Assembly (NCBI GenBank): GCA_011634665.1
Contig: WAEK01000013.1
Coordinates: 976,501 to 1,040,500 of the forward strand
Origin: Mortierella sp. BCC40632
Lineage: Eukaryota; Mortierellomycota; Mortierellomycetes; Mortierellales; Mortierellaceae
Length of the DNA stretch: 64,000 bases
Direction: 5' to 3'
The notes beneath the pieces are model-generated. The model worked only from the letters and a program-made list of their open reading frames with translations, was not told the origin of the DNA and did no database searches. The position numbers and the translations under genes are program-made. This document shows, in pieces, positions 1 to 64,000 of the stretch. Position 1 is the first letter of the stretch. Every line of letters begins with the position of its first letter.

Positions 1-311
1 CAGGCATGACACTTGTCAACGGAGTTTATGTCAATCCCAAGTACCGAGGCAGCGTTGCCGGCGTGTTCAGTTTCTGTGGAGCAGTGAGCATCATGTTCAT
101 GGTTCGTCTGGGTGGCCATCTCTTTGATGTCTGGATGCCTGGTGCGCCTTTTGTGCTCATGGGTATTGCTCATGTCGCCATTGCTCTTTTCAGTGTCTAT
201 GTCCGGATTGTCAGTCCCCGCCTGGAGCGCCAGGATCGTGAGAGGGAGGCAGCTGAGCAGCAGCGGTTGAAAGATGAGGCGGAGGTGGACGAAATTGAAA
301 AGTCGTTATGA
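1..311 (+). CDS. MFS transporter, C-terminal fragment (5' end outside window)
   Basis: The last roughly 100 residues of a membrane transporter. Two hydrophobic segments are visible (around GVFSFCGAVSIMFMV and PFVLMGIAHVAIALFSVYV), joined by RLGGHLFDVW. This resembles the final helix pair of major facilitator superfamily carriers, where an RGS...G...GG.LFD pattern is common. A charged cytosolic tail rich in Arg, Glu and Lys follows, ending in KSL and TGA. The reading frame is already open at the left edge, so the ATG at position 6 is probably an internal Met. Substrate cannot be inferred. It could also be another polytopic carrier, but the GG.LFD motif favours MFS. Confidence 0.6.
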   Translation, partial: GMTLVNGVYVNPKYRGSVAGVFSFCGAVSIMFMVRLGGHLFDVWMPGAPFVLMGIAHVAIALFSVYVRIVSPRLERQDREREAAEQQRLKDEAEVDEIEKSL

Positions 312-682
312 TAAAGACTAGTCTGTAGTTAGAAACTGGAGACAGCAGCATTAGGCATTGACCCTTGTAAAATAATACCTTTATTATCTTTTTCTTTTTC
401 TTTTTTTTTTTTTTTAAAAAGAAAAGAAGAGAAAAATAATACTGGGCTGTCTATGCCTATGCCTATGCCTATACTATACCTATGCCATAGTCGAGCTAGA
501 GATGGGATAAGAGTTGTATAAAGAAGGAATAGCATGGACCTTTCTGGACCAACCTTATTTGCAGTCCCACAGTCTCATTTCTTTTCCACCGTGTTCTGTA
601 TCACTTGCTCTCTCGAATTCCTTCCCATTGGACATCTCATCCATCTTGACTTCATTTATAGAGCCATCCCTGATCTATCCTC
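312..682. other. Intergenic, MFS 3' end to TatD gene
   Basis: Contains a T-run followed by an A-run near 395-435, which may act in 3' end formation of the upstream gene. It also holds a short hexamer repeat (CTATGC units, about 452-482). A pyrimidine-rich stretch before the ATG at 683 is probably the leader of the next gene. No coding signal seen. Confidence 0.5.
452..482. repeat. (CTATGC)n hexamer repeat
   Basis: About four tandem copies of TATGCC/CTATGC followed by a degenerate copy. Simple-sequence repeat in the intergenic spacer. Confidence 0.7.
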
Positions 683-2752
683 ATGTGTGGACAAGCAGGA
701 CACGAACAGCATCATCCTTCCTCGCAGGACAAAGATTCGCCTGCTCCACCTGGATCGATCCAGAGTGCCATCTTTCCTGCACAGCTTTATGCCCAGCTCA
801 CGGATGCTCACTGCCACATCCAAGACGACCGCGAGAGCATTCAAAGCCTAGTGAAATCATGGGTCACTCAACCTTCCCAGTCCTCAGACTCGCCTGTGCT
901 TCTACCGCTCCTGACGGGAAAGCTCTGCCTCATGGGTGTTCAGCCATCCAAGGACCTTGGGCTTAGTGGCAATGAAAACTGCGGCAAGTCAACAGGTGAA
1001 GAGTCTTCCACCAATGACGACCCCGTCGAGTCTCTCCAACTCCGAAGAGCACCTCTTTCGTACAGCTCTAGTTCAATATCGCCCGAGGCACCGCCTGTCC
1101 CAGAGGTAGAGGTAGTCACAGCAGCCTGGAACGACACAGACACCATGGGCGATTGGAATGTGGTCTCCAAACTAGCACATGATCATCCCGACCGGTTTGT
1201 GCCATGCTTTGGGATCCATCCCTGGTTCACTCACAAGTACATGCCCCTTCAGGAACCAACTGGCGAGCGTATCGTGCTTCGGAGAACTCCTGCTCAGGCG
1301 CAAGCCGCCCGTGGCAACAATGCCGACACGTCAGCCTCGACTCAACTTGATCAAACTCAGCCCCCAGCACCCGTCTCGCTTTCGTTCTCATCGGACTCTC
1401 CCACAAAGATTCAGGGTTCTCATGTTCGTTACGAAGATTTTTTGGTCATGTCAAAGCAACTCCAGGAAAGTATTGCTAATGAAGGCAATAGTCCAGCAGA
1501 GGCGAGCGCAAATGGTAAGGGCGGGTCTGGAGCTACCAGCGTTGACAACAATGATCAATCTCCAACTCAAGGACACCCAGAGTCTATTGAAGCTGCCTCT
1601 ACTCTGGAGCAAAGTCAGCCAGTGAACCAAGAGCAGCTTCAGGAGAGTCTCTCAAAATTTTATCATTACAAGAGTGTACTCAACATTCCCAATTCTGCTG
1701 CAGAGAATTACCTCAGATCGCTGGCTGAACGACTCCCCGAACCAAGAGCCCTGGAACCGGCTCTCCAGGAATTGCGACGGAAGCTGGAGGAACATCCACA
1801 TGCAATCCTGGGTGAGATTGGTCTAGATCGGATTGCTCGCATCCCAGAGCCATCCATTACTTCATTTGCGGCGACCCCATCGACAACAGATAGCGCCTCG
1901 TCAGATCCTCCCAAAAAACAATCCAACACGACTCTGGCGTTGACCTCCATCCAGCATCAATTGGATCTTGTCCGCGAACAGCTTAAGATCGCGGCAGCAT
2001 TGAATCGGCCCGTGAGCTTTCACTGTGTGCAAGCCTATGGCCATTGGCATGACTTTTTGATTCAAGAGGGCAAGCGTTGGAAGCAATTTGAGGCCGAGAA
2101 AGAGTATCGGAAACATATGGAGCAAATCCATGGCCAAGGAGCAGCCATCCCGCCATTACCCGAGGGTGTTCCCATCAGTCGGAGAAGCGCTGCAAAATTG
2201 AAACGGGAAGCTAGAGATGCAGAGTGGGATCGGCATGTTGCCTCAACACTTCAGGAATCTTCAGATGATGAGACTTCAGATGGTGACGATAGCGACATTC
2301 AAGAATCTCTAGGCAACACAGCCCGTACTGGCTCTGCTGTGTCCGGGTCGGACTCGGCTGCAACCACAGCCGCGAACATTGTTCATGACACAGAACTAGT
2401 CAGGCCCCTTTCACCAGAGTTTGAGGCAGTGTTACCGCCAAGGCTTTGCATGCATAGTTATGGCGGATCCGTGGACATGATCAAGGCCTTCAACAAGATG
2501 GAATATGGACCTGAAATCTATTTTTCGTTCTCGATCTTGATCAACGGCCGACTACAGGAACGGAAACTGAGTGAGTTGATCCTGGCTGTTCCTGAGGACC
2601 GGCTCTTGATCGAGTCTGACCATCATTCTCATGGACAGGTGGATCAGCTCTTGGTGCAGCTTGTCCAAAAGATTGCCTCGATCCGCCAATGGACTGTCGA
2701 GGAGACAGTCGAGAAAACATCTAGGAACTGGCATCGATTTGTCTACGGATGA
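683..2752 (+). CDS. TatD-family metal-dependent hydrolase
   Basis: A 689-residue single-exon gene related to TatD DNases and the fission-yeast Scn1 (Cut9-interacting) group. Metal-binding marks occur in TatD order. HCH lies at residues 43-45 (TDAHCHIQDD). HPWF comes next, then the catalytic Glu in ILGEIGLDR, His in VSFHCVQ, His in MHSYGG, and the acidic LIESDHHSHG near the C-terminus. The protein is more than twice the usual 260-300 residues. The extra length is low-complexity insertions rich in Ser, Gln and acidic residues (for example about 195-310 and 500-560). The family hydrolyses phosphodiester bonds, often as a 3'-5' exonuclease, but the yeast-type members' substrate is unclear. The start is the first in-frame ATG and sits 40 residues before the HxH motif. 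Confidence 0.85.
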   Translation: MCGQAGHEQHHPSSQDKDSPAPPGSIQSAIFPAQLYAQLTDAHCHIQDDRESIQSLVKSWVTQPSQSSDSPVLLPLLTGKLCLMGVQPSKDLGLSGNENCGKSTGEESSTNDDPVESLQLRRAPLSYSSSSISPEAPPVPEVEVVTAAWNDTDTMGDWNVVSKLAHDHPDRFVPCFGIHPWFTHKYMPLQEPTGERIVLRRTPAQAQAARGNNADTSASTQLDQTQPPAPVSLSFSSDSPTKIQGSHVRYEDFLVMSKQLQESIANEGNSPAEASANGKGGSGATSVDNNDQSPTQGHPESIEAASTLEQSQPVNQEQLQESLSKFYHYKSVLNIPNSAAENYLRSLAERLPEPRALEPALQELRRKLEEHPHAILGEIGLDRIARIPEPSITSFAATPSTTDSASSDPPKKQSNTTLALTSIQHQLDLVREQLKIAAALNRPVSFHCVQAYGHWHDFLIQEGKRWKQFEAEKEYRKHMEQIHGQGAAIPPLPEGVPISRRSAAKLKREARDAEWDRHVASTLQESSDDETSDGDDSDIQESLGNTARTGSAVSGSDSAATTAANIVHDTELVRPLSPEFEAVLPPRLCMHSYGGSVDMIKAFNKMEYGPEIYFSFSILINGRLQERKLSELILAVPEDRLLIESDHHSHGQVDQLLVQLVQKIASIRQWTVEETVEKTSRNWHRFVYG

Positions 2753-2917
2753 GCAATAAATACGTATTATCTCCTGCAGAATAGACCATAGCAATGCTCA
2801 TCCGAGCGTAACAATTGGTGAAGAGTCAGCTATAGATTTAGGGGGAGAATGGGCGAGAGCACCTGTTCGAAAATACAGTCACCTGAGCGCGAGCAAGAGT
2901 GAATAGGAGAGACCTGG

Positions 2918-2939
2918 AAAAAAAAAAAAAAAAAAAAAA
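2918..2939. repeat. Poly-A run (22 nt)
   Basis: Uninterrupted A tract about 165 nt after the TatD stop codon. No element body or target-site duplication was seen around it. Confidence 0.8.
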
Positions 2940-3637
2940 GGTACAGGAAAAGGTGACCCGATAGCGTGGGGTCCGCGATCGTCACTTGAAAGACATGCAG
3001 CTAAGTTGATCGGGGGGATTGGCTGGTGGGCGGGATGACTTTGAGTAATGGCTACCATTGGAGGTACAAAACTCCACTCTTGCAGCAATGGGCGGGGTTT
3101 TCAGCTCTCTGGGCCATGCATCCCGCGATAGTTGAACGGGGGAGCAAAACTGTACAGGAATTGCGCGGGCGAAAAAGGAGAAAAACAACTTTGAGCATGG
3201 GCCTTTTTTTTTTTTCTTCCATGCCATCTCCCGCTGAGAGAGTAGCACAGCATCTTAGGCGGCAACGCACACGAGGGCGAGGGGGGGCAAGGAAGCACTG
3301 CAAACGTAGCACAGGGGAGCAAAGATCGCTCGTCCTCCTCTTGTTCCGCAGGATGCAAGGTTACCACGCATAAAGAGTAACAGCGCGCGGCGGGAAGGAA
3401 AAGAGGAACGTATTGAGGAGAGGGAAAGGAGAGTCCAGGGAAGGCAAGTGGTGAAGACACTGTCTGGTCGGTCTCTGACTACCCAGTGTACCTGTGAAAA
3501 CCAGTATGAAGAGAATTTGCCCGAGGGGAAGACACGGCGTGACACAGGAGAAAAAAAAAAAAAGGTCTGCACCAATTGCGACAGCCGCGATAGACAAAAC
3601 AGTATCCACAGCATTCATGCAATTACTGACACCCTTT

Positions 3638-3712
3638 CCACAGCGTTTGGCGGAATCGCCCTCGGTCCACAGCACTGACGGAATTGGCTTTCACAGCGTC
3701 TGCGGAATTGGC
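3638..3712. repeat. Degenerate tandem repeat, three ~22-nt copies
   Basis: Three imperfect copies of a CACAGC...TG.CGGAAT.G.C unit begin near 3638, 3667 and 3692. A more degenerate fourth follows near 3716. Unit spacing is 29 then 25 nt. No function known. Confidence 0.55.
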
Positions 3713-4857
3713 TGGCACACGTTGCGTCCACGGGATTGTTTAATCGACAGCATCCACAGACCCAACCTCCTTCGCCAAACCCTTGTCTTTCCCAGCGAAA
3801 TAATCAACTTTCTAACTCAGGGTCCGAGGAATCGACGAACAACAGCAACAACAGCAACATTGCATTTATCCTTCACGCCCGCGAATTTCTTTTTGTAGCC
3901 GATGCTGCAATAGTGCGCGGCAATAAATAAGCAAGAGACTAGATAAAAAGGAGTTGCTGAAGGTATAATTCCGAGTCTAGGAGCCAAACCCGAGAAATGG
4001 TAGCAAAGCTCAATATTTGCTTGCTTTAACCGCGCACTTCGTCCTCTCTGCTTGTGGAGCAGCGTAGTATAGTGGAATGCCACAGCATCTCTCCGACACA
4101 GCATCATGCTTTTTTTTTTTTTTTTTTCCCGAGATCGTTTTGAACGTGAAGAAAGGCAAGGGTGATGTGCAGAGGTCACTAGCAGACCAAGGACTTGATG
4201 ACAGATAGCTGGAGGGCCTTCTTGTTGTAGGTTAGTATTTCAATTCGAGGCCTGACCGTCTAATATTCAACGCAGATAGGGGAAGAGGAGGGGTGACATT
4301 AGCAAGAAGGGTGCGTTCTCGGGAGTACTTGGCTAGGCGAGGGTGGACAAGGAGAAAACGCACTCAATGAACACACAGGTGCTCAGGCGTGTTCGCTGCT
4401 GTGCACAGCCTGCATGTCCACCACGACCACCTGTCCTCGCTCGGCCTCAATAGCTTCAATTGGCTCCTTTCGCGTACTCGGCCTTCCCTCCTCTCTTCTG
4501 GGCTTTGACGCTGGTCGCGGCAAAGTGTTCTCAAGAAATCTCCTCTGTTCCACAGCTCCAAAACCATGTTAGACCTTCACAGAGGCCAGTGTGTGCGCGC
4601 GAGATCGAAGGCAGGACACAGCAGGTACACGAAGGATGGGCGAAGAGCCGATCTGAGGGCAGGGTTCTCTTTATACTGTGTCTTTTCTTTACTCCGAGCT
4701 GACTAGGGGTAGAGTGTGGCCATGCTATCCGCAGGCCTTTGTACCCAACAGAAACTGAGTCGAGTGCTGAGGAAGGTACCTTGCTTCCTGTCAGAGCCAT
4801 GCCTATCCACCTGGCTCAAGGGAAGGTTAGGAAGGAGAGCCAGCCAGGACAGACACA

Positions 4858-4865
4858 TATAAAAA
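4858..4865 (+). promoter_or_regulatory. TATA-like box
   Basis: TATAAAAA is followed after about 50 nt by a C/T-rich stretch resembling the leaders of other genes in this window. It is a candidate core promoter for a transcript reading rightward, possibly the gene at 9545 with spliced leader exons. Weak evidence: position and composition only. Confidence 0.3.
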
Positions 4866-5470
4866 GGACAAACTCAAGACGTTGGTTCCAAACTTGCGGA
4901 AAAGCTTTCCTCACCATTCACACTCCCGTCGCTCCAGTCTCTTCTCTGACTCTGATCCTTGATCGGCTTTTCCTTTCTTCTACTCGGTCGCTCTTAAACA
5001 GTCGTGAGTTGGCCGCAAGCCCACTTTCACCTTTCCCGCGTATCATCACACAACACAACCCACGCATTCAGCCTAGAGTTGGTGCTCACACACATCCCTC
5101 CCAAAACACTCCCAGCCCGCCTCTTCTTACAAGGTATCGTATCAGCTCAAAGGGAGATAGGGTCTAAAAGAGCGGCCTTGATTGTTGTACCATCCATTGG
5201 GCCAACAGTCCGCATGCATATCTCGATCGGGAGACATTCGTTGTGACAGGTGCGCCCAGAAAGCGCGGGGTGACGGAAAGGGAAAAAAAAAAAAAAAAAA
5301 AAAAAGTAGAGGCCAGTGGACTGTGAGGAAAAGAGTGTGCACGGAACGAGGGGACAGGGAGGGATGGATCGCCTGTGATTGAAGCAATGACCCTCGTATA
5401 TTTTCTTCTCTTTGACCAGCGCATTGGCGCAGACACGGACCAAAAAGAAAAAGAAAAAAGACAAAAAGAC

Positions 5471-5557
5471 AAAAAAAAAAAAAAAAAAGGAAAAAAAAGG
5501 AAAAAGGAAAAAGGAAAAAGGAAAAAGGAAAAAGGAAAAAGGAAAAGAAAAAGAAAA
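5471..5557. repeat. A-rich heptamer array (GGAAAAA)n
   Basis: An 18-nt A run is followed by about seven copies of GGAAAAA and then GAAAA variants. The long Phe-rich open frames on the opposite strand are artefacts of this array. Confidence 0.75.
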
Positions 5558-6448
5558 GTAAATTTCCATGCTCGACAGTCGAACACTGGAGATCTCCAAC
5601 AAGACTCTTCTTGACGGAGACCTTGCTTGCTCGGCCGGAAGGCGGCGCTATGAGTAGACAGAAAGAAAGAGAAGAAAAGAAAAGAAAGAAAAAAGAGTCG
5701 GAGATCGCTTTGAACACAAAAAATACGAAAGCGATCCGATCCTGTTTGTGGTGGGCGAAGGAGAACATTGGCGACTCATGACTGATCCACTAATTCCCTG
5801 CGTACCACTATTGGCCATCATCATTGCTACTTGCCCCACCAATAGCTCCAGTCCTCTCTGCAAACAAAGTACAAAAAAGAAGAAAAAGGTAACTCTTGCA
5901 TTCTTGTCTTCTCTTCTTTCTTGTCTCATACCCCACCTTTGCCCTTTCTTTCTCCGTTCCCGCCACTCCCGCTCTATATATTGCTTCGTATTCTCCTGCA
6001 CATGCCATACTTTCTGTCCCCCGCCCTCCATCCTCCTCTCCCTCCACGTCTTTCACTTCTTCCGTACCCACGGTCCCACATCTCTACCAGATCCTTTTAC
6101 TCTCAACAAGCGACAGGGGGAAAGCAATACTCAGTGAAGCTTATGACAGAGCCTCGAGTCTATCCATTTACGTCGGGAGTATCGGGCAGGGAGTGTCGGC
6201 CAAGAGCTGTGCTGAGTGTCACTCCCTACTCTCTTGTCCGCTGGGAATGAGTCGGCCTTGAAGGGGGCAGATGGGTAAAAGCGGCAGCGGAGGCACCAGA
6301 GCGCCTTCAGGACGTAAGCAGACAATAGGAGAGAACAAAGAGCTTGCGCCTTTGCGTCCTTGCTCCATCCTCCGTCCCCTTTATGCCGTGCTCTCCCTTT
6401 GAGGTGCTCTGTGTTGTTCATGCGTTGTACTTGCGCTCGTTCTCTTTT

Positions 6449-6487
<39 letters not shown>

Positions 6488-7851
6488 CCCTATGCCTCTG
6501 CAGTGCCCATCGACTTCGCAAAGCTGCGAGTTAGAAAATGGCCGAAGTCAGTATGAATGCGGCGAGATGCTTGGCGGTGGTCTAATGTCATTGTCGACTC
6601 TCTCCTCGTTTGGCGCTTGTGCCTTTTGTCCTTCTCCTGCTCTCCATTGGGTTCATCCTCGAATTCTGCACACTATGCCGACGACTACTGATAGGTAGCT
6701 AATGCTCTTGCATCGACCCGCTGGTGCCTCAACCAGCGCTGAGATCTCATCGCATGGCACAACAGGATTACCTGCAGCATGTCTACCCCTTTGGTCGTCT
6801 TTTCCTGAATCAAATGATAGCACTGTGCTCTGACACACACGCATAGGGGCTCATTTTACACACATGGTTCCTGTACATGGTTTTCTTCCAAGGTCTATTT
6901 TTTGCCTGATTCTTCTTTCTGCTCCGTTTGTCGCATGTCCTTTTTTTGTCGACTGTGGAATCTTAGGTCTGATAAAGGACTTGAACTCGAATGCCTACTT
7001 TACACATATCCCGTACACACAGGGGCGTCCTGGGACGCCACAGGGTGTACTTTGGATAGTGTGCACGCATGTTTGGAAGGCCCACATTTCCTCCGCACTC
7101 TGAATTTTCCGCCTTCATTCGTCGGCGCTGTTGTTCCAGCATCGTTGAATTACTTAGGGATAAAGGGCTGCGGGGTCATGGTCTCAAGGACTGCACACAC
7201 ACCGAACAGTCGCATGAATTTATCTACCTCGATGGCATGGACCTCTTCTTTTCTCTCCTCTCCGATCCATCTCAAAACTGTTCTTCTCCTTCACCTTTAT
7301 CCACTCCGCCGTTCACAATCCATGTACACACACACACACTTTTGCCCCGCAAGTAGAGGAGCTAGTCTCCGGGCGGTCTCGGAGGCCAGAGAGAATGCTC
7401 ATTAGGGCCCCTTGTGTTCCTTACAGTGCAAGGGCTTGAGGGTAGCGGAGGATCTTGAGCAGGATTTCTGGATCGAGGCCACTCGACAGTCAATTTCTTC
7501 CCTTGCAAACCCAACCCCCGGTCTCTCCTCCCGCCTGTTCTCTTTCCGGTCTTTCTTTTCCCTCTCTCCCTCTATCTCTCCTGCTTTTGCGCTCTTCTCC
7601 CTCGGCCTCGTTCATCAACACCCAGGGTGCATAAAGCGACAGTACGTTCATGGACTCTGGTCGGTTGGCAGCCCAATTGCCGATCTGGTCAACGCGCCCT
7701 GCCAGGCACCCACATACGTATTCTGTCTGGTCTCTGGGTGCCCAGAGCAGGCCAGAAAGACACACCTCTTATCGGTCTCATCCCCGCCCCGACTTTAAGA
7801 TTGCTTGTCTTTATGCGCGCTCTCTCTTTTTCTCTTTCTTTCTCTCTTTCC

Positions 7852-7895
<44 letters not shown>

Positions 7896-9544
7896 CCTCC
7901 CCTCTCCCTTTCGTTTTTCCTTTTGTTCTCCCTCCTTTCCTCTTCTCCTCTTCTCTCCCTCGCCTCCCACATCATACCCAAACACACATCTCGCTTAGTC
8001 TTGGTTTCTCCTTCCTCCCCTTCACCTTCCTGGTGGTCGTGTCCTATCCCTCTCCCCCTGTGCTCCAGTTCCATCCACCATTTCAATCGTGACCCTATTT
8101 TCCCTGATCCTGCTCTGACCTGTGTGGATCTCGAGCCTCAATGATCTTCTTGGTGCTGCTTTCACAAAAGGACACCAGTTTTCATTCCCTTTTCATCCCT
8201 CTCTGCTACTCCTCTCTTTTCCTCACATATGCGCACAAGCACGTACATCGCGCACACGCTCGCCCGCTTCGCATGCATGATTTCCCTCCTTTATCCTTCT
8301 TTGCCTTTCTCCCGCCGCCTCTCCTCCTCCGCTAGCACGCAAGGACAGAAGCGGATTCACTCCACTCTTCAAAAGCCCCCTTTCCTTCCACCTCTCGCCC
8401 CTTTTACCCCTACCTCTCTGCATCCTGATATCGCAGGTTTTCCTCAAGCTCCTTTTTGGAGTTCCCCTTGCTTCCTCACGCCATCTTTCCCTATTTTCCT
8501 TCTACTCCCGATGACCGCATACAATCTGTTCCCGCAGATCAAACGAGCAGAACCGAAAAGTGCTGACCAACAAAACAAACACGCCTTGTCTTTCTGTAAT
8601 ATACTCCAGAAGCGCCCCCCTCCAGACCCTCAAGTCCCTCATACTACCATCCCTTCCCCGTCAACTACGACAGTCAGATACACCGGAACGATCACTTAAG
8701 GTAACTACGATCTTAGTTCACTGTCCCCGCTGCTTTCGCTCCCCCTTTTGTTTGCTCACAGCATCCAGTTTACAGGTGCAGAGTGACCTGGGGCTTGGCT
8801 CCGAGGAAGCATTCTCAAAAAGCGAAGCCTCCCCTGGGTGTGGTGTGTGAACCCTGCCGGATATCGCGATGACCTCGTACTGGAACATCTACCGTCATCG
8901 GATGGGAACCCCTTCAGATTCAACAAAAATACCGTACTGCTTACTCGCCGTTCGACTTGATGATTTTTCGGCATGAGGCAGGCTTACGATATGTCCAACG
9001 ATGTTTGCCCTTTTCCGGTCCAACCACCCACTCGGGACAGTTACCCCATACAGATGTTCGGTTATGGGTGTTATTCACCAAGGGGTTGCCTGCCTGCCCT
9101 CGCTACCTCGTTTGCGCTGATCTGTTTAGCACTTTTGTTCACACACCCACTCCCCTCCCTTTTGTGCACCCTTGTGCTCATGTTGTCACTCTACCTCACC
9201 CCACTCTACTCTCGCCCCGCCCAACTCTGAGCACCGCTCCTGCGTGGGGTACTCTTGTGAGACTTGCATACTAACCAGAACAACCGTTTGCGTTTTTTTT
9301 AGCTCGCTTTTTTGTCCTCGTCCCACCGTCTCTCACTTTCGATCTCCTTCACCTTCGCGATCTTTGATCTCCTTCACCTTCACGATCTTCGGTCTCTCCA
9401 GGCGACCTTCCTTCGCCTTTACTCAGCAGCACCGTCTAACGGCCCCACCCCATCAAAATTTTCACCCTGGAGGCCTTTGGTTCTTCTCCAAACACCCACT
9501 ACCATAGCCTGCCCTCCCCCCCTGCATCTCATGCACTGCAAGCC

Positions 9545-10462
9545 ATGAGCAGCGGACCCGAGGCTCCATGGTTCAAGGAATTTTCTAACGAGGATCGGGC
9601 AACTATCGAATTCGGGGAAGTAGCCAAAACTGAATTTCTCAACCCTCCGACATTCCCAAAGGCTGTAAAATGGACAAGAGAACCAATACCCGCGTCAGAT
9701 GTGGTAGATCCACGACCCCCGTCAACACAGGTGATGTCATTATCCGAGATTGTCATCATCATTCAAAAGTACCTCACGGTGGAACAGCTCTTTTACCTCC
9801 GCAATCTCAACCGAGTGTGGTTCTGGCAAATCAGGTCAATCCGACTAACCTGGATGGCCAGTGTCAGCATCTCGCGTATGTATCTGGAGTTGAGACCAAA
9901 GACAATCTATGTCCTTAATAACTATATCGCCTATTACAACGTCCCAAATGATGGAGTTCACCCATCCAGGGAAGAACCGGAGGCGGATACACCAAACCTT
10001 CCAGCCCATATAACAGATAATCTTCGAGATTCACAGTATTTTTTACAGTCCAGTCTCATCCCCAGCCTCTTTTACAAGTCGAAGCGAAGAGAGGAGGAAT
10101 TTGAGCGGGCAGACCAACAACCGGCGACACCACCACATGACGACCTCTCCGACGCCCCACTTCCGGTCTTTGTTCGGGGCAGGAGAGCAGAGAATCGTCC
10201 ACTGCATCGGGTCAAAAGTTTTTCTGTGGCAGGCGAAATGTTTCTCTATCGGGATACGGCTATTGAAGCCATGGGTGCTTCGATGGCAAGAGTGAGGGCG
10301 CTTTCAACTGATAATCGACTTGTGGACAAGTATATTGGTGGAGTGATAAAATATCGAGTCTGGAATTCGATAACGGGCGTGGAATACATCTGGACAATTG
10401 AACCAGTGGTCTTAGAAGGGAGATATACCTCATTGTCCTCCATTGATATTCTTTGGGTATAG
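9545..10462 (+). CDS. Hypothetical protein with F-box-like N-terminal segment
   Basis: A 305-residue uninterrupted frame starting at the first ATG after a C/T-rich leader. Residues about 65-95 (SLSEIVIIIQKYLTVEQLF then LRNLNRVWF) follow the hydrophobic pattern of an F-box: L-P/S-E-I-hydrophobic, YL, LF/L, N-R-W. The rest has no family I recognise. There is an acidic, Pro-rich middle (about 140-205) and a beta-rich C-terminus (SFSVAGEMFLYRD, GVEYIWTIEPVVLEGRY). If the F-box reading is right it would be an SCF ubiquitin-ligase substrate adaptor, but the match is weak and no leucine-rich or WD repeats follow. Confidence 0.6.
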   Translation: MSSGPEAPWFKEFSNEDRATIEFGEVAKTEFLNPPTFPKAVKWTREPIPASDVVDPRPPSTQVMSLSEIVIIIQKYLTVEQLFYLRNLNRVWFWQIRSIRLTWMASVSISRMYLELRPKTIYVLNNYIAYYNVPNDGVHPSREEPEADTPNLPAHITDNLRDSQYFLQSSLIPSLFYKSKRREEEFERADQQPATPPHDDLSDAPLPVFVRGRRAENRPLHRVKSFSVAGEMFLYRDTAIEAMGASMARVRALSTDNRLVDKYIGGVIKYRVWNSITGVEYIWTIEPVVLEGRYTSLSSIDILWV

Positions 10463-10564
10463 CAAAGACCGACTGCAACGTAGAAGGGAGAGCGGGTTTT
10501 GACAGTTGACTACTATAGAAAACATTCTTGTTGGGTCTCCAGCGTCTAGCGGATCAGCGGTGGT

Positions 10565-10622
10565 CTTTCTTTTTCTTTTTCTTTTTCTTTTTCTTTTTCT
10601 TTTTCTTTCTTTCTTTCTTTCT
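10565..10622. repeat. (CTTTTT)n microsatellite
   Basis: Tandem CTTTTT units grading into CTTT units, about 100 nt after the stop codon of the gene ending at 10462. Confidence 0.8.
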
Positions 10623-12536
10623 ATGAAAGACGAGTAGCACCGGAGCTACGGTTATTGGTGGTACTACCCTTTCCAAATATCGATTTCTCCTTTGGCACCC
10701 TTCCTACAATTTCCTTTTATTATTATTATTTTTTCCTTATTCTCTAGCTCCCGCGCTCTCTCTCTCTCTCTTCTATCTCCTTATTCTATTTAATCTAGTA
10801 ATACACAGAAGAGAAAGAAGGCGTATAATAGAAGCAAAAAAAAAAACAAAAACAAAAACAAAAACAAAAGATTTGGAAATGACTGGAGCGACTCAATACA
10901 CGCATATCACACGATCGTTTAAAAGATAGAATTTTAACCGACCGATCGTTCTTCAGTCTGCTCGGATGGCTGAGCCCTTTGACATTGAGGATGGGAGGAG
11001 TGGTCTCCAGATGTTGACACGTGGCTGTCAGGCAGACTATCCACGCTTGCTGTGTGGTCGACAGTAAACGCGTCCAGGAACAAGGGGAACACAACGGACC
11101 AGTAAGGTTTGTCGTGTCATGTTATCCCAAATGCGATGGCTGGGAACATTCTTCACAGAGCGACCAGTCGATCGACAGCGGAGAGGAAGGAGGGAGGGGG
11201 GGAGGCGAAGAGGGCTGGGCTATTTTTTACTACTATTCCAATCCTTCTGGAAATCCCGACTGGTTTGAAATTTAGCAAGGAGAGGGAGAGGAACCACCCC
11301 CGAGGCAAAGAAGGAGGTTTTGGCCATGGCACTGGTCTATTGGCCGACAAGGTACTGTAGTTGAAGATCGGAGACAACTCTCTGTTTGAACTAGGGCACT
11401 GATGATGTGGACTGGCAGGTAGGTCCACAGAGCAAATGCCCAGTGCGTCTGTGTATGTACATACTGCGGACAAGGAGGGGGAAAAAATGACAAATGAGAG
11501 CCAAGCGTTCTATTTTAGCCTGTCTGTATGCATGCATGCATGCAGGGCAACACACACGACTCTTTGCAAAATCCTGTCGGGCTGTGCCATAAAAAAAAGG
11601 GCAGAACGAAGACATGGACCCATGGATAGGGGTGTTCTGACATTACAGGGACAGGGACACGGCGGTGTGTGGAACATTTGGGCCACGATGGCTGCGATGT
11701 CTGTAGAGAGAATGAGGTCACGGAGCGGTGCGCATGCGTCCGGGCGTTAGGCGGATGGCGGAGCGGGGCTGCAGGGTTAAATCGTTGCTAGAAAGAGCAA
11801 AAGAGAAGGTGAAGAAAGAAAGAAAAAAAGAAGAATACGAAGGAATATAGGAGGAAAAAAGAAAAAGAGAAGAAAGGGCGACGCATCGCCATGACACTTG
11901 ACACAGAGAAGGATGGAGCCCGTGCTCAACCCACTACCCCTCTTATTATCCACCGACTGGTCTACATTCGACTGTTTGCCCCGCAATCGACTCTTTGCTC
12001 TCTTCTTCGAAGGTGTCTTTCCTTTGTCTTTCTCAATTTCTCTCTCTTTCTCAATTTCTCTCTTTTTCTTCTCTCTCTCTCTCTCTTTCTCTTACTTTTT
12101 CTCCTCTCATATTTTCACACTTATACACACACTCTCACTCTCACTCTCACATTCTCACACTTGTCCCTCTTAGTCGATGCATCGGCAATTGCTCCCATCC
12201 CATCAACCCCATTGAGTAAGCATATCCCGGCCACTCCATGACTCTGTCCAATGCATGTCTCATCCAGGACACACATTCCACCAGGCCCCCCTTCAACTCC
12301 CTCGGAGATGCTTTCGATCGAGCGATGAGGGCTGAGAATGTGAATCAGGGCTGATGCTGATGTTGATGCTAACCGATTGATTCCTTCTCTGTTCATAGGG
12401 CGAGACACTTGACCAGCCACTCATCTCTGTTCTTTTGACACCAACCTTTCCACTCCCCCCTTTTCTCTTTCCTTCTACTCTTTTCTCTCTCCTCCACACA
12501 CACACACAACAAGTCACTCTCTTCTCCCTCTGTCCA

Positions 12537-12577
<41 letters not shown>

Positions 12578-12646
12578 CCCTAACAATAATCGTTCCATTC
12601 TCCGCCTCCTCTCCAATCTGCCCAAAAGTCCAAAAGATTGTCCAAC

Positions 12647-12698
12647 GCACACGCACGCACGCACACACACACAAACACAAACACACACACACACACAC
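12647..12698. repeat. (CA)n / CGCA microsatellite
   Basis: CACGCACGCACACACA-type tract in the presumed 5' leader of the SH3 gene. Confidence 0.75.
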
Positions 12699-12706
12699 GC
12701 TTCACA

Positions 12707-12714
12707 TATTTAAA
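12707..12714 (+). promoter_or_regulatory. TATTTAAA element before the SH3 gene
   Basis: A T/A-rich box 61 nt upstream of the ATG at 12775. It is the only TATA-like sequence in an otherwise CA- and CT-rich leader. It could be a TATA element with a very short leader, or chance. Confidence 0.3.
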
Positions 12715-12774
12715 CGCACACACATACCCACATAAATACTCTCACACATCCTCCCCCTCCGGCATTCGTTGACC

Positions 12775-14412
12775 ATGGCGCACCTCTCGTTCGAACCACC
12801 TTCATCCTACGCCTCTCGGGAGCCTGTCATCCTCGTCCATGTCCAGGACGATCAGGGGACTGTCTCTGAATACTGTCCCAAGGACAATCCTACCCTTGGT
12901 CTGAGCATCGGCCTGAGTCATGACCACCGCCCAGACTCCAGCCCCAACAGCAAGAAACGAGCCTCTGCCCATGCACTTGAAGGTATGGGCATTGTTGGTG
13001 CCAGTTTTTTGCTCACTACCTCCTCCTTTTCTCACTCTCTCCACACTGGACTAATATACTCTTCGTATTACTCCCTGCGCTCTCAACTTCCCCTTCCCCC
13101 TCTAACTCTTGGCGCTCCAAAGGCGCAGCCTCGGCAAAGCGGGTATCACTTCTAGCACACCACCCAGCCCGTGGGCGCTCATTGTCGGAATCCTTGGCAT
13201 ATCTTGCCGTAGACAGGACTCTTTTGGCTAGTAGTAATCTTATAATTAGCGACTACAGCCACAACGACAACACTGGCCGCAACGTCGATAGTGTTCGGGG
13301 ATCAACATCATCGCCATCATTGTGTCTCTTCACCTACAAAGACGAACTTCAGTCTTCCATCGGAACCGACGTCTCCTTCTCAACGACACGATCCTCATCC
13401 CTAGACTCCAACTCTTCTATGCTGTCATGCTTCTCACGGGCATCATCTGCACCGCCCCTTTCATCGTCTTCCTCCGCCCCATCCTCACCATCGTCGCCAT
13501 CACCAACGGCAGAATACACGACCGAGATCAAGCAAGCGCTTGCTTCCGATCCGGCTGATTATGAGTTGGTCTCAACACAATCTATGATTACCCGCCCTGA
13601 AACGGGAATGCCATTATCGGCCAAGAGTGATGATGTTATTGCTCAAAAGTCAGAGTCTTCAATTGTAAGTCTGTTTCCCTCGTTTATCCTCCATTCCTGA
13701 CGTTTTGATATGAGCATCTTTTTTTTTTTTTTTTTTTTTTTGTCGATGATGACGGGGCTTAGAGAGATGAGGGAAAAGAAAACCGAGAATGTGTCTGTGA
13801 GCGAATTGTAATATCTGCAGTGTATTTTCCAGCCAGAGGCAGGGGAGGTGGGGGGAGGGGAGAGAGAGATGTACACACAGGACAGAAGAGGTTGAATTTC
13901 CATGGAATCGGATGTACAAAGTGCGTGCGTGCGTGCATATTTCAATGGCAGAGCACCGATGCAAACCACTCCTGGATGGTAGCACAATCCAAAAAAAAAA
14001 AAAAAAAAAAGTTACATTCTTCTGTCTCCGTTGGAGCGACAAGTCACAAAAAAGAACGTTCTGACTTTGGAGCAAGGGTTCGAGTCTATTTGTTCCGCAT
14101 GTCGCTGTTGCGCCTATGCGTATGTTCTGGACTTTTTTACTATTATTGTTATTATTACTATTTTCCTGGGACAAAAGGGGTTCTAATTCCTTCTCCTGGC
14201 TACCTTCCCCTCAATACCCACACAGACATTAATTGACTTGTCCCTTCTCTTTTTCTCTTGACTGTTGTTTCATGGTAATAGAATGATAATGATAATTCAC
14301 AAACAAATCTCGCATCATCAGAACCTGACTTGGGTAAGTCTCTGTCCCCATCACTCTCCTGAGACTAGAGCTGCAATTGACCCAGCTAGTGATAGAAAAA
14401 TTCACTAACAAT

Positions 14413-14445
<33 letters not shown>

Positions 14446-14893
14446 CTTAGTTGTGACAGTGAGAGACTTTGCCTATCCAAAATCACATCCCTATCACAAG
14501 GGCCAATACCCACCGCCACCACCACCTGCTGAGGAAAAGACTCTGGAAGAGAAAGCTAAACTAGACGTGGATAACGAAGACAATTATTATATTGGCTCCT
14601 TTGCACAACGGTTCCGTCATCTTCTAGAGGAGGAGGAAAGGGAAAACGATGATCCATACCGACATTCGATTGTGGCTTCTCCAGAACAGATTCCTGAAGA
14701 GTACTATGAAGATCGGACGAGTCGAGGCCATGCACGTGGATTGTATAACTTTGAGGCGGAACATTCGACCGAGTTGAGTTTCCAAGAGGGGGATCTATTG
14801 TGGGTTCATGGACCTCGGTGTCAAGGTTGGCTTCTTGGCGAGATGTCAGGGGTCATTGGTTTGATTCCCGAGAACTATGTCCAGCTTCTTTGA
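12775..14893 (+). CDS. SH3-domain protein (Nbp2/Skb5-like), 4 exons
   Basis: Exons 12775-12982, 13123-13664, 14282-14333 and 14451-14893 join in phase to give 414 residues. The C-terminal 55 residues form a complete SH3 domain. It starts at ARGLYNFEAE (the ALYDF-type strand), continues ELSFQEGDLLWV and GWLLGEMSGVIGLIPENYV, and has the expected Trp and Pro for binding PxxP ligands. It most resembles the lone SH3 of yeast Nbp2 and fission yeast Skb5, adaptors linking a phosphatase or PAK kinase to stress MAPK signalling. That assignment is inference from the domain and its C-terminal place. The N-terminal two-thirds is Ser/Pro-rich and disordered, with a PPPPPP run just before the conserved block. 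The last intron carries a 28-nt poly-T just before its acceptor. Confidence 0.85.
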
Positions 14894-15038
14894 TGACACA
14901 TATATGTACAAGTTGTAAAACAGGAAATTGTATAAAAGACAAACATTAAACTGCGAACGATCAAAAAAGGATTGGATAAGATTGGTCTAATCTGTGGAAG
15001 AAGATGAAATGGATTAGCCAAGCGTTATGAGCGCGAAC

Positions 15039-15041
<3 letters not shown>

Positions 15042-15086
<45 letters not shown>
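15042..15086. repeat. (GA)n microsatellite, ~45 nt
   Basis: Pure GA dinucleotide tract downstream of the SH3 gene. A second, shorter GA tract lies at 15338-15367. Confidence 0.85.
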
Positions 15087-15087
<1 letters not shown>

Positions 15088-15333
15088 ATTGACAGCTGTT
15101 TGGAAGAGCCTAAAAGTCTAACGGTTACTCCTTAAACACAGAATTAATTTGATCCGCATACTTCATAGTCAACTATTTATGCTACATTCTGCAAAGGGTA
15201 GTCTTGCTCTAGCAAATCGAGTCCACTCTACTCTGGCAAAAATCTAGAGTGTTCTTTATTGGGTTTAAAAGTCATTGTACAGGAGATAGGGAAGAGGATG
15301 GCTGTCTCCCTTCCCTCCCTCCCCTCTCTCACT

Positions 15334-15375
<42 letters not shown>

Positions 15376-15392
15376 CCAGAAAGAGAAAGAGA

Positions 15393-15540
15393 CTACCACA
15401 AACGTCCTGGCAAGTCTGTGTTCCTTCCCTTGTATTCTGACTTGAGTTTTAGTTTATGCTCCTCCACCTCAGCTAGTTGCTGTTGGACCTTTGACTTGGC
15501 CTCTTCAAGGACTTGAAGACGATTAGTGATGCTAGTAAAC
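15393..15540 (-). pseudogene. Possible exon remnant encoding a coiled coil
   Basis: On the minus strand an acceptor-like CTAG near 15541 is followed by about 48 open codons. They encode a Leu/Glu/Lys-rich amphipathic stretch (VLEEAKSKVQQQLAEVEEHK) ending in a stop. The heptad-like spacing looks protein-coding, but no upstream exon, start or family could be identified. It may be the last exon of an unrecognised gene, a decayed fragment, or chance. Confidence 0.25.
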
Positions 15541-17012
15541 AGCCAGATTATTATATTATTGGTCAGTGGTCGCTTCGTATTCAAATACGATTTGAAAGAG
15601 AGCATGGCAATCCTTACAAGGAGTCGGACAAGGTAGATGGATTCCGGTTTAGCACCTAGATCAAGAGACAACCGAGCAACGACGCGATAAAGCCTGGGTT
15701 AACTTCTCTATCTCCGCTTTTCTGATAGGCAACCTTCCTTTTACTCTTTCTACAAAGGAATGACTGATTCATTCAAGCCTTTTCTCTTTTCTTCACAGAA
15801 AGATGGAGACTCAGGTCGAATGAATGTATTGCAGTTCTAATTTCCCTCATGGTAAACTTCTTGCTCGTTGATGACAGATGAATATTGTGTAGCGATGGTC
15901 AACTCGACTCCCCGGCTTATAGTCGAGAAGATGAAGGGGGTGAAAGAGCTTCCTTTGATGAATAGAAAGGCGAGGAATGGCCCACAATTACCTCAGTCGA
16001 TTCAAAATCTGGATCTGTATACTCTCTGTAGACATAACCGAGGAGGTAGCAGACTGGGACCGAGGCCGCCAACATTACATAGCGTCCACTCATGGTTTGG
16101 TTTCGAAATGTCGATCTGTAACTGGTCTCCTGGAGGAGGAAAGGAAAACCTGCGAACTGACTTAAATGTGTTCAATGAACTCCGTGATCCCGGATCTGGC
16201 TTCAGGCTCCGAGAGAATGAGAGTGAGAGCAGAGGCCTCACTCCAAATAAAACGCAGTCCTTTAAATAGCTTTCTCCCCGTCGTTGTCTTGATATCTTGT
16301 GATCATAACCATTGGCGGTGTTGACAGCAAGTATACAGAACATGATGCGATGAGGTTCAAGCCGAAAAGCAACCACTTGAGACCGTTTCTTTGCAAAAAG
16401 AGATGTGGGATTTCTTTGTAAAGGGCCCTTTTGTGGTCTACCTGGCCTCTATTTTTCTTTACTACAAAAAGATAATCTTTGCGGAAAGAGAATGGATGAG
16501 CAGGCAACGAAACTGACGCTTCGTCTTGCGTCAATCCACGGATTTAACTTTCAGGGAAATCCGACAGAAGAAACCTAGACCCTGCATTAAGGTATTCTCT
16601 TTCTTGGGTCCTTTACTGAGAGGAGAGAATGACCGATACCAGGGAAGGACAAGAAGCGGAATAGAGAGAGAAAGAGTTGGACTTTTCATAGAACCAACAA
16701 CTTGAATCACTCACACGATTAACTCAAATCAAGAAGTGCTCCGCCCACTTTGGAGCTAGGACCGCTACGTTGAGGACATAATCTCTAGAGATCCCTTAGT
16801 AAGCGGGGGTGTTCTGGAAGACAAAGAAAGGCTTAGACCTGGCCTCGTCGACAATCAGCTAGGATTAAGTAAACAGACAAACAACCATAGTGCATCGACA
16901 ATTCGACATCGCGTCTGATATTACAAAGATTTAACTGAGGTGGAAACCTAGGACAGACTCGACACGCAAGAGATTAGGGTAAGTTTACTTTTAGGAATAA
17001 TTATTAAGGCGA

Positions 17013-19174
17013 CTAGTTATGATAGTCTTGGTTCTCGTGAGCCGCGTTCCTAGCTTGTGGCGCTCGCCGATACTCCGTGTCTGACGCTACCTCTGCTCCA
17101 CTATTCATGCCGGGTACATAGAGCTGTGGTCCTGAGATGGGCATGTGATAAACTTGCGGATTCCGACTTGGATCTTGTGGCATAGGGAAAGGCACGGCTC
17201 CAAGATATGATCCCTGAGGCGCATGGGGTACTGAATGGAGCTGGGTACTCTCCAAGTCAAGTTGATTATGTACTGTAATTGGAGTGTTGTAACCACTGCC
17301 AACAACAGTGCTTGCATTGGATGTGAATGGGGACATGGTGACGAATGAGGGTGTTCCCAACCCAGTTGAACCCATCATGTGAGTCTGTGGATTACCAGGA
17401 GATGGAGGATATGTCTGTGGGCCGTCCGTCACACTGATCTTGTGCTGCTCCTCGTCCTCTGGTTGCTTCGGTGGGACAGGCGGATAGGAAGTCGCTGTTG
17501 GTAATGGCGGATATGGCATGAACACAGCCTGGTTAGGCTGGCCCTGAAGATGAGAGGTATCTGACAAAGTCATCAGGGGATACTGCGATCCAGAAGAAGG
17601 AAGCGTTGAATGGGATGCTACTGGATCCATTGGATGAAAGTCGGCTACAATGACCTCTGATCCCTTTCTTCGTGACTTTCGACGATAAAATCTGGCAAAT
17701 ATAGCTGCCAACAGGACTGGTATGATTACCATGAATATAATGGCGACTGGGGGCAATCCATCACTATTGGCTTTATCCGGGCTTGTGTTAGTGGTTGACC
17801 CTGGACCGCTATTACCGCGATTGCCATTGCCGTTGTTGCCCGTGTTGCCCGCGTTACCTTTGCCTTTATCATTGGGATCAATATAGCTGATCCCTTGCGG
17901 AGGAATATCAAATGTGCCCTGACTGGATTCCGAGAGAGACACTCCAAAGATACCTGTGCTGTTGGTTACGAGTGCCCACGGTGTAGAACCGTCAGCAGGG
18001 CCTATAGGAATAAAGCTCAAAACTCTTTGAATATTCGTATTGACCAAGACGCCATCGTTCATCGCGGTGCCATCGTAAGTGAAGAGGTAATTCGACATTT
18101 CATCGCCACCGGTACAAAAGGCGTAAAATTTGGATTTGTAGGATCCGGCAGCAACAGTTCTTTCAGAGAAATTGCATAACGATCCCATTTTGGTTGAGAT
18201 GGACTTTGCTTCCGAAGGAGGCGGTATGCTGATCGGAGCGGTTGTGAGCGTAATAGTAGACCCCACCCCTCTATTCCCGAATAATGAATAGAGAACGCCG
18301 TCACCCGCTGTAAACACGTCACTATTGGGCTAAAGGCGGAACAAATTAGAAGGATTACGAGATTAGAGGGGGTTGATATCCAGAAGATGACAGGTCCTGA
18401 AAAGCCTGAAGGAAAGCCTTACCTGCGGCCAAGTTACATTCTGTTTCGTGAAGGTACGACTTGTTTCGTTAAAGATCGAGGAGCTCACAATGGAACCCAT
18501 GTGTTTTAGGAAAATGTGTATCAATTCACTGCCTCCATCCTTCTTCTGTACATTGGTCAAAACACTTCTTGAGAATGGACTCCAATCATAGTTGTCGTAT
18601 ACATCGATATTAGACCAGACACCTTTACCGTCAGCTCCACTTGGGTCGAATTGGTACCCACGAGGCCGCGGAGAAGTTGGGTCAATACCAGCTCTAGTAG
18701 AACTCGAAATCTTGCTTAGAATCGTAAAGACGCCACGATTATCCATATTGCAAACTAGAGCTTCCAAGTCTCGAAGAGCATAAAGGGTGTCTGTGCTGGC
18801 TGAGGAGACCAATGACCATGTTATGTCAAGGATTGATCCTGGGTTTGCGTTGGACTTGATAAGGGTGATTGACCTTCCGAATACAGGGACATAGGCGGCG
18901 AAGATCGTGGTGCCATTAGAGGTAAAACAGTTGGGGCTAATTTCGGGCATGCCGGGTAACCTCCTTTATGGCCTTGAAGGAAAGGTCAAGGTTGGAAAGG
19001 TAGAGAAGACGGGGGAGAGAGAAGGAATATAGGGTATAGAAAAGAAGAGAGACTAGATGGGCTGAACTGACAGATGAAGCAGATGAGACAGGGGTAGATG
19101 AAGAAAATGAAGAAGATGAGGATGATTGCCTTGATGAAGTGTAGTGGGAGGAGAGAGAAACCCAAATCATCCAT
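17013..19174 (-). CDS. Single-pass membrane protein with extracellular domain, 3 exons
   Basis: Exons on the minus strand: 19174-19068, 18960-18423 and 18329-17013, giving 653 residues. The last two are phase-perfect; the first is a proposal. It offers a strongly hydrophobic N-terminus (IILIFFIFFIYPCLICFIC) as signal sequence and ends at a weak GTTCAG donor. About 370 residues follow, beginning PEISPNCF and likely secreted, with several N-x-S/T sites. A Gly/Asn-rich linker (GNTGNNGNGNRGN) leads to one transmembrane segment (VAIIFMVIIPVLLAAIFA), a basic stop-transfer RFYRRKSRRK and a Pro/Ser-rich cytosolic tail of about 225 residues. This is the plan of a cell-surface sensor or wall-anchored receptor. 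I do not recognise the ectodomain and assign no function. Confidence 0.75.
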
Positions 19175-20054
19175 TCCTGCATGCTCACACTTTTGAGCAG
19201 AGTAGGTTGAGATCAAATTTACAGTTCAGTTCCCATAAATGTAACCCGCTCACACCTGCGTGCTCAGAATTTCCTGATTTTCCTTGCACTGCCCGCTGCG
19301 CCGCCAATCTTGATAGTCTAATCGATGCCACTTCTCGTGAATAGGTGACATGCCCTTGAGTCCTAAAAAGGAAGATAGACTCGTCTCTTCACCTCACGCG
19401 TAACAATACAATAGCTGGTAGTTGGTTTGGTCTCTAGATCCAACAGAGCCAACGCGTCGCAGTGCTACGACGCTAGTGAAATCTTGTGCCAAGTGACTTC
19501 AAAAAAGGAGACCACACACTCCGCTCGAGAACCCTGAAAACATTTATTATTATCGCACGCGCTCTCTCTCTCTCTCTCTCTTCTCCCCTTCATATTACAT
19601 CCAAGGCGTCTCCCATAATCAAAGGTAATGATTCCAGCATCTCAGCAAAATCATTATAGCAGTATGACTAAGCGACAGAGGTCATCTGTCCACTGAAAAG
19701 CGGCGCTTTGTGGCGCCTATTGCGAGTCATCGAGAGCGCAACCTTATCGGCCAACATTTCAAGGCATTGAGGGGATCGAAAGGAATAAGAAGTTAGAAGA
19801 GAGTAGCGTGGGTAAATCTCTCGTGCACAAAGCCATGATTCAACATGACATGCATGTGGGTAACGCCAAGGCGGATGATACCATCCCTCGCGTACTGCAA
19901 AAGAGGTATGTGGCAGCTAGTAAAGTAAGTGCAGGTCTGCATGGAAGGAAGATCAGATTAATGTGGTGCACTCTCCAAGCAAACTTAAATAGGGAGCTTT
20001 TGTTTTTTCATCTTTCTCTTTTTTTTCCCTCTCTTTTTTCTTTTCTTTTCTATT

Positions 20055-20086
<32 letters not shown>

Positions 20087-20149
20087 CTCAACCCTTTTCA
20101 TTCATCCTCACTCAACATCTAAATCGAATTCCCATTCCATTCCTGTACA
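19175..20149. other. Divergent spacer between membrane-protein and GST genes
   Basis: Probably holds the promoters of both flanking genes. Contains a short (CT)n near 19561-19581, a TTAAATA element at 19985 and a 28-nt poly-T tract (about 20059-20086) just before the GST start. No coding signal. Confidence 0.5.
19985..19991 (+). promoter_or_regulatory. TTAAATA element before the GST gene
   Basis: A/T-rich box about 160 nt upstream of the GST ATG, followed by a T-rich leader. Possible core promoter, on position and composition only. Confidence 0.25.
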
Positions 20150-21918
20150 ATGTCCGATTCATCGCTTCCGACTCTCTTCATCCTCAACCGTAACTACTCT
20201 TCGTGGTCGCTTCGTGCCTGGCTTGCCTTGCGTGAGCTCGGAGTGGAGTTCAAGACCGAGGTCCTCCTCATTGGCACGGATGAAGCTCCGGATCTTTTCA
20301 CCCCTGGCGGAGACAAGGTCATGAGCCGTGCTGGTCCAACCTCCAAGGCCCCCGCACTTCATGTCCTCAAGAACCCTGCCACAAGCGAGAAACAGATTGT
20401 CTTCGAGTCCTTGGCCATTATGGAATATCTGGCTGAAGGTAAGGAAGACCTTGTTAAGGGAGGAGGTTTTCAGGCGCTTCTAGAAGATATGGAGAGCCGA
20501 AACGAATGGCAGCAGACCTAGAACCAAAGCTGTGACCCAGAGTTAGAATCGTGACCATGGTGGAGAGATCAATTCGCCAATCACAGAAGACACCCCTTCC
20601 CGACCGAGAAACATGGACGAAACCGGATGGAGCACCATCGTTGGCAGGGTCTGTGTTGTCGTTCAAAGGGGAGCTGACTTGCAAGTCAGTCCAAAGTTGC
20701 CATGGCGGGAAGACCAAGAGTAGACTGTTACAACTCGACAGCCTCTCGGATTGGTTCATTCTTGTTCATTATTGAGTTTTTTCATGGATCAGAGCAGGCT
20801 GAGCCCAGGACACTCCTGGGAATCCTAAAACCTGAGAACAAGGTCTAGGCAAATGGCCGGTCATTGATCACTCCATAAGAGAAGAGAGCGAGAGCGGAAT
20901 GCAGAAACAAGGGTGTTCAAGAGGATGGATTTGCTATCTCACATGGAAGGGCAACGTAGACTCTTCAGCAATAGCCCTGTCTTTAATTCTTTATTGGTCA
21001 TGGTCAGTAATGGTCAATGGTGTTTAATAGACAGGAGAAGAGGAGCTGGAAGAGGGTGAGGTGGGGTTTTTTTCTGTCTGGACAAGGTCAGTGAATGGTA
21101 CTATGTCCGACCAACCCTCTATTATCATATAGACTCTTGTTTATGATATCCTTTCCAAAGGAGGAACAGAGGCGGCCTGTCTCAGCAACTTTGGTTCCAG
21201 TTCCATCCTGTGGACTCACCGGGATCCCTTTGACTGTGACGAGATCAGTATTCTATTACCGATTTGCAACATTTTCACCGAGCGGGAAGGCACAAAGAGC
21301 TTGTCTTGTTCTATAGAGAGGGGGGGGGGAGTGGCGACGCGGCTTCCTGGCGTCCAAGTAGAATTACCAATAGGAGGGGAATACTCTATTTAGTGATATC
21401 AGTGGCTCTATTCGAGTCTTTGTCTGCTGATCGAAGCTACTAACCCTTTAATAATGACGCTATTAGACTATCCCTCACTTTGGCCTCAGGACCGGTTCGA
21501 GCGTGCATACGCTCGCTCTCTCGCCTCGGAGATGGCCACTAGTTTTGGGGCTGTCCGCAATTACGCAATGAACATTCGTCAGTCGTATCCATTTGATCCG
21601 AAGTTCTTCACACCCGCTACTGAGAAGCAACTTGCGCGTCTCGTCAGCATTTGGGAAGAGCTTAGAGCAAAGGTCGTCGCTTCGGGACGAAAGGATGAGG
21701 GGTACCTCTTTGGAAGCTTCACGGCACTAGATGCTATGTATGCACCGATCATGTTCCGCCTGCGAACTTACGACCTGACTTCCAAAGTTACCAGCAAGCA
21801 TGCGCAAGCTTATGTCCAACATATGCTGGACAGTGCAGGGATGAGAGAGTGGGAAGATGATTCCAAGAAAGAGACTGCAATTATCCCCAGCGATGAGCTC
21901 TACCCGGTCTCTGGATAA
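20150..21918 (+). CDS. Glutathione S-transferase, bacterial-type subgroup, 2 exons
   Basis: Exons 20150-20438 and 21467-21918 join in phase to 246 residues, normal for a soluble GST. The N-terminal thioredoxin-like domain has LNRNYSSWSLRAWLALRELG, the cis-Pro region SKAPALHVL and the glutathione-contact ESLAIMEYLAE. The C-terminal helical domain starts SLWPQDRFERAYARSLASEM. The NYSSWSLR.WL and LWP.D...RA.ARS..AEM signatures are typical of a GST subgroup common in proteobacteria. Expected role: conjugating glutathione to electrophiles in the cytosol. The single intron, 1,028 nt, is far longer than most here and contains no recognisable element. Both splice sites fit (GAAG/GTAAGG and TATTAG/AC). 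Confidence 0.88.
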
Positions 21919-23061
21919 CAACACTATAGTCAATAGTTCAACCTGAGCAGCCTTGAGCAAATGATTGAGGGCTGCGAGTGGGCACTGGTGAAGTTACTGT
22001 GTAGGGACAATAAGCTGCAAGCACGAATAAAGCAAGGATGGCTCTTTTTTTTTGCGGGGAAGAATAGGGTTCTGTAGAAGGTTCGCGAGACGGGTAAATG
22101 GAGTTCGTAGAAGGGAACGGTATGATCAGGTCACCTCGAGGGCTTCAGTGATCCAAGCTCAGCCAATGCCCAGGTACCAGCCAAAGTAGGAAGCGATGTT
22201 TTTATCGTTTGTCTCATGCCCTATCCGCCTCTTCTACGCCCAAGACTGGCCATGGTAAATCTTCGGCCGTTCTGCGGACCCAAACCAACCTTGAGTTGAG
22301 AATGAAAACAAGGGGGAATCTAGCCCTTTAGTAACTTTCCCTGTTGCTTCTGTTGGCTCTCTGGTAGACGCTTCTTTCTTCTCACATGTACGCCCATGCA
22401 TGCGAATCGCTCCGAGGGAGGGTGGTATGTGCATAGACACACGCACATGCATCGTACCAGCCACCAGCATGGGACTTGCTCTCGGCATCTATAAAAAATA
22501 ACAGGAAACTGTCAGCTTGACGGCATGGACAACACTGCCCACTTTCGGAGCCCCACTTTTTACACCTTGCCTGAGTTGACTGTTGAGTGGCTGGCCGGAA
22601 AAAAAAGGAAAGAGGGCAGCCCAATGGGAACCGATCAGGATAAAACAGGGTGGAAGGGGCTTTGAAGGACTCCTTCGGCCATGCACGAGTATGTGCGAGG
22701 CGAGAGGGAAGGGTTGCTGTGGGGAACAGCGTGATTCAGTCAAGCAGTCTAGAATACTGAGAGGTTACTTTCTTAGCCTTGCCGCCTGGTGATTCCGTCA
22801 GCGTTCTATCCAACAGCCTGGTTGGGCCTGTGAGCGACAGAAGCGTCTCGTTGAAACGACGCCCATTCTGACCATAGCCGTGCTTGTGGACGAGACATTC
22901 CCTCTGAAGGACTGGTCTGGACAGACTCCGCATCCACTGGCTGGAGGGGCGGACACGCGCTGGGTAACTCCCTGCACTATTATGGTTGCTCGGCCGTACA
23001 ATGGCCGAAAAGGGGAGCCCAGTTCAGGAAAGGTAGAGGCCTCGCTAATTGAACGCTGCCC

Positions 23062-23068
23062 TATTTAA
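23062..23068 (+). promoter_or_regulatory. TATTTAA element, possible zinc-finger gene promoter
   Basis: An A/T box in a GC-rich context followed directly by a C/T-rich stretch typical of leaders in this window. If real, the zinc-finger transcript would have a leader of about 2.4 kb, possibly spliced. Speculative. Confidence 0.25.
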
Positions 23069-24900
23069 CCACCCCCGCTGCCCCTTGCCTTGGGGCCGAC
23101 CTTCGCCTCTTGAATTAACATTCTCTCCACACAACTCGCTCTCTTAGCCCTGCACACGCATTGGCCTCTCGTTGGCTTGTCCCCATCGCCATAGTCTACT
23201 TTCTTTCTCTCTCTCTCCTTCTCTCCCACAAACGCACTCTCTCTCTCCACTCGACTCCACCCGTTCAGGATTAACAAACACTACTCGAACACTCGACATT
23301 CATTTCCCCCTCATCCTGTGCAAAAAAGTAGGTTAAACCGCCAATCAAAGTAAAATGTCATCTTTTAGCCATGACCAACATGGTTCCCCACTCTCTCCAC
23401 TTCTACCTCTGTACCTCCTGCGCGGTACATGACACACACGAGACGTACACTGTTCATTTGAACCTTGTCAACGGGCTCGACGCAGACAAATGGATGGACT
23501 ACCAGAACTTTAGACTTGTGCTCTCCCGAAGGTGCATCGCCTCCGATCTTCAGTCTGCATCTGCAAAAAAAAAAACTGGGTGCGTCGAGTCCGGTTCTTC
23601 TCCCACTATCCTATTGAAGAGTGTAAAGGACCCTTGCAGGACCATGAAAAATAGCGATGCTAGCAGGAAAAAAAAGGTCTAGCCACACACAGAACTAGAT
23701 CCATTGGAGAGAGCAGGCCCAAAGACCTCTTGGATCTATTCCTGAGAATAGAAGATCGTCCTCCTTTTGAATTCCCTCTCTTCCCTCTCCCTGCCCGGAC
23801 AATTCGGGTCCAAGCACCCGGAGCAATCTCCTGAGCTTTCATCCGCTCACGCTTTGGATCTCCCTTTCCCTCCCGCCTTGCCCTCCCGCCTTGTCGCCCC
23901 CCCTTTTCTTTCCCCACACATTTGCCATATTGCATTCAATGCATTACAAAACCCTCCCTCGGAGTGCTCTAAACTATCACATCTCTCTTCAAAGGAACTT
24001 CAGCTCAGCGGCTTGTCAAAATGATGTGCAGCGTGCAGATTATCCACGTTGTCGCATAGGGTTTTCATCCATTTTGGTCGTGTTGCTCTCCCTTCCTGCG
24101 TTTGAACCTTGAGCAAGAGAGACGTACCCACTTTTTCCCCTTCCCCTCTCTTGCGGGTGAGCTCACCTGTCCTCAATATGGTCGACAGAGTGCATTTACC
24201 TCTCGATTATATTCTTCGCATTTCGTCCGCATCCCTTTGTATCGACATCACAGATGTGTTGTGCTATGTGCCTGTGTCCATGTTTGCGTCCGGGTCTATG
24301 TCTCTTCCCATGTCCTGTGTGAAGTCTTGTTGGGAGAGAGGCTGCGGGCAAGGCTGCAATAATGCCATAGCCAACAACTCTTGGGGAGGCCTCTCCAGCT
24401 ACCCGACCTCCCGCCTCTATTTTTTTTCTATCTGCAATTTGATGTTCAGCCAGCTTTTGGCTGGCTGTTGACTGGCTGCTTGTTCTTCTCTTTCCAGCCA
24501 GCAAACCTGATGCTTCTCTGGCTTTTTCTCGAGAGGTCGTCGTGACACGAAGACGGCGTTTGTACTAGCCACTAATCTGCTTTTCTTTTACATTCTCTTC
24601 TGATCGGCCTATTCTCGCTGTTCCCGTTGGACGACATTCTGTGCGATGTCTATTCATTTTTTCCAAAGAAAAGACAAAAGAGCACATCCAAACGCTAAAC
24701 CGGCATTGAACCAAACACATACACACACATACACTCACACCACATATACAGCATACATCTCCAGGTAAAACGGGTCTCCTTGCTGCTTGTGTCTGCTCTT
24801 AAGCAGGCGAACAAGCGGGCAGCAGATCGCTCTGCTGCCTGCCTTTTGAGGATCGAATACCGTAAGCGTTGGTCTGGATCATTGACTAAACATTGCCCCC

Positions 24901-24949
24901 TTTCTCTCTTTCTTCTCTCTCTCTCTTTCTCTTTCTCTTTCTCTCTCTC

Positions 24950-25029
<80 letters not shown>

Positions 25030-25030
25030 C
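24901..25030. repeat. Long (CT)n tract
   Basis: CT/CTTT units grading into a pure CT run of more than 60 nt. It is the longest microsatellite of the window and lies about 450 nt before the zinc-finger ATG. Confidence 0.9.
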
Positions 25031-25485
25031 TATCTTTTGCCCCCGCCCTATCTGCTCTATTCTGCTCATCTCTTTTTGCTCTGCTCTATTCCCACCCACG
25101 TTACCTCCTTGCAACAACTGGTCGATCACCTCGCCGACCCCCACTCTCTCAATCTTCACTGTCGTCCCTGACGGCGCTGCTCTCGGCTTCCTCGGATCGA
25201 ACTAACGCTGGACCTCCCTCGACCGGCCAACGGTGCACATTATATTTCCTTTCGTCCCGCGTTCTTCCTTCCACCCGACTTGATTGACCCCTTCCACTTC
25301 TCGCCCGCCCTATTACACTCACCAATGTTCCGTCTACTCACCCGGTCATAAACTTCCTCCCATTGCACTGCATCTCATCACATGCACAGGTGCATTCATC
25401 TTGAATCGATCTGATCTGATCTGATTTGTGAACGGTCTCTCTCTTTTCTCCCTCTCCCCTCACACATACACACCACACATCCCCA

Positions 25486-27179
25486 ATGTCTAGTACACTC
25501 GGCTCTGCTTCGTCGTCCTATCCATTACACCTACATTTGCCCTTCTCACCTTCAGCCCTTCATACCCCAACAGCTCCTCTCTCCACGGCCCTCTTCTCAC
25601 GTCCAGGCTCCACCTCTTCAGCTCCAGTATCAGCTCCAGTATCAGCTCCAACATCCACATCCCCCACTTCAACGTCCAAATCCCAGTCCCGCTCGCCATC
25701 GTTCCCACCTTCGCCTTCGCCTTCGCCTACCATATCACCAGCCCGAGTTCCTATTGCACCTCCTTCGTGCCTGACTGCAGATCACCCCTTCCTCCTCTCT
25801 CCACCTCCGTCCTCCAAATCGACATCCTTTAGCCAAACATCGCTCGCCGATTGTCAGGGCCTCTTATCGAGTGACTTCACCGTCCCTCTTGCCATTGATC
25901 CTGGTCTTGACACTGCCTACGAGACCATGACGGCCGGGCCCGATGGCTCCTCTCCCAATGCCTCCACGGCTGCTGCTACAGGCATCCCAACCTCTGTTCC
26001 TTTCGTACCCACTCTCCCTACGTCCATCCCACACCTCAACATCACACCTCAAGACTTTACGCCAGGGCCTTTCTCCGAGTCGATTTCTGCCTTTAGTCAA
26101 CTGCAGTTCACTCCAACATTGCCTTCCAACAGCAATAGCTTGCTTACCAACCTTGACCAACCTCGGCCGTTCCAACATCAGCCACAGCCATCCGAGAACC
26201 CTGACCGGCCTTACCAGTGTCCTGTCTGCCCAAAGTCCTTCTATCGCCTCGAGCACTCAACACGCCACATTAGGACTCACACAGGTGAGAAGGCTCATGC
26301 GTGCCAGTTCCCAGGTTGCACTAAACGGTTCTCGCGTAGCGACGAACTGACAAGGCACGCACGCATTCACTCTGGTTCGAATACCAAGTCGCTCAGGATC
26401 TCAACCAAGGGTCTCTCGCGGTCTTCGATCACAGCCTCATCCGAGACAGCAACCCCAACCACCACAGCCTCGCTCTTTCTGGCCACACCTTCTGTCCTCT
26501 CCTCCTCGGCACCTGCGAGCACAGGCTTCGGTACTGGCTCCGGCCCAATTCCGGGACAAAGTCTGGGATTCGGCTCAGGCCTCGGACTTGGTTTCGGCCA
26601 AAGCTCGACTGAATCGGCAATGGCCACACTCGTTGGTCCCACACCTCCTCCTTCTCGAGCCCGCCCGCCGATGATCTCGGTCGTTGGGATGCATGCACCC
26701 CCGCCCCCGGCCATCTCCGTCTCGTATGGCGACTCGCCTTCGCCTTCGCCCTCGCCCCCGCCTCCTTCTCCTCAACCTCTGTCGGAGCTCTTTTCGTCCT
26801 CGCCCGCTTCATCAACACCAGCACCAGTACCATTCATGGCTAGCCAGGCATTTGCCCAGAGAGTGCCAACACTCTTTGCACCCTTTTCTGCTGACACTCT
26901 CCTACCTGCCCAGTCCCCTGTGCCTTCCACCTCACACTCGCCAGCAGCTGAAGACACCATCCCGACAAGACCAGGTTCACTGATGCGACGGAACAGCATG
27001 CAAGTGCCTACCAGGATAGAAGTGCCTACCATGGTCCCTGGAGCCATTGCGCAGCCTACCATGCCCATGGTGTTCAATACAGGTACGACAAAGAAAGGCT
27101 TTTGTGTACTCAAAAAAGAGTGGTTCATTTAAATGGCACGAACCCTGTTGGCTAACTATTGTATCTCTTTCTTTCTTTC

Positions 27180-27224
<45 letters not shown>

Positions 27225-29087
27225 TTTATCCCGGTTATAGCGATGGGGCACCCTAACGCTCCAACGATGATGATGAATTTTAGCCCCGAGTCCATGTTGT
27301 CGCAGGCATCCATCCCGCCACCATTGCAACACCGCCATCCTGTGAGTAATCACGGAGGAAGTATTATGGGCTTTGGCACAGCAATGACCAACCTCGAGAT
27401 GGAAGGGCCTCCAAGAAAGTCGCACCATTGCCCTTGGCCTAATTGCCACAAGACATTTACGCGATCCGCCCACCTTGCTCGTCATGTTCGGTCCCATGGA
27501 GGCGAAAAGCCTTATGCTTGTCCGCACGAAGGCTGTGGCAAGCAGTTCTCGCGCTCGGATGTTCTCAAAGAACATATTCGGATTCATGATGTGAACAAGG
27601 TCCGCAAGCGCAAAGTACGCCAAACTGATGGCCCTCCCAACAAGATGGTCGCCACAGCCAATTCGACTGCAACAACCACAACCGCTAGTCGCCTCTCGCC
27701 AAGCACCGGCACTGCAGCTGGAGTGAATCCCGCTGATACAGCAATCGAGGCGACCTCGTCCGCCACTACTGCTGGCATCCGCTCTGGAGGAACAGGCAGA
27801 ACCGATGCCGGAGCGAGTGCGTCGTCATTGCCAACCACAATGAGTAGCCAAGAAGTAGCCCAGCTGATGGCGATCCCTCCTCCATTGACCCGACGAACTC
27901 CAGATGGACTGTTTGCACCTTCCGACGCTGCCTACGTTGGTCCCATCCAGACCTCGAATCTGAATCTCGGCAACGTCAACATGGGGATGAGAAACGGCTC
28001 AGCCATGGATATGGACGTGAACATGAGCATGAACATGCCAATGAACATTCCAATGAACACCGTCTCTTCACAGCAGGCACAGCTCCAAATGTTTCAACAT
28101 CAACAACAGCAACAGCATCGTCAGAAATCGCCATCTCAACATCTGCAGCCGCAGCACACTCCATTCCAATCCAATATGTTTGGTCAATCTGGAACCCAAT
28201 TCACACAAGATCCTGCAACAGCGCCGCTGACAACTTCTAGGCCAATGCAGCTGACTGGCGCATTCTATGTTCCTGGAACACTACCTAATAATTCAAATGC
28301 AGGAATCAACGACAGTGGCATGGCACTTGGGCTAGGTCTAGTAGGGAATACGATCTGGCAGCTTGAAGCACAGGGAGGTGGACCAAGAGGCACCGAGCCA
28401 GGACAGATGAATGAAGTCATGCAAGGGCATTCACGCCTCGATTCTATGATCTCCGTGGCGAGCGACTTTTCGGCAATGAATAGCCCGCCTACCCACCAAT
28501 TGCTCCAACATCATCAACAGCAAGTGCCACCAATGTCCCATTTGGGAACATCTCCTTCGTCGACCTTGAGCTCCAGCTTTCAAGGGTCCGGCAGTGTTGT
28601 TGGATCTCCTGTCTATGACCAACAACAAGCGCAATCATCACGCTACATTCAAGAGACGAGTCCATTTCAGGAACAACTCACAAACGCCATGGCACAGCTT
28701 TCTAGCTCGAGCCCCCTGCTCCATTCTCAGCTGCAGGATCAGCAGTCTTTGCAGCAACATCAACAAACGCAACAATTGGATTTGCCTTCGTCCTTTGGAC
28801 TACGAGAGCGGAGCATGTCCCTTGTCTCGGTCCCATCGGTGTATTCACTCTCGCCACCAATTGACGACTCTCTTGTGATCCCTATGGCAATGGCCGTTGC
28901 CTCAACCGCTTCGTCCTCCAACAACACACTGGCCATGAACACACCAGTTTCGCTGGAGATGATACCCGAGGAGGAGATGCTTGCCAAAAGTGTTCGAGAT
29001 CTTCCTCGAGCGACCATGAATGCCATGGACGATGGTGATGACATGGACGACCGCCTCAATAGCCTCTTGCGTGACAATCACGCCTAA
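25486..29087 (+). CDS. C2H2 zinc-finger transcription factor, Mig1/CreA-type pair plus second pair
   Basis: Exons 25486-27082 and 27241-29087 join in phase to 1,147 residues. Residues about 243-296 hold two C2H2 fingers nearly identical to the Mig1/CreA glucose repressor pair. Helix residues RLEH..R and RSDELTR are those that contact GC-rich boxes in that family. A second, different pair lies at about 594-650 ([19 protein letters not shown] and [15 protein letters not shown]), followed by a basic KVRKRK that may be a nuclear signal. The rest is Ser/Thr/Pro- and Gln/Met-rich low complexity. The first pair suggests a DNA-binding carbon-response regulator; the second pair is not part of classical CreA. 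The 158-nt intron uses a CT repeat as its polypyrimidine tract. A two-gene reading is unlikely because the join is in phase and no stop or start intervenes. Confidence 0.88.
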
Positions 29088-29877
29088 TAGTGTTTAATCT
29101 TTTTTTTTTTCCTGTTCCTTCTTTCTTTCTTTTTCTTGTTCCTTTTATTGCTTTCCACTCCTCCTTGACTAGCGATGGAATGAAGATCCACGCGGTCCGA
29201 TTGTTATATATATATATCTTCCTATCGTTTAGTCTTGCTACAACTACCAATGTTTAACTATCGCCCTATTGCATCTGTAGTCCACTCTCTGCCCTGTTTC
29301 TATAGTCCAACCTTGCAAAAAACAACAACAAAAAAACAATATACATAGACGGATGAATATCATGTATAAAACAGCATTATTACTGTACTCTCCTTGTATC
29401 TTTTCTTCCCCCCCTCTTCTTAGTCATGTACCTTGTCCAGTCTCCAGCCTTCAGTCTCAACACGGGTGAGGGTTTGGACAGATATCAAATACCCCTTAAC
29501 TACATCCATTCTTCTTTTCCCCCAAGGGCTTCCGAACGAGAAGAAAGAAAAAAAGGGTGCAAGCATCACTCATTTTCCTCCCATCTCTTCCTCCTTCACC
29601 ATACCTTGTCTTTTCCTACATTTCGGCCTCTCTTGTCGAGTCTGTCCAGCAGCACGACCTAACCAATTCTAAAAAAAAAAAGGAACCTGCTGAGTCAAAT
29701 TATACACTCACTACCTCGACACTTGCTTAGGCTTGCTCGACATCGCAAGCAGACATCGGCATCCCCTTCCCAAAAAAAGCAGGCATTTCCAGGGGAGGAA
29801 CAGAGAGCGGAATCATAACGCGACAAACCATCGAGGGTAAAAAAAGAAAAAAAAAATATAATAATATATATCACACC
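29088..29877. other. Intergenic, zinc-finger 3' end to HDAC gene
   Basis: T-rich and A-rich stretches right after the stop suit a 3' UTR. A TATATATATA run lies near 29205-29217, and another A/T-rich patch lies just before the proposed HDAC start at 29878. No coding signal. Confidence 0.45.
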
Positions 29878-30505
29878 ATGGCGCGAAGAGGTGATTCTGA
29901 GGTACATTTCTCTCAAGACTATTCCACTCTCTTTCCTTTTGGGTCATTGGAGACAAACAAGCATGCTAGATGGAGGAACACATTGTGCGAGGGAGAATGT
30001 TAACCAACCATGGACAGGGGCAATCCTGATCAGGACCTTTTATTGACCTGATACTATGGAGAGGAGTGGCTATGCTCTTTTATTTATTTTTTTTTCCTGT
30101 CCTTCCACGTTGAAACTTGCGAGTATCGCCCACGGTGCCAACTAATGATTCTATTCTTCTTCTATCTACTCTGACGCTTCATGGTTCAACCAAACCAACC
30201 AACAAACCAACAAACCAACCAACAAACAAACAAACAAAAAATCTTCTCGATCATGGGAAAAACCAACTAACCAACTCGCTAGACGGCAACAGGATTCAGC
30301 ACGTCATTGCTCCAGCCTCTTGATAACCAGCATCAGCATGTGACTGAACCCAAGAAACGAGTCGCTTACTTTTACGATCAGAATATCGGCAACTACCATT
30401 ATGGACCAGGCCATCCGATGAAGCCCCATAGAATTCGGATGTGTCATAGTTTGGTGATGAACTATGGTCTTTACAACAAGATGGAGATTTATGTAAGTCG
30501 AGCCC

Positions 30506-30545
<40 letters not shown>

Positions 30546-30677
30546 TCGATCCAATATTGCATAGGCAGCAAGAACTCTTGAGAGAACTCCGCCACCACCA
30601 CTTTATTTTCATTGAAGAACCGATACGGATATTATCATCATCATCATTTCTTTTTTTTTTTTTTTTCAAAGATCACT

Positions 30678-30715
<38 letters not shown>

Positions 30716-31599
30716 TATTATATATATTTTTTCTTCTTTTGTTCAATCAATTGCAAATATATTAGCGTGCCCGACCTGGAAGCAAAAAGGAAATGACTGC
30801 CTTTCACACGGATGAGTACATTGATTTCTTGTCAAGAGTTTCGCCAGAAAACATGGACAATTATGCCAAGGAGCAAATCAAGTGTAAGCCATCCCTCTTC
30901 TTTCACTCATTCATTTCTCCCTCCCCCTCCCCCCCTTTTTTTTTCTTCTTCTTTCTTCCATGACCTTGGCCAATGCCTATCTTACGGAACAAGGCAACAA
31001 ATAGCGCAGCAGTTGCCAACCTGTGTGTGTGTGTGTGCCGATTTGGAGTTGGGACTGTGACAGGACTTTTTCCTTTCCCCCTTTCCTTTCCTTTTTCCTT
31101 TTTCCTTGAGTAGAAAAAAAAAAAAAAAAAAAAAAAAAACACGCTGTCGGCGCTAATATTGCTATTAGTCGAAGCTGGCGATGAAAACGGAATAGAAATT
31201 GCACGGACGATATATGATTTGAGGGCAATGCACTTGAAGAGAAGGAGAAAAAAAAACCAAGTGACTGAAAAAAAAAAAAAAAGACCATAGACAAACAGCC
31301 TCAGGTCATCTCATTCTAACCCCATGTTTTCTTTCTTCTTCCCTCCTACTGCTTTCATGAATAGTTAATGTGGGCGATGATTGTCCGATCTTTGAGGGGC
31401 TCTTTGAATACTGTCAGCTGTCTGCAGGAGGATCCATGGGTATGTGTTTAAAAAAAAAAAAAGAAACAAGGGGACAATGTTCTAGACCCCTCCCCTCTCC
31501 TTCTCTGGCTTCCTTTGACAATTACTTTCTCTCCTTCTTTATCTTTTTCTTGAGCGTTTTTATTTTTTTGTGATCGGTGCCTACTTTATGTACTGAATC

Positions 31600-31639
<40 letters not shown>

Positions 31640-33687
31640 ACTCGTGTTGCATTGGTCTTTTTCTAGAGGGAGCTGCAAGACTAAACAATGGATCGTGTGA
31701 TATTGCAGTCAACTGGGCTGGAGGACTTCACCATGCCAAAAAGGCTGAGGCGAGTGGGTTCTGCTATGTTAACGATATTGTTTTGGCGATTCTCGAGTTG
31801 CTACGATACCATCCTCGTGTGCTTTATATCGACATTGATATCCACCACGGTGATGGTGTCGAGGAAGCTTTCTATACGACAGATCGAGTCATGACTGTCA
31901 GTTTCCACAAACATGGAGAGTATTTCCCCGGAACGGGTGAAGTGAGAGTAAGTCTTTAGTCATGCATGTTTTGGGAGCCCTCTTTTTTTCTTAATGAGTG
32001 CGGAACAAATTATTATGGGGTCATCTCTTATCCCGAGGGGAGTGCTGACTCACTCTATTTCTCTTCTTTTGTCTTAGGATGTTGGTGCAGGAACAGGAAA
32101 GTATTATGCTGTGAACTTTCCCTTGAGAGATGGTATTGATGACGTGACTTACAAGAGTGTCTTCGAGCCTGTGATTCAGCATGTGGTCGATTGGTATAAA
32201 CCAGGAGCCATTGTCCTTCAGTGCGGTGCTGACTCGCTAAGCGGCGATAAACTAGGATGCTTCAATCTTTCTATGAAAGGTAAAGATGATGGCAGATGAG
32301 AGCCAGAACTGCACGCCTTTTCTTCTTTACAACTGCATATGGGATTTATTTTTGGGGCACCCAACATATGACTAACCTCGTTTTCTATTGGTACTTCGCT
32401 ATGGTTGTAGGACATGCCAACTGTGTTGCGTTTGTGAAAAAATTGAATTTGCCATTGCTTCTCCTCGGTGGTGGTGGATATACGATGCGTAATGTTTCGC
32501 GTGCATGGTGCTACGAGACTGGTATTGCTGTTGGCCAGGAGGTTGGGCCTGATATGCCTTTCAACGACTACTATGAATACTTTGGACCTGATTACAAATT
32601 GGATGTGAAGCCAAGCAATATGGACAATGCCAACACGGTTGAGTACTTGGAAAAAATTAAGCAACAAGTTTTTGAGAACCTGGCTCGATCCAAGGGAGCG
32701 CCTTCGGTCCAGATGCAGCCTGTTCCAAGGGATTTGGATCTCTCAGATGATGAAGATATGGATGATCCAGAGAAACGCCACCCTCGTAAGTGATTTTAGT
32801 GACTTGTTTTTTTTTTTTTTTTTTTTTTTTCTGGCCTGCCTCAACTACAATGAATCACTTTCTAATATATCCTCCCCCCACCTCCATTCTCAGAGAGACT
32901 GTGGGACAAAAAGATTGTGCCAGACAACGAGTACGAAGAATCGGAAGATGAAGAAACCAATTCGCTTCATGGTGTCCGGTACTCGAAATCGGTACGACAT
33001 GGACGAGTATCTAAATCTGCCAAGGAATCTAGGGGAGAAGCTAGTATGAACAGTGGATCCTCCTCTTCCGACAAGTCGCAATCATCCACCTCCAAAAAAA
33101 GCGGGACTGTTAACTCTTTGCCTGCGGCTGCTACTCGATTGCAAACCGATGTCAACAATTCTTCGACTCCCAGTAACACGAATCAACAAGCCAGTGTCTC
33201 CTCCGATACTAGATCGCAGGATCCTGTTGAGGAGGAAGGTAACAGCACTACGACGATTGTCATCACCAAGGCGGAGCCCACAGAAGATGAGGTTGCCAAG
33301 CAGGCCAACGACCAAAGCACAAAGCAACCACAGAAAGAGCAGCAAAATGGTCAAGCGACTGTGATCTCGGGAACGGATGCACCCACGGCCCCTGCGCCGA
33401 CAACAGAGTCTCTGTCTAAGGAAGAGAAGGATGGAGATGTCGTCATGGGATCGGATGAGGAGACTGCAAAGGCAACAGTAGCAGAGACCGGAGCTGTCTC
33501 GGAAGCCGACCCTGCAAAGCCCTCGTCATCGACAGCCACTCCATCAGGCACCGCGACGGACGGAGCTGCTGTAACCACTGCCCCCAACTCAGGAGACTCG
33601 TCTGTCTCTGCATCTGGAGCGGACGCGACAGCGACCACTGCGAATGCTGGCTCAGAGCAAGACACAGAAATGACCGAAGCCTCATGA
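29878..33687 (+). CDS. RPD3: Class I histone deacetylase (Rpd3/HDAC1 type), 8 exons
   Basis: Firm exons: about 30316-30492, 30766-30883, 31365-31439, 31667-31947, 32078-32279, 32411-32785 and 32894-33687. The encoded protein matches Rpd3/HDAC1 almost throughout the catalytic domain, from [18 protein letters not shown] onward. The active-site His pair lies in [10 protein letters not shown], zinc ligands in DIDIHHGDG and in the Asp of QCGADSL, and the Tyr loop in LLLGGGGY. It removes acetyl groups from histone tails in nuclear co-repressor complexes. The C-terminal ~250 residues are an acidic, Ser/Thr/Ala-rich tail longer than in yeast. No ATG exists in the first firm exon. A 24-nt exon at 29878-29901 with a GTACAT donor would supply one in phase (681 residues in total), but it is only a candidate. 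Several introns contain 20-35-nt poly-A, poly-T or CT tracts. Confidence 0.93.
30508..30541. repeat. Poly-A run inside an HDAC intron
   Basis: About 34 A in a row shortly after the 5' splice site of the intron 30493-30765. The same intron also has long T runs near 30650-30710. Length may vary or be misassembled. Confidence 0.85.
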
Positions 33688-34066
33688 GGAAGGAAAAAGA
33701 AGAAAAGGATTTAGGGCTTTGTTAGGAACATTAAGGATTAAAAAAAAAGAAGAAAAAACGAAATAGTGGAAGCAACAGATGCTCCCGTTCTGAATCAATG
33801 ACAATTATCGCCACAGTAATAGGATAAAGGAAGTGTTTTTTTTTTTTTTTTTTTTTAAAAAGAGATATTTTAGTAATTTATTCGAGTTTTTAGTACAATC
33901 TGATAGAAAAACAGAGCATAGGGTAAACATAGACGAGAGGCAAACGAGACGGATGTAAAAAAAAAGAAATTAGACAAAAAAAAAAGGAAAAAGAAAAGAA
34001 AAGAGAAAAGAAAAGAGAAAATGAAAGAGTGAAAGAAAGAAGGAAAGAGGGAGGGAAACACAAGAA
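33688..34066. other. Convergent spacer, HDAC and PCF11 3' ends
   Basis: A/T-rich spacer of 379 nt between two stop codons. A T-run then A-run near 33836-33860 and A/G-rich DNA to 34020 probably hold overlapping 3' UTRs and poly(A) signals of both transcripts. No gene. Confidence 0.6.
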
Positions 34067-37000
34067 TTAAAACGATGATGGTGCTGTGGATGAAGTGGAG
34101 GGCTCTTCAAGAATAGCCCTCTTGGTCGCATGCTGCTCTTGCTCTTCTTCATCAAGGGCAAGCTAAAAAAAAAAAAAAAAATGGACAAGGACAAGGACAA
34201 GGACAAGGAATTCCCATTGATTAGTCTTTCTCTCTTTCTTGTCAAATATGAGCCAACGCTCCTAGCGAGAAAAATTATGCTAGAGATGGTTCCCTTACCT
34301 TTCGCTTCAAGGACGAGTGTTGCTCTACAGAATCTACGCCTGGACCTGTCATTTCATGATCCACAACGTCACTTGATACTGAAGAAGCCCCTGTCATGTC
34401 TCCCATTAATGATCCCTTTTGCTCCTGAGACAGATGCTCGTTCTTGTCATGAATATGAAGCTCGTTCTTGACCTTTTCTTCTAATGGCTCATTCTTGGCC
34501 TCAGAATCCGAGGCAGATGACGAAGGAGTATCGGCAACAGCAGCAGCAGCAGCAGCAACGGCGGCGGCGGCGGCGGCGGCTGCTGCTGCTTCAGCCATGG
34601 CCAACTGACGCTGATTGGAACGCATCATATCAGCATGACAGGTCGCATGGTATATCTAAATTCCAAGGTCAGAGCTTTGTCAGGAGCCAATCTTTACACA
34701 ACGGTTTCGACAATAAAAAGTAGAAAAAATAAAATAAAGTAGCCAGAAGAGACCCGCTCTCTGCTCGTTCTTACCATGCGATTGACTACAACCGCATTCT
34801 TGTACGACCACTCCTCCTCAGCCTCGTTCCAGACTTTGATGAATTTCTCTTTACAAATAGAACATCCCTTGGAGATGGCATTGGTTGCCTGAGCGGTCGT
34901 CATCCTCTCTCCTGTAGTCAAGGCAGACTCATCTCCATTCAGGTCAATACCATCACCTTCGCCCTCGCTTAGAAGATCTTCGATCAACGAAGCTTCAGAT
35001 ACGATTTTTTCCTTAAGAGCAGCCGTTTCTTCCTGAAGTGCGAGCTCATCCTTACTGGTCGCCATAGCCTTGCCAACACCTGTTCCAAAATCAAAGAACA
35101 CTGGTTGTTGGCCATGTCCGAGGTCACCCTCTCGTGAGTGGATCCAGTCCTAAGAAAGAAATAGATAATGAACAAAGGAGGCTGTTGAGTACCTTGAGTC
35201 CAACCCAACTGAAAATAAAAAATAAAATAAAATGAAGTGATTTTTCATCTTTCTCTCTTTCTCTCTTACCTCTTCGCTAACAAGCCAACTTCTAGAATGA
35301 CTCTTCTTAGCCTTGTCTTTCATACGACGATTCTGACGGAAATGCCAGTCCAAGTGGGCGTCCATCTTCTTTTGGGCATCCGTAGACTGGGGGCATCGGT
35401 AACCACACTGATTGCATTGCAACGGAGGAATACCATACATAACTTCAATCGCCTTGGGTCGCCGTCTATCAAAGATCCACCATGAAAACAAATAAGACAA
35501 AATAAATAAAATGTCAGAACAGGTGGGGATCCTTAGGATGGAGGCCATCACTCCACATCTCCTGTTCTTGATTACTTACTTTTGAATATCTTGGCTCGTC
35601 AACTCTATCAAGCCCAATGACATCACATCCAGCTCTCTTGGTGGAGCCTCATCTTTCTGCTCTACACCACCGTTTGCATTGCCTTGACCTGTGGTGGCAG
35701 TAGATGTGACCTGTGGTGGAGTACCCATATTCAGGGGCGAAGCTGCACCGAGCAATGGAGATTGAGAAGCTCTGCTCATATTCACAGTATTTTGCAGAAG
35801 CTGGTTGTTCAATGCTCCATTGGGTCCAATCAATCCTGATTGCATCAGACTTGCAAAGAGCTCGCTAGCGGCCGGAGCCGGAGCGGCGGTGGGTACAGCG
35901 GCGATGGGCATTGGTGTCGGCATGGTGGTAGGGAGAGACATGGGCAAAGACAGCATAGGCATTGCCCCAGCACTCGACATCTGCTGTGGATTCTGTGGCA
36001 TGATAGGCATTGATGTTGGGAGCATGGGAGGGACCATGGATGGTTGGGGTGGGATGGAGAAAGGGCCACCGCCTGGGTGGACAGGGGGAAGTGGAGGTGC
36101 GCCCATTGAAGGCCCAAAGAGCGATACAGGAGGCATTGGTGCCCCTGGTGGGAAGGGAGGCATCATTGGATGAGATGCAGCACCTGTGGAGATAGGCAAC
36201 TGGTGTGGCTGGGGTCCTTGGGATGGTGTAGGAACCATCCCATGAGGCATCATTCCGGGTGCCGAAGGGATAATAGGCATTGAGGGAGGCATTGAGCCCT
36301 GAGAATATGCCGGCGCTACAGGTGCTGCCGCGACCGGAGCCCAGAGCTGCGCTAGCTGCTGGCGGATCATATTGGCATTTTCAGGTGTCAACTGCGTTGT
36401 CTTGACGATAGACTCCAACTACTCGATACAGATTTTGTAAATAGAAAGCAGTGGGCATGATGAAGGTGATTGTCAATGAGATGAGAGTGAATGAGAGTGG
36501 GATGGGTCATGGCACGAATTAGTGATGCGGATCAAATTGATGGTTCATCCAATTGCATCCTTCTCGACGAGGTAAACAACCAACACCCCGAAATATGGAA
36601 AGAGAATATTTGAGTGGAGAGACGGCCTTTGGAGTTTTCGTAGCCACCATTCAGCCTTCGTCATATTTGATACTAACGTTGGGCTGAACTCAAGGCTCGA
36701 ATGATTTCTTACTCCTTTCTGGCACCCTTTTTCTCATATTTTTTTCTTTTTTTCTTTTTTTCTTCTTTCTTTTCTGCATCGCTCTCCTGCTTTTTCTCTT
36801 TTTTTCTCTTTTCTTTTCTTTTCTTTTTCTTTTTTTCTTTTTTCTTTTGCATTTTTATCAATGACAAAAAGATGGCTAGGGACAAACACTCATCTCGGTC
36901 GAAGTCGACTAGCTTGTGAGGCGGTAAAATTAAATCGATGCTTGTCAATCTGAAAAAAAAGAAGATACGCACCTTTTCAAGAATTGAGACCTGCTTGGAA

Positions 37001-38856
37001 TTGGCTTCGTCGTTTGGATTCATGATCATCGCTTGCTGCTTTTGAAGCATTAGCAGCTGGATATCTTGCAGTAGTACATTATCTGGACTTGGCTCTGATG
37101 GTGGAGGTCGATTCATTGGTGCCTGGGGTCCATTTCCGTACTTCTTGAGACCAAGTCCGGGAGGAGAAGGTTCAGCAATTTATGTTGCGCAAAAGTTTCC
37201 CACACGGTTGTAGAGAGATCACATGGCAAGAACCAAGGAGATAGGCACATTGTAGGAGAAATCAATCACAAAAATTCGTTTGGAGAATCCCAATATAAAG
37301 AGAAGAAGAAGATAACATGTCAGAATCATTTCCCATGGATAGAGCGGAATAATAATGGGTTGTCTGAAGAAAATGTCATAGACACGAAACAAAGAATCTC
37401 AATTGACCACTGCTACAGCATGGGGCCATGGAATAAATAGACATGGAAGAAATAAAATAAGGGCCAAGAAAGAGAGACCGTCGAGTCAATTGGTCCGTCC
37501 CGTCTAATATGAACTATCTCCAGCAATGACATCCTGTGGAGGAATACCCCATTCTTGATGCTGGCTATCCTCATTTCCGAACCCATTGCGGAAAAAGTCG
37601 AGACTCGAGCAAGAGGGTCTAAAGTGGGCGGTAGATAGTCTACACACAAAACCCCTATTGACCTCTGCCTTGATCTCAGTCTTTTTCTGGCGAAAAGTCA
37701 GAAATTGGATAAGAGCACGGATGGATAGACGCTGCATCCGGAGCTTGTCCATGTTAAAGAACTATGCATGTTGCTCGAGCTCCATAACATTTATTAAGGA
37801 AGCAAGAAGGCTCGTGGGTTCTGAGATGCAATAGCATCGCCTCAGATAGGCCTCTGTTATTCCGATGGCTGGAAATTGACGCTGGCTCATGTCCCGCATT
37901 GCCATTCCCGGACTGTAATCGCCCACTCTTAGCACAAATTATAAGGCCAAACTCTTCCAGACAAGGTCTGGGTTGAATAATCCAAGGCAAAAGATAGGTA
38001 GTCGAGCCAGAATCGAGGAGGCTGGAGTGATTGGGAGTCATCGATGCACTCAAAAAAGAAAGAGAGAGAAGCTGGTAGAGTCTTCCTACCAAAAAGGGCT
38101 AAAAGGAATCAAAGGCAGAGTAGTAAGGCAGAAACATTCGAAGGCTTACCATATTGGGGCCGTGATTAAAATCCTGACCATAGTGAGGATTGACATGCAT
38201 ATTTCCTGATTGATACTGCTGCTGACGGGGATTCTGTTGTTGACGTATCGATTGGACGCCACGTTCGATTCTAGTGACAATATCCCGAGAGAAGAGCTGG
38301 CTGTTCCAGTTGGGCCAGGTACCCAAGACTTTCTCAAAGCTTGCCTTTGTGTTGGCATCAACTACAGCATATGCATCCAGAAAGAGATTGGCAATAGTCC
38401 GCGCAAACAGATTCAGATAAGGTCCTCCAACATTCTTGATGATGGAGTCAATCAAGTAGAGCGTTGGCAATTTTTGATTCGGTGGAGCCTAAAATATTTC
38501 AAGAGACATGGCATCTTCTGATTAGCTACAGATTGATGCAAGATGAGGAGCAGATGAGACACATTTAATCTATGAGGGATCAAACCTACAGTTCTTAACC
38601 GATCTTCTATTGTCTGCACAATGACCTTGGACACAGAGATATTTTCACCAGCATTGATGGTCAAGCTTGTAATGATCGGCTTTGAATTGAACGTGAGGGT
38701 GGCAAGCTCATTACGGTACAGCTGACGCACTTGAATGGGATCGACTGGTTCCCGGCTAGGCTCATTAGATTGTCCACCATAATGATGCTGCTGTTGTTGT
38801 TGCGCTTGCTGCTGCTGCGGGTGCTGTCTTTGCTGGTGCTGGTATTGTTGGTACAT
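34067..38856 (-). CDS. PCF11: Pcf11-like subunit of mRNA cleavage and polyadenylation factor, 8 exons
   Basis: Minus-strand exons: 38856-38590, 38488-38150, ~37140-36973, 36418-35580, 35465-35270, 35149-34775, 34655-34299 and 34162-34067, about 878 residues. The N-terminus is Gln-rich, then comes a CTD-interacting domain (YRNELATLTFNSKPIITSLT to LPTLYLIDSIIKNVGGPY). A Pro/Met-rich middle follows. The C-terminus has the Pcf11 zinc modules: CNQCGYRC...HLDWHF and CSICKEKF...NAVVVN then IYHATCH. Pcf11 binds the RNA polymerase II C-terminal domain and couples transcript cleavage to termination. A GCN repeat encodes a polyalanine run near 34555-34600. The intron before the third exon is about 1 kb, and its acceptor could be 3 nt either way (37140 or 37143). 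It is divergent from the kinetochore gene at 39201. Confidence 0.9.
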
Positions 38857-39200
38857 GGTGAGGAAGCGTTGCCCAGCCTGCTCTTTAGGAACTCTGGCTA
38901 TTGATGAATTCGTCTGATCTACAGTTGCGCAGTAAAAGGGTTGACGGATGGGCTTGGAGGATTAAACAAAACAGAATAGAACAAGGAGGGATAGAAATGT
39001 GATAATCGGCTTGATGTCTAAAATAGTGAGTTGATGAAATCGAAAGAAACGATGCAAGCCCAAAGGTCCTTAACTCATGGGTTGAGCTGGAAATATAAGC
39101 CACCCACGCTTTTGGCGGCTGTTAGCCTTCCAATGGAGAGCTCACTTTGGCCATTATTTTTTTTCGAGTGCATCTACCTTGAACATAGGATATTCACAGA
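38857..39200. promoter_or_regulatory. Divergent promoter region, PCF11 and Fta4-like gene
   Basis: A 344-nt spacer between two start codons on opposite strands, so both core promoters must lie here or overlap. No clear TATA element was seen. Confidence 0.5.
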
Positions 39201-40485
39201 ATGGCATCCGCAAAGGACTCGCAGGCGGGACAGGCGCGCTATTATCATGACAAAAAGAGCTTTATCACCGCCCAGATACGGCTTCTTGAGGCTCCTGTTC
39301 AACTTGCCTCTGACTGGCGTCGCGGACGGCCAAGACTAAACGACAAAGGGGAAGAGCTAAACAGCATCCCAGACTCTGTGGTCTCTTCTGTGATGTCCAA
39401 GCGTGAGTATGCTCATTCTCCTCCTCTCTTGTATCTTTTCTCCAGACCTCTGCTTCTTACCCTTCTTGTTATTGATGTTGGTCTGCTCTGCTTCTCGGCC
39501 TGATCAATGGCGGGCTGGGTACCTGATGTTAGTACACTCGGCCACTCTCAAGTCCCAACGACTGTTATTCAACAATCAGTCTGTCAGGCAGCTCCTTGAA
39601 CAGCTTGAGGCCAACCAGTATGAATTGAGGCGCAAGGCTAGACAAGGCGGTATCATCATTCGGACCAAACCCAACGCGGAAATTCTAACCACAGACTGGA
39701 TCGATATGTTTCCAGTAACATGGGAGTATGGGCGGCGGCGCCACAGTGGATTGGACTCGGCACTATCTGTCTCTGCTTCCGAGGAATCAAACATATCAGT
39801 CGGCTTTGATGACTCTGTAGTGGATGAGACAAAGGCACAACAGTACGCAGAGATTAGATCCAAGGTTGTGGCACTACAAGAAAAGCATCAATCTTTACGG
39901 GACAAACATGACTATTACATGGTACTTTATTGTCGGCGTTCAATTTAGTATCAACCACTGGCGTTTGGAGCAGTAAGCATGCCTTGTTAACATTAAGACT
40001 CACAACACTCATAATTTAGACACTGAGGAGCGAGATCAGGAGATTAGATGATGGAGAGATCCAGAGAAATATCCTATCGCCCAACTCTCCCGTAATCAAA
40101 GAACTAGAGAAAATGAAGGAGCTATGTAGGTCACTCTTTTCATGTCTAGTATCATGCTTCTACTACTTTTGCTCACATAAAAGGATCAATTAACATGAGC
40201 GACCTTTGGACTTTTTACTCATCTAGTGCCTCGGCTCATCAGGGTTTTGAGCGTTAGGAAGAGCGCTATAATTGCCAAACGGAAATCTTTTTCTGACAAG
40301 GACAGCTCAGGTACCACATTAATACCCCGCTCTAAAATCGATTGTTCTGAGACCTTTTTTTTTTTAAAACCAACTAACACTGGTACTGGCACTGGCACAT
40401 TCAAAAAGACATTCTAGACCTTGGTAAACGTCCTCGATTAGAATCATCTAGTCCCTTGGATACTTTGAAGGACCTCTTGGATTAA
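39201..40485 (+). CDS. fta4: Fta4-like kinetochore protein (Sim4/CCAN complex), 5 exons
   Basis: Exons 39201-39402, 39533-39921, 40020-40125, 40227-40310 and 40418-40485 join in phase to 282 residues. The N-terminus (SFITAQIRLLEAPVQLASDWR) and the following helix (LLFNNQSVRQLLEQL) fit the pattern of the Fta4 family of fission yeast: F...QIRLL..P..P..DWR, then ...RVYS.QA..H.AEQI. That protein is part of the inner-kinetochore Mis6-Sim4 complex. The C-terminal half is coiled-coil-like (YAEIRSKVVALQEKHQSLRDK). Its last residues are basic then acidic (LGKRPRLESSSPLDTLKDLLD). Length is typical. The family call rests on pattern memory, so moderate confidence; the exon structure itself is well supported. 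Confidence 0.65.
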
Positions 40486-40782
40486 ATACCACAACTGTAT
40501 ATTAAAAACAACAACACTAGCTGCTCCAAAGAGAGACCGAAGTCGGACTTGACAATGATGCACAATTTTGCTTTACTTCTTGATTATGTCGCTTTAGATT
40601 CTACAGTACCCTTCCTCCCCCATTTTCCGCACAGCCTGTATAAGGCATTCCTATACGATTTACTCCATGTGGTTTTCCGACTTCAGAGAAGAACGACCAG
40701 CTAGAGAATTGTGGGAAAAAAAAAAAAAAAAAAAACAGGGTTTGAGATCATTAGAATACGTACTCTACTGCTTCAATACACT

Positions 40783-43156
40783 TCAAGATTGAGCATAGAA
40801 ATCATATGGCATACCTCTCATCATCTCATCCACGAGCAAAAAGTTGGTGGCAATGACAGACGCGTTCTGGATCATGTTACGGACAACTCTGTAGTTGTCC
40901 CAGATACCCTCTGCAGAAGGATCCAAGGTCTCTCCACTCTGAAGATCGACTCCAACAACATGTCCATCTTCGTATTCCTCCTGCATGGTCACAATGACGT
41001 CCATGGGGTCGAAGCCGCCGTTCGTGGCAAGGGTCTTGGGGATGACAAGGACACCCTCTGCAAACGATGTAATACCAGCCTTTACGCGGCCCTTGACGGT
41101 ATCCTTGAACTTGAGAAGGTGCGAATGCAATGCAACCTGGAAAGCACCTGCACCTGGTACTACCATACCGTCCTCCAATGCATTCTTAACGGCGCGCAGA
41201 CCATCACGAATGGCATCCTTTGTCTGGTGGATAGTGTGAGGGTTGGGACCTAATGTGGCAGAATATGGGCGTGTTAAATACGGATAAGCCTACCTCATGG
41301 CATGAACGCATTGAGTTTGTGGGGTTACGAGAATCATTCTTACCCTTGATCAAGATGGTGGCAGACATGGGGTCCTTGACATCCTCAACAAATGTGAACT
41401 TCTCCTCTCCCAAAGTGTGCTCATAGATCAATCCAGCATATCCCAAGACATCAGGAGAGAGATCGTCAACCGAGTTCTGAGCAATGCCTCCACAAATCAA
41501 CTGCATACGCTCCATGTTTCTTCTCTTGGCACGACGGAGAGCAAAGATGCCATTCTTTGCAAGGACATCGAGCGACAGGGGGTCGATACCCTTCTGGTTA
41601 ATGATCACGAATCCCTTTCCAGAGTCGCCGCAGACCTGCTTCTTCAGCTCGATGACCTTCTTAAGCTTCTCATCCACAAACTTGCGCTCCGACTCGACCA
41701 ACTTTGTGCGCTGTTCTGCTGAGCTGTAGAAGAATCCAGAGTTGATTTCGCTCTTCTCGTACTCCAACGACACATTGAGGGTGAGCACATATGCGTCCTT
41801 GACACGCTTGGGCATGTCGGGATGTCTCGCGCCGTGATCCATGACTAATCCACGAATGAGACGAGTATCGGTCTCGTTCTTGTGTTGCATCGCCATAATC
41901 TCTACCATGTGCAAATCAATGGGCTCGTTCTCGCGGTAGATGGTCAAGACTGCATCCACGACAGCCTCTGTGAGGGTATCGGCCAATGCGCGGTGGACCT
42001 TGGTGCGAAGTGACGTGCGAGCAACCGACATGAGTAGCTCTCGGTCGATCTCCTTCTTTACGGCAAAGGTGTCCAAAAACTGATTTTAAAAATAAAACAT
42101 AAAAGAGAGCGACAGAGTGAGTGAAAAGGTGAAGGAGGCAAAGGCAACCATCTAAATGCCAATCCATGCTCCTTTGGAGGAGATTATGAGTGAAAGCACC
42201 CTGTGGCTGCCCAGAATGGAGGCCTTCGAGACAGAGAACAACGTACGTTGAGTGACTCCTTCTTGGCGAGCTCAAATCCCTCTGTGATGATCCGGGGGTG
42301 AAGACCCTCAGAGATGTGACGCTCGGCCTGCTTCATGAACTCTCCTACAAGCATGACGATCGATGTGGTTCCGTCTCCGGTGATCTCGTCCTGAGCTGTC
42401 GCAGCACGAGCAATCATGGCGGCCGTGGGATTTTGGATTTGCTGTTACAAAAAAACGAATACGCCGACACGCCAACGTGACACGGGTCCAGAGGAAAAGC
42501 ATAGGATGGTAGAGAGGACAGTGAGTAAGGAAGCACATCCAGCGTTCTCTGTGGTCAAGAAAGAGCAGCACTCGGACATCAGATCAAAAGTCAAAAGATA
42601 CTCTTGAAAGAGTTCATACCATCTCGCTCAAAAGGACCTTTCCGTCTTTGGTCAGCTTGATATCACCAGCACCGCTGACCAACATCTTGATGGTTCCTTT
42701 GGGGCCGAGATTCGAGCGGACAACCTCCATCAAACCAACGGCGCCATTGATGTTCAACTGGAGGGCCTGTCCGCGACGGGCAACCTCTGAATTAGGGTTG
42801 ATAAGGGAAACTGCTGATCCGCCAGACCTATGGGATCAATGTGCAAGCAAAGGGCATTCTAATTTAGTCACAAAAGACTTTGGATGAACCTCCTTGATGG
42901 AGCTAGAGGGGATGGGATGGGGAAAAGCGGTAATGGCTGGTAGGGGCTGGAAGCATGTTGTGTCGTTTGCTGGATACATTAGCTCGTTGAGGTAAGGAAG
43001 CAGGACAAATGCCCTCTCTCAGAACTCAGAACTGATCCTGATGCGACAGATGTACTGATGCCGAGTTTGAGAAAAAGGGAAGGGCGCCAGTAGGGCGGAG
43101 ACTTGGACAAGAGGAGGGTAGGCCCAGGAATAGAGAGAGAGCGGCAGCACTTACAT
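40783..43156 (-). CDS. CCT6: TCP-1/CCT chaperonin subunit zeta
   Basis: Minus-strand exons: 43156-43155 (AT only, plus 5' UTR), 42827-42620, 42441-42247, 42079-41344 and 41249-40783, giving 535 residues, the normal CCT6 length. Marks include [20 protein letters not shown], the ATP-site [65 protein letters not shown] and the equatorial VVPGAG. The zeta-specific [12 protein letters not shown] and [11 protein letters not shown] separate it from other subunits. It is one of eight ring subunits of the cytosolic chaperonin that folds actin and tubulin. The start codon is interrupted: AT closes exon 1, a 327-nt intron follows (AT/GTAAGT to CATAG/G), and G opens exon 2, giving [13 protein letters not shown]. 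It is convergent with the Fta4-like gene. Confidence 0.95.
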
Positions 43157-44889
43157 GATGAGGATGTGAGTGCGATGATGGAGCGAGATGGAAGGGAAGT
43201 GTTGATCAAGGAGAGCTCTCGACGACGCGACCTTTTTGGAGACTGTGCCTGCGTTGCCTTCTTTCGCTGGAAAAAAAAAGCCTGTGTTCCCTGTCTGCCA
43301 GCCCCTCGAGGACCTCCTAAAATTTCTTGCTCCTCACTTCTTCTCTTGGCTTCCACAGACAGGTGGCCAGGACAATGGCCGCATTAATTACGTCACCGAA
43401 GCCATTTTTGTATTGCGGGCTACAGGTCGGGTTTTGGGGTCAGGGGGCCAGATGGGTACTTGTCTTTGTCCTTTCAACTGGCCTTTGACTCTTTGTCTCT
43501 AAGAAGGCCTCGGTTTACTCGGGCATGTACCGTACGCTGTGTTTAACCTAAGAGTTGATAGAGGACGAGAGAATCCACGAAAAAAAAGAGACCTTGCTAG
43601 TTAGAGCAAGGGCAGCTTTGACTTTAGTCATGTCAGGTCGCGTAGGAGAACACGCAGCCGAATTCTATAATCAAGGACATAGAGTTTGTGAGCAGATAGA
43701 GTGCCAATGAAGCAGCGCTAGGACAGGGTGTAAAGGCATGTATAAATGCTACCTTGAAAAGTCGGCGCAAGGAGTAGAGGACGGGAGGCGATGAGCGAGG
43801 AGTTTGAGCTTCCCTCTTTATCATCACTTTCTTTCTATCCTCTGTATCCCTTGCCGAGGCATTGGATGGCCGGCGATTCTGCGCAATAGAACAATAGTTT
43901 CCTCTTCCATCGCAACATATCGGTTTGGCGGATCAGTTGCTTCCCTATCCCTAGACGACTTTCTTTAACTTGGACGCGAAAAAAAAAAAAAAAAAAAAAA
44001 AAAAGTTGACGTCTGGGGAACCAACAATCGCACCCCCTACGTCTCGTCTTCTCTTGACCTCTTGCAATCGACTCGCGTGCCTGGTTTGTCTATGCATTAC
44101 TCCAGCCAGACAAGAATATCCTGCCAATAGTCCTGGCCTGGGTCGTTGGACCGCTCCGACTGCTGCAGCAAACAGAGTGCCGCCGACTATCACTGCAGAG
44201 CAAAAGGGATCAAACCCAACTACTGCCTGCCTGGAGGGTTCCATTTTCTTCCAAGAGCAAGAGACCACTGACCGCTGTCCCAGAGCCGAGTCAGCATTGA
44301 ACAATGGACAAACAAACACGCTCTAGTGTGGGCGAAGAGGAGAAAGCAGGGATTCTCGATCAAAAAGAACATGAGACGACAGCCGAGTGGCTCAAGACGA
44401 TTCCTGACTGCAGTATATTTGGGTCGAGAGCAGAGTGGGCAGATGAGCAACAGTGGGTCCGCGACAAGAGACGAACGCTCATGTCGACACGAAACAATCC
44501 TCGCAACCCCAACCCCTCCTCGCCTTCCTCGGTCCTTGTCCCGTAGCCGGGACAATGAAGCAGCGGGTATGCCAGAGTGGCTAGATGTGGTTTTATGATG
44601 GGGTTGGGTGCAGACGACATATGCAAGTTACCAAGACTCTGACTGGCAAGGGTGCGTGCAGACAGCAGGTGGGGAAAGAGAATAGCGGTCAGATGCAGCC
44701 GGACAGTTCGGGCAGCGGCCAGCAAACTGCAGTGCAGTTGCGATGCAATGGCTCCGCCAGCAGACAGCAGACAGCGACGAGAGCACAACAAAGGGTGGCA
44801 GGTTGGGCATCCGCCAGGACCGTCGGCATGGCCTTGTCATTGCCAATTAACATTTCCCCCTTTCGCCGCCGCTCTCCTGCTCACTTCTC

Positions 44890-44952
<63 letters not shown>

Positions 44953-45351
44953 CTTCCTCTTCCTCTCCTCCTTTCCTTTTCCTCTTCCTCCTGTCTCTTC
45001 TGCTCTTGTCCGGCCATCTTTCATTCTTGTCACTCTTCATCTCTCCTTCATCTGTTTGTTCCATCCCCATCGCTATCTTCTCGCTCACCTGCCGCCGACT
45101 GCACTCCCCCACTACCTAGCCTGACCATCACTAGCCAGCATCACCCCTCTCCCCCCTTCCTTCCTACACACTCCCTTTGGACGGCTAGCGAGCGAGAGAG
45201 CGAGGAAGCGGCAGTGACAGCGACAGTCAGAGTGAAGGGTGTTTGCTAGCGAGCGAAAGTCGACTGCATCTGGAGGCAGCGGATCTCACCCTGCCCTCGC
45301 CTGGACCCTTTCATTGCGCCTGACTGGACTTAGTACGGCTCTCTCACAGAG
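43157..45351. other. Divergent promoter region and leaders, CCT6 and CEP104-like gene
   Basis: 2.2 kb between two divergent starts. Includes a 24-nt poly-A near 43980-44004, a (CT)n tract at about 44895-44948 and C/T-rich DNA leading to the CEP104-like ATG at 45352. Open frames here show no family resemblance. A segment near 44565 looks faintly like the 5' half of a tRNA but lacks the rest. Confidence 0.5.
44895..44948. repeat. (CT)n microsatellite, ~54 nt
   Basis: Pure CT tract in the presumed leader/promoter of the CEP104-like gene. Confidence 0.9.
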
Positions 45352-48300
45352 ATGCGGCCGCCAACCAAGTACGAGGCTGCCTATGTCCAGCCTTCCAAGA
45401 GATCACCGAATCTACGGCTACGACCTCGGCGACGATCACTACTTGGGCGTCCTAGAGCGTAAGAACAATGTGGATCCACTCGGGATGATTTCGGACTCCC
45501 ATTTACCAGCTCATGGTCTTGTCTATCCAAGATCTAGTCCACGTTCTTCTAGGACCTTCCTATTTTTTCACTTTTTTAGCCCCCCTCTCGCTCCCCCTTC
45601 TACACACCCCTTGCAATAGCCAATGACGAGTGTCTCATTCTCTTTGGGTCAGATCAGTAGGAATGAGATGCCCTTGGCTCATTCTCAAAGGAGTTCGTCT
45701 GGCTTTTGTCTGTGGAGTGGACCATCCCAGCCTCCTCTGACCGAGCTGAGGTCTTGTTCCTTACCTGGCTCATCAACTGAACGTTTTAATTTATTTATTT
45801 GTTTGTTTGTTTGATTTTGCTGTCCTCAACTGACCTGCCGCCCATAGGAGTGTACCATTCGCAGCAGGATCACTTGGCTCGCAACAACGACCTGACGAGG
45901 ATAGCGCAGAAGATAGGATGATTGTGGCGCTTCGAGATCGGGCCTCATCCGACTCACAGACAGGAGTCCCAGTGCAACGCACTGTACAGGCATTGCAGGA
46001 ATACTTGATGGTGTTGGCGCCACAGAGGCTTCCATTTGAAATCCAGATGGCTTCGGGATGGGACACCGGTTACCCCCCAGAGGAGCTGGTTGGACTGATG
46101 CAAACAGCTGCTGGCAAGGGATGGCACACTCCTAGGTAACACCATGGCGCACAGCCGTTCTCTTTTGCTCTTTCTCCTCAAACACGGGCACGCCTCCGCT
46201 CTAACAATCAATCTGTGTAACAAAAATCTAAATGCTCCAACAGGTTCTGTTCCTACCCTCAGGATCTGGTCCTTCGGTTCTCATGTGGACACTCAAGAAT
46301 TCGAAAGATCCAACTCCTATCCCATCAGTATAAGATTGCAAGCAGGCTGGATTTTTGGATGGGCTCAAGGAAGGGCGTTCAGGCCGTCCGCACAGACCCC
46401 ACGGGATTAGGAAACACCCCTAATAATGACAGTAGACACCACTCAGCAGCTTATGGTGACGACGACAATTATGACGACGACTCTTTCCAAGCGCAGGACT
46501 TCCAGAAGCGTAGTCTGCCAGTTTTGCAGTTTCAAAAGCTTGGATCGATATCCTTTGATAGCAATGCGAGCTCCAACTACTCTGGACGAGAACTACGATC
46601 CATCAATGTCGACGTAGAAGGCGAATACCTAAGAGTGGTCATCCGACAGTGTCATGCAAACCCATTGAATATTTATCACCAGGTGGCTATCTTGGCCCTC
46701 AATGTGCTAGGAGAGCCTCTAGAAGGGGAACTCTTTGGGGAGTCTGAGAAACTCGGTTTTGATGAGGTAATCCACGAACTTCTATTAAATGAAAAACACT
46801 CACACGCCACACAAGGCAAACTACGTCTAATATAGCGAAATCTTCCTGCTCATCTAGTTTGAGGTCGTGAACGGACCAGGGCAAGGCCTATCGGACCATT
46901 CGTTGGCCAAGTCAGTCCCACCAATTCCAGAGACTACCGAAGAAGTCCCTGACATAACGGAAGCTGTTCACTCGCTATCCATTGCTGAAGTCAAGGAACA
47001 CCCGATAAAGTATATGGATCAGGAAATGGTGCGTTTAATCTCGGGATTCACTAAGGCAAAGCAGGATGCAGCAAAAGGTACGATTCCTCTAGTTCATTCG
47101 GACCCAATCACTACGACTGAGTAAGGTTAGAACGATACCCAAATACTCATGTATTTTCCTTACTTGAATACAATAGAGGAAGATTTCCAGGCAGCAAAGA
47201 GCTTCAAAACTGGAAGCGAGCATCTGACAAAGGTAGGACTCTTCAGTGTCATCACAAAAGCTATTCCCTCCTCTTCCACAATGAACCACTTTCAAAACAT
47301 TTAACACCTCTTTTAGTTTGCGGACGAAATTCAAGATATCGATATCAAGAAGCAGCAAGCAGTCAACAACGATGAGTTTGACACGGCACAGGATCTGAAG
47401 GTGCGTGTGCCATCTATTAGAAGATTTAATTTCGCCAATGCGCAAGGCTCTTACAGACTATACCATTTGTCCATGAATACCCTTCAACCAGATCAAAGTC
47501 TCCGAAGTCAAGGCAAGAATGTATGAATACTTCTCCCACAATGGCTTCTATTTCACCAACATGAAAGACACTATCATTGTCTCCCTGGAGGAACCAGAAA
47601 GGAACATACATGAAGACTCCTACAGAGAGCCTAACTCCCGACTGAGTGTAAGAAAACTTGTTGGAACTGTTGATTTGTCCCGAAATCTGTGAAAAATCGC
47701 CTGGACTAACAAGAAACTACTCTTTCTTCACTTACAACTACTATCTTTAGAGCTTTTCTCCTGGGAACACACTACATGGAGCCGATCGATCAACAATTCA
47801 TAGCAATAGTCAGAGCTTCAGTGGCCTTCGGAAACCATCTAGCCGGAGGAGCGCTCCCCCCTCTGTCGTCAACCAGAGCCTTGTTTCTTCAACAGCCAGC
47901 GACAATAGCTCTGATCCAGAAAGGCCAAAATCGGAGAGGTATAGCGGAAAGACAACAACTGTTCCCGGAAGACCCCAGTCTATGGGACTTGTGCGACAAA
48001 AGAGTGGTAGTTGGCAGACACGACATTCAACCACTTCCAACCAGTCAGCAGTACTTGGCACTGTCAGTGAAGGTATTCTAGGCCTCGTTGATGACACTCA
48101 GGATCTTATGGATGATTTGACAGAACAGGAGCGTAAGGATTTTGCAGGTCTCTTGGATGTATTCCCAGGGGGCGTTGTCTCGTGTCTCATTAGTCGTGAT
48201 ATCAACCTCCGACAGCGCGCTATCGAATATATCAAGGAACATTTGGAAAATGAGAGCTATGCTGATGATAATGAAGACCGCAATGATCCTGTAAGTATAA

Positions 48301-51300
48301 GCACATATCATTAGCTAATATCGCTTGCAAGTTACTTGGAATAACTTGGATCTTGATACTGACTATCTACTTCCCAATATGGTAAAAATATCTAGATAAT
48401 CCTGGCAAATGCAGTTTTCCAAGTCATAGCAATCACATTGCCAGACACTCGAGAGAAAGTGTTGATTATGGCTCTAGGCCTCCTTGACCAAGTTGTCAGT
48501 AAGTATCGATAAAGACTATAGTTCATCACCTTGTCATATTATTTTTCCTTCACTCACGTGGCGTCCGCCTTAAATCTAGGATTCTGCTCCCAGAGCGAGA
48601 TACCAAATGGATCGACATACCCTTCTCTGGAGCCTCTGATCCCACTGTTGCTTACCAAGGCAGGAGACATCAACGCCCGCGTGACACAGGCGACCACTAA
48701 TAAGATCGTGATGCTCTGCAACTGTTACAGAACACACCCATACTCAATCCTTCCTCTCATCTTCAAGCCGGCTCGAGGCACTGTACTGTATCGACAAGCG
48801 CAAGCCCGAGTTGATGTTGTTGCTCGATTGGTAGACGAATTCGGAGTTTATGATAGAGCCGCCGGAAAAGGAACCCCTGGTGGTCTCGAGTTCCAGGTAG
48901 GTTGAAGGTTTGGTCTGACATTCATTTCACACTTGCGAATTATTGTCTGAAAAACTGACTCATTTTAATTCTCTCCCATTGTCTCTCGACTCTTTGAAAC
49001 AGGATATTACCGAGTTTACTCTTCCATATCTTAGTCATACCAACAGCGAAGTTCGTGTAGCAGCACGCAAGCTCATTACCGATATCTGCAAGTTTTTAAA
49101 TAAGACACGGGTTGAGCAATTCTTGCCGGGAGTGAAGACGTTGATCGTCGAAGTAAGGCTGCTTTTACTTTTCTTTTTCTTTCGTTTGGCTCAGCCCATT
49201 GCTCTCGGGTTTGCAGTTCTATCTCTAACATTTGAGAACATATGTTTTTTAGAGTATCCAAAAGGAATTAGAGGGCAAGAGACCAGAACGAAGCGCTAGT
49301 ATCCCATTGCCTTCATCAGCCCGTACCCTCTCTAAATCGTCATCAGCATCAGATGTAACAACTCGTGTAAACCTGAGTGGGCCAAACAGTTCCAGGCGGC
49401 GACAAGTCCCTGCATCCCTTGGAGTGAACCTTCACGTCGATTCACTTAAGAGTCTTCTTAAAGAGTCTGATGTTCCTGCTTCACCTGGTCTCTCCAAGTC
49501 CAGTCGCCAGAGTTCACGGCAACGCTCCGACGCAGCGATTGCTCACCAGGCTCGCTTAAGAATGCCCCTGAAGTCCTCTATCAGGGCGGCTCAAGATGTA
49601 TATTCAGGTATATTTGATATTATAGATATACCAAAGATCTACGATTGGCGACTTTTGCGTGTGCTAAACTATCGCTTTTTTGTCCCCTAATCATAGGAAT
49701 ACCAAAATCGATGGTCAAGAGGCAGGCTACTCTATCGCCAGACGATGAAAATGACTCTACAGCCTCGGAAGAAATCAGGGTAGGTTGCCACTCTGCCATT
49801 CTATCGATGTCAACATGCGAAGTATACCTGTCTTCTTTCCTAACAGGCTCTAAATTTCGTCTACATTAGACTTCCTTTTCTCAGACTTCTTCTCAGGCTA
49901 CCTCGAAAACAGCTGTACGCCCATCACAACTAAGGTCCAGGACATCATCATCCGTATCTGGAAGAGCAACTGCCCCAAAGCAGACCTCTTCAGCCGTTGG
50001 CAATGGCCTTGGAGACCAGCGCTTAGGAAGCGACACACACAAAACAACTGCTGAGAACCTAGCTCAAACTAAAAAGGATCGGTTCTGTGTGTTCTGTGAT
50101 GAACAGAACAACAGTTTTACCGATGAAGCTTTGGTGACCCATTACTGGAATGACTGCGCGATGCTAGCGAACTGTCCGCATTGCAAGATTGTAGGTCACG
50201 ACAATGCCTCCCCGCTTGGCGGTCCTCCAGCGCTTTTTTTGTTTCGTTTCGCTTTGTTCCGCTTTCTCCCTAAGTACGCTCGCTGATATTGGCAACTCAT
50301 CTGTCTTACCGCAATACTGGGAATTTGTATAGATCATCGAGGTCCCCACCCTATCGGAACACATGCTGAATGACTGTCCCAAAAAGAAGTTTGTGAGGCA
50401 GTGTGAACAGTGTCAAGAGGTTATGGAAGCGGATGCGTTCCTGGCCCATGTAGCTGCAGGATGCATTGGTAAGGAAATCATGGTTTTCTATGCTTTGTCT
50501 TCCAGCTTCAACGACTTCTTTGTTTGCACATTGTTTAACCGCAGCCTTCATCTTTGCCCTTCCCCCCCTTCACTACTGCTACCATTTCTCCCTATGTCTA
50601 TTCATTATCGGCCCGCGGTTGCGCTGAATTAGCCCATTCCCCTGACACTGCCAGATGCCCACTATGCCTTCTCATTTTACCTAATAATGAGGAGTCAACA
50701 TGGAAACAACACCTTACACAAGGAGCGGGATGTCCAAAGAGTAAAAAATCTTTGGCAAGGATTCAAAAACAGCGCCCTTCAGCCGTGTCGCGATATAGCT
50801 CATCCAGTTTGCAAATGCGTCAAAGGTCACCTCACCGACAACAAACACCCAAGATTGACACCTCCAAGGCAACTATTAGTGGTTCCGCCCGTGGGTTTGG
50901 ACTTGGCTTGAAGCAACAACAAGTACCTCTTTCACCAACCTCCCCACTGTCATCCTCTTCTTCTTCATCGACTCGTATGGAGCGTAATGCCCGATACAGA
51001 GGAAGCAGTGGTACTCATGTATCCACGACCGTCTCACCAGCATCGTCCACAAACTCATCAGCTATGATTGAGAAGTCGAGTATACCTTCAGGAAGGTCTG
51101 CACCTACATCAGCCTCCCATACAACAACGACAATGACAATGATGACCAGTACATACTCGACAACGTCCTCGTCCACTTTGAACAACAGCTACAGCCAGGG
51201 TAACAGCAATAGCCTTCTCTCGCCCTTGACTTCAGCCTCAACGCCCAGCTCTACCAGCCGAAGGAATGTTTCGAGTCATGGAAACTATGACCACCTCCAA

Positions 51301-51576
51301 CATACTACCAATCACAACAATAGCAGCTATCATGAGTTGCCTACCCAAATTTATGCCCCAAGAGCCAAATCGGCTAGCAGTAGTAGTCTTTTAGCAAGGC
51401 CATTGCATCTACTTCAACAGCAGGAATCTATTCATCCTCTAGATCCAGCACCTCCTGTTGTTGCAGCGGCATCACCGCATATTGGTCAAAGCGGAACGCC
51501 TTCGCAGGCTGCCAATGGGGGAACCAGTCGTATCCCGAAACTTGGTACCTACCGATCGTCTTCAACCGTTTGCTAA
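45352..51576 (+). CDS. CEP104: CEP104-like microtubule plus-end protein, 16 exons
   Basis: Sixteen exons join in phase to 1,460 residues: 45352-45458, 45848-46135, 46244-46766, 46858-47077, 47177-47232, 47317-47400, 47492-47647, 47751-48290, 48396-48498, 48580-48896, 49003-49152, 49253-49607, 49697-49779, 49870-50190, 50333-50468 and 50633-51576. The domain order matches animal CEP104 and Chlamydomonas FAP256. A jelly-roll starts near residue 90 (GKGWHTPRFCSYPQDLVLRF, IRKIQLLSHQYKIASRLDFW). Coiled coils lie at about 340-440, a TOG tubulin-binding array at about 640-830, and four zinc modules at about 1085-1190 (FCVFCDEQ...HYWNDC, CPHC, CEQC, CPLC...GAGC). A Ser-rich C-terminus ends in an SxIP-type EB1 motif (TSRIPKLG). 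CEP104 works at growing microtubule and cilium tips. The extra length is Ser/Thr-rich linker and a basic N-terminal extension. Confidence 0.9.
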
Positions 51577-52289
51577 ATAAACGTAGTGACTATAAGAATG
51601 AGAAAAAGAGAAAAAAAGTGGAGTCTTGGCGATGCCCAGTATTTGATGTAGGATCAAGGAAAAGTTTGCTGAGCCCTCCAGCCCCGTGTATTTACTTTTA
51701 TTATTCATGCTTTTCTTTGTCTTTTTTTTCTTTTTAAAAACAACCTGTTTCCGCTGGATTAACTATATTGGGCTCCGTGTGGTTAATCCTCCATTAACCA
51801 TAACAGCTCGCGTGGCTGCGACCCCGCGCAACGATTGCCGCCTCTCTTGAGACGATTAAATGTTGGGCAAACAGGCTGGTTACCTGAATAGGATACGCCT
51901 CATTCTTTCGATCATCACTTCTTAAACAAGAACAGCCTGCCAGAAACGTCGTTTTGTACACTAGGGCAGCTCTTGATGTTCTGTGAGGAGTACACCATAC
52001 TTGTTCACGTTTGCCAGGCACGCAAACCCTCAACCAACGCTCCAGCTACCCCTCACCTTTTGGGTAGCACCCCAAATCCCAAGTTTTTTTTTTTTTTTTT
52101 TTTTTTTTTATATATATATAACAATCTAGCCTACGCAAGGGGGGAGCGAAAGGGTATCTTTACCCCAGTTCGAACAACATAAAATATCTGGAGGGCGGCG
52201 GTCTCAAATAATGCCAGGAATTAATGTTATGCAGGGAATTAAAGTAATCATGATGGACTAGGACTCAAATTCCCGGCCTCCAAGGAATT
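51577..52289. other. Intergenic, CEP104-like 3' end to tRNA-Leu
   Basis: Early A-rich and T-rich patches (to about 51740) suit a 3' UTR. A 27-nt T-run followed by TATATATATA lies at about 52084-52120. No gene recognised. Confidence 0.5.
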
Positions 52290-52372
52290 GGAGAGATGGC
52301 CGAGTTGGTCTAAGGCGCCACGTTAAGGCCGTGGTCTATTCGTAGGCGTGGGTTCGAATCCCACTCTCTTCA
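52290..52372 (+). tRNA. tRNA-Leu: tRNA-Leu (anticodon AAG)
   Basis: An 83-nt class II tRNA without intron. The acceptor arms GGAGAGA and TCTCTTC pair with one G-T wobble, and the discriminator base is A. The D-arm GCC/GGC contains the A-box (TGGCCGAGTTGG). Anticodon stem CCACG/CGTGG closes the loop TTAAGGC, placing AAG at positions 34-36, which reads Leu CTT (and CTC after A34 modification). The long variable arm CTA-TTCG-TAG is typical of Leu/Ser tRNAs. The T-arm GTGGG/CCCAC contains the B-box GGTTCGAATCC. A TTTT at 52376-52379 is the likely polymerase III terminator. Confidence 0.96.
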
Positions 52373-52375
52373 CTA

Positions 52376-52379
52376 TTTT
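52376..52379 (+). terminator. RNA polymerase III T-run terminator
   Basis: Four T just after the tRNA discriminator base, on the coding strand. Confidence 0.6.
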
Positions 52380-52973
52380 GCTCCTTTGAATGTTTTTGAC
52401 TAGTTAACCGGTTAACTGAACAAAAAGTTAACTAATTTTTTTGCCAGTCAAATGATCAGTTTTTGACCGATTGTCCAGTTCACTTGATTTGACCAGGAGG
52501 TTAACTTAACATTTTGACGGATTAACCGACCCTGCCAACCAGTCAAAGCAATTTTTGACCAAAAATATTTCGGTCAAAAACGCTGCTTTTTTGGATGTGT
52601 CTACCGGAGTATCACGGGGTTAGTACGTGTAAACTTTCTCTGGGCTCTAAGCACTCCAACCTGGGGCCCCAAGTCCTGAAATTTTGCAGTCTTATACAAT
52701 GCAGCTCTTTCTTTTTCTTTTTCTTTTTCTTTTTTTACTGATCCCGTTAGGGGAGCAGCTCTTTCTATCGATTGAGGCCAAAAAAAAAAAAAAAAAACTG
52801 TACATCTAAAGTCTGAAATCGACTTTACGCCCTGTACTGCAGTCAGGCAATTTTTTTTTTTTTTTTTTTTTTAAGGACAAGAATGGACATGAAACTCCTT
52901 TGTATCCACACTGTTCACTTGGGATTGTCTTTGGAGCACCCTGCTGAGGCACAAGGATTATACAAATATTAGT
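52380..52973. other. tRNA-flanking segment rich in GTTAAC/TTGACC motifs
   Basis: A 16-bp perfect palindrome AGTTAACCGGTTAACT lies at 52402-52417, and another AGTTAACT follows within 25 nt. Further GTTAAC and TTGACC/GGTCAA copies extend to about 52585, including a perfect 9-bp inverted repeat (52552-52560 with 52572-52580). A direct repeat GCAGCTCTTTCT occurs near 52702 and 52754, and A- and T-runs follow (52781-52798, 52852-52873). No coding capacity. It looks like a decayed repeat or element end downstream of the tRNA, or an unusual regulatory spacer. Confidence 0.5.
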
Positions 52974-55325
52974 TTATAGAACTCTATGTTGAATAGTCTC
53001 GGTATAGATGGATTGTAGTTGTTCCTGACCTAGACTTTGGACATATTCACTGGCTCGTAAATGCTTCTCATCACCATACTTCTCCGCCAACACTGGATGT
53101 GTCTCATCTGGCTTCTCTAACATCGTCAAGAGTATACGAATCCCGGGCAACAGACTCTCTTCCGAATACCCGGCCAGCTCTTCATGTTCCTCATTCCATT
53201 CGCCTCGGAAGAGTAGCTTCATCGACAGACAATAGCCAATCGCTGCAATCATACTTGAGCGCATGCCAATAAATTGGTGGTCGCAAAGTGAGACATCGAT
53301 CAAGTACTTGGCCAACGTTCGAATATCAACGTCGTAATTGTCTGCACGAGAGATCCGTCGAAGGAAGCTAAGTGGTCCGGGAGCACTCATTTCATAGTCA
53401 AGTGCTCTCAGCATTCGGATTTCTGCCTCACGCACGATGACCGGAGTATAGATGCCACTTCCAAGGAACACCAAGTCAGCGATTGCTGGTGATTGGATCT
53501 CTTCAAACTTGGAGGCAAGTAGTAGAGCTACCATTCCAACCAGTTGAAATTGATCAACTGGGACAGTAACTTTGGAAAGGAACCGGTCGAGATAGTTGAC
53601 ACAAAGATGAAGGGTCTCCTGCAAGAGCTCGAACCGGTCGTGGACCTGAATAAGCCATTCAATCAGACGGACGCGAAAGGGCCATGTAAGCTCGCTTTGT
53701 CGATCCATATAGCTCGGGTCAGCCATCAATTTGACCTATTACATACAGTGTGACAATAGTCATAGTGAATAAAGAAGTTGGTTTGTTTCGGACACAGAAT
53801 AAATGGTAGGGAGGGGGGGGGAGGGCAAACGCAGGAAACAAGAGTAAAAATGAAATACCTCAATCTCTCGCTTGTATGCGAAAATGGACGATTGGTATTC
53901 CGAGACAAGAACTGGGTCCCGATCAAAGTCATTGCTGGTGAGAGGCTCGTCTAGGTCCATATCAACCTTGGTATAGGAGTCTTGCTCAGCTCGCATCGGC
54001 GAGAGATGCCTGCTTTTGATCGAGTCTGATTCCACGGTTCTTTGAGCGCTTTCGTTCATGACAGTGACGGGAGGAACAGCACTTCTATATTGTTGGTCAG
54101 GCCCTTTCTCAGACCTTCGTGCTGGCCCTTTACATTGGATCACTGTTCGCTGCTGTTGCAGTTCGATTGCATTCCCTTGTTTAAGGTCGTGTTGAGCTCG
54201 AAGAACAGCTTGCTTCATCTTTTCCTTGTTCTTTATGGGCCTCTGGATAGTCGTTCTTTGTATTGAACATGTGGCAACAGAGTGCTTGTGAGTGGGTCCC
54301 AGAATATGTTGTCTCTGTACAGGGACAGAGGCCGTCGTTGCTGCCGAGGATTTTGCCGGAGCTGGTATCTTTGGTTCCTTTACTGTAGCATTGTTAGCCT
54401 TTTGTTCAGAAGACTCTTTGTATGTGGTGATCTTCCCAGCACGGATGCCTGTGAACGTTCTAGAAGTCTGATGAGATGCATTGGGTATCAATGGTGTCAG
54501 TAATCGAGTAGATGTCGACGGAGATGTGTATCTAGCAAGGGTTAGCCAGGTCGCTTACAGGGGCTGCGGTCTGGAGAGGGGTAGGTCTGATGGTGGTAGA
54601 GGTAACAGGAGGCTTCTTGATCAAAGCCTGAGTCGATGAGGATACCCTTGTGGTGTGTAGATGCAATGGGCGATGCTGGGTTGATCTTTGTTGTTTCTCT
54701 TGCACATGTTGATGTCGATGCTGTTTTTGGATTGATATGGGGTTGGTGCTGGGAAGACGTTGTGAAGAATGAGGCGATGGCTCACAAGACCCTGCTTTGT
54801 TTGCGCCGCCCACTCGGGACGAGTGTGGGACGTTACGCTGCTACCATAGCCACAGAGTAAGGTACAGCAGGTGTTAGGAAAAAAAAAAATAAAAAATAAA
54901 AAATAACGGACCATGGTAGTTTCCGAGTTGAAGGGTCTTACTCCGATGTTGGTAATCTCTTGGAGAGGGATATGGCTGATATCGCTTCGTTGGCGCCTTG
55001 GAGGAATGGTGTTAGCTTTGGCGAACGTCCTTGTGGGGGCAACAGAGATGGTCATCCTGGGATTAGGCTTGATATTATCCCCTTGGCTCGCGTGGGTTTC
55101 AACGGACTTCCGAGTCCAGCGCACGTTCTTTTGGGTGGAACCAGGGGCGGAATTTTCGTCTCCTACCCTCGGTTTCGTATCGGACAAGGAAGTGCTCGCC
55201 ATCATGGCGGTCATCGAGAGCAACGAATTGCTCTGTCTCTTCGGATGCAATCGAGCCGAGCTGCCGTATGACCCAGAATGCTCCGTTCGGCCACGCGCCA
55301 GAGCAATGCCTGGACGTAGAGTCAT
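52974..55325 (-). CDS. B-type (mitotic) cyclin, 4 exons
   Basis: Minus-strand exons 55325-54942, 54837-54559, 54467-53859 and 53735-52974, all in phase 0, give 677 residues. Residues from about 430 form a double cyclin fold of the Clb/Cdc13 class: YMDRQSELTWPFRVRLIEWL, LCVNYLDRFLS, LVGMVALLLASKFEEI, then FLRRISRADNYDVDIRTLAKYL. It should bind and activate a Cdk1-type kinase to drive mitosis. The roughly 430-residue N-terminal region is basic and disordered. It contains ISHIPLQEITN, which keeps the L..I.N half of a destruction box but has His where Arg is expected. I found no RxxL or KEN elsewhere in this region. The third exon's acceptor (54468) was chosen because the nearer AG would leave a 27-nt intron and break the frame. 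Confidence 0.9.
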
Positions 55326-55789
55326 TGCTGAAACTTTGGTAGGTAGGTGTATAAGTGTAAGGGGGTTTCTATTGTTCTACTTTTTAGTTGCACACAGGGT
55401 TTATAGGCCGAGATGTCAAAGAATTCAAATGGGAAGGATGGAGGCGGTGGAGTGCACACAGAATGGGCTAGTGAGCACAGTTCATGAAATGAGACGGACA
55501 ATCATAGCGAGTGGATGGACAGACAATAGATGATTTGGATCTGGAAAGAGTGCAGGAAGAGAAGTTCCAATCAATAGAGGCTGTTGCTGCACGCGAAGCA
55601 ATCTGGGATGCGCCGGATGTATTTGTGTTATGGATCTTGACGAAGAAGGAGAGAAAGAGAGAAAAAGCTGCAGTGCGGGACAGAGGGACAGAGACGCCCG
55701 GCGGTATGCGCATTGTACAGGCAGGGGTATGTGCGCATGCCAGTCGCGCCCTTGTCCCACAGGGGCTCATCAACCCCTACCATCATAGC
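55326..55789. other. Spacer, Mus7-like 3' end to cyclin start
   Basis: 464 nt between two genes on the same (minus) strand. It must contain the 3' end of the Mus7-like transcript and the cyclin promoter. Open frames on either strand here lack family resemblance. Confidence 0.5.
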
Positions 55790-58700
55790 CTACACAAAAA
55801 TGTCTCCGTCATAGCCCTGGCCTAGACTGCTAACAGTGCAGACGGGAGTCGAGGGACGGTAGTCACTCAGGAACTGACGCCATTCTTGACCGAGGAGCCA
55901 GTGCAGCCTTGTCTGAGATGTTGACGAAGGTAAGGGCGACTGGATTCCTTCTCTTCTCTCGCTCAGCTCTAGCCAAAGCGAGACATCCTGGTTTGTGTCG
56001 CATTCTGACAATAGTAGCTCTGAGAGCGAGTGTTGCACTTGTCGGTGGAATCGTGCATCCAGAGTTGATATGGTCCTAAGAAATCTGAGAAACGACACGA
56101 GGAAGCTCAAGACGGCCCAGTGTTGCTTTGTCAGGCCTTGTACTAGAGATGACTCTCCCAGCATCTTCTGAGAGCCTTCTGGTGCGAACGGGTCACCAAG
56201 CCAAGTTGAGGCATCAGGCATCTGCTGCGACTCCCTTACAGGAGAAAGCGCTTGAATGTGGCTTCGGACCATCTCTGTGAGAGAATGTAGATGTCCTTGT
56301 CCTGACAGGAACTCGCTAAAGGAAGACTCAAGTGACACTACATCAGTTGCTCCCGAGATGCGGTCTTCCAGCAATGCATGCTCTAGCATAAATGCATCAC
56401 CAACTCTATCTCGTGCAGGCTGCCTTTCACCGTCCACCAATAATGTATCCTGGTTCTCCTCACCCGTTCCTCCCGTGGGCCTGTTGCCTAAGCGACGTAG
56501 AAGCAAGAGGCCATGGTCCATCGCAAACTGTGCTAGTTCCAAAAATGCGTCCCTCCAGGCTGAGTTTTGATTATCTATCAAAAGAGGTACCATATTTTAG
56601 ACTCCAGGTCGCGTACCAGTTTTTCAAGTACCACCAATACAAAAAGAGAACTTACAAAACCTCGCTTGCTCTGTCTGTAATTTGCGGGTTGTCCGGCATA
56701 AAGCTTCTATCACATACAGCACCTGGCCAAACACATAGAGTGCTCTCGTGGCCCCTTTGTCCTCTTCTGAAGGCATCAGCACCTGTGGGTTATTAAAAGT
56801 ATGCTTGTGCTGACTTTGGTAGAGACATTCTCTCATCCTATCGAGCCATGACGAGTGGGCAATCTCGTAGGTCCCAGAGAGACACCGAAGCAGTGGATAA
56901 AAAAGAGTTGACGTCTCTTTCTGGAGTTGATCATATGCAACTAATACAAGAGGAGTAGGTGGGGTATCGCTGGATCTCTTTGTATAGTCCGTCACAAACG
57001 ATAGCTCTGTGTTCAAAACATCGAACAAACTAGTCAGCCATCGGGAAGCAGGCACGGCGAGAGTCATCAGATAGGAGCGGTATCCCGTTACCACACTTGT
57101 ATCATTCGAAAAGTCAACCATGGATGGTCCGGTGTCTCGGCCGTTTGGATCCAAGAAGGCTGTGAGTAGGGGTCCAAATATTGACACAAATGTCATTGTC
57201 CTGAAAGAACTCAAGACAGGGTTCCTATTCAAAATAACATCAGTGTTTCGTCAATCATAGGCTGAATAGTGGGTGCTACGGTCATAAGTATAAAACGAGC
57301 AGCATAGACGAACCATTGCTTTTTGTTTTCGGTTTCGAGAGCCGAATTCCGGAGTGAGCTTGTCAGAACCCATAGAGAGTCTTGGCGGTTCATTCTCAAG
57401 TCCTTTATGTGTTGATTCGCCACAAGTGTCTGGATGGAGGCCTTTGTGTTTGCCCGATTGTCAGTTGATGCGAGTGGACCAAGCATTGTACGAGAAGTCT
57501 CTGCCATGGGAAGGTTTGAAGTGTCTTTTCCTTGAACAAGCGTTTTTGATCCATTGACTATCATGTCACTGTCGGTTGCAGATGGGGGATATCTGTACAC
57601 CACTGTCTCCCTATCCGTGATGAGCACATTGATCCCAAGCGTATCGCCCTTGGACACTACGCCAAGTGACTTGTTGACATTTGGTCTAGCAGTATCTTCA
57701 TTTCCCTGACCAAAAGTAAATTGAAAGTTATCCAGACCCCGAACGAGCTTCAGATGGCTCATTAATGTGTCCAGAAGGTCATGAAAGAAATGGCGTTCTC
57801 CTGCATGAAACAAGTATGCGTAACCTCGTATTTTTTGATGCACATAAACCCCATCCCTAGTAGTAGTGAAAGGCGAAGAAAATAGTGGTGCCAACATGGT
57901 TAATAATGAGAGCTTTCAGAGTTAGCATAGGTAGCATTGAGCAATATAGAACAGAGAATATGACTTACATTTGGGGTTGGGGGAACATTCGGGACGAAGT
58001 AAGAAAATTCAGGACGGAGTGAGGCGTTCCTGTAAGTTGCGATCCTTGTAATAGGATGCCACAGTGTTGAATGACATGGCCAACAACATGGTGAGCGAGC
58101 TTCACATGCTGAAGATTCTCTCGTACCATTTGCCTCGCATTCAGTCGCTACAGGTAGAGTATTGCCCAATGATCTTGTTAGAGTCTCATATTTGTTTAGA
58201 GCAGTTTCTCGAAGAATCAGACATACCTCATAGTCTCTCTTAATCTGATTAAGTATAATGCCAAGGTAGTTTTGATATCGTGACTTGAGAAGGTGTGACT
58301 TGTTGAGCACTGACTGATTCACAGCACCGGCCGAAGGTCGCGCTTTCAGATAGTGGTTGCCAATATTACTCAATACTCTCGCAAGGACCTGTAGTCTTGC
58401 CTCCTTGAACTCGCGTAATAATTGAATGTCTTTTCCAGTATCCTGTAATGTCTGACCAATAAATTCGTTTGGTTGACTCACGGCATCCGCTGGTCTCATC
58501 AGAGTATCATAATCCTGGTGTGCGATAGGGAGGTCGTTAAATAGATACTCGAACACTGAGCTCTCAGAGGGTGGTTGTATGTTGCGCCCAAAGCTCGATA
58601 TGTTGTTAGGACAAACGCTAATACCAGACTCAGCCTTTGGAAGGAAGAGCTGAAGGATGGAAAGCAAGAGTCGATGCTGGACAGTCAATTCGTGTGTTGG

Positions 58701-61700
58701 GATGGAGATTGTGCTGAACCAGATATTTAGAAACCGATCTTCCTGTTCATGCATCATCCATGGTGAGGACTCTGCTATGTGTGTTGCCCAAAGAAGTTCG
58801 TCCGAGAGCCGGCAATGCTGAAGCCAAGGACTGTGCCATGTTTCTCGCTTAAATATACTTGATACTTGTGTAAAAGTAGCTTTCCCTTGCTGAATTATTA
58901 CCAAACAACAGTCAGCGAAGGCGTTTATGATACGCCGAATGCCGTGTTGTGACATTGAATCCGAAAAAATAATCTTATTCCGTGAGATAGGATCGACCGT
59001 GTGACGACTTTGATTCGTGCTAGTCTTGAACCCCAGCGGGCTTTGTGCGAGTCCTCCTGGAATTGTCGACATTGCCTGTTTATGCTGCTCTTCATGTACT
59101 GCTTGCTGATGTTCATTTATCAAAGCCTCTAGCTTGGGGTAAACCCACATCTGAAGCACTTCTACCAAGGTATCGTCCTGAGGCAGGGTGCGCGGAATAT
59201 TGATGCGTCTTGATGAGGTCTCGGTGGTGACTGGCTGCTGATCCCTTTCTTCCGGAAAAGTACTTTCGGATAGCTGAGATAAGTCTGTAAAGTCATTCTC
59301 GTCAAACGTAAACTGATCAAACTCAAGAGAAGAGAAGCCATCATCTGCAGAGTCTTTTAGGTGTGAATCGTTTCTGTGCTGGTCGACAATGACGGTATTT
59401 GGTGCCTCGGTTTGAGTTTCGGAGCAAATATCCGTGGTTTCCGCATGGTAATCACTCAGACAGCGCTTTCTGAGTGTTAGGAAATTCTCCACAACACCAA
59501 GCGCACTTAAGCGGATTTCTGAAGGATACAGAGTTCCAGTGCTGAGAAATTGACCTAGGCCTAGAGTGGAAGAGTTTGTAAATAGTCTGCATCCGGATAG
59601 TACAAATTCATAAACAACAACAACTAGTGGTACTGGTTACTCACGTTCGTCTAGAAAAGAAATCACTGGGAATTTTTCAGCTGTGCTCGAGGCCATTTCA
59701 ACTCCATTTAAAAGCAGCCGATGAATAGAATTCAGCACTGTCTCGATAAGCGAGGATACTGGTGATCGACGATCTCTGCGACGGATGTAGCCAGTCTCAT
59801 CGCCAGTCGATTTCACATTGGCTTCTACTAGAGAGCCTAAGAACGAAAGGCGATCAAATAGGTAATCAAGGATTGATTCTAGGGGCCGTCCTTGCGGTGC
59901 CCTCATTTCTTGGTGCCCTTTCTGACTCTGCCAGACCAGTCCAAGGTAGAAGACAGACTCGAGTAATATCCTCCTTGATGCATCGTCACTCTCATCAAAA
60001 TTGAGCAAGCTTCGAAGCTGACCAACAGTAGACGGGCGTATCGAATCTGGAACCAAAAGGGCTATTATAAGCACTAGATTGCAAGGATTGCAGAGCGAGG
60101 AGTAACTTCGATCGCTCGAATTTGTCGAAAATGTAGCTACAATCACAGGCGATAGCGAAGAAAGCAGCCGTTTGCAGACCTTAATCTGTTCAAATCTGGA
60201 GAGCAAATGGAATGGCGACGCGAGATTGGGCGCTATGACTAGCTTGCTCGACTGAGGAGTCGCGTTTGGGGTCTGTGGTTCTGATCCAGAAAAATAATCT
60301 CCTTGGTTGATCCGATCCACTTGATACCGAAGGGTAATAGCCAAAACTTTTAGAGCAATTTCGAAGCATCGATCATGCGAATCCAGGGTCTCAGCATAAG
60401 CCATGTTAGGGTGAAACCCGGTTCTACTTGGCACTGCATTTCCGCTGTTATCCATTGGCGAGGCAATCTCTGTTATCATGCGCTTCAAAAACTCTGGTAG
60501 ACGAAATCCAGGCTCCGTAGGCATATCGCGGAAATCACGTCCAGCAAAGAGTTTGAAGATATATGTTAAGACATCGACATTAGGCTCCCAACCCCAGGCT
60601 TGGATGCGGTTATGAATGAATGTCAGGAGCCAACGAAACTGCCGCTCGTCTGAGGATTGGTCAGACAGGAGACCCGACAGCCAACCCTTTTGAAGCGCCC
60701 ATAGTACTAGGTCCCAGTTCTCGGGGGCCTGGATGGTTTTGTTAGAGCTACCGTCCGTTTCGAACTGGTGGAGACGACAGAGACAGATCATTAGGGCTAA
60801 ATAGTGACTCGCCCTATCTCCATCGATCAAGTCGCATCCTGTGCTACTGTTATCAGCGACTTTGGCGTGAAGTTGAGTAATTTGACTGTTGAAAAGGCTC
60901 CAAAAAGAAGGCAATGACTGTCCATGCTGCAACACTCGAATAAAGCAGACCCAGACTTCAATCAGGTCTTGGTCGTAAATAGCGCCTTGGGATCTACGGG
61001 TAACTTCCTCCATTTGGGCAACCTGCTGAAGGAGGTGAGTATCGCTAGCTTCCACAAGCAAGCCCATAAGAGATTCGGTAGCTTTGTGGAGAGAGCAAGT
61101 TTCATCGGTAATGTGGTTGCGAATCATCACGTTCCAAGTGACGATCGACCACTGGATCCACATATTTAGCGACCATCGCAATGAAGGATATTTCGAGTCC
61201 TTCAAGCCCTCAGCGATCTCAGTCAAGGGATTTACCACTACTGACTTAAGAATTTCCCATGACTCAGCTAGCTGTTCCTGTGATCGATCCGCTATAAGCT
61301 TAGCAATAAGTCGTGTAATGCCCTCGAGAGCATGAAGGCATTCGTTACGACAGCGCTTTGCTCCCCTCAACTGGTCCAAAGTACAGGCAGTTTGCAATCC
61401 AAGGTCGAGAGCTGGAAGCCTCTTCGTAAACTCCGCTATGATAGAGTCTAGTCCTTGCTTTATCCATGCCGAGTTATCGCTCTCTAGTCGAAGAGGCTGG
61501 TCGAATAATAAAATATCCGATGGTAGCCTTGAGGAGATAAATGAATCTGTGGCTTCCATGTTCATAGCATTTAGTATGACGGATAGCATTCCTTGTCCAA
61601 TATAGGTATCCCGTGAAAAGTAGAGTCCGCCTGGAATGCTTGTCTCTGACTGGAAATCCAAGTCCTTGCCACCCGATGTTTTCAAGCGGTTGGTGGTAAT

Positions 61701-64000
61701 GACGGATATTGTGTTCGACGACGAGGTTTTGGGGACCATGTTTCTTATTTGTCCTGAAGATGCTGTGTCTGGAGCAGGATGAAACTCGCCTTGGAAATCT
61801 TCCCAAGGTTGCTCGGGTATAGTATCAATCAAATTGCCATCTTCAACGTTGAGGTTTGATACTTGGGTGGGATATGGCTCGAGAGATGTGTCGGCATGAC
61901 GGTGGGCTTTCTTTGTGTGAGGTTGTGGCACGAACGTAGGTTTGTTAACCAACTGGGGACGGCTTGGTCCAGATATTCTTTGGCTCCATTCCGTCAATTG
62001 TGACTGTATAGTGATACTTTTTGCCTTTGGTGGTGGTCTTGATTGCTTTTGGACTCTCAAAGATGACCCTCCAAGTTTCTGTTGTACATCAGGTCTAGGT
62101 GCCCATTGACGAGGACGCCGACGATTTGCAGGGATGACTCTGGAGCGGTATATAGTTCGATTCTTATGAGGTCGATTCCGTATCTCCCTGGCCCTGGCTT
62201 TGGTGAATTGTGTTCGGTTACTCGAGGTCAAATTGTTGCGATCGACATACTGCCTAAAATGTTGTAGGCCAAGGTCTTCATAATAACTCTCTGCGTCCAT
62301 GAAATCACTGTCCGCTCCGCTTTCATCAAGATGTGCGGGAAAGGCGGTTGAATTGTTGGTAGTTGTCCATCGTCTTTTCTTGGCTGTTCCTATGTTCCCA
62401 TCGGGCCTCGTGCCCTTGGAAATATCAGATGAATCACTCGAGGCTCCAGAGTAGTCAATATTGGATGTATTATACTCTAGGGGCTGGTTTCGCGAGGCCC
62501 ATTTTGAGATTTGTGCTCTTGAGCGTGAGCGTCGTGAGGGGTTATCCGACTCAACCTATGTCAATTAATAGATAGGGGTCAAAAAAAAAAAAAAAAAAAA
62601 AGCTGAGTAAATGCTATTAAGTGAGCGAATGGGTCCAGCACTACGATTGCGGGCACAGAAATGTACTTACACCTCTGGAAACATATTCTTCAGATGCCTC
62701 GGTATCCGTCGGAATAGGGCGAGAGCTTTTGCGGTCAGATGATCGTACAACTAAGCGGTCGATAAATGATTCTCTTGAATACGAGGATGTCTTTCGTACC
62801 GGTCTCGGATCCATGGTTTCTTCAAACACATCCATGTTATCCACGAGATCTTCATCACTCTCATCTCCATCTTCAGCCAGCTGAGCCATGAAGCTGTTCA
62901 GTGCGTCGCCATCACGATGACTTGACACGAGTCTCGTCTTGGCGTGGTGTGCATGATCCTGCCTGTCTAACTCCAGGGGTCTATCCAGTGACTCAGGTAG
63001 TCCTTTCCTAGAGCTCCATTCTTTAGACCGAAGCGATCTCAGGGTGCCAGCATCGTCGGGAAGGAGATTTTTCTTGAAAAAAGCTGCTGGTAGGACATGT
63101 TGTCGGTGTCGCCTCGCCTTTTTAGTCTGTGGTTCGTAGTGGAAAGTAGATTGCTCCGATGCTGACTTATCATGGTCGCTATTGTTATCCTGGCCTTCTG
63201 GAGTGGACGAAGGCTGTTGTTGCTCACGGGTGCTTTGATATCCATCACCTAGCACAGAAGTTACGTTTTGGCTGTGTTTTGGAAATCGCATCCCTTCTGG
63301 TATAGCATCAATAGGTTCTAAAGGCTCAACAGACTGGTTCACAAGTCGCTCCAGTTTCCGTTTGGTCCTTGGGTTCAGTTGAGGATGTAAACGAACCTTC
63401 AACAAAGGTCGCGATACACCTCGCTCTGTTGATTTTGTTAAAGATTGTTTCCTCAACTGCTGTGGACCCCTCAGGTCGCTATCCAACAGTTTATCGTTAT
63501 CGAATTCCTGAGAGAACATTTCACTATGGATTGTGTGAAATACGGTTTCCATGTCCGTTGGTGGATCGTCATGTATAACATCCAAGGACTGGGTGACGTT
63601 AGGTGCTAGTAAGTGGTCATCTTCCTCCTCATATTCAGAGTCATCGTCGTTGTCCTTGGAGTATTTCCCTGCATGGAATCGTTCTGGGGCAACCCTGCCT
63701 CGGATTAATCGTGCATGCTGTTGTTTGTCCGCAGTGTATGGTTTTTGTTGCTGAAAGGTACGCGCGCGCAACGGGTAGGATCGAACTGTTCCTACAAAAG
63801 GTAAAATTTCCTTCGGAATCTCGTAGCCGGTTGTAGTTGAATCCAAGAGAGAATCTGAGTGGCTCCCTAGTTCCCCGTCCCTGAGTCGGATCTCCTCAGG
63901 AGACGTAGCACGAATGGATGAGGAGGTAGAGTCAATCCCGCGTGCTCTGTCTGACAAGATCTGTATGTTGGATGATTCATCTATAACGTCACAGGTGGAA
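55790..64000 (-). CDS. mus7: Mus7/Mms22-like replication-fork repair protein (N-terminus beyond window)
   Basis: Minus-strand exons: 64000-62671 (frame open at the right edge), 62555-59645, 59560-57969, 57912-56656 and 56574-55790. Together they give about 2,600 residues. Near the N-terminus, PLRARTFQQQKPYTADK (about 63770-63710) resembles the 'LR.R...Q..PY..DK..Y' motif of fungal Mus7/Mms22. GGLYFSRDTYIGQGMLSVIL opens a long helical region, as expected for this scaffold. Mms22 works with Rtt101-Mms1 ubiquitin ligase to rescue stalled forks. Intron joins are in phase (115, 84, 56 and 81 nt), except that the exon 57912-56656 changes frame at the 4-base run at 57231-57234. One extra T there on the coding strand restores one continuous frame. 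That is probably a sequencing or assembly indel, otherwise a disabling mutation. Family call is by size and motif. Confidence 0.75.

What the first reader, a model, noticed from the sequence alone, without database searches (positions are those of the whole stretch)
45352..51576. Full-length CEP104/FAP256-type ciliary-tip protein in what looks like a non-flagellated fungus
Reading across 16 phase-consistent exons gives jelly-roll, coiled coils, TOG array, four zinc modules and a C-terminal SxIP motif in the order of animal CEP104. CEP104/FAP256 is known as a cilium/flagellum tip and plus-end factor. If this genome belongs to a terrestrial, flagellum-less lineage, an intact gene means the protein has a cilium-independent job, such as hyphal microtubule tip dynamics. 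If the organism is zoosporic, the gene is expected and instead informs taxonomy.
Basis: partly seen in the sequence, partly recalled or inferred. Interest (0 to 1): 0.75.

Follow-up and report, generated by a model that had tools for sequence, protein, structure and literature searches.

The report
Cilium-tip protein kept without cilia
A soil fungus that shows no sign of a flagellum carries a complete gene for CEP104, a protein known mainly from the tips of cilia, and related moulds keep it too, so the protein probably has a second, cilium-free job on microtubules that could be tested directly.

Summary
Window 45352-51576 (+) is an intact 16-exon gene for a 1460-residue CEP104/FAP256: jelly roll, coiled coil, one TOG domain (not an array), four C2HC zinc modules with all 16 ligands, and an SRIP (SxIP) motif near the C-terminus. 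The organism is close to Lunasporangiospora (Mortierellaceae; 79% identity), a non-flagellated lineage. Its 49.9-Mb genome shows one dynein heavy chain locus (cytoplasmic dynein 1), only alpha-, beta- and gamma-type tubulins, two EB1-type loci, and no match to IFT57, IFT81, SAS-6, Tcp10/CPAP or radial-spoke-3 models (no eukaryotic control for these absences). The gene is not peculiar to this species: 43 named Mortierellaceae and 49 Mucorales-type proteins were recovered, ten Mucorales species having records on separate branches; the tree fits vertical descent. All 87 fungal sequences readable there carry Arg where human CEP104 has V493, whose mutation to Asp impairs tubulin binding. Best reading: CEP104 was kept after flagellum loss as a cytoplasmic or spindle microtubule end factor with an altered TOG surface. 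Shown: gene, family, distribution, conservation. Inferred: function. No paper in the held library names CEP104 together with Mortierella, Mucor or Rhizopus; protein databases already hold such proteins, a few named CEP104.

The parts
45352..45458 (+). exon 1, start codon and N-terminal extension MRPP...RRRSLLGR
   Evidence: covered in 28 of 43 Mortierellaceae proteins; similar MRP... starts in P0006, P0013, P0017
45848..46135 (+). exon 2; jelly roll begins about 46020
46244..46766 (+). exon 3; rest of the jelly roll, with a variable insert (residues about 176-220)
   Evidence: CEP104_N Pfam match, best stretch residues 221-288
46858..47077 (+). exon 4; linker and start of the coiled coil
   Evidence: helix positions by alignment to the model of P0029
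47177..47232 (+). exon 5; coiled coil
47317..47400 (+). exon 6; coiled coil
47492..47647 (+). exon 7; end of the coiled coil
47751..48290 (+). exon 8; Ser-rich linker, then start of the TOG domain (about 48132)
48396..48498 (+). exon 9; TOG; codon 48450-48452 is Arg677, at the place of human V493
   Evidence: alignments to crystal sequences
48580..48896 (+). exon 10; TOG
49003..49152 (+). exon 11; end of the TOG (Pfam match ends about 49074); Arg816 is at the place of human R626
49253..49607 (+). exon 12; Ser-rich linker
49697..49779 (+). exon 13; linker
49870..50190 (+). exon 14; linker, first zinc module and the two Cys of the second (from about 50086)
50333..50468 (+). exon 15; rest of the second and all of the third zinc module
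50633..51576 (+). exon 16; fourth zinc module (to about 50733), Ser-rich tail of 280 residues, stop codon
51526..51537 (+). SRIP (SxIP, EB-binding type) motif near the C-terminus
   Evidence: SRIP at the tail end of 20 of 27 Mortierellaceae proteins with a complete last zinc module

Best explanation
The gene is a true, intact CEP104 that Mortierellaceae and Mucorales inherited from a flagellated ancestor and kept after the flagellum was lost. It most likely works as a cytoplasmic (and perhaps spindle) microtubule plus-end factor. The SRIP motif brings it to EB1 on growing ends. The coiled coil dimerises it. The TOG domain sits at protofilament ends and slows or blocks growth. The jelly roll and zinc array hold partner proteins. 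Shown here: intact gene, family membership, distribution, conservation of zinc ligands and SRIP, presence of EB1-type loci, no sign of an axoneme in the families searched. Inferred: plus-end localisation, effect on growth, site in the cell.
For: Three CEP104-specific Pfam domains in order. An AlphaFold model of a Mortierella relative (P0029) has solved CEP104 TOG domains as its top three fold matches, TM by target 0.78-0.79. Domains are constrained and linkers drift: mean identity of the window protein to other Mortierellaceae is 88 and 90% in the two jelly-roll parts, 65% in TOG, 66% in the zinc array, 47% in the coiled coil, 25-54% in insert and linkers. All 16 zinc ligands are the same in 25 of 25 Mortierellaceae and 41 of 41 Mucorales-type proteins that have all 16 positions (of 43 and 49), and in 17 of 20 animals. 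SRIP ends 20 of 27 complete Mortierellaceae tails that otherwise vary. Two EB1 C-terminal domains are in the genome. Single locus here; ten Mucorales species have records on separate branches. The tree puts Mortierellaceae and Mucorales together, SH-aLRT 96, apart from animals. Human CEP104 is recruited by EB3 through SxIP and needs its TOG to block plus ends (PMC12170345, passages).
Against: No expression, localisation or mutant data. Two of the three human residues tested for tubulin contact differ (W448 to I, V493 to R), so plain tubulin binding cannot be assumed. In Mucorales 0 of 43 proteins with a complete last zinc module have S/TxIP in the tail (13 of 49 have an SxIP elsewhere), so EB1 recruitment is not shared by all; 7 of 27 complete Mortierellaceae tails lack SRIP. 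The animal partners CSPP1 and ARMC9 gave no match, so the animal tip complex may be missing, though these searches have no eukaryotic control.
Confidence: 0.62

Rival explanations
1. CEP104 works at the spindle pole body or another organising centre rather than on free plus ends: its zinc array and jelly roll anchor or cap microtubules there, a leftover of its role at the distal end of centrioles.
For: In animals CEP104 sits at distal centriole ends and its zinc array binds CP110 and Nek1 (PMC6406257, PMC5222566, passages). The zinc array is, with the jelly roll, the part most like animals: 38% identity against 35-38% for jelly roll and 21% for TOG. Mucorales lack the tail SxIP yet keep the zinc ligands.
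Against: SRIP is kept in 20 of 27 complete Mortierellaceae tails, which points to EB1 and plus ends. SAS-6_N and Tcp10_C gave no match, so no centriole is in evidence. CP110 was not searched.
Confidence: 0.22
2. The gene is a decaying relic without function.
For: Two TOG contact residues are changed and known partners were not found.
Against: No frame break in 16 exons. Conserved domains against fast linkers. Zinc ligands kept in 25 of 25 Mortierellaceae and 41 of 41 Mucorales-type proteins with all positions filled. Extra copies in Mucorales.
Confidence: 0.03
3. Mortierellaceae have a cryptic flagellated stage and the gene does its usual ciliary job.
For: CEP104 belongs to a ciliary phylogenetic cluster (PMC10425847, passages).
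Against: One dynein heavy chain locus only; it matches cytoplasmic dynein 1 at 2.2e-122 against 2.7e-48 for dynein 2 and 2.6e-44 for the best axonemal chain. No match to IFT57, IFT81_CH, SAS-6_N, Tcp10_C, Radial_spoke_3, with the control limits named in the report.
Confidence: 0.02
4. The gene came by horizontal transfer or is contamination from a ciliated eukaryote.
For: None found.
Against: It lies on a 1.48-Mb contig of the genome. The tree shows Mortierellaceae and Mucorales as sister clades apart from animals. The protein is 79% identical to that of Lunasporangiospora.
Confidence: 0.01

Closest known systems
CEP104 of animals / FAP256 of Chlamydomonas (Pfam PF21038, PF21040, PF21039)
   Same: Domain order jelly roll, coiled coil, single TOG, four C2HC zinc modules; all 16 zinc ligands; human R626 kept; SxIP near the C-terminus, as the human SKIP motif (PMC12170345, passages).
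   Different: No cilium in evidence. W448 and V493 equivalents are I and R. Long Ser-rich linkers, an insert in the jelly roll, and a 280-residue tail. CSPP1 and ARMC9 models gave no match. The 22 animal rows in my alignment (mostly birds) have no SxIP at all, so that motif varies in animals too.
CEP104 proteins of other Mortierellaceae (e.g. Lunasporangiospora selenospora P0001, Entomortierella parvispora P0017 named CEP104)
   Same: Orthologues over the domains, with SRIP in 20 of 27 complete tails.
   Different: Sequence drift; several database models are partial or end early.
CEP104-like proteins of Mucorales (e.g. Lichtheimia 'flagellar associated protein' P0047, Mucor ambiguus 'centrosomal protein of 104 kDa-like' P0064)
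   Same: The same three Pfam domains in most; zinc ligands kept; Arg at the V493 position in 49 of 49.
   Different: Shorter; no S/TxIP in the tail in 43 of 43 with a complete last zinc module; ten species have two or more records on separate branches.
XMAP215/Stu2 and CLASP TOG proteins
   Same: TOG fold.
   Different: Those are known for TOG arrays and have no jelly roll or C2HC array (recalled); their fold matches are weaker than CEP104's.

Membership tests
CEP104/FAP256 | N-terminal jelly roll (CEP104_N) | tested here: met
   8.7e-37; chains of the IFT25/27 complex are the first non-TOG fold matches of the relative's model, APC10 lower in the list
CEP104/FAP256 | Single TOG domain of CEP104 type | tested here: met
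   1.4e-35; 5lph and 5jo8 best fold matches
CEP104/FAP256 | Array of four C2HC zinc modules | tested here: met
   2.8e-30; 5lpi 1.9e-23; 16 of 16 ligands in the window protein
CEP104/FAP256 | Coiled coil between jelly roll and TOG | tested here: met
   Confident long helices at P0029 residues 278-359, aligned to window residues 361-442; dimerisation not tested
CEP104/FAP256 | SxIP motif for EB proteins | tested here: met
   SRIP at 51526-51537, in 20 of 27 complete relatives' tails; actual EB1 binding not tested; motif absent from the 22 animal rows
CEP104/FAP256 | Tubulin-contact residues W448, V493, R626 of the human TOG | tested here: inconclusive
   R626 kept as R816; V493 is R677; W448 is I629
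CEP104/FAP256 | Location at ciliary tip or centriole end | not testable with these tools
   No cilium is expected in this organism
Ciliated organism (full ciliary gene set) | Dynein 2 and axonemal dynein heavy chains | tested here: not met
   One Dynein_heavy locus, cytoplasmic dynein 1
Ciliated organism (full ciliary gene set) | IFT-B proteins | tested here: not met
   IFT57 and IFT81_CH no match; no eukaryotic control, so absence is not proved
Ciliated organism (full ciliary gene set) | Centriole and axoneme parts (SAS-6, CPAP, radial spoke 3) | tested here: not met
   No match; nothing rang in any control genome, so absence is not proved
Ciliated organism (full ciliary gene set) | Delta- or epsilon-tubulin | tested here: not met
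   8 matches, read as 6 genes: 3 alpha, 2 beta, 1 gamma; one alpha and the gamma checked against solved structures
Ciliated organism (full ciliary gene set) | BBSome | not tested

The most novel reading that the evidence does not exclude
Mortierellaceae and Mucorales carry a cilium-free CEP104 subfamily kept for hundreds of millions of years after flagellum loss. Its TOG surface was rewired (human V493 position fixed as Arg), which gives it a new way of acting on microtubule ends; Mucorales then dropped the EB1 motif and multiplied the gene. The ciliary-tip module would thus have a cytoplasmic life of its own.
Probability: 0.4. Interest if true: 0.75.

Novelty: new variant of a known kind. Interest (0 to 1): 0.6.

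Why it matters
CEP104 is treated as a ciliary gene; one profiling study places it in a ciliary cluster (PMC10425847, passages). Lineages without cilia that keep it intact, and in Mucorales multiply it, isolate whatever CEP104 does for ordinary microtubules. That turns the question of cilium-independent CEP104 functions, and of how ciliary parts are reused after cilium loss, into a gene-deletion experiment in culturable fungi. It also warns against reading CEP104 as a marker of a flagellated stage. The general idea is not new: others note that some typical ciliary genes persist in cilium-lacking species (PMC4736243, passages) and raise moonlighting of flagellar proteins in fungi (PMC13358043, passages).

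Tried and rejected
TOG array: rejected, one TOG only. Horizontal transfer, contamination, relic gene, and cryptic flagellum: see rivals. The first AlphaFold job (10 sequences) was poor, mean pLDDT 42.9, and was not used; the second (77 sequences) gave 68.4, with jelly roll, coiled coil and TOG mostly above 85. The model is of P0029, a relative, because the spliced window protein is not a plain frame of the DNA; P0029 lacks most of the zinc array. Paper searches returned unrelated papers. dN/dS was not computed: no nucleotide sequence of a relative's gene was at hand. No chytrid CEP104 came up in the three protein searches, each of which scored only the roughly 8000 candidates sharing most words, so absence of a group from the hits means nothing, and I could not tell whether V493-to-R came before or after flagellum loss. 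Glomeromycotina, Umbelopsis, Zoopagomycota and Dikarya were likewise not seen and are not excluded. The supplement of the 2026 fungal flagellum atlas (PMC13358043) could not be read; its main text does not name CEP104.

Full report
WHAT IS THERE. I rebuilt the gene from the raw sequence by following splice sites and frames. Pfam finds the three CEP104 models in order: CEP104_N (8.7e-37), CEP104-like_TOG at 606-822 (1.4e-35) and CEP104_ZnF at 1067-1175 (2.8e-30). Among solved structures only three distinct sequences match at 0.001, all CEP104: zinc array 5lpi (1.9e-23), TOG 5lph (2.4e-6) and 5jo8 (1.3e-4).

IS THE MODEL RIGHT. The first protein search (residues 90-1190) gave 43 proteins, 41 of them with a name, all named ones from genera of Mortierellaceae (family recalled for all but Lunasporangiospora, which one search confirms); the best, P0001 of Lunasporangiospora selenospora, is 79% identical over the whole query part. 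I aligned the window protein with all 121 proteins of the three searches: 43 named Mortierellaceae, 49 Mucorales-type (47 named, 2 unnamed that I placed there), 22 animals and 7 others. Several of the named records are strains of one species. Fifteen of 16 exons are covered at 70% or more in at least 28 of 43 Mortierellaceae proteins; exon 16 in 6 of 43, since the tail varies and many database models stop early. The start MRP... recurs in relatives.

WHOSE GENOME. The window lies on contig C13 (1.48 Mb) of a 49.9-Mb assembly in 62 contigs. By this protein it is a close relative of Lunasporangiospora. Published work places flagellum loss at the base of Zoopagomycota + Mucoromycota + Dikarya (PMC8371127, passages), and an Olpidium study dates the common ancestor of non-flagellated fungi to about 661 Ma (PMC7865070, passages). 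[quoted passage not shown]

IS THERE A CILIUM. The genome holds one Dynein_heavy locus; its open frame matches cytoplasmic dynein 1 at 2.2e-122, against 2.7e-48 for dynein 2 and 2.6e-44 for the best axonemal chain. The tubulin search gave 8 matches, which I read as 6 genes, two of them split in two matches by an intron: one matches gamma-tubulin, one alpha, and the rest read as two more alpha and two beta from their frames (my reading). IFT57, SAS-6_N, IFT81_CH, Tcp10_C and Radial_spoke_3 gave no match. For all but IFT57 nothing rang in the tool's 14 control genomes either, and the control genomes that it names are prokaryotes, so each absence alone is weak. The method did find CEP104_ZnF, dynein, tubulin and EB1 in this genome. 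BBS genes were not searched. The sum fits a fungus without cilia.

HOW WIDE. A profile of ten Mortierellaceae proteins gave 48 proteins and reached two Mucorales (Backusella, Lichtheimia) and P0048, whose code suggests Corallochytrium. A profile of these three gave 79 proteins, among them the Mucorales set, animal CEP104 and the alga Coccomyxa. Ten species have records on separate branches: Backusella circina, Rhizopus arrhizus, Rhizopus stolonifer, Choanephora cucurbitarum, Sporodiniella umbellata, Mucor plumbeus, Absidia repens, Apophysomyces sp. BC1021, Apophysomyces ossiformis and Radiomyces spectabilis; for some the records may come from different assemblies. A quick maximum-likelihood tree (SH-aLRT only, no bootstrap) of 72 of the 122 sequences (window, 15 of 43 Mortierellaceae, 47 of 49 Mucorales-type, 7 of 22 animals, 2 of 7 others; jelly roll, TOG and zinc columns only) gives Mortierellaceae (100) and Mucorales (99) as sister groups (96), apart from animals. 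Branches to the outgroups are long and the tool warns of it, so the deep root is unsure. In this genome both CEP104_ZnF matches lie in the window gene, so it is a single locus.

CONSTRAINT. Mean identity of the window protein to other Mortierellaceae, P0001 left out: jelly roll 88 and 90%, TOG 65%, zinc array 66%, coiled coil 47%; insert and linkers 25-54%; tail 36% (7 proteins). The 16 zinc ligands are identical in 25 of 25 Mortierellaceae and 41 of 41 Mucorales-type proteins with all 16 positions filled (of 43 and 49), in 17 of 20 animals and 5 of 5 others. SRIP stands near the end of 20 of 27 Mortierellaceae proteins with a complete last zinc module, followed by K in 19; the 7 without it are five Linnemannia records, Haplosporangium gracile and Podila epigama. 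In Mucorales 0 of 43 proteins with a complete last zinc module have S/TxIP in the tail (13 of 49 have SxIP elsewhere), and none of the 22 animal rows (mostly birds) has SxIP at all, so the motif is not a constant of the family.

TOG SURFACE. In human CEP104, V493D and R626A severely and W448A mildly impair tubulin binding (PMC5222566, passages). I mapped these by the numbering of the crystal construct. R626 is kept (R816; R in 41 of 41 Mortierellaceae with a residue there; in Mucorales R 36, K 7, Q 6). V493 is Arg in 38 of 38 Mortierellaceae and 49 of 49 Mucorales-type proteins readable there, V in 21 and I in 1 of 22 animals, V in 5 of 7 others; the two other Arg are P0007 and P0010, unnamed proteins about 55% identical to the window protein. 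W448 is never Trp in the fungi. Three alignments to the crystal sequences put Arg on V493. Whether this breaks, keeps or changes tubulin binding cannot be told from sequence.

STRUCTURE. The AlphaFold model of P0029 on 77 sequences has a confident jelly roll, coiled coil and TOG, mean pLDDT 68.4 overall. The top three fold matches are CEP104 TOG domains (TM by target 0.78-0.79), followed by chains of the IFT25/27 complex, which I take to be the jelly roll's match. The alignment contained animal CEP104 rows, so this is support, not an independent proof.

HOW IT PROBABLY WORKS. In reconstitution, human CEP104 is brought to microtubules by EB3 via SxIP, blocks plus ends through its TOG, binds CSPP1 and CCDC66 through the jelly roll and TOGARAM1 through the zinc array (PMC12170345, passages). 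The Mortierellaceae protein has each of these modules, and the genome has two EB1-type loci. CSPP1_C and ARMC9_ARM gave no match, so partners may differ. I therefore favour an EB1-recruited factor that restrains microtubule plus ends in hyphae or the spindle. The spindle-pole alternative is open.

IS IT IN PRINT. Full-text searches of the held library, which lacks most subscription papers, for CEP104 with Mortierella, Mucor or Rhizopus gave 0 papers each; with chytrid 2 papers, one of which names cep104 as a ciliary tip gene in a choanoflagellate (PMC10530576, passages). Of 34 papers holding at least two of CEP104, FAP256 and fungi, 20 were listed; I saw passages of five of them. The 2026 atlas of fungal flagellar proteins says 132 of 342 orthogroups also occur in non-flagellated fungi, but its main text does not name CEP104 (abstract and passages); its supplement may. 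So the presence may be listed somewhere; I found no discussion of it. Databases already carry such proteins, a few under CEP104-like names.

VERDICT.

Noticed in passing
window 48450-48452 and relatives: Arg at the human V493 position of the TOG in 38 of 38 readable Mortierellaceae and 49 of 49 Mucorales-type CEP104 proteins, against V/I in animals; whether chytrids have it is unknown.
   Followed up: partly
P0046-P0095: Ten Mucorales species have two or more CEP104-type records on separate branches; none of 43 with a complete last zinc module has S/TxIP in the tail.
   Followed up: partly
P0055 (labelled Rhizopus stolonifer): Groups with Blakeslea and Choanephora rather than with Rhizopus in the tree; perhaps a mislabelled or mixed record.
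   Followed up: no
window 52977-53735 (-): Cyclin gene stretch, N- and C-terminal cyclin domains, beyond the CEP104 gene on the other strand.
   Followed up: no
window 39394-39945 (+): Match to the kinetochore Fta4/CENP-50 family, 4.2e-6.
   Followed up: no
window 57903-62555 (-): Mus7/MMS22-type gene in two long open stretches.
   Followed up: no
window 41207-42085 (-): TCP-1/cpn60 chaperonin stretch.
   Followed up: no
G000:C2:1209373-1209825 (L007): An alpha-tubulin that looks more divergent than the two others (L008, L010), judged by eye.
   Followed up: no
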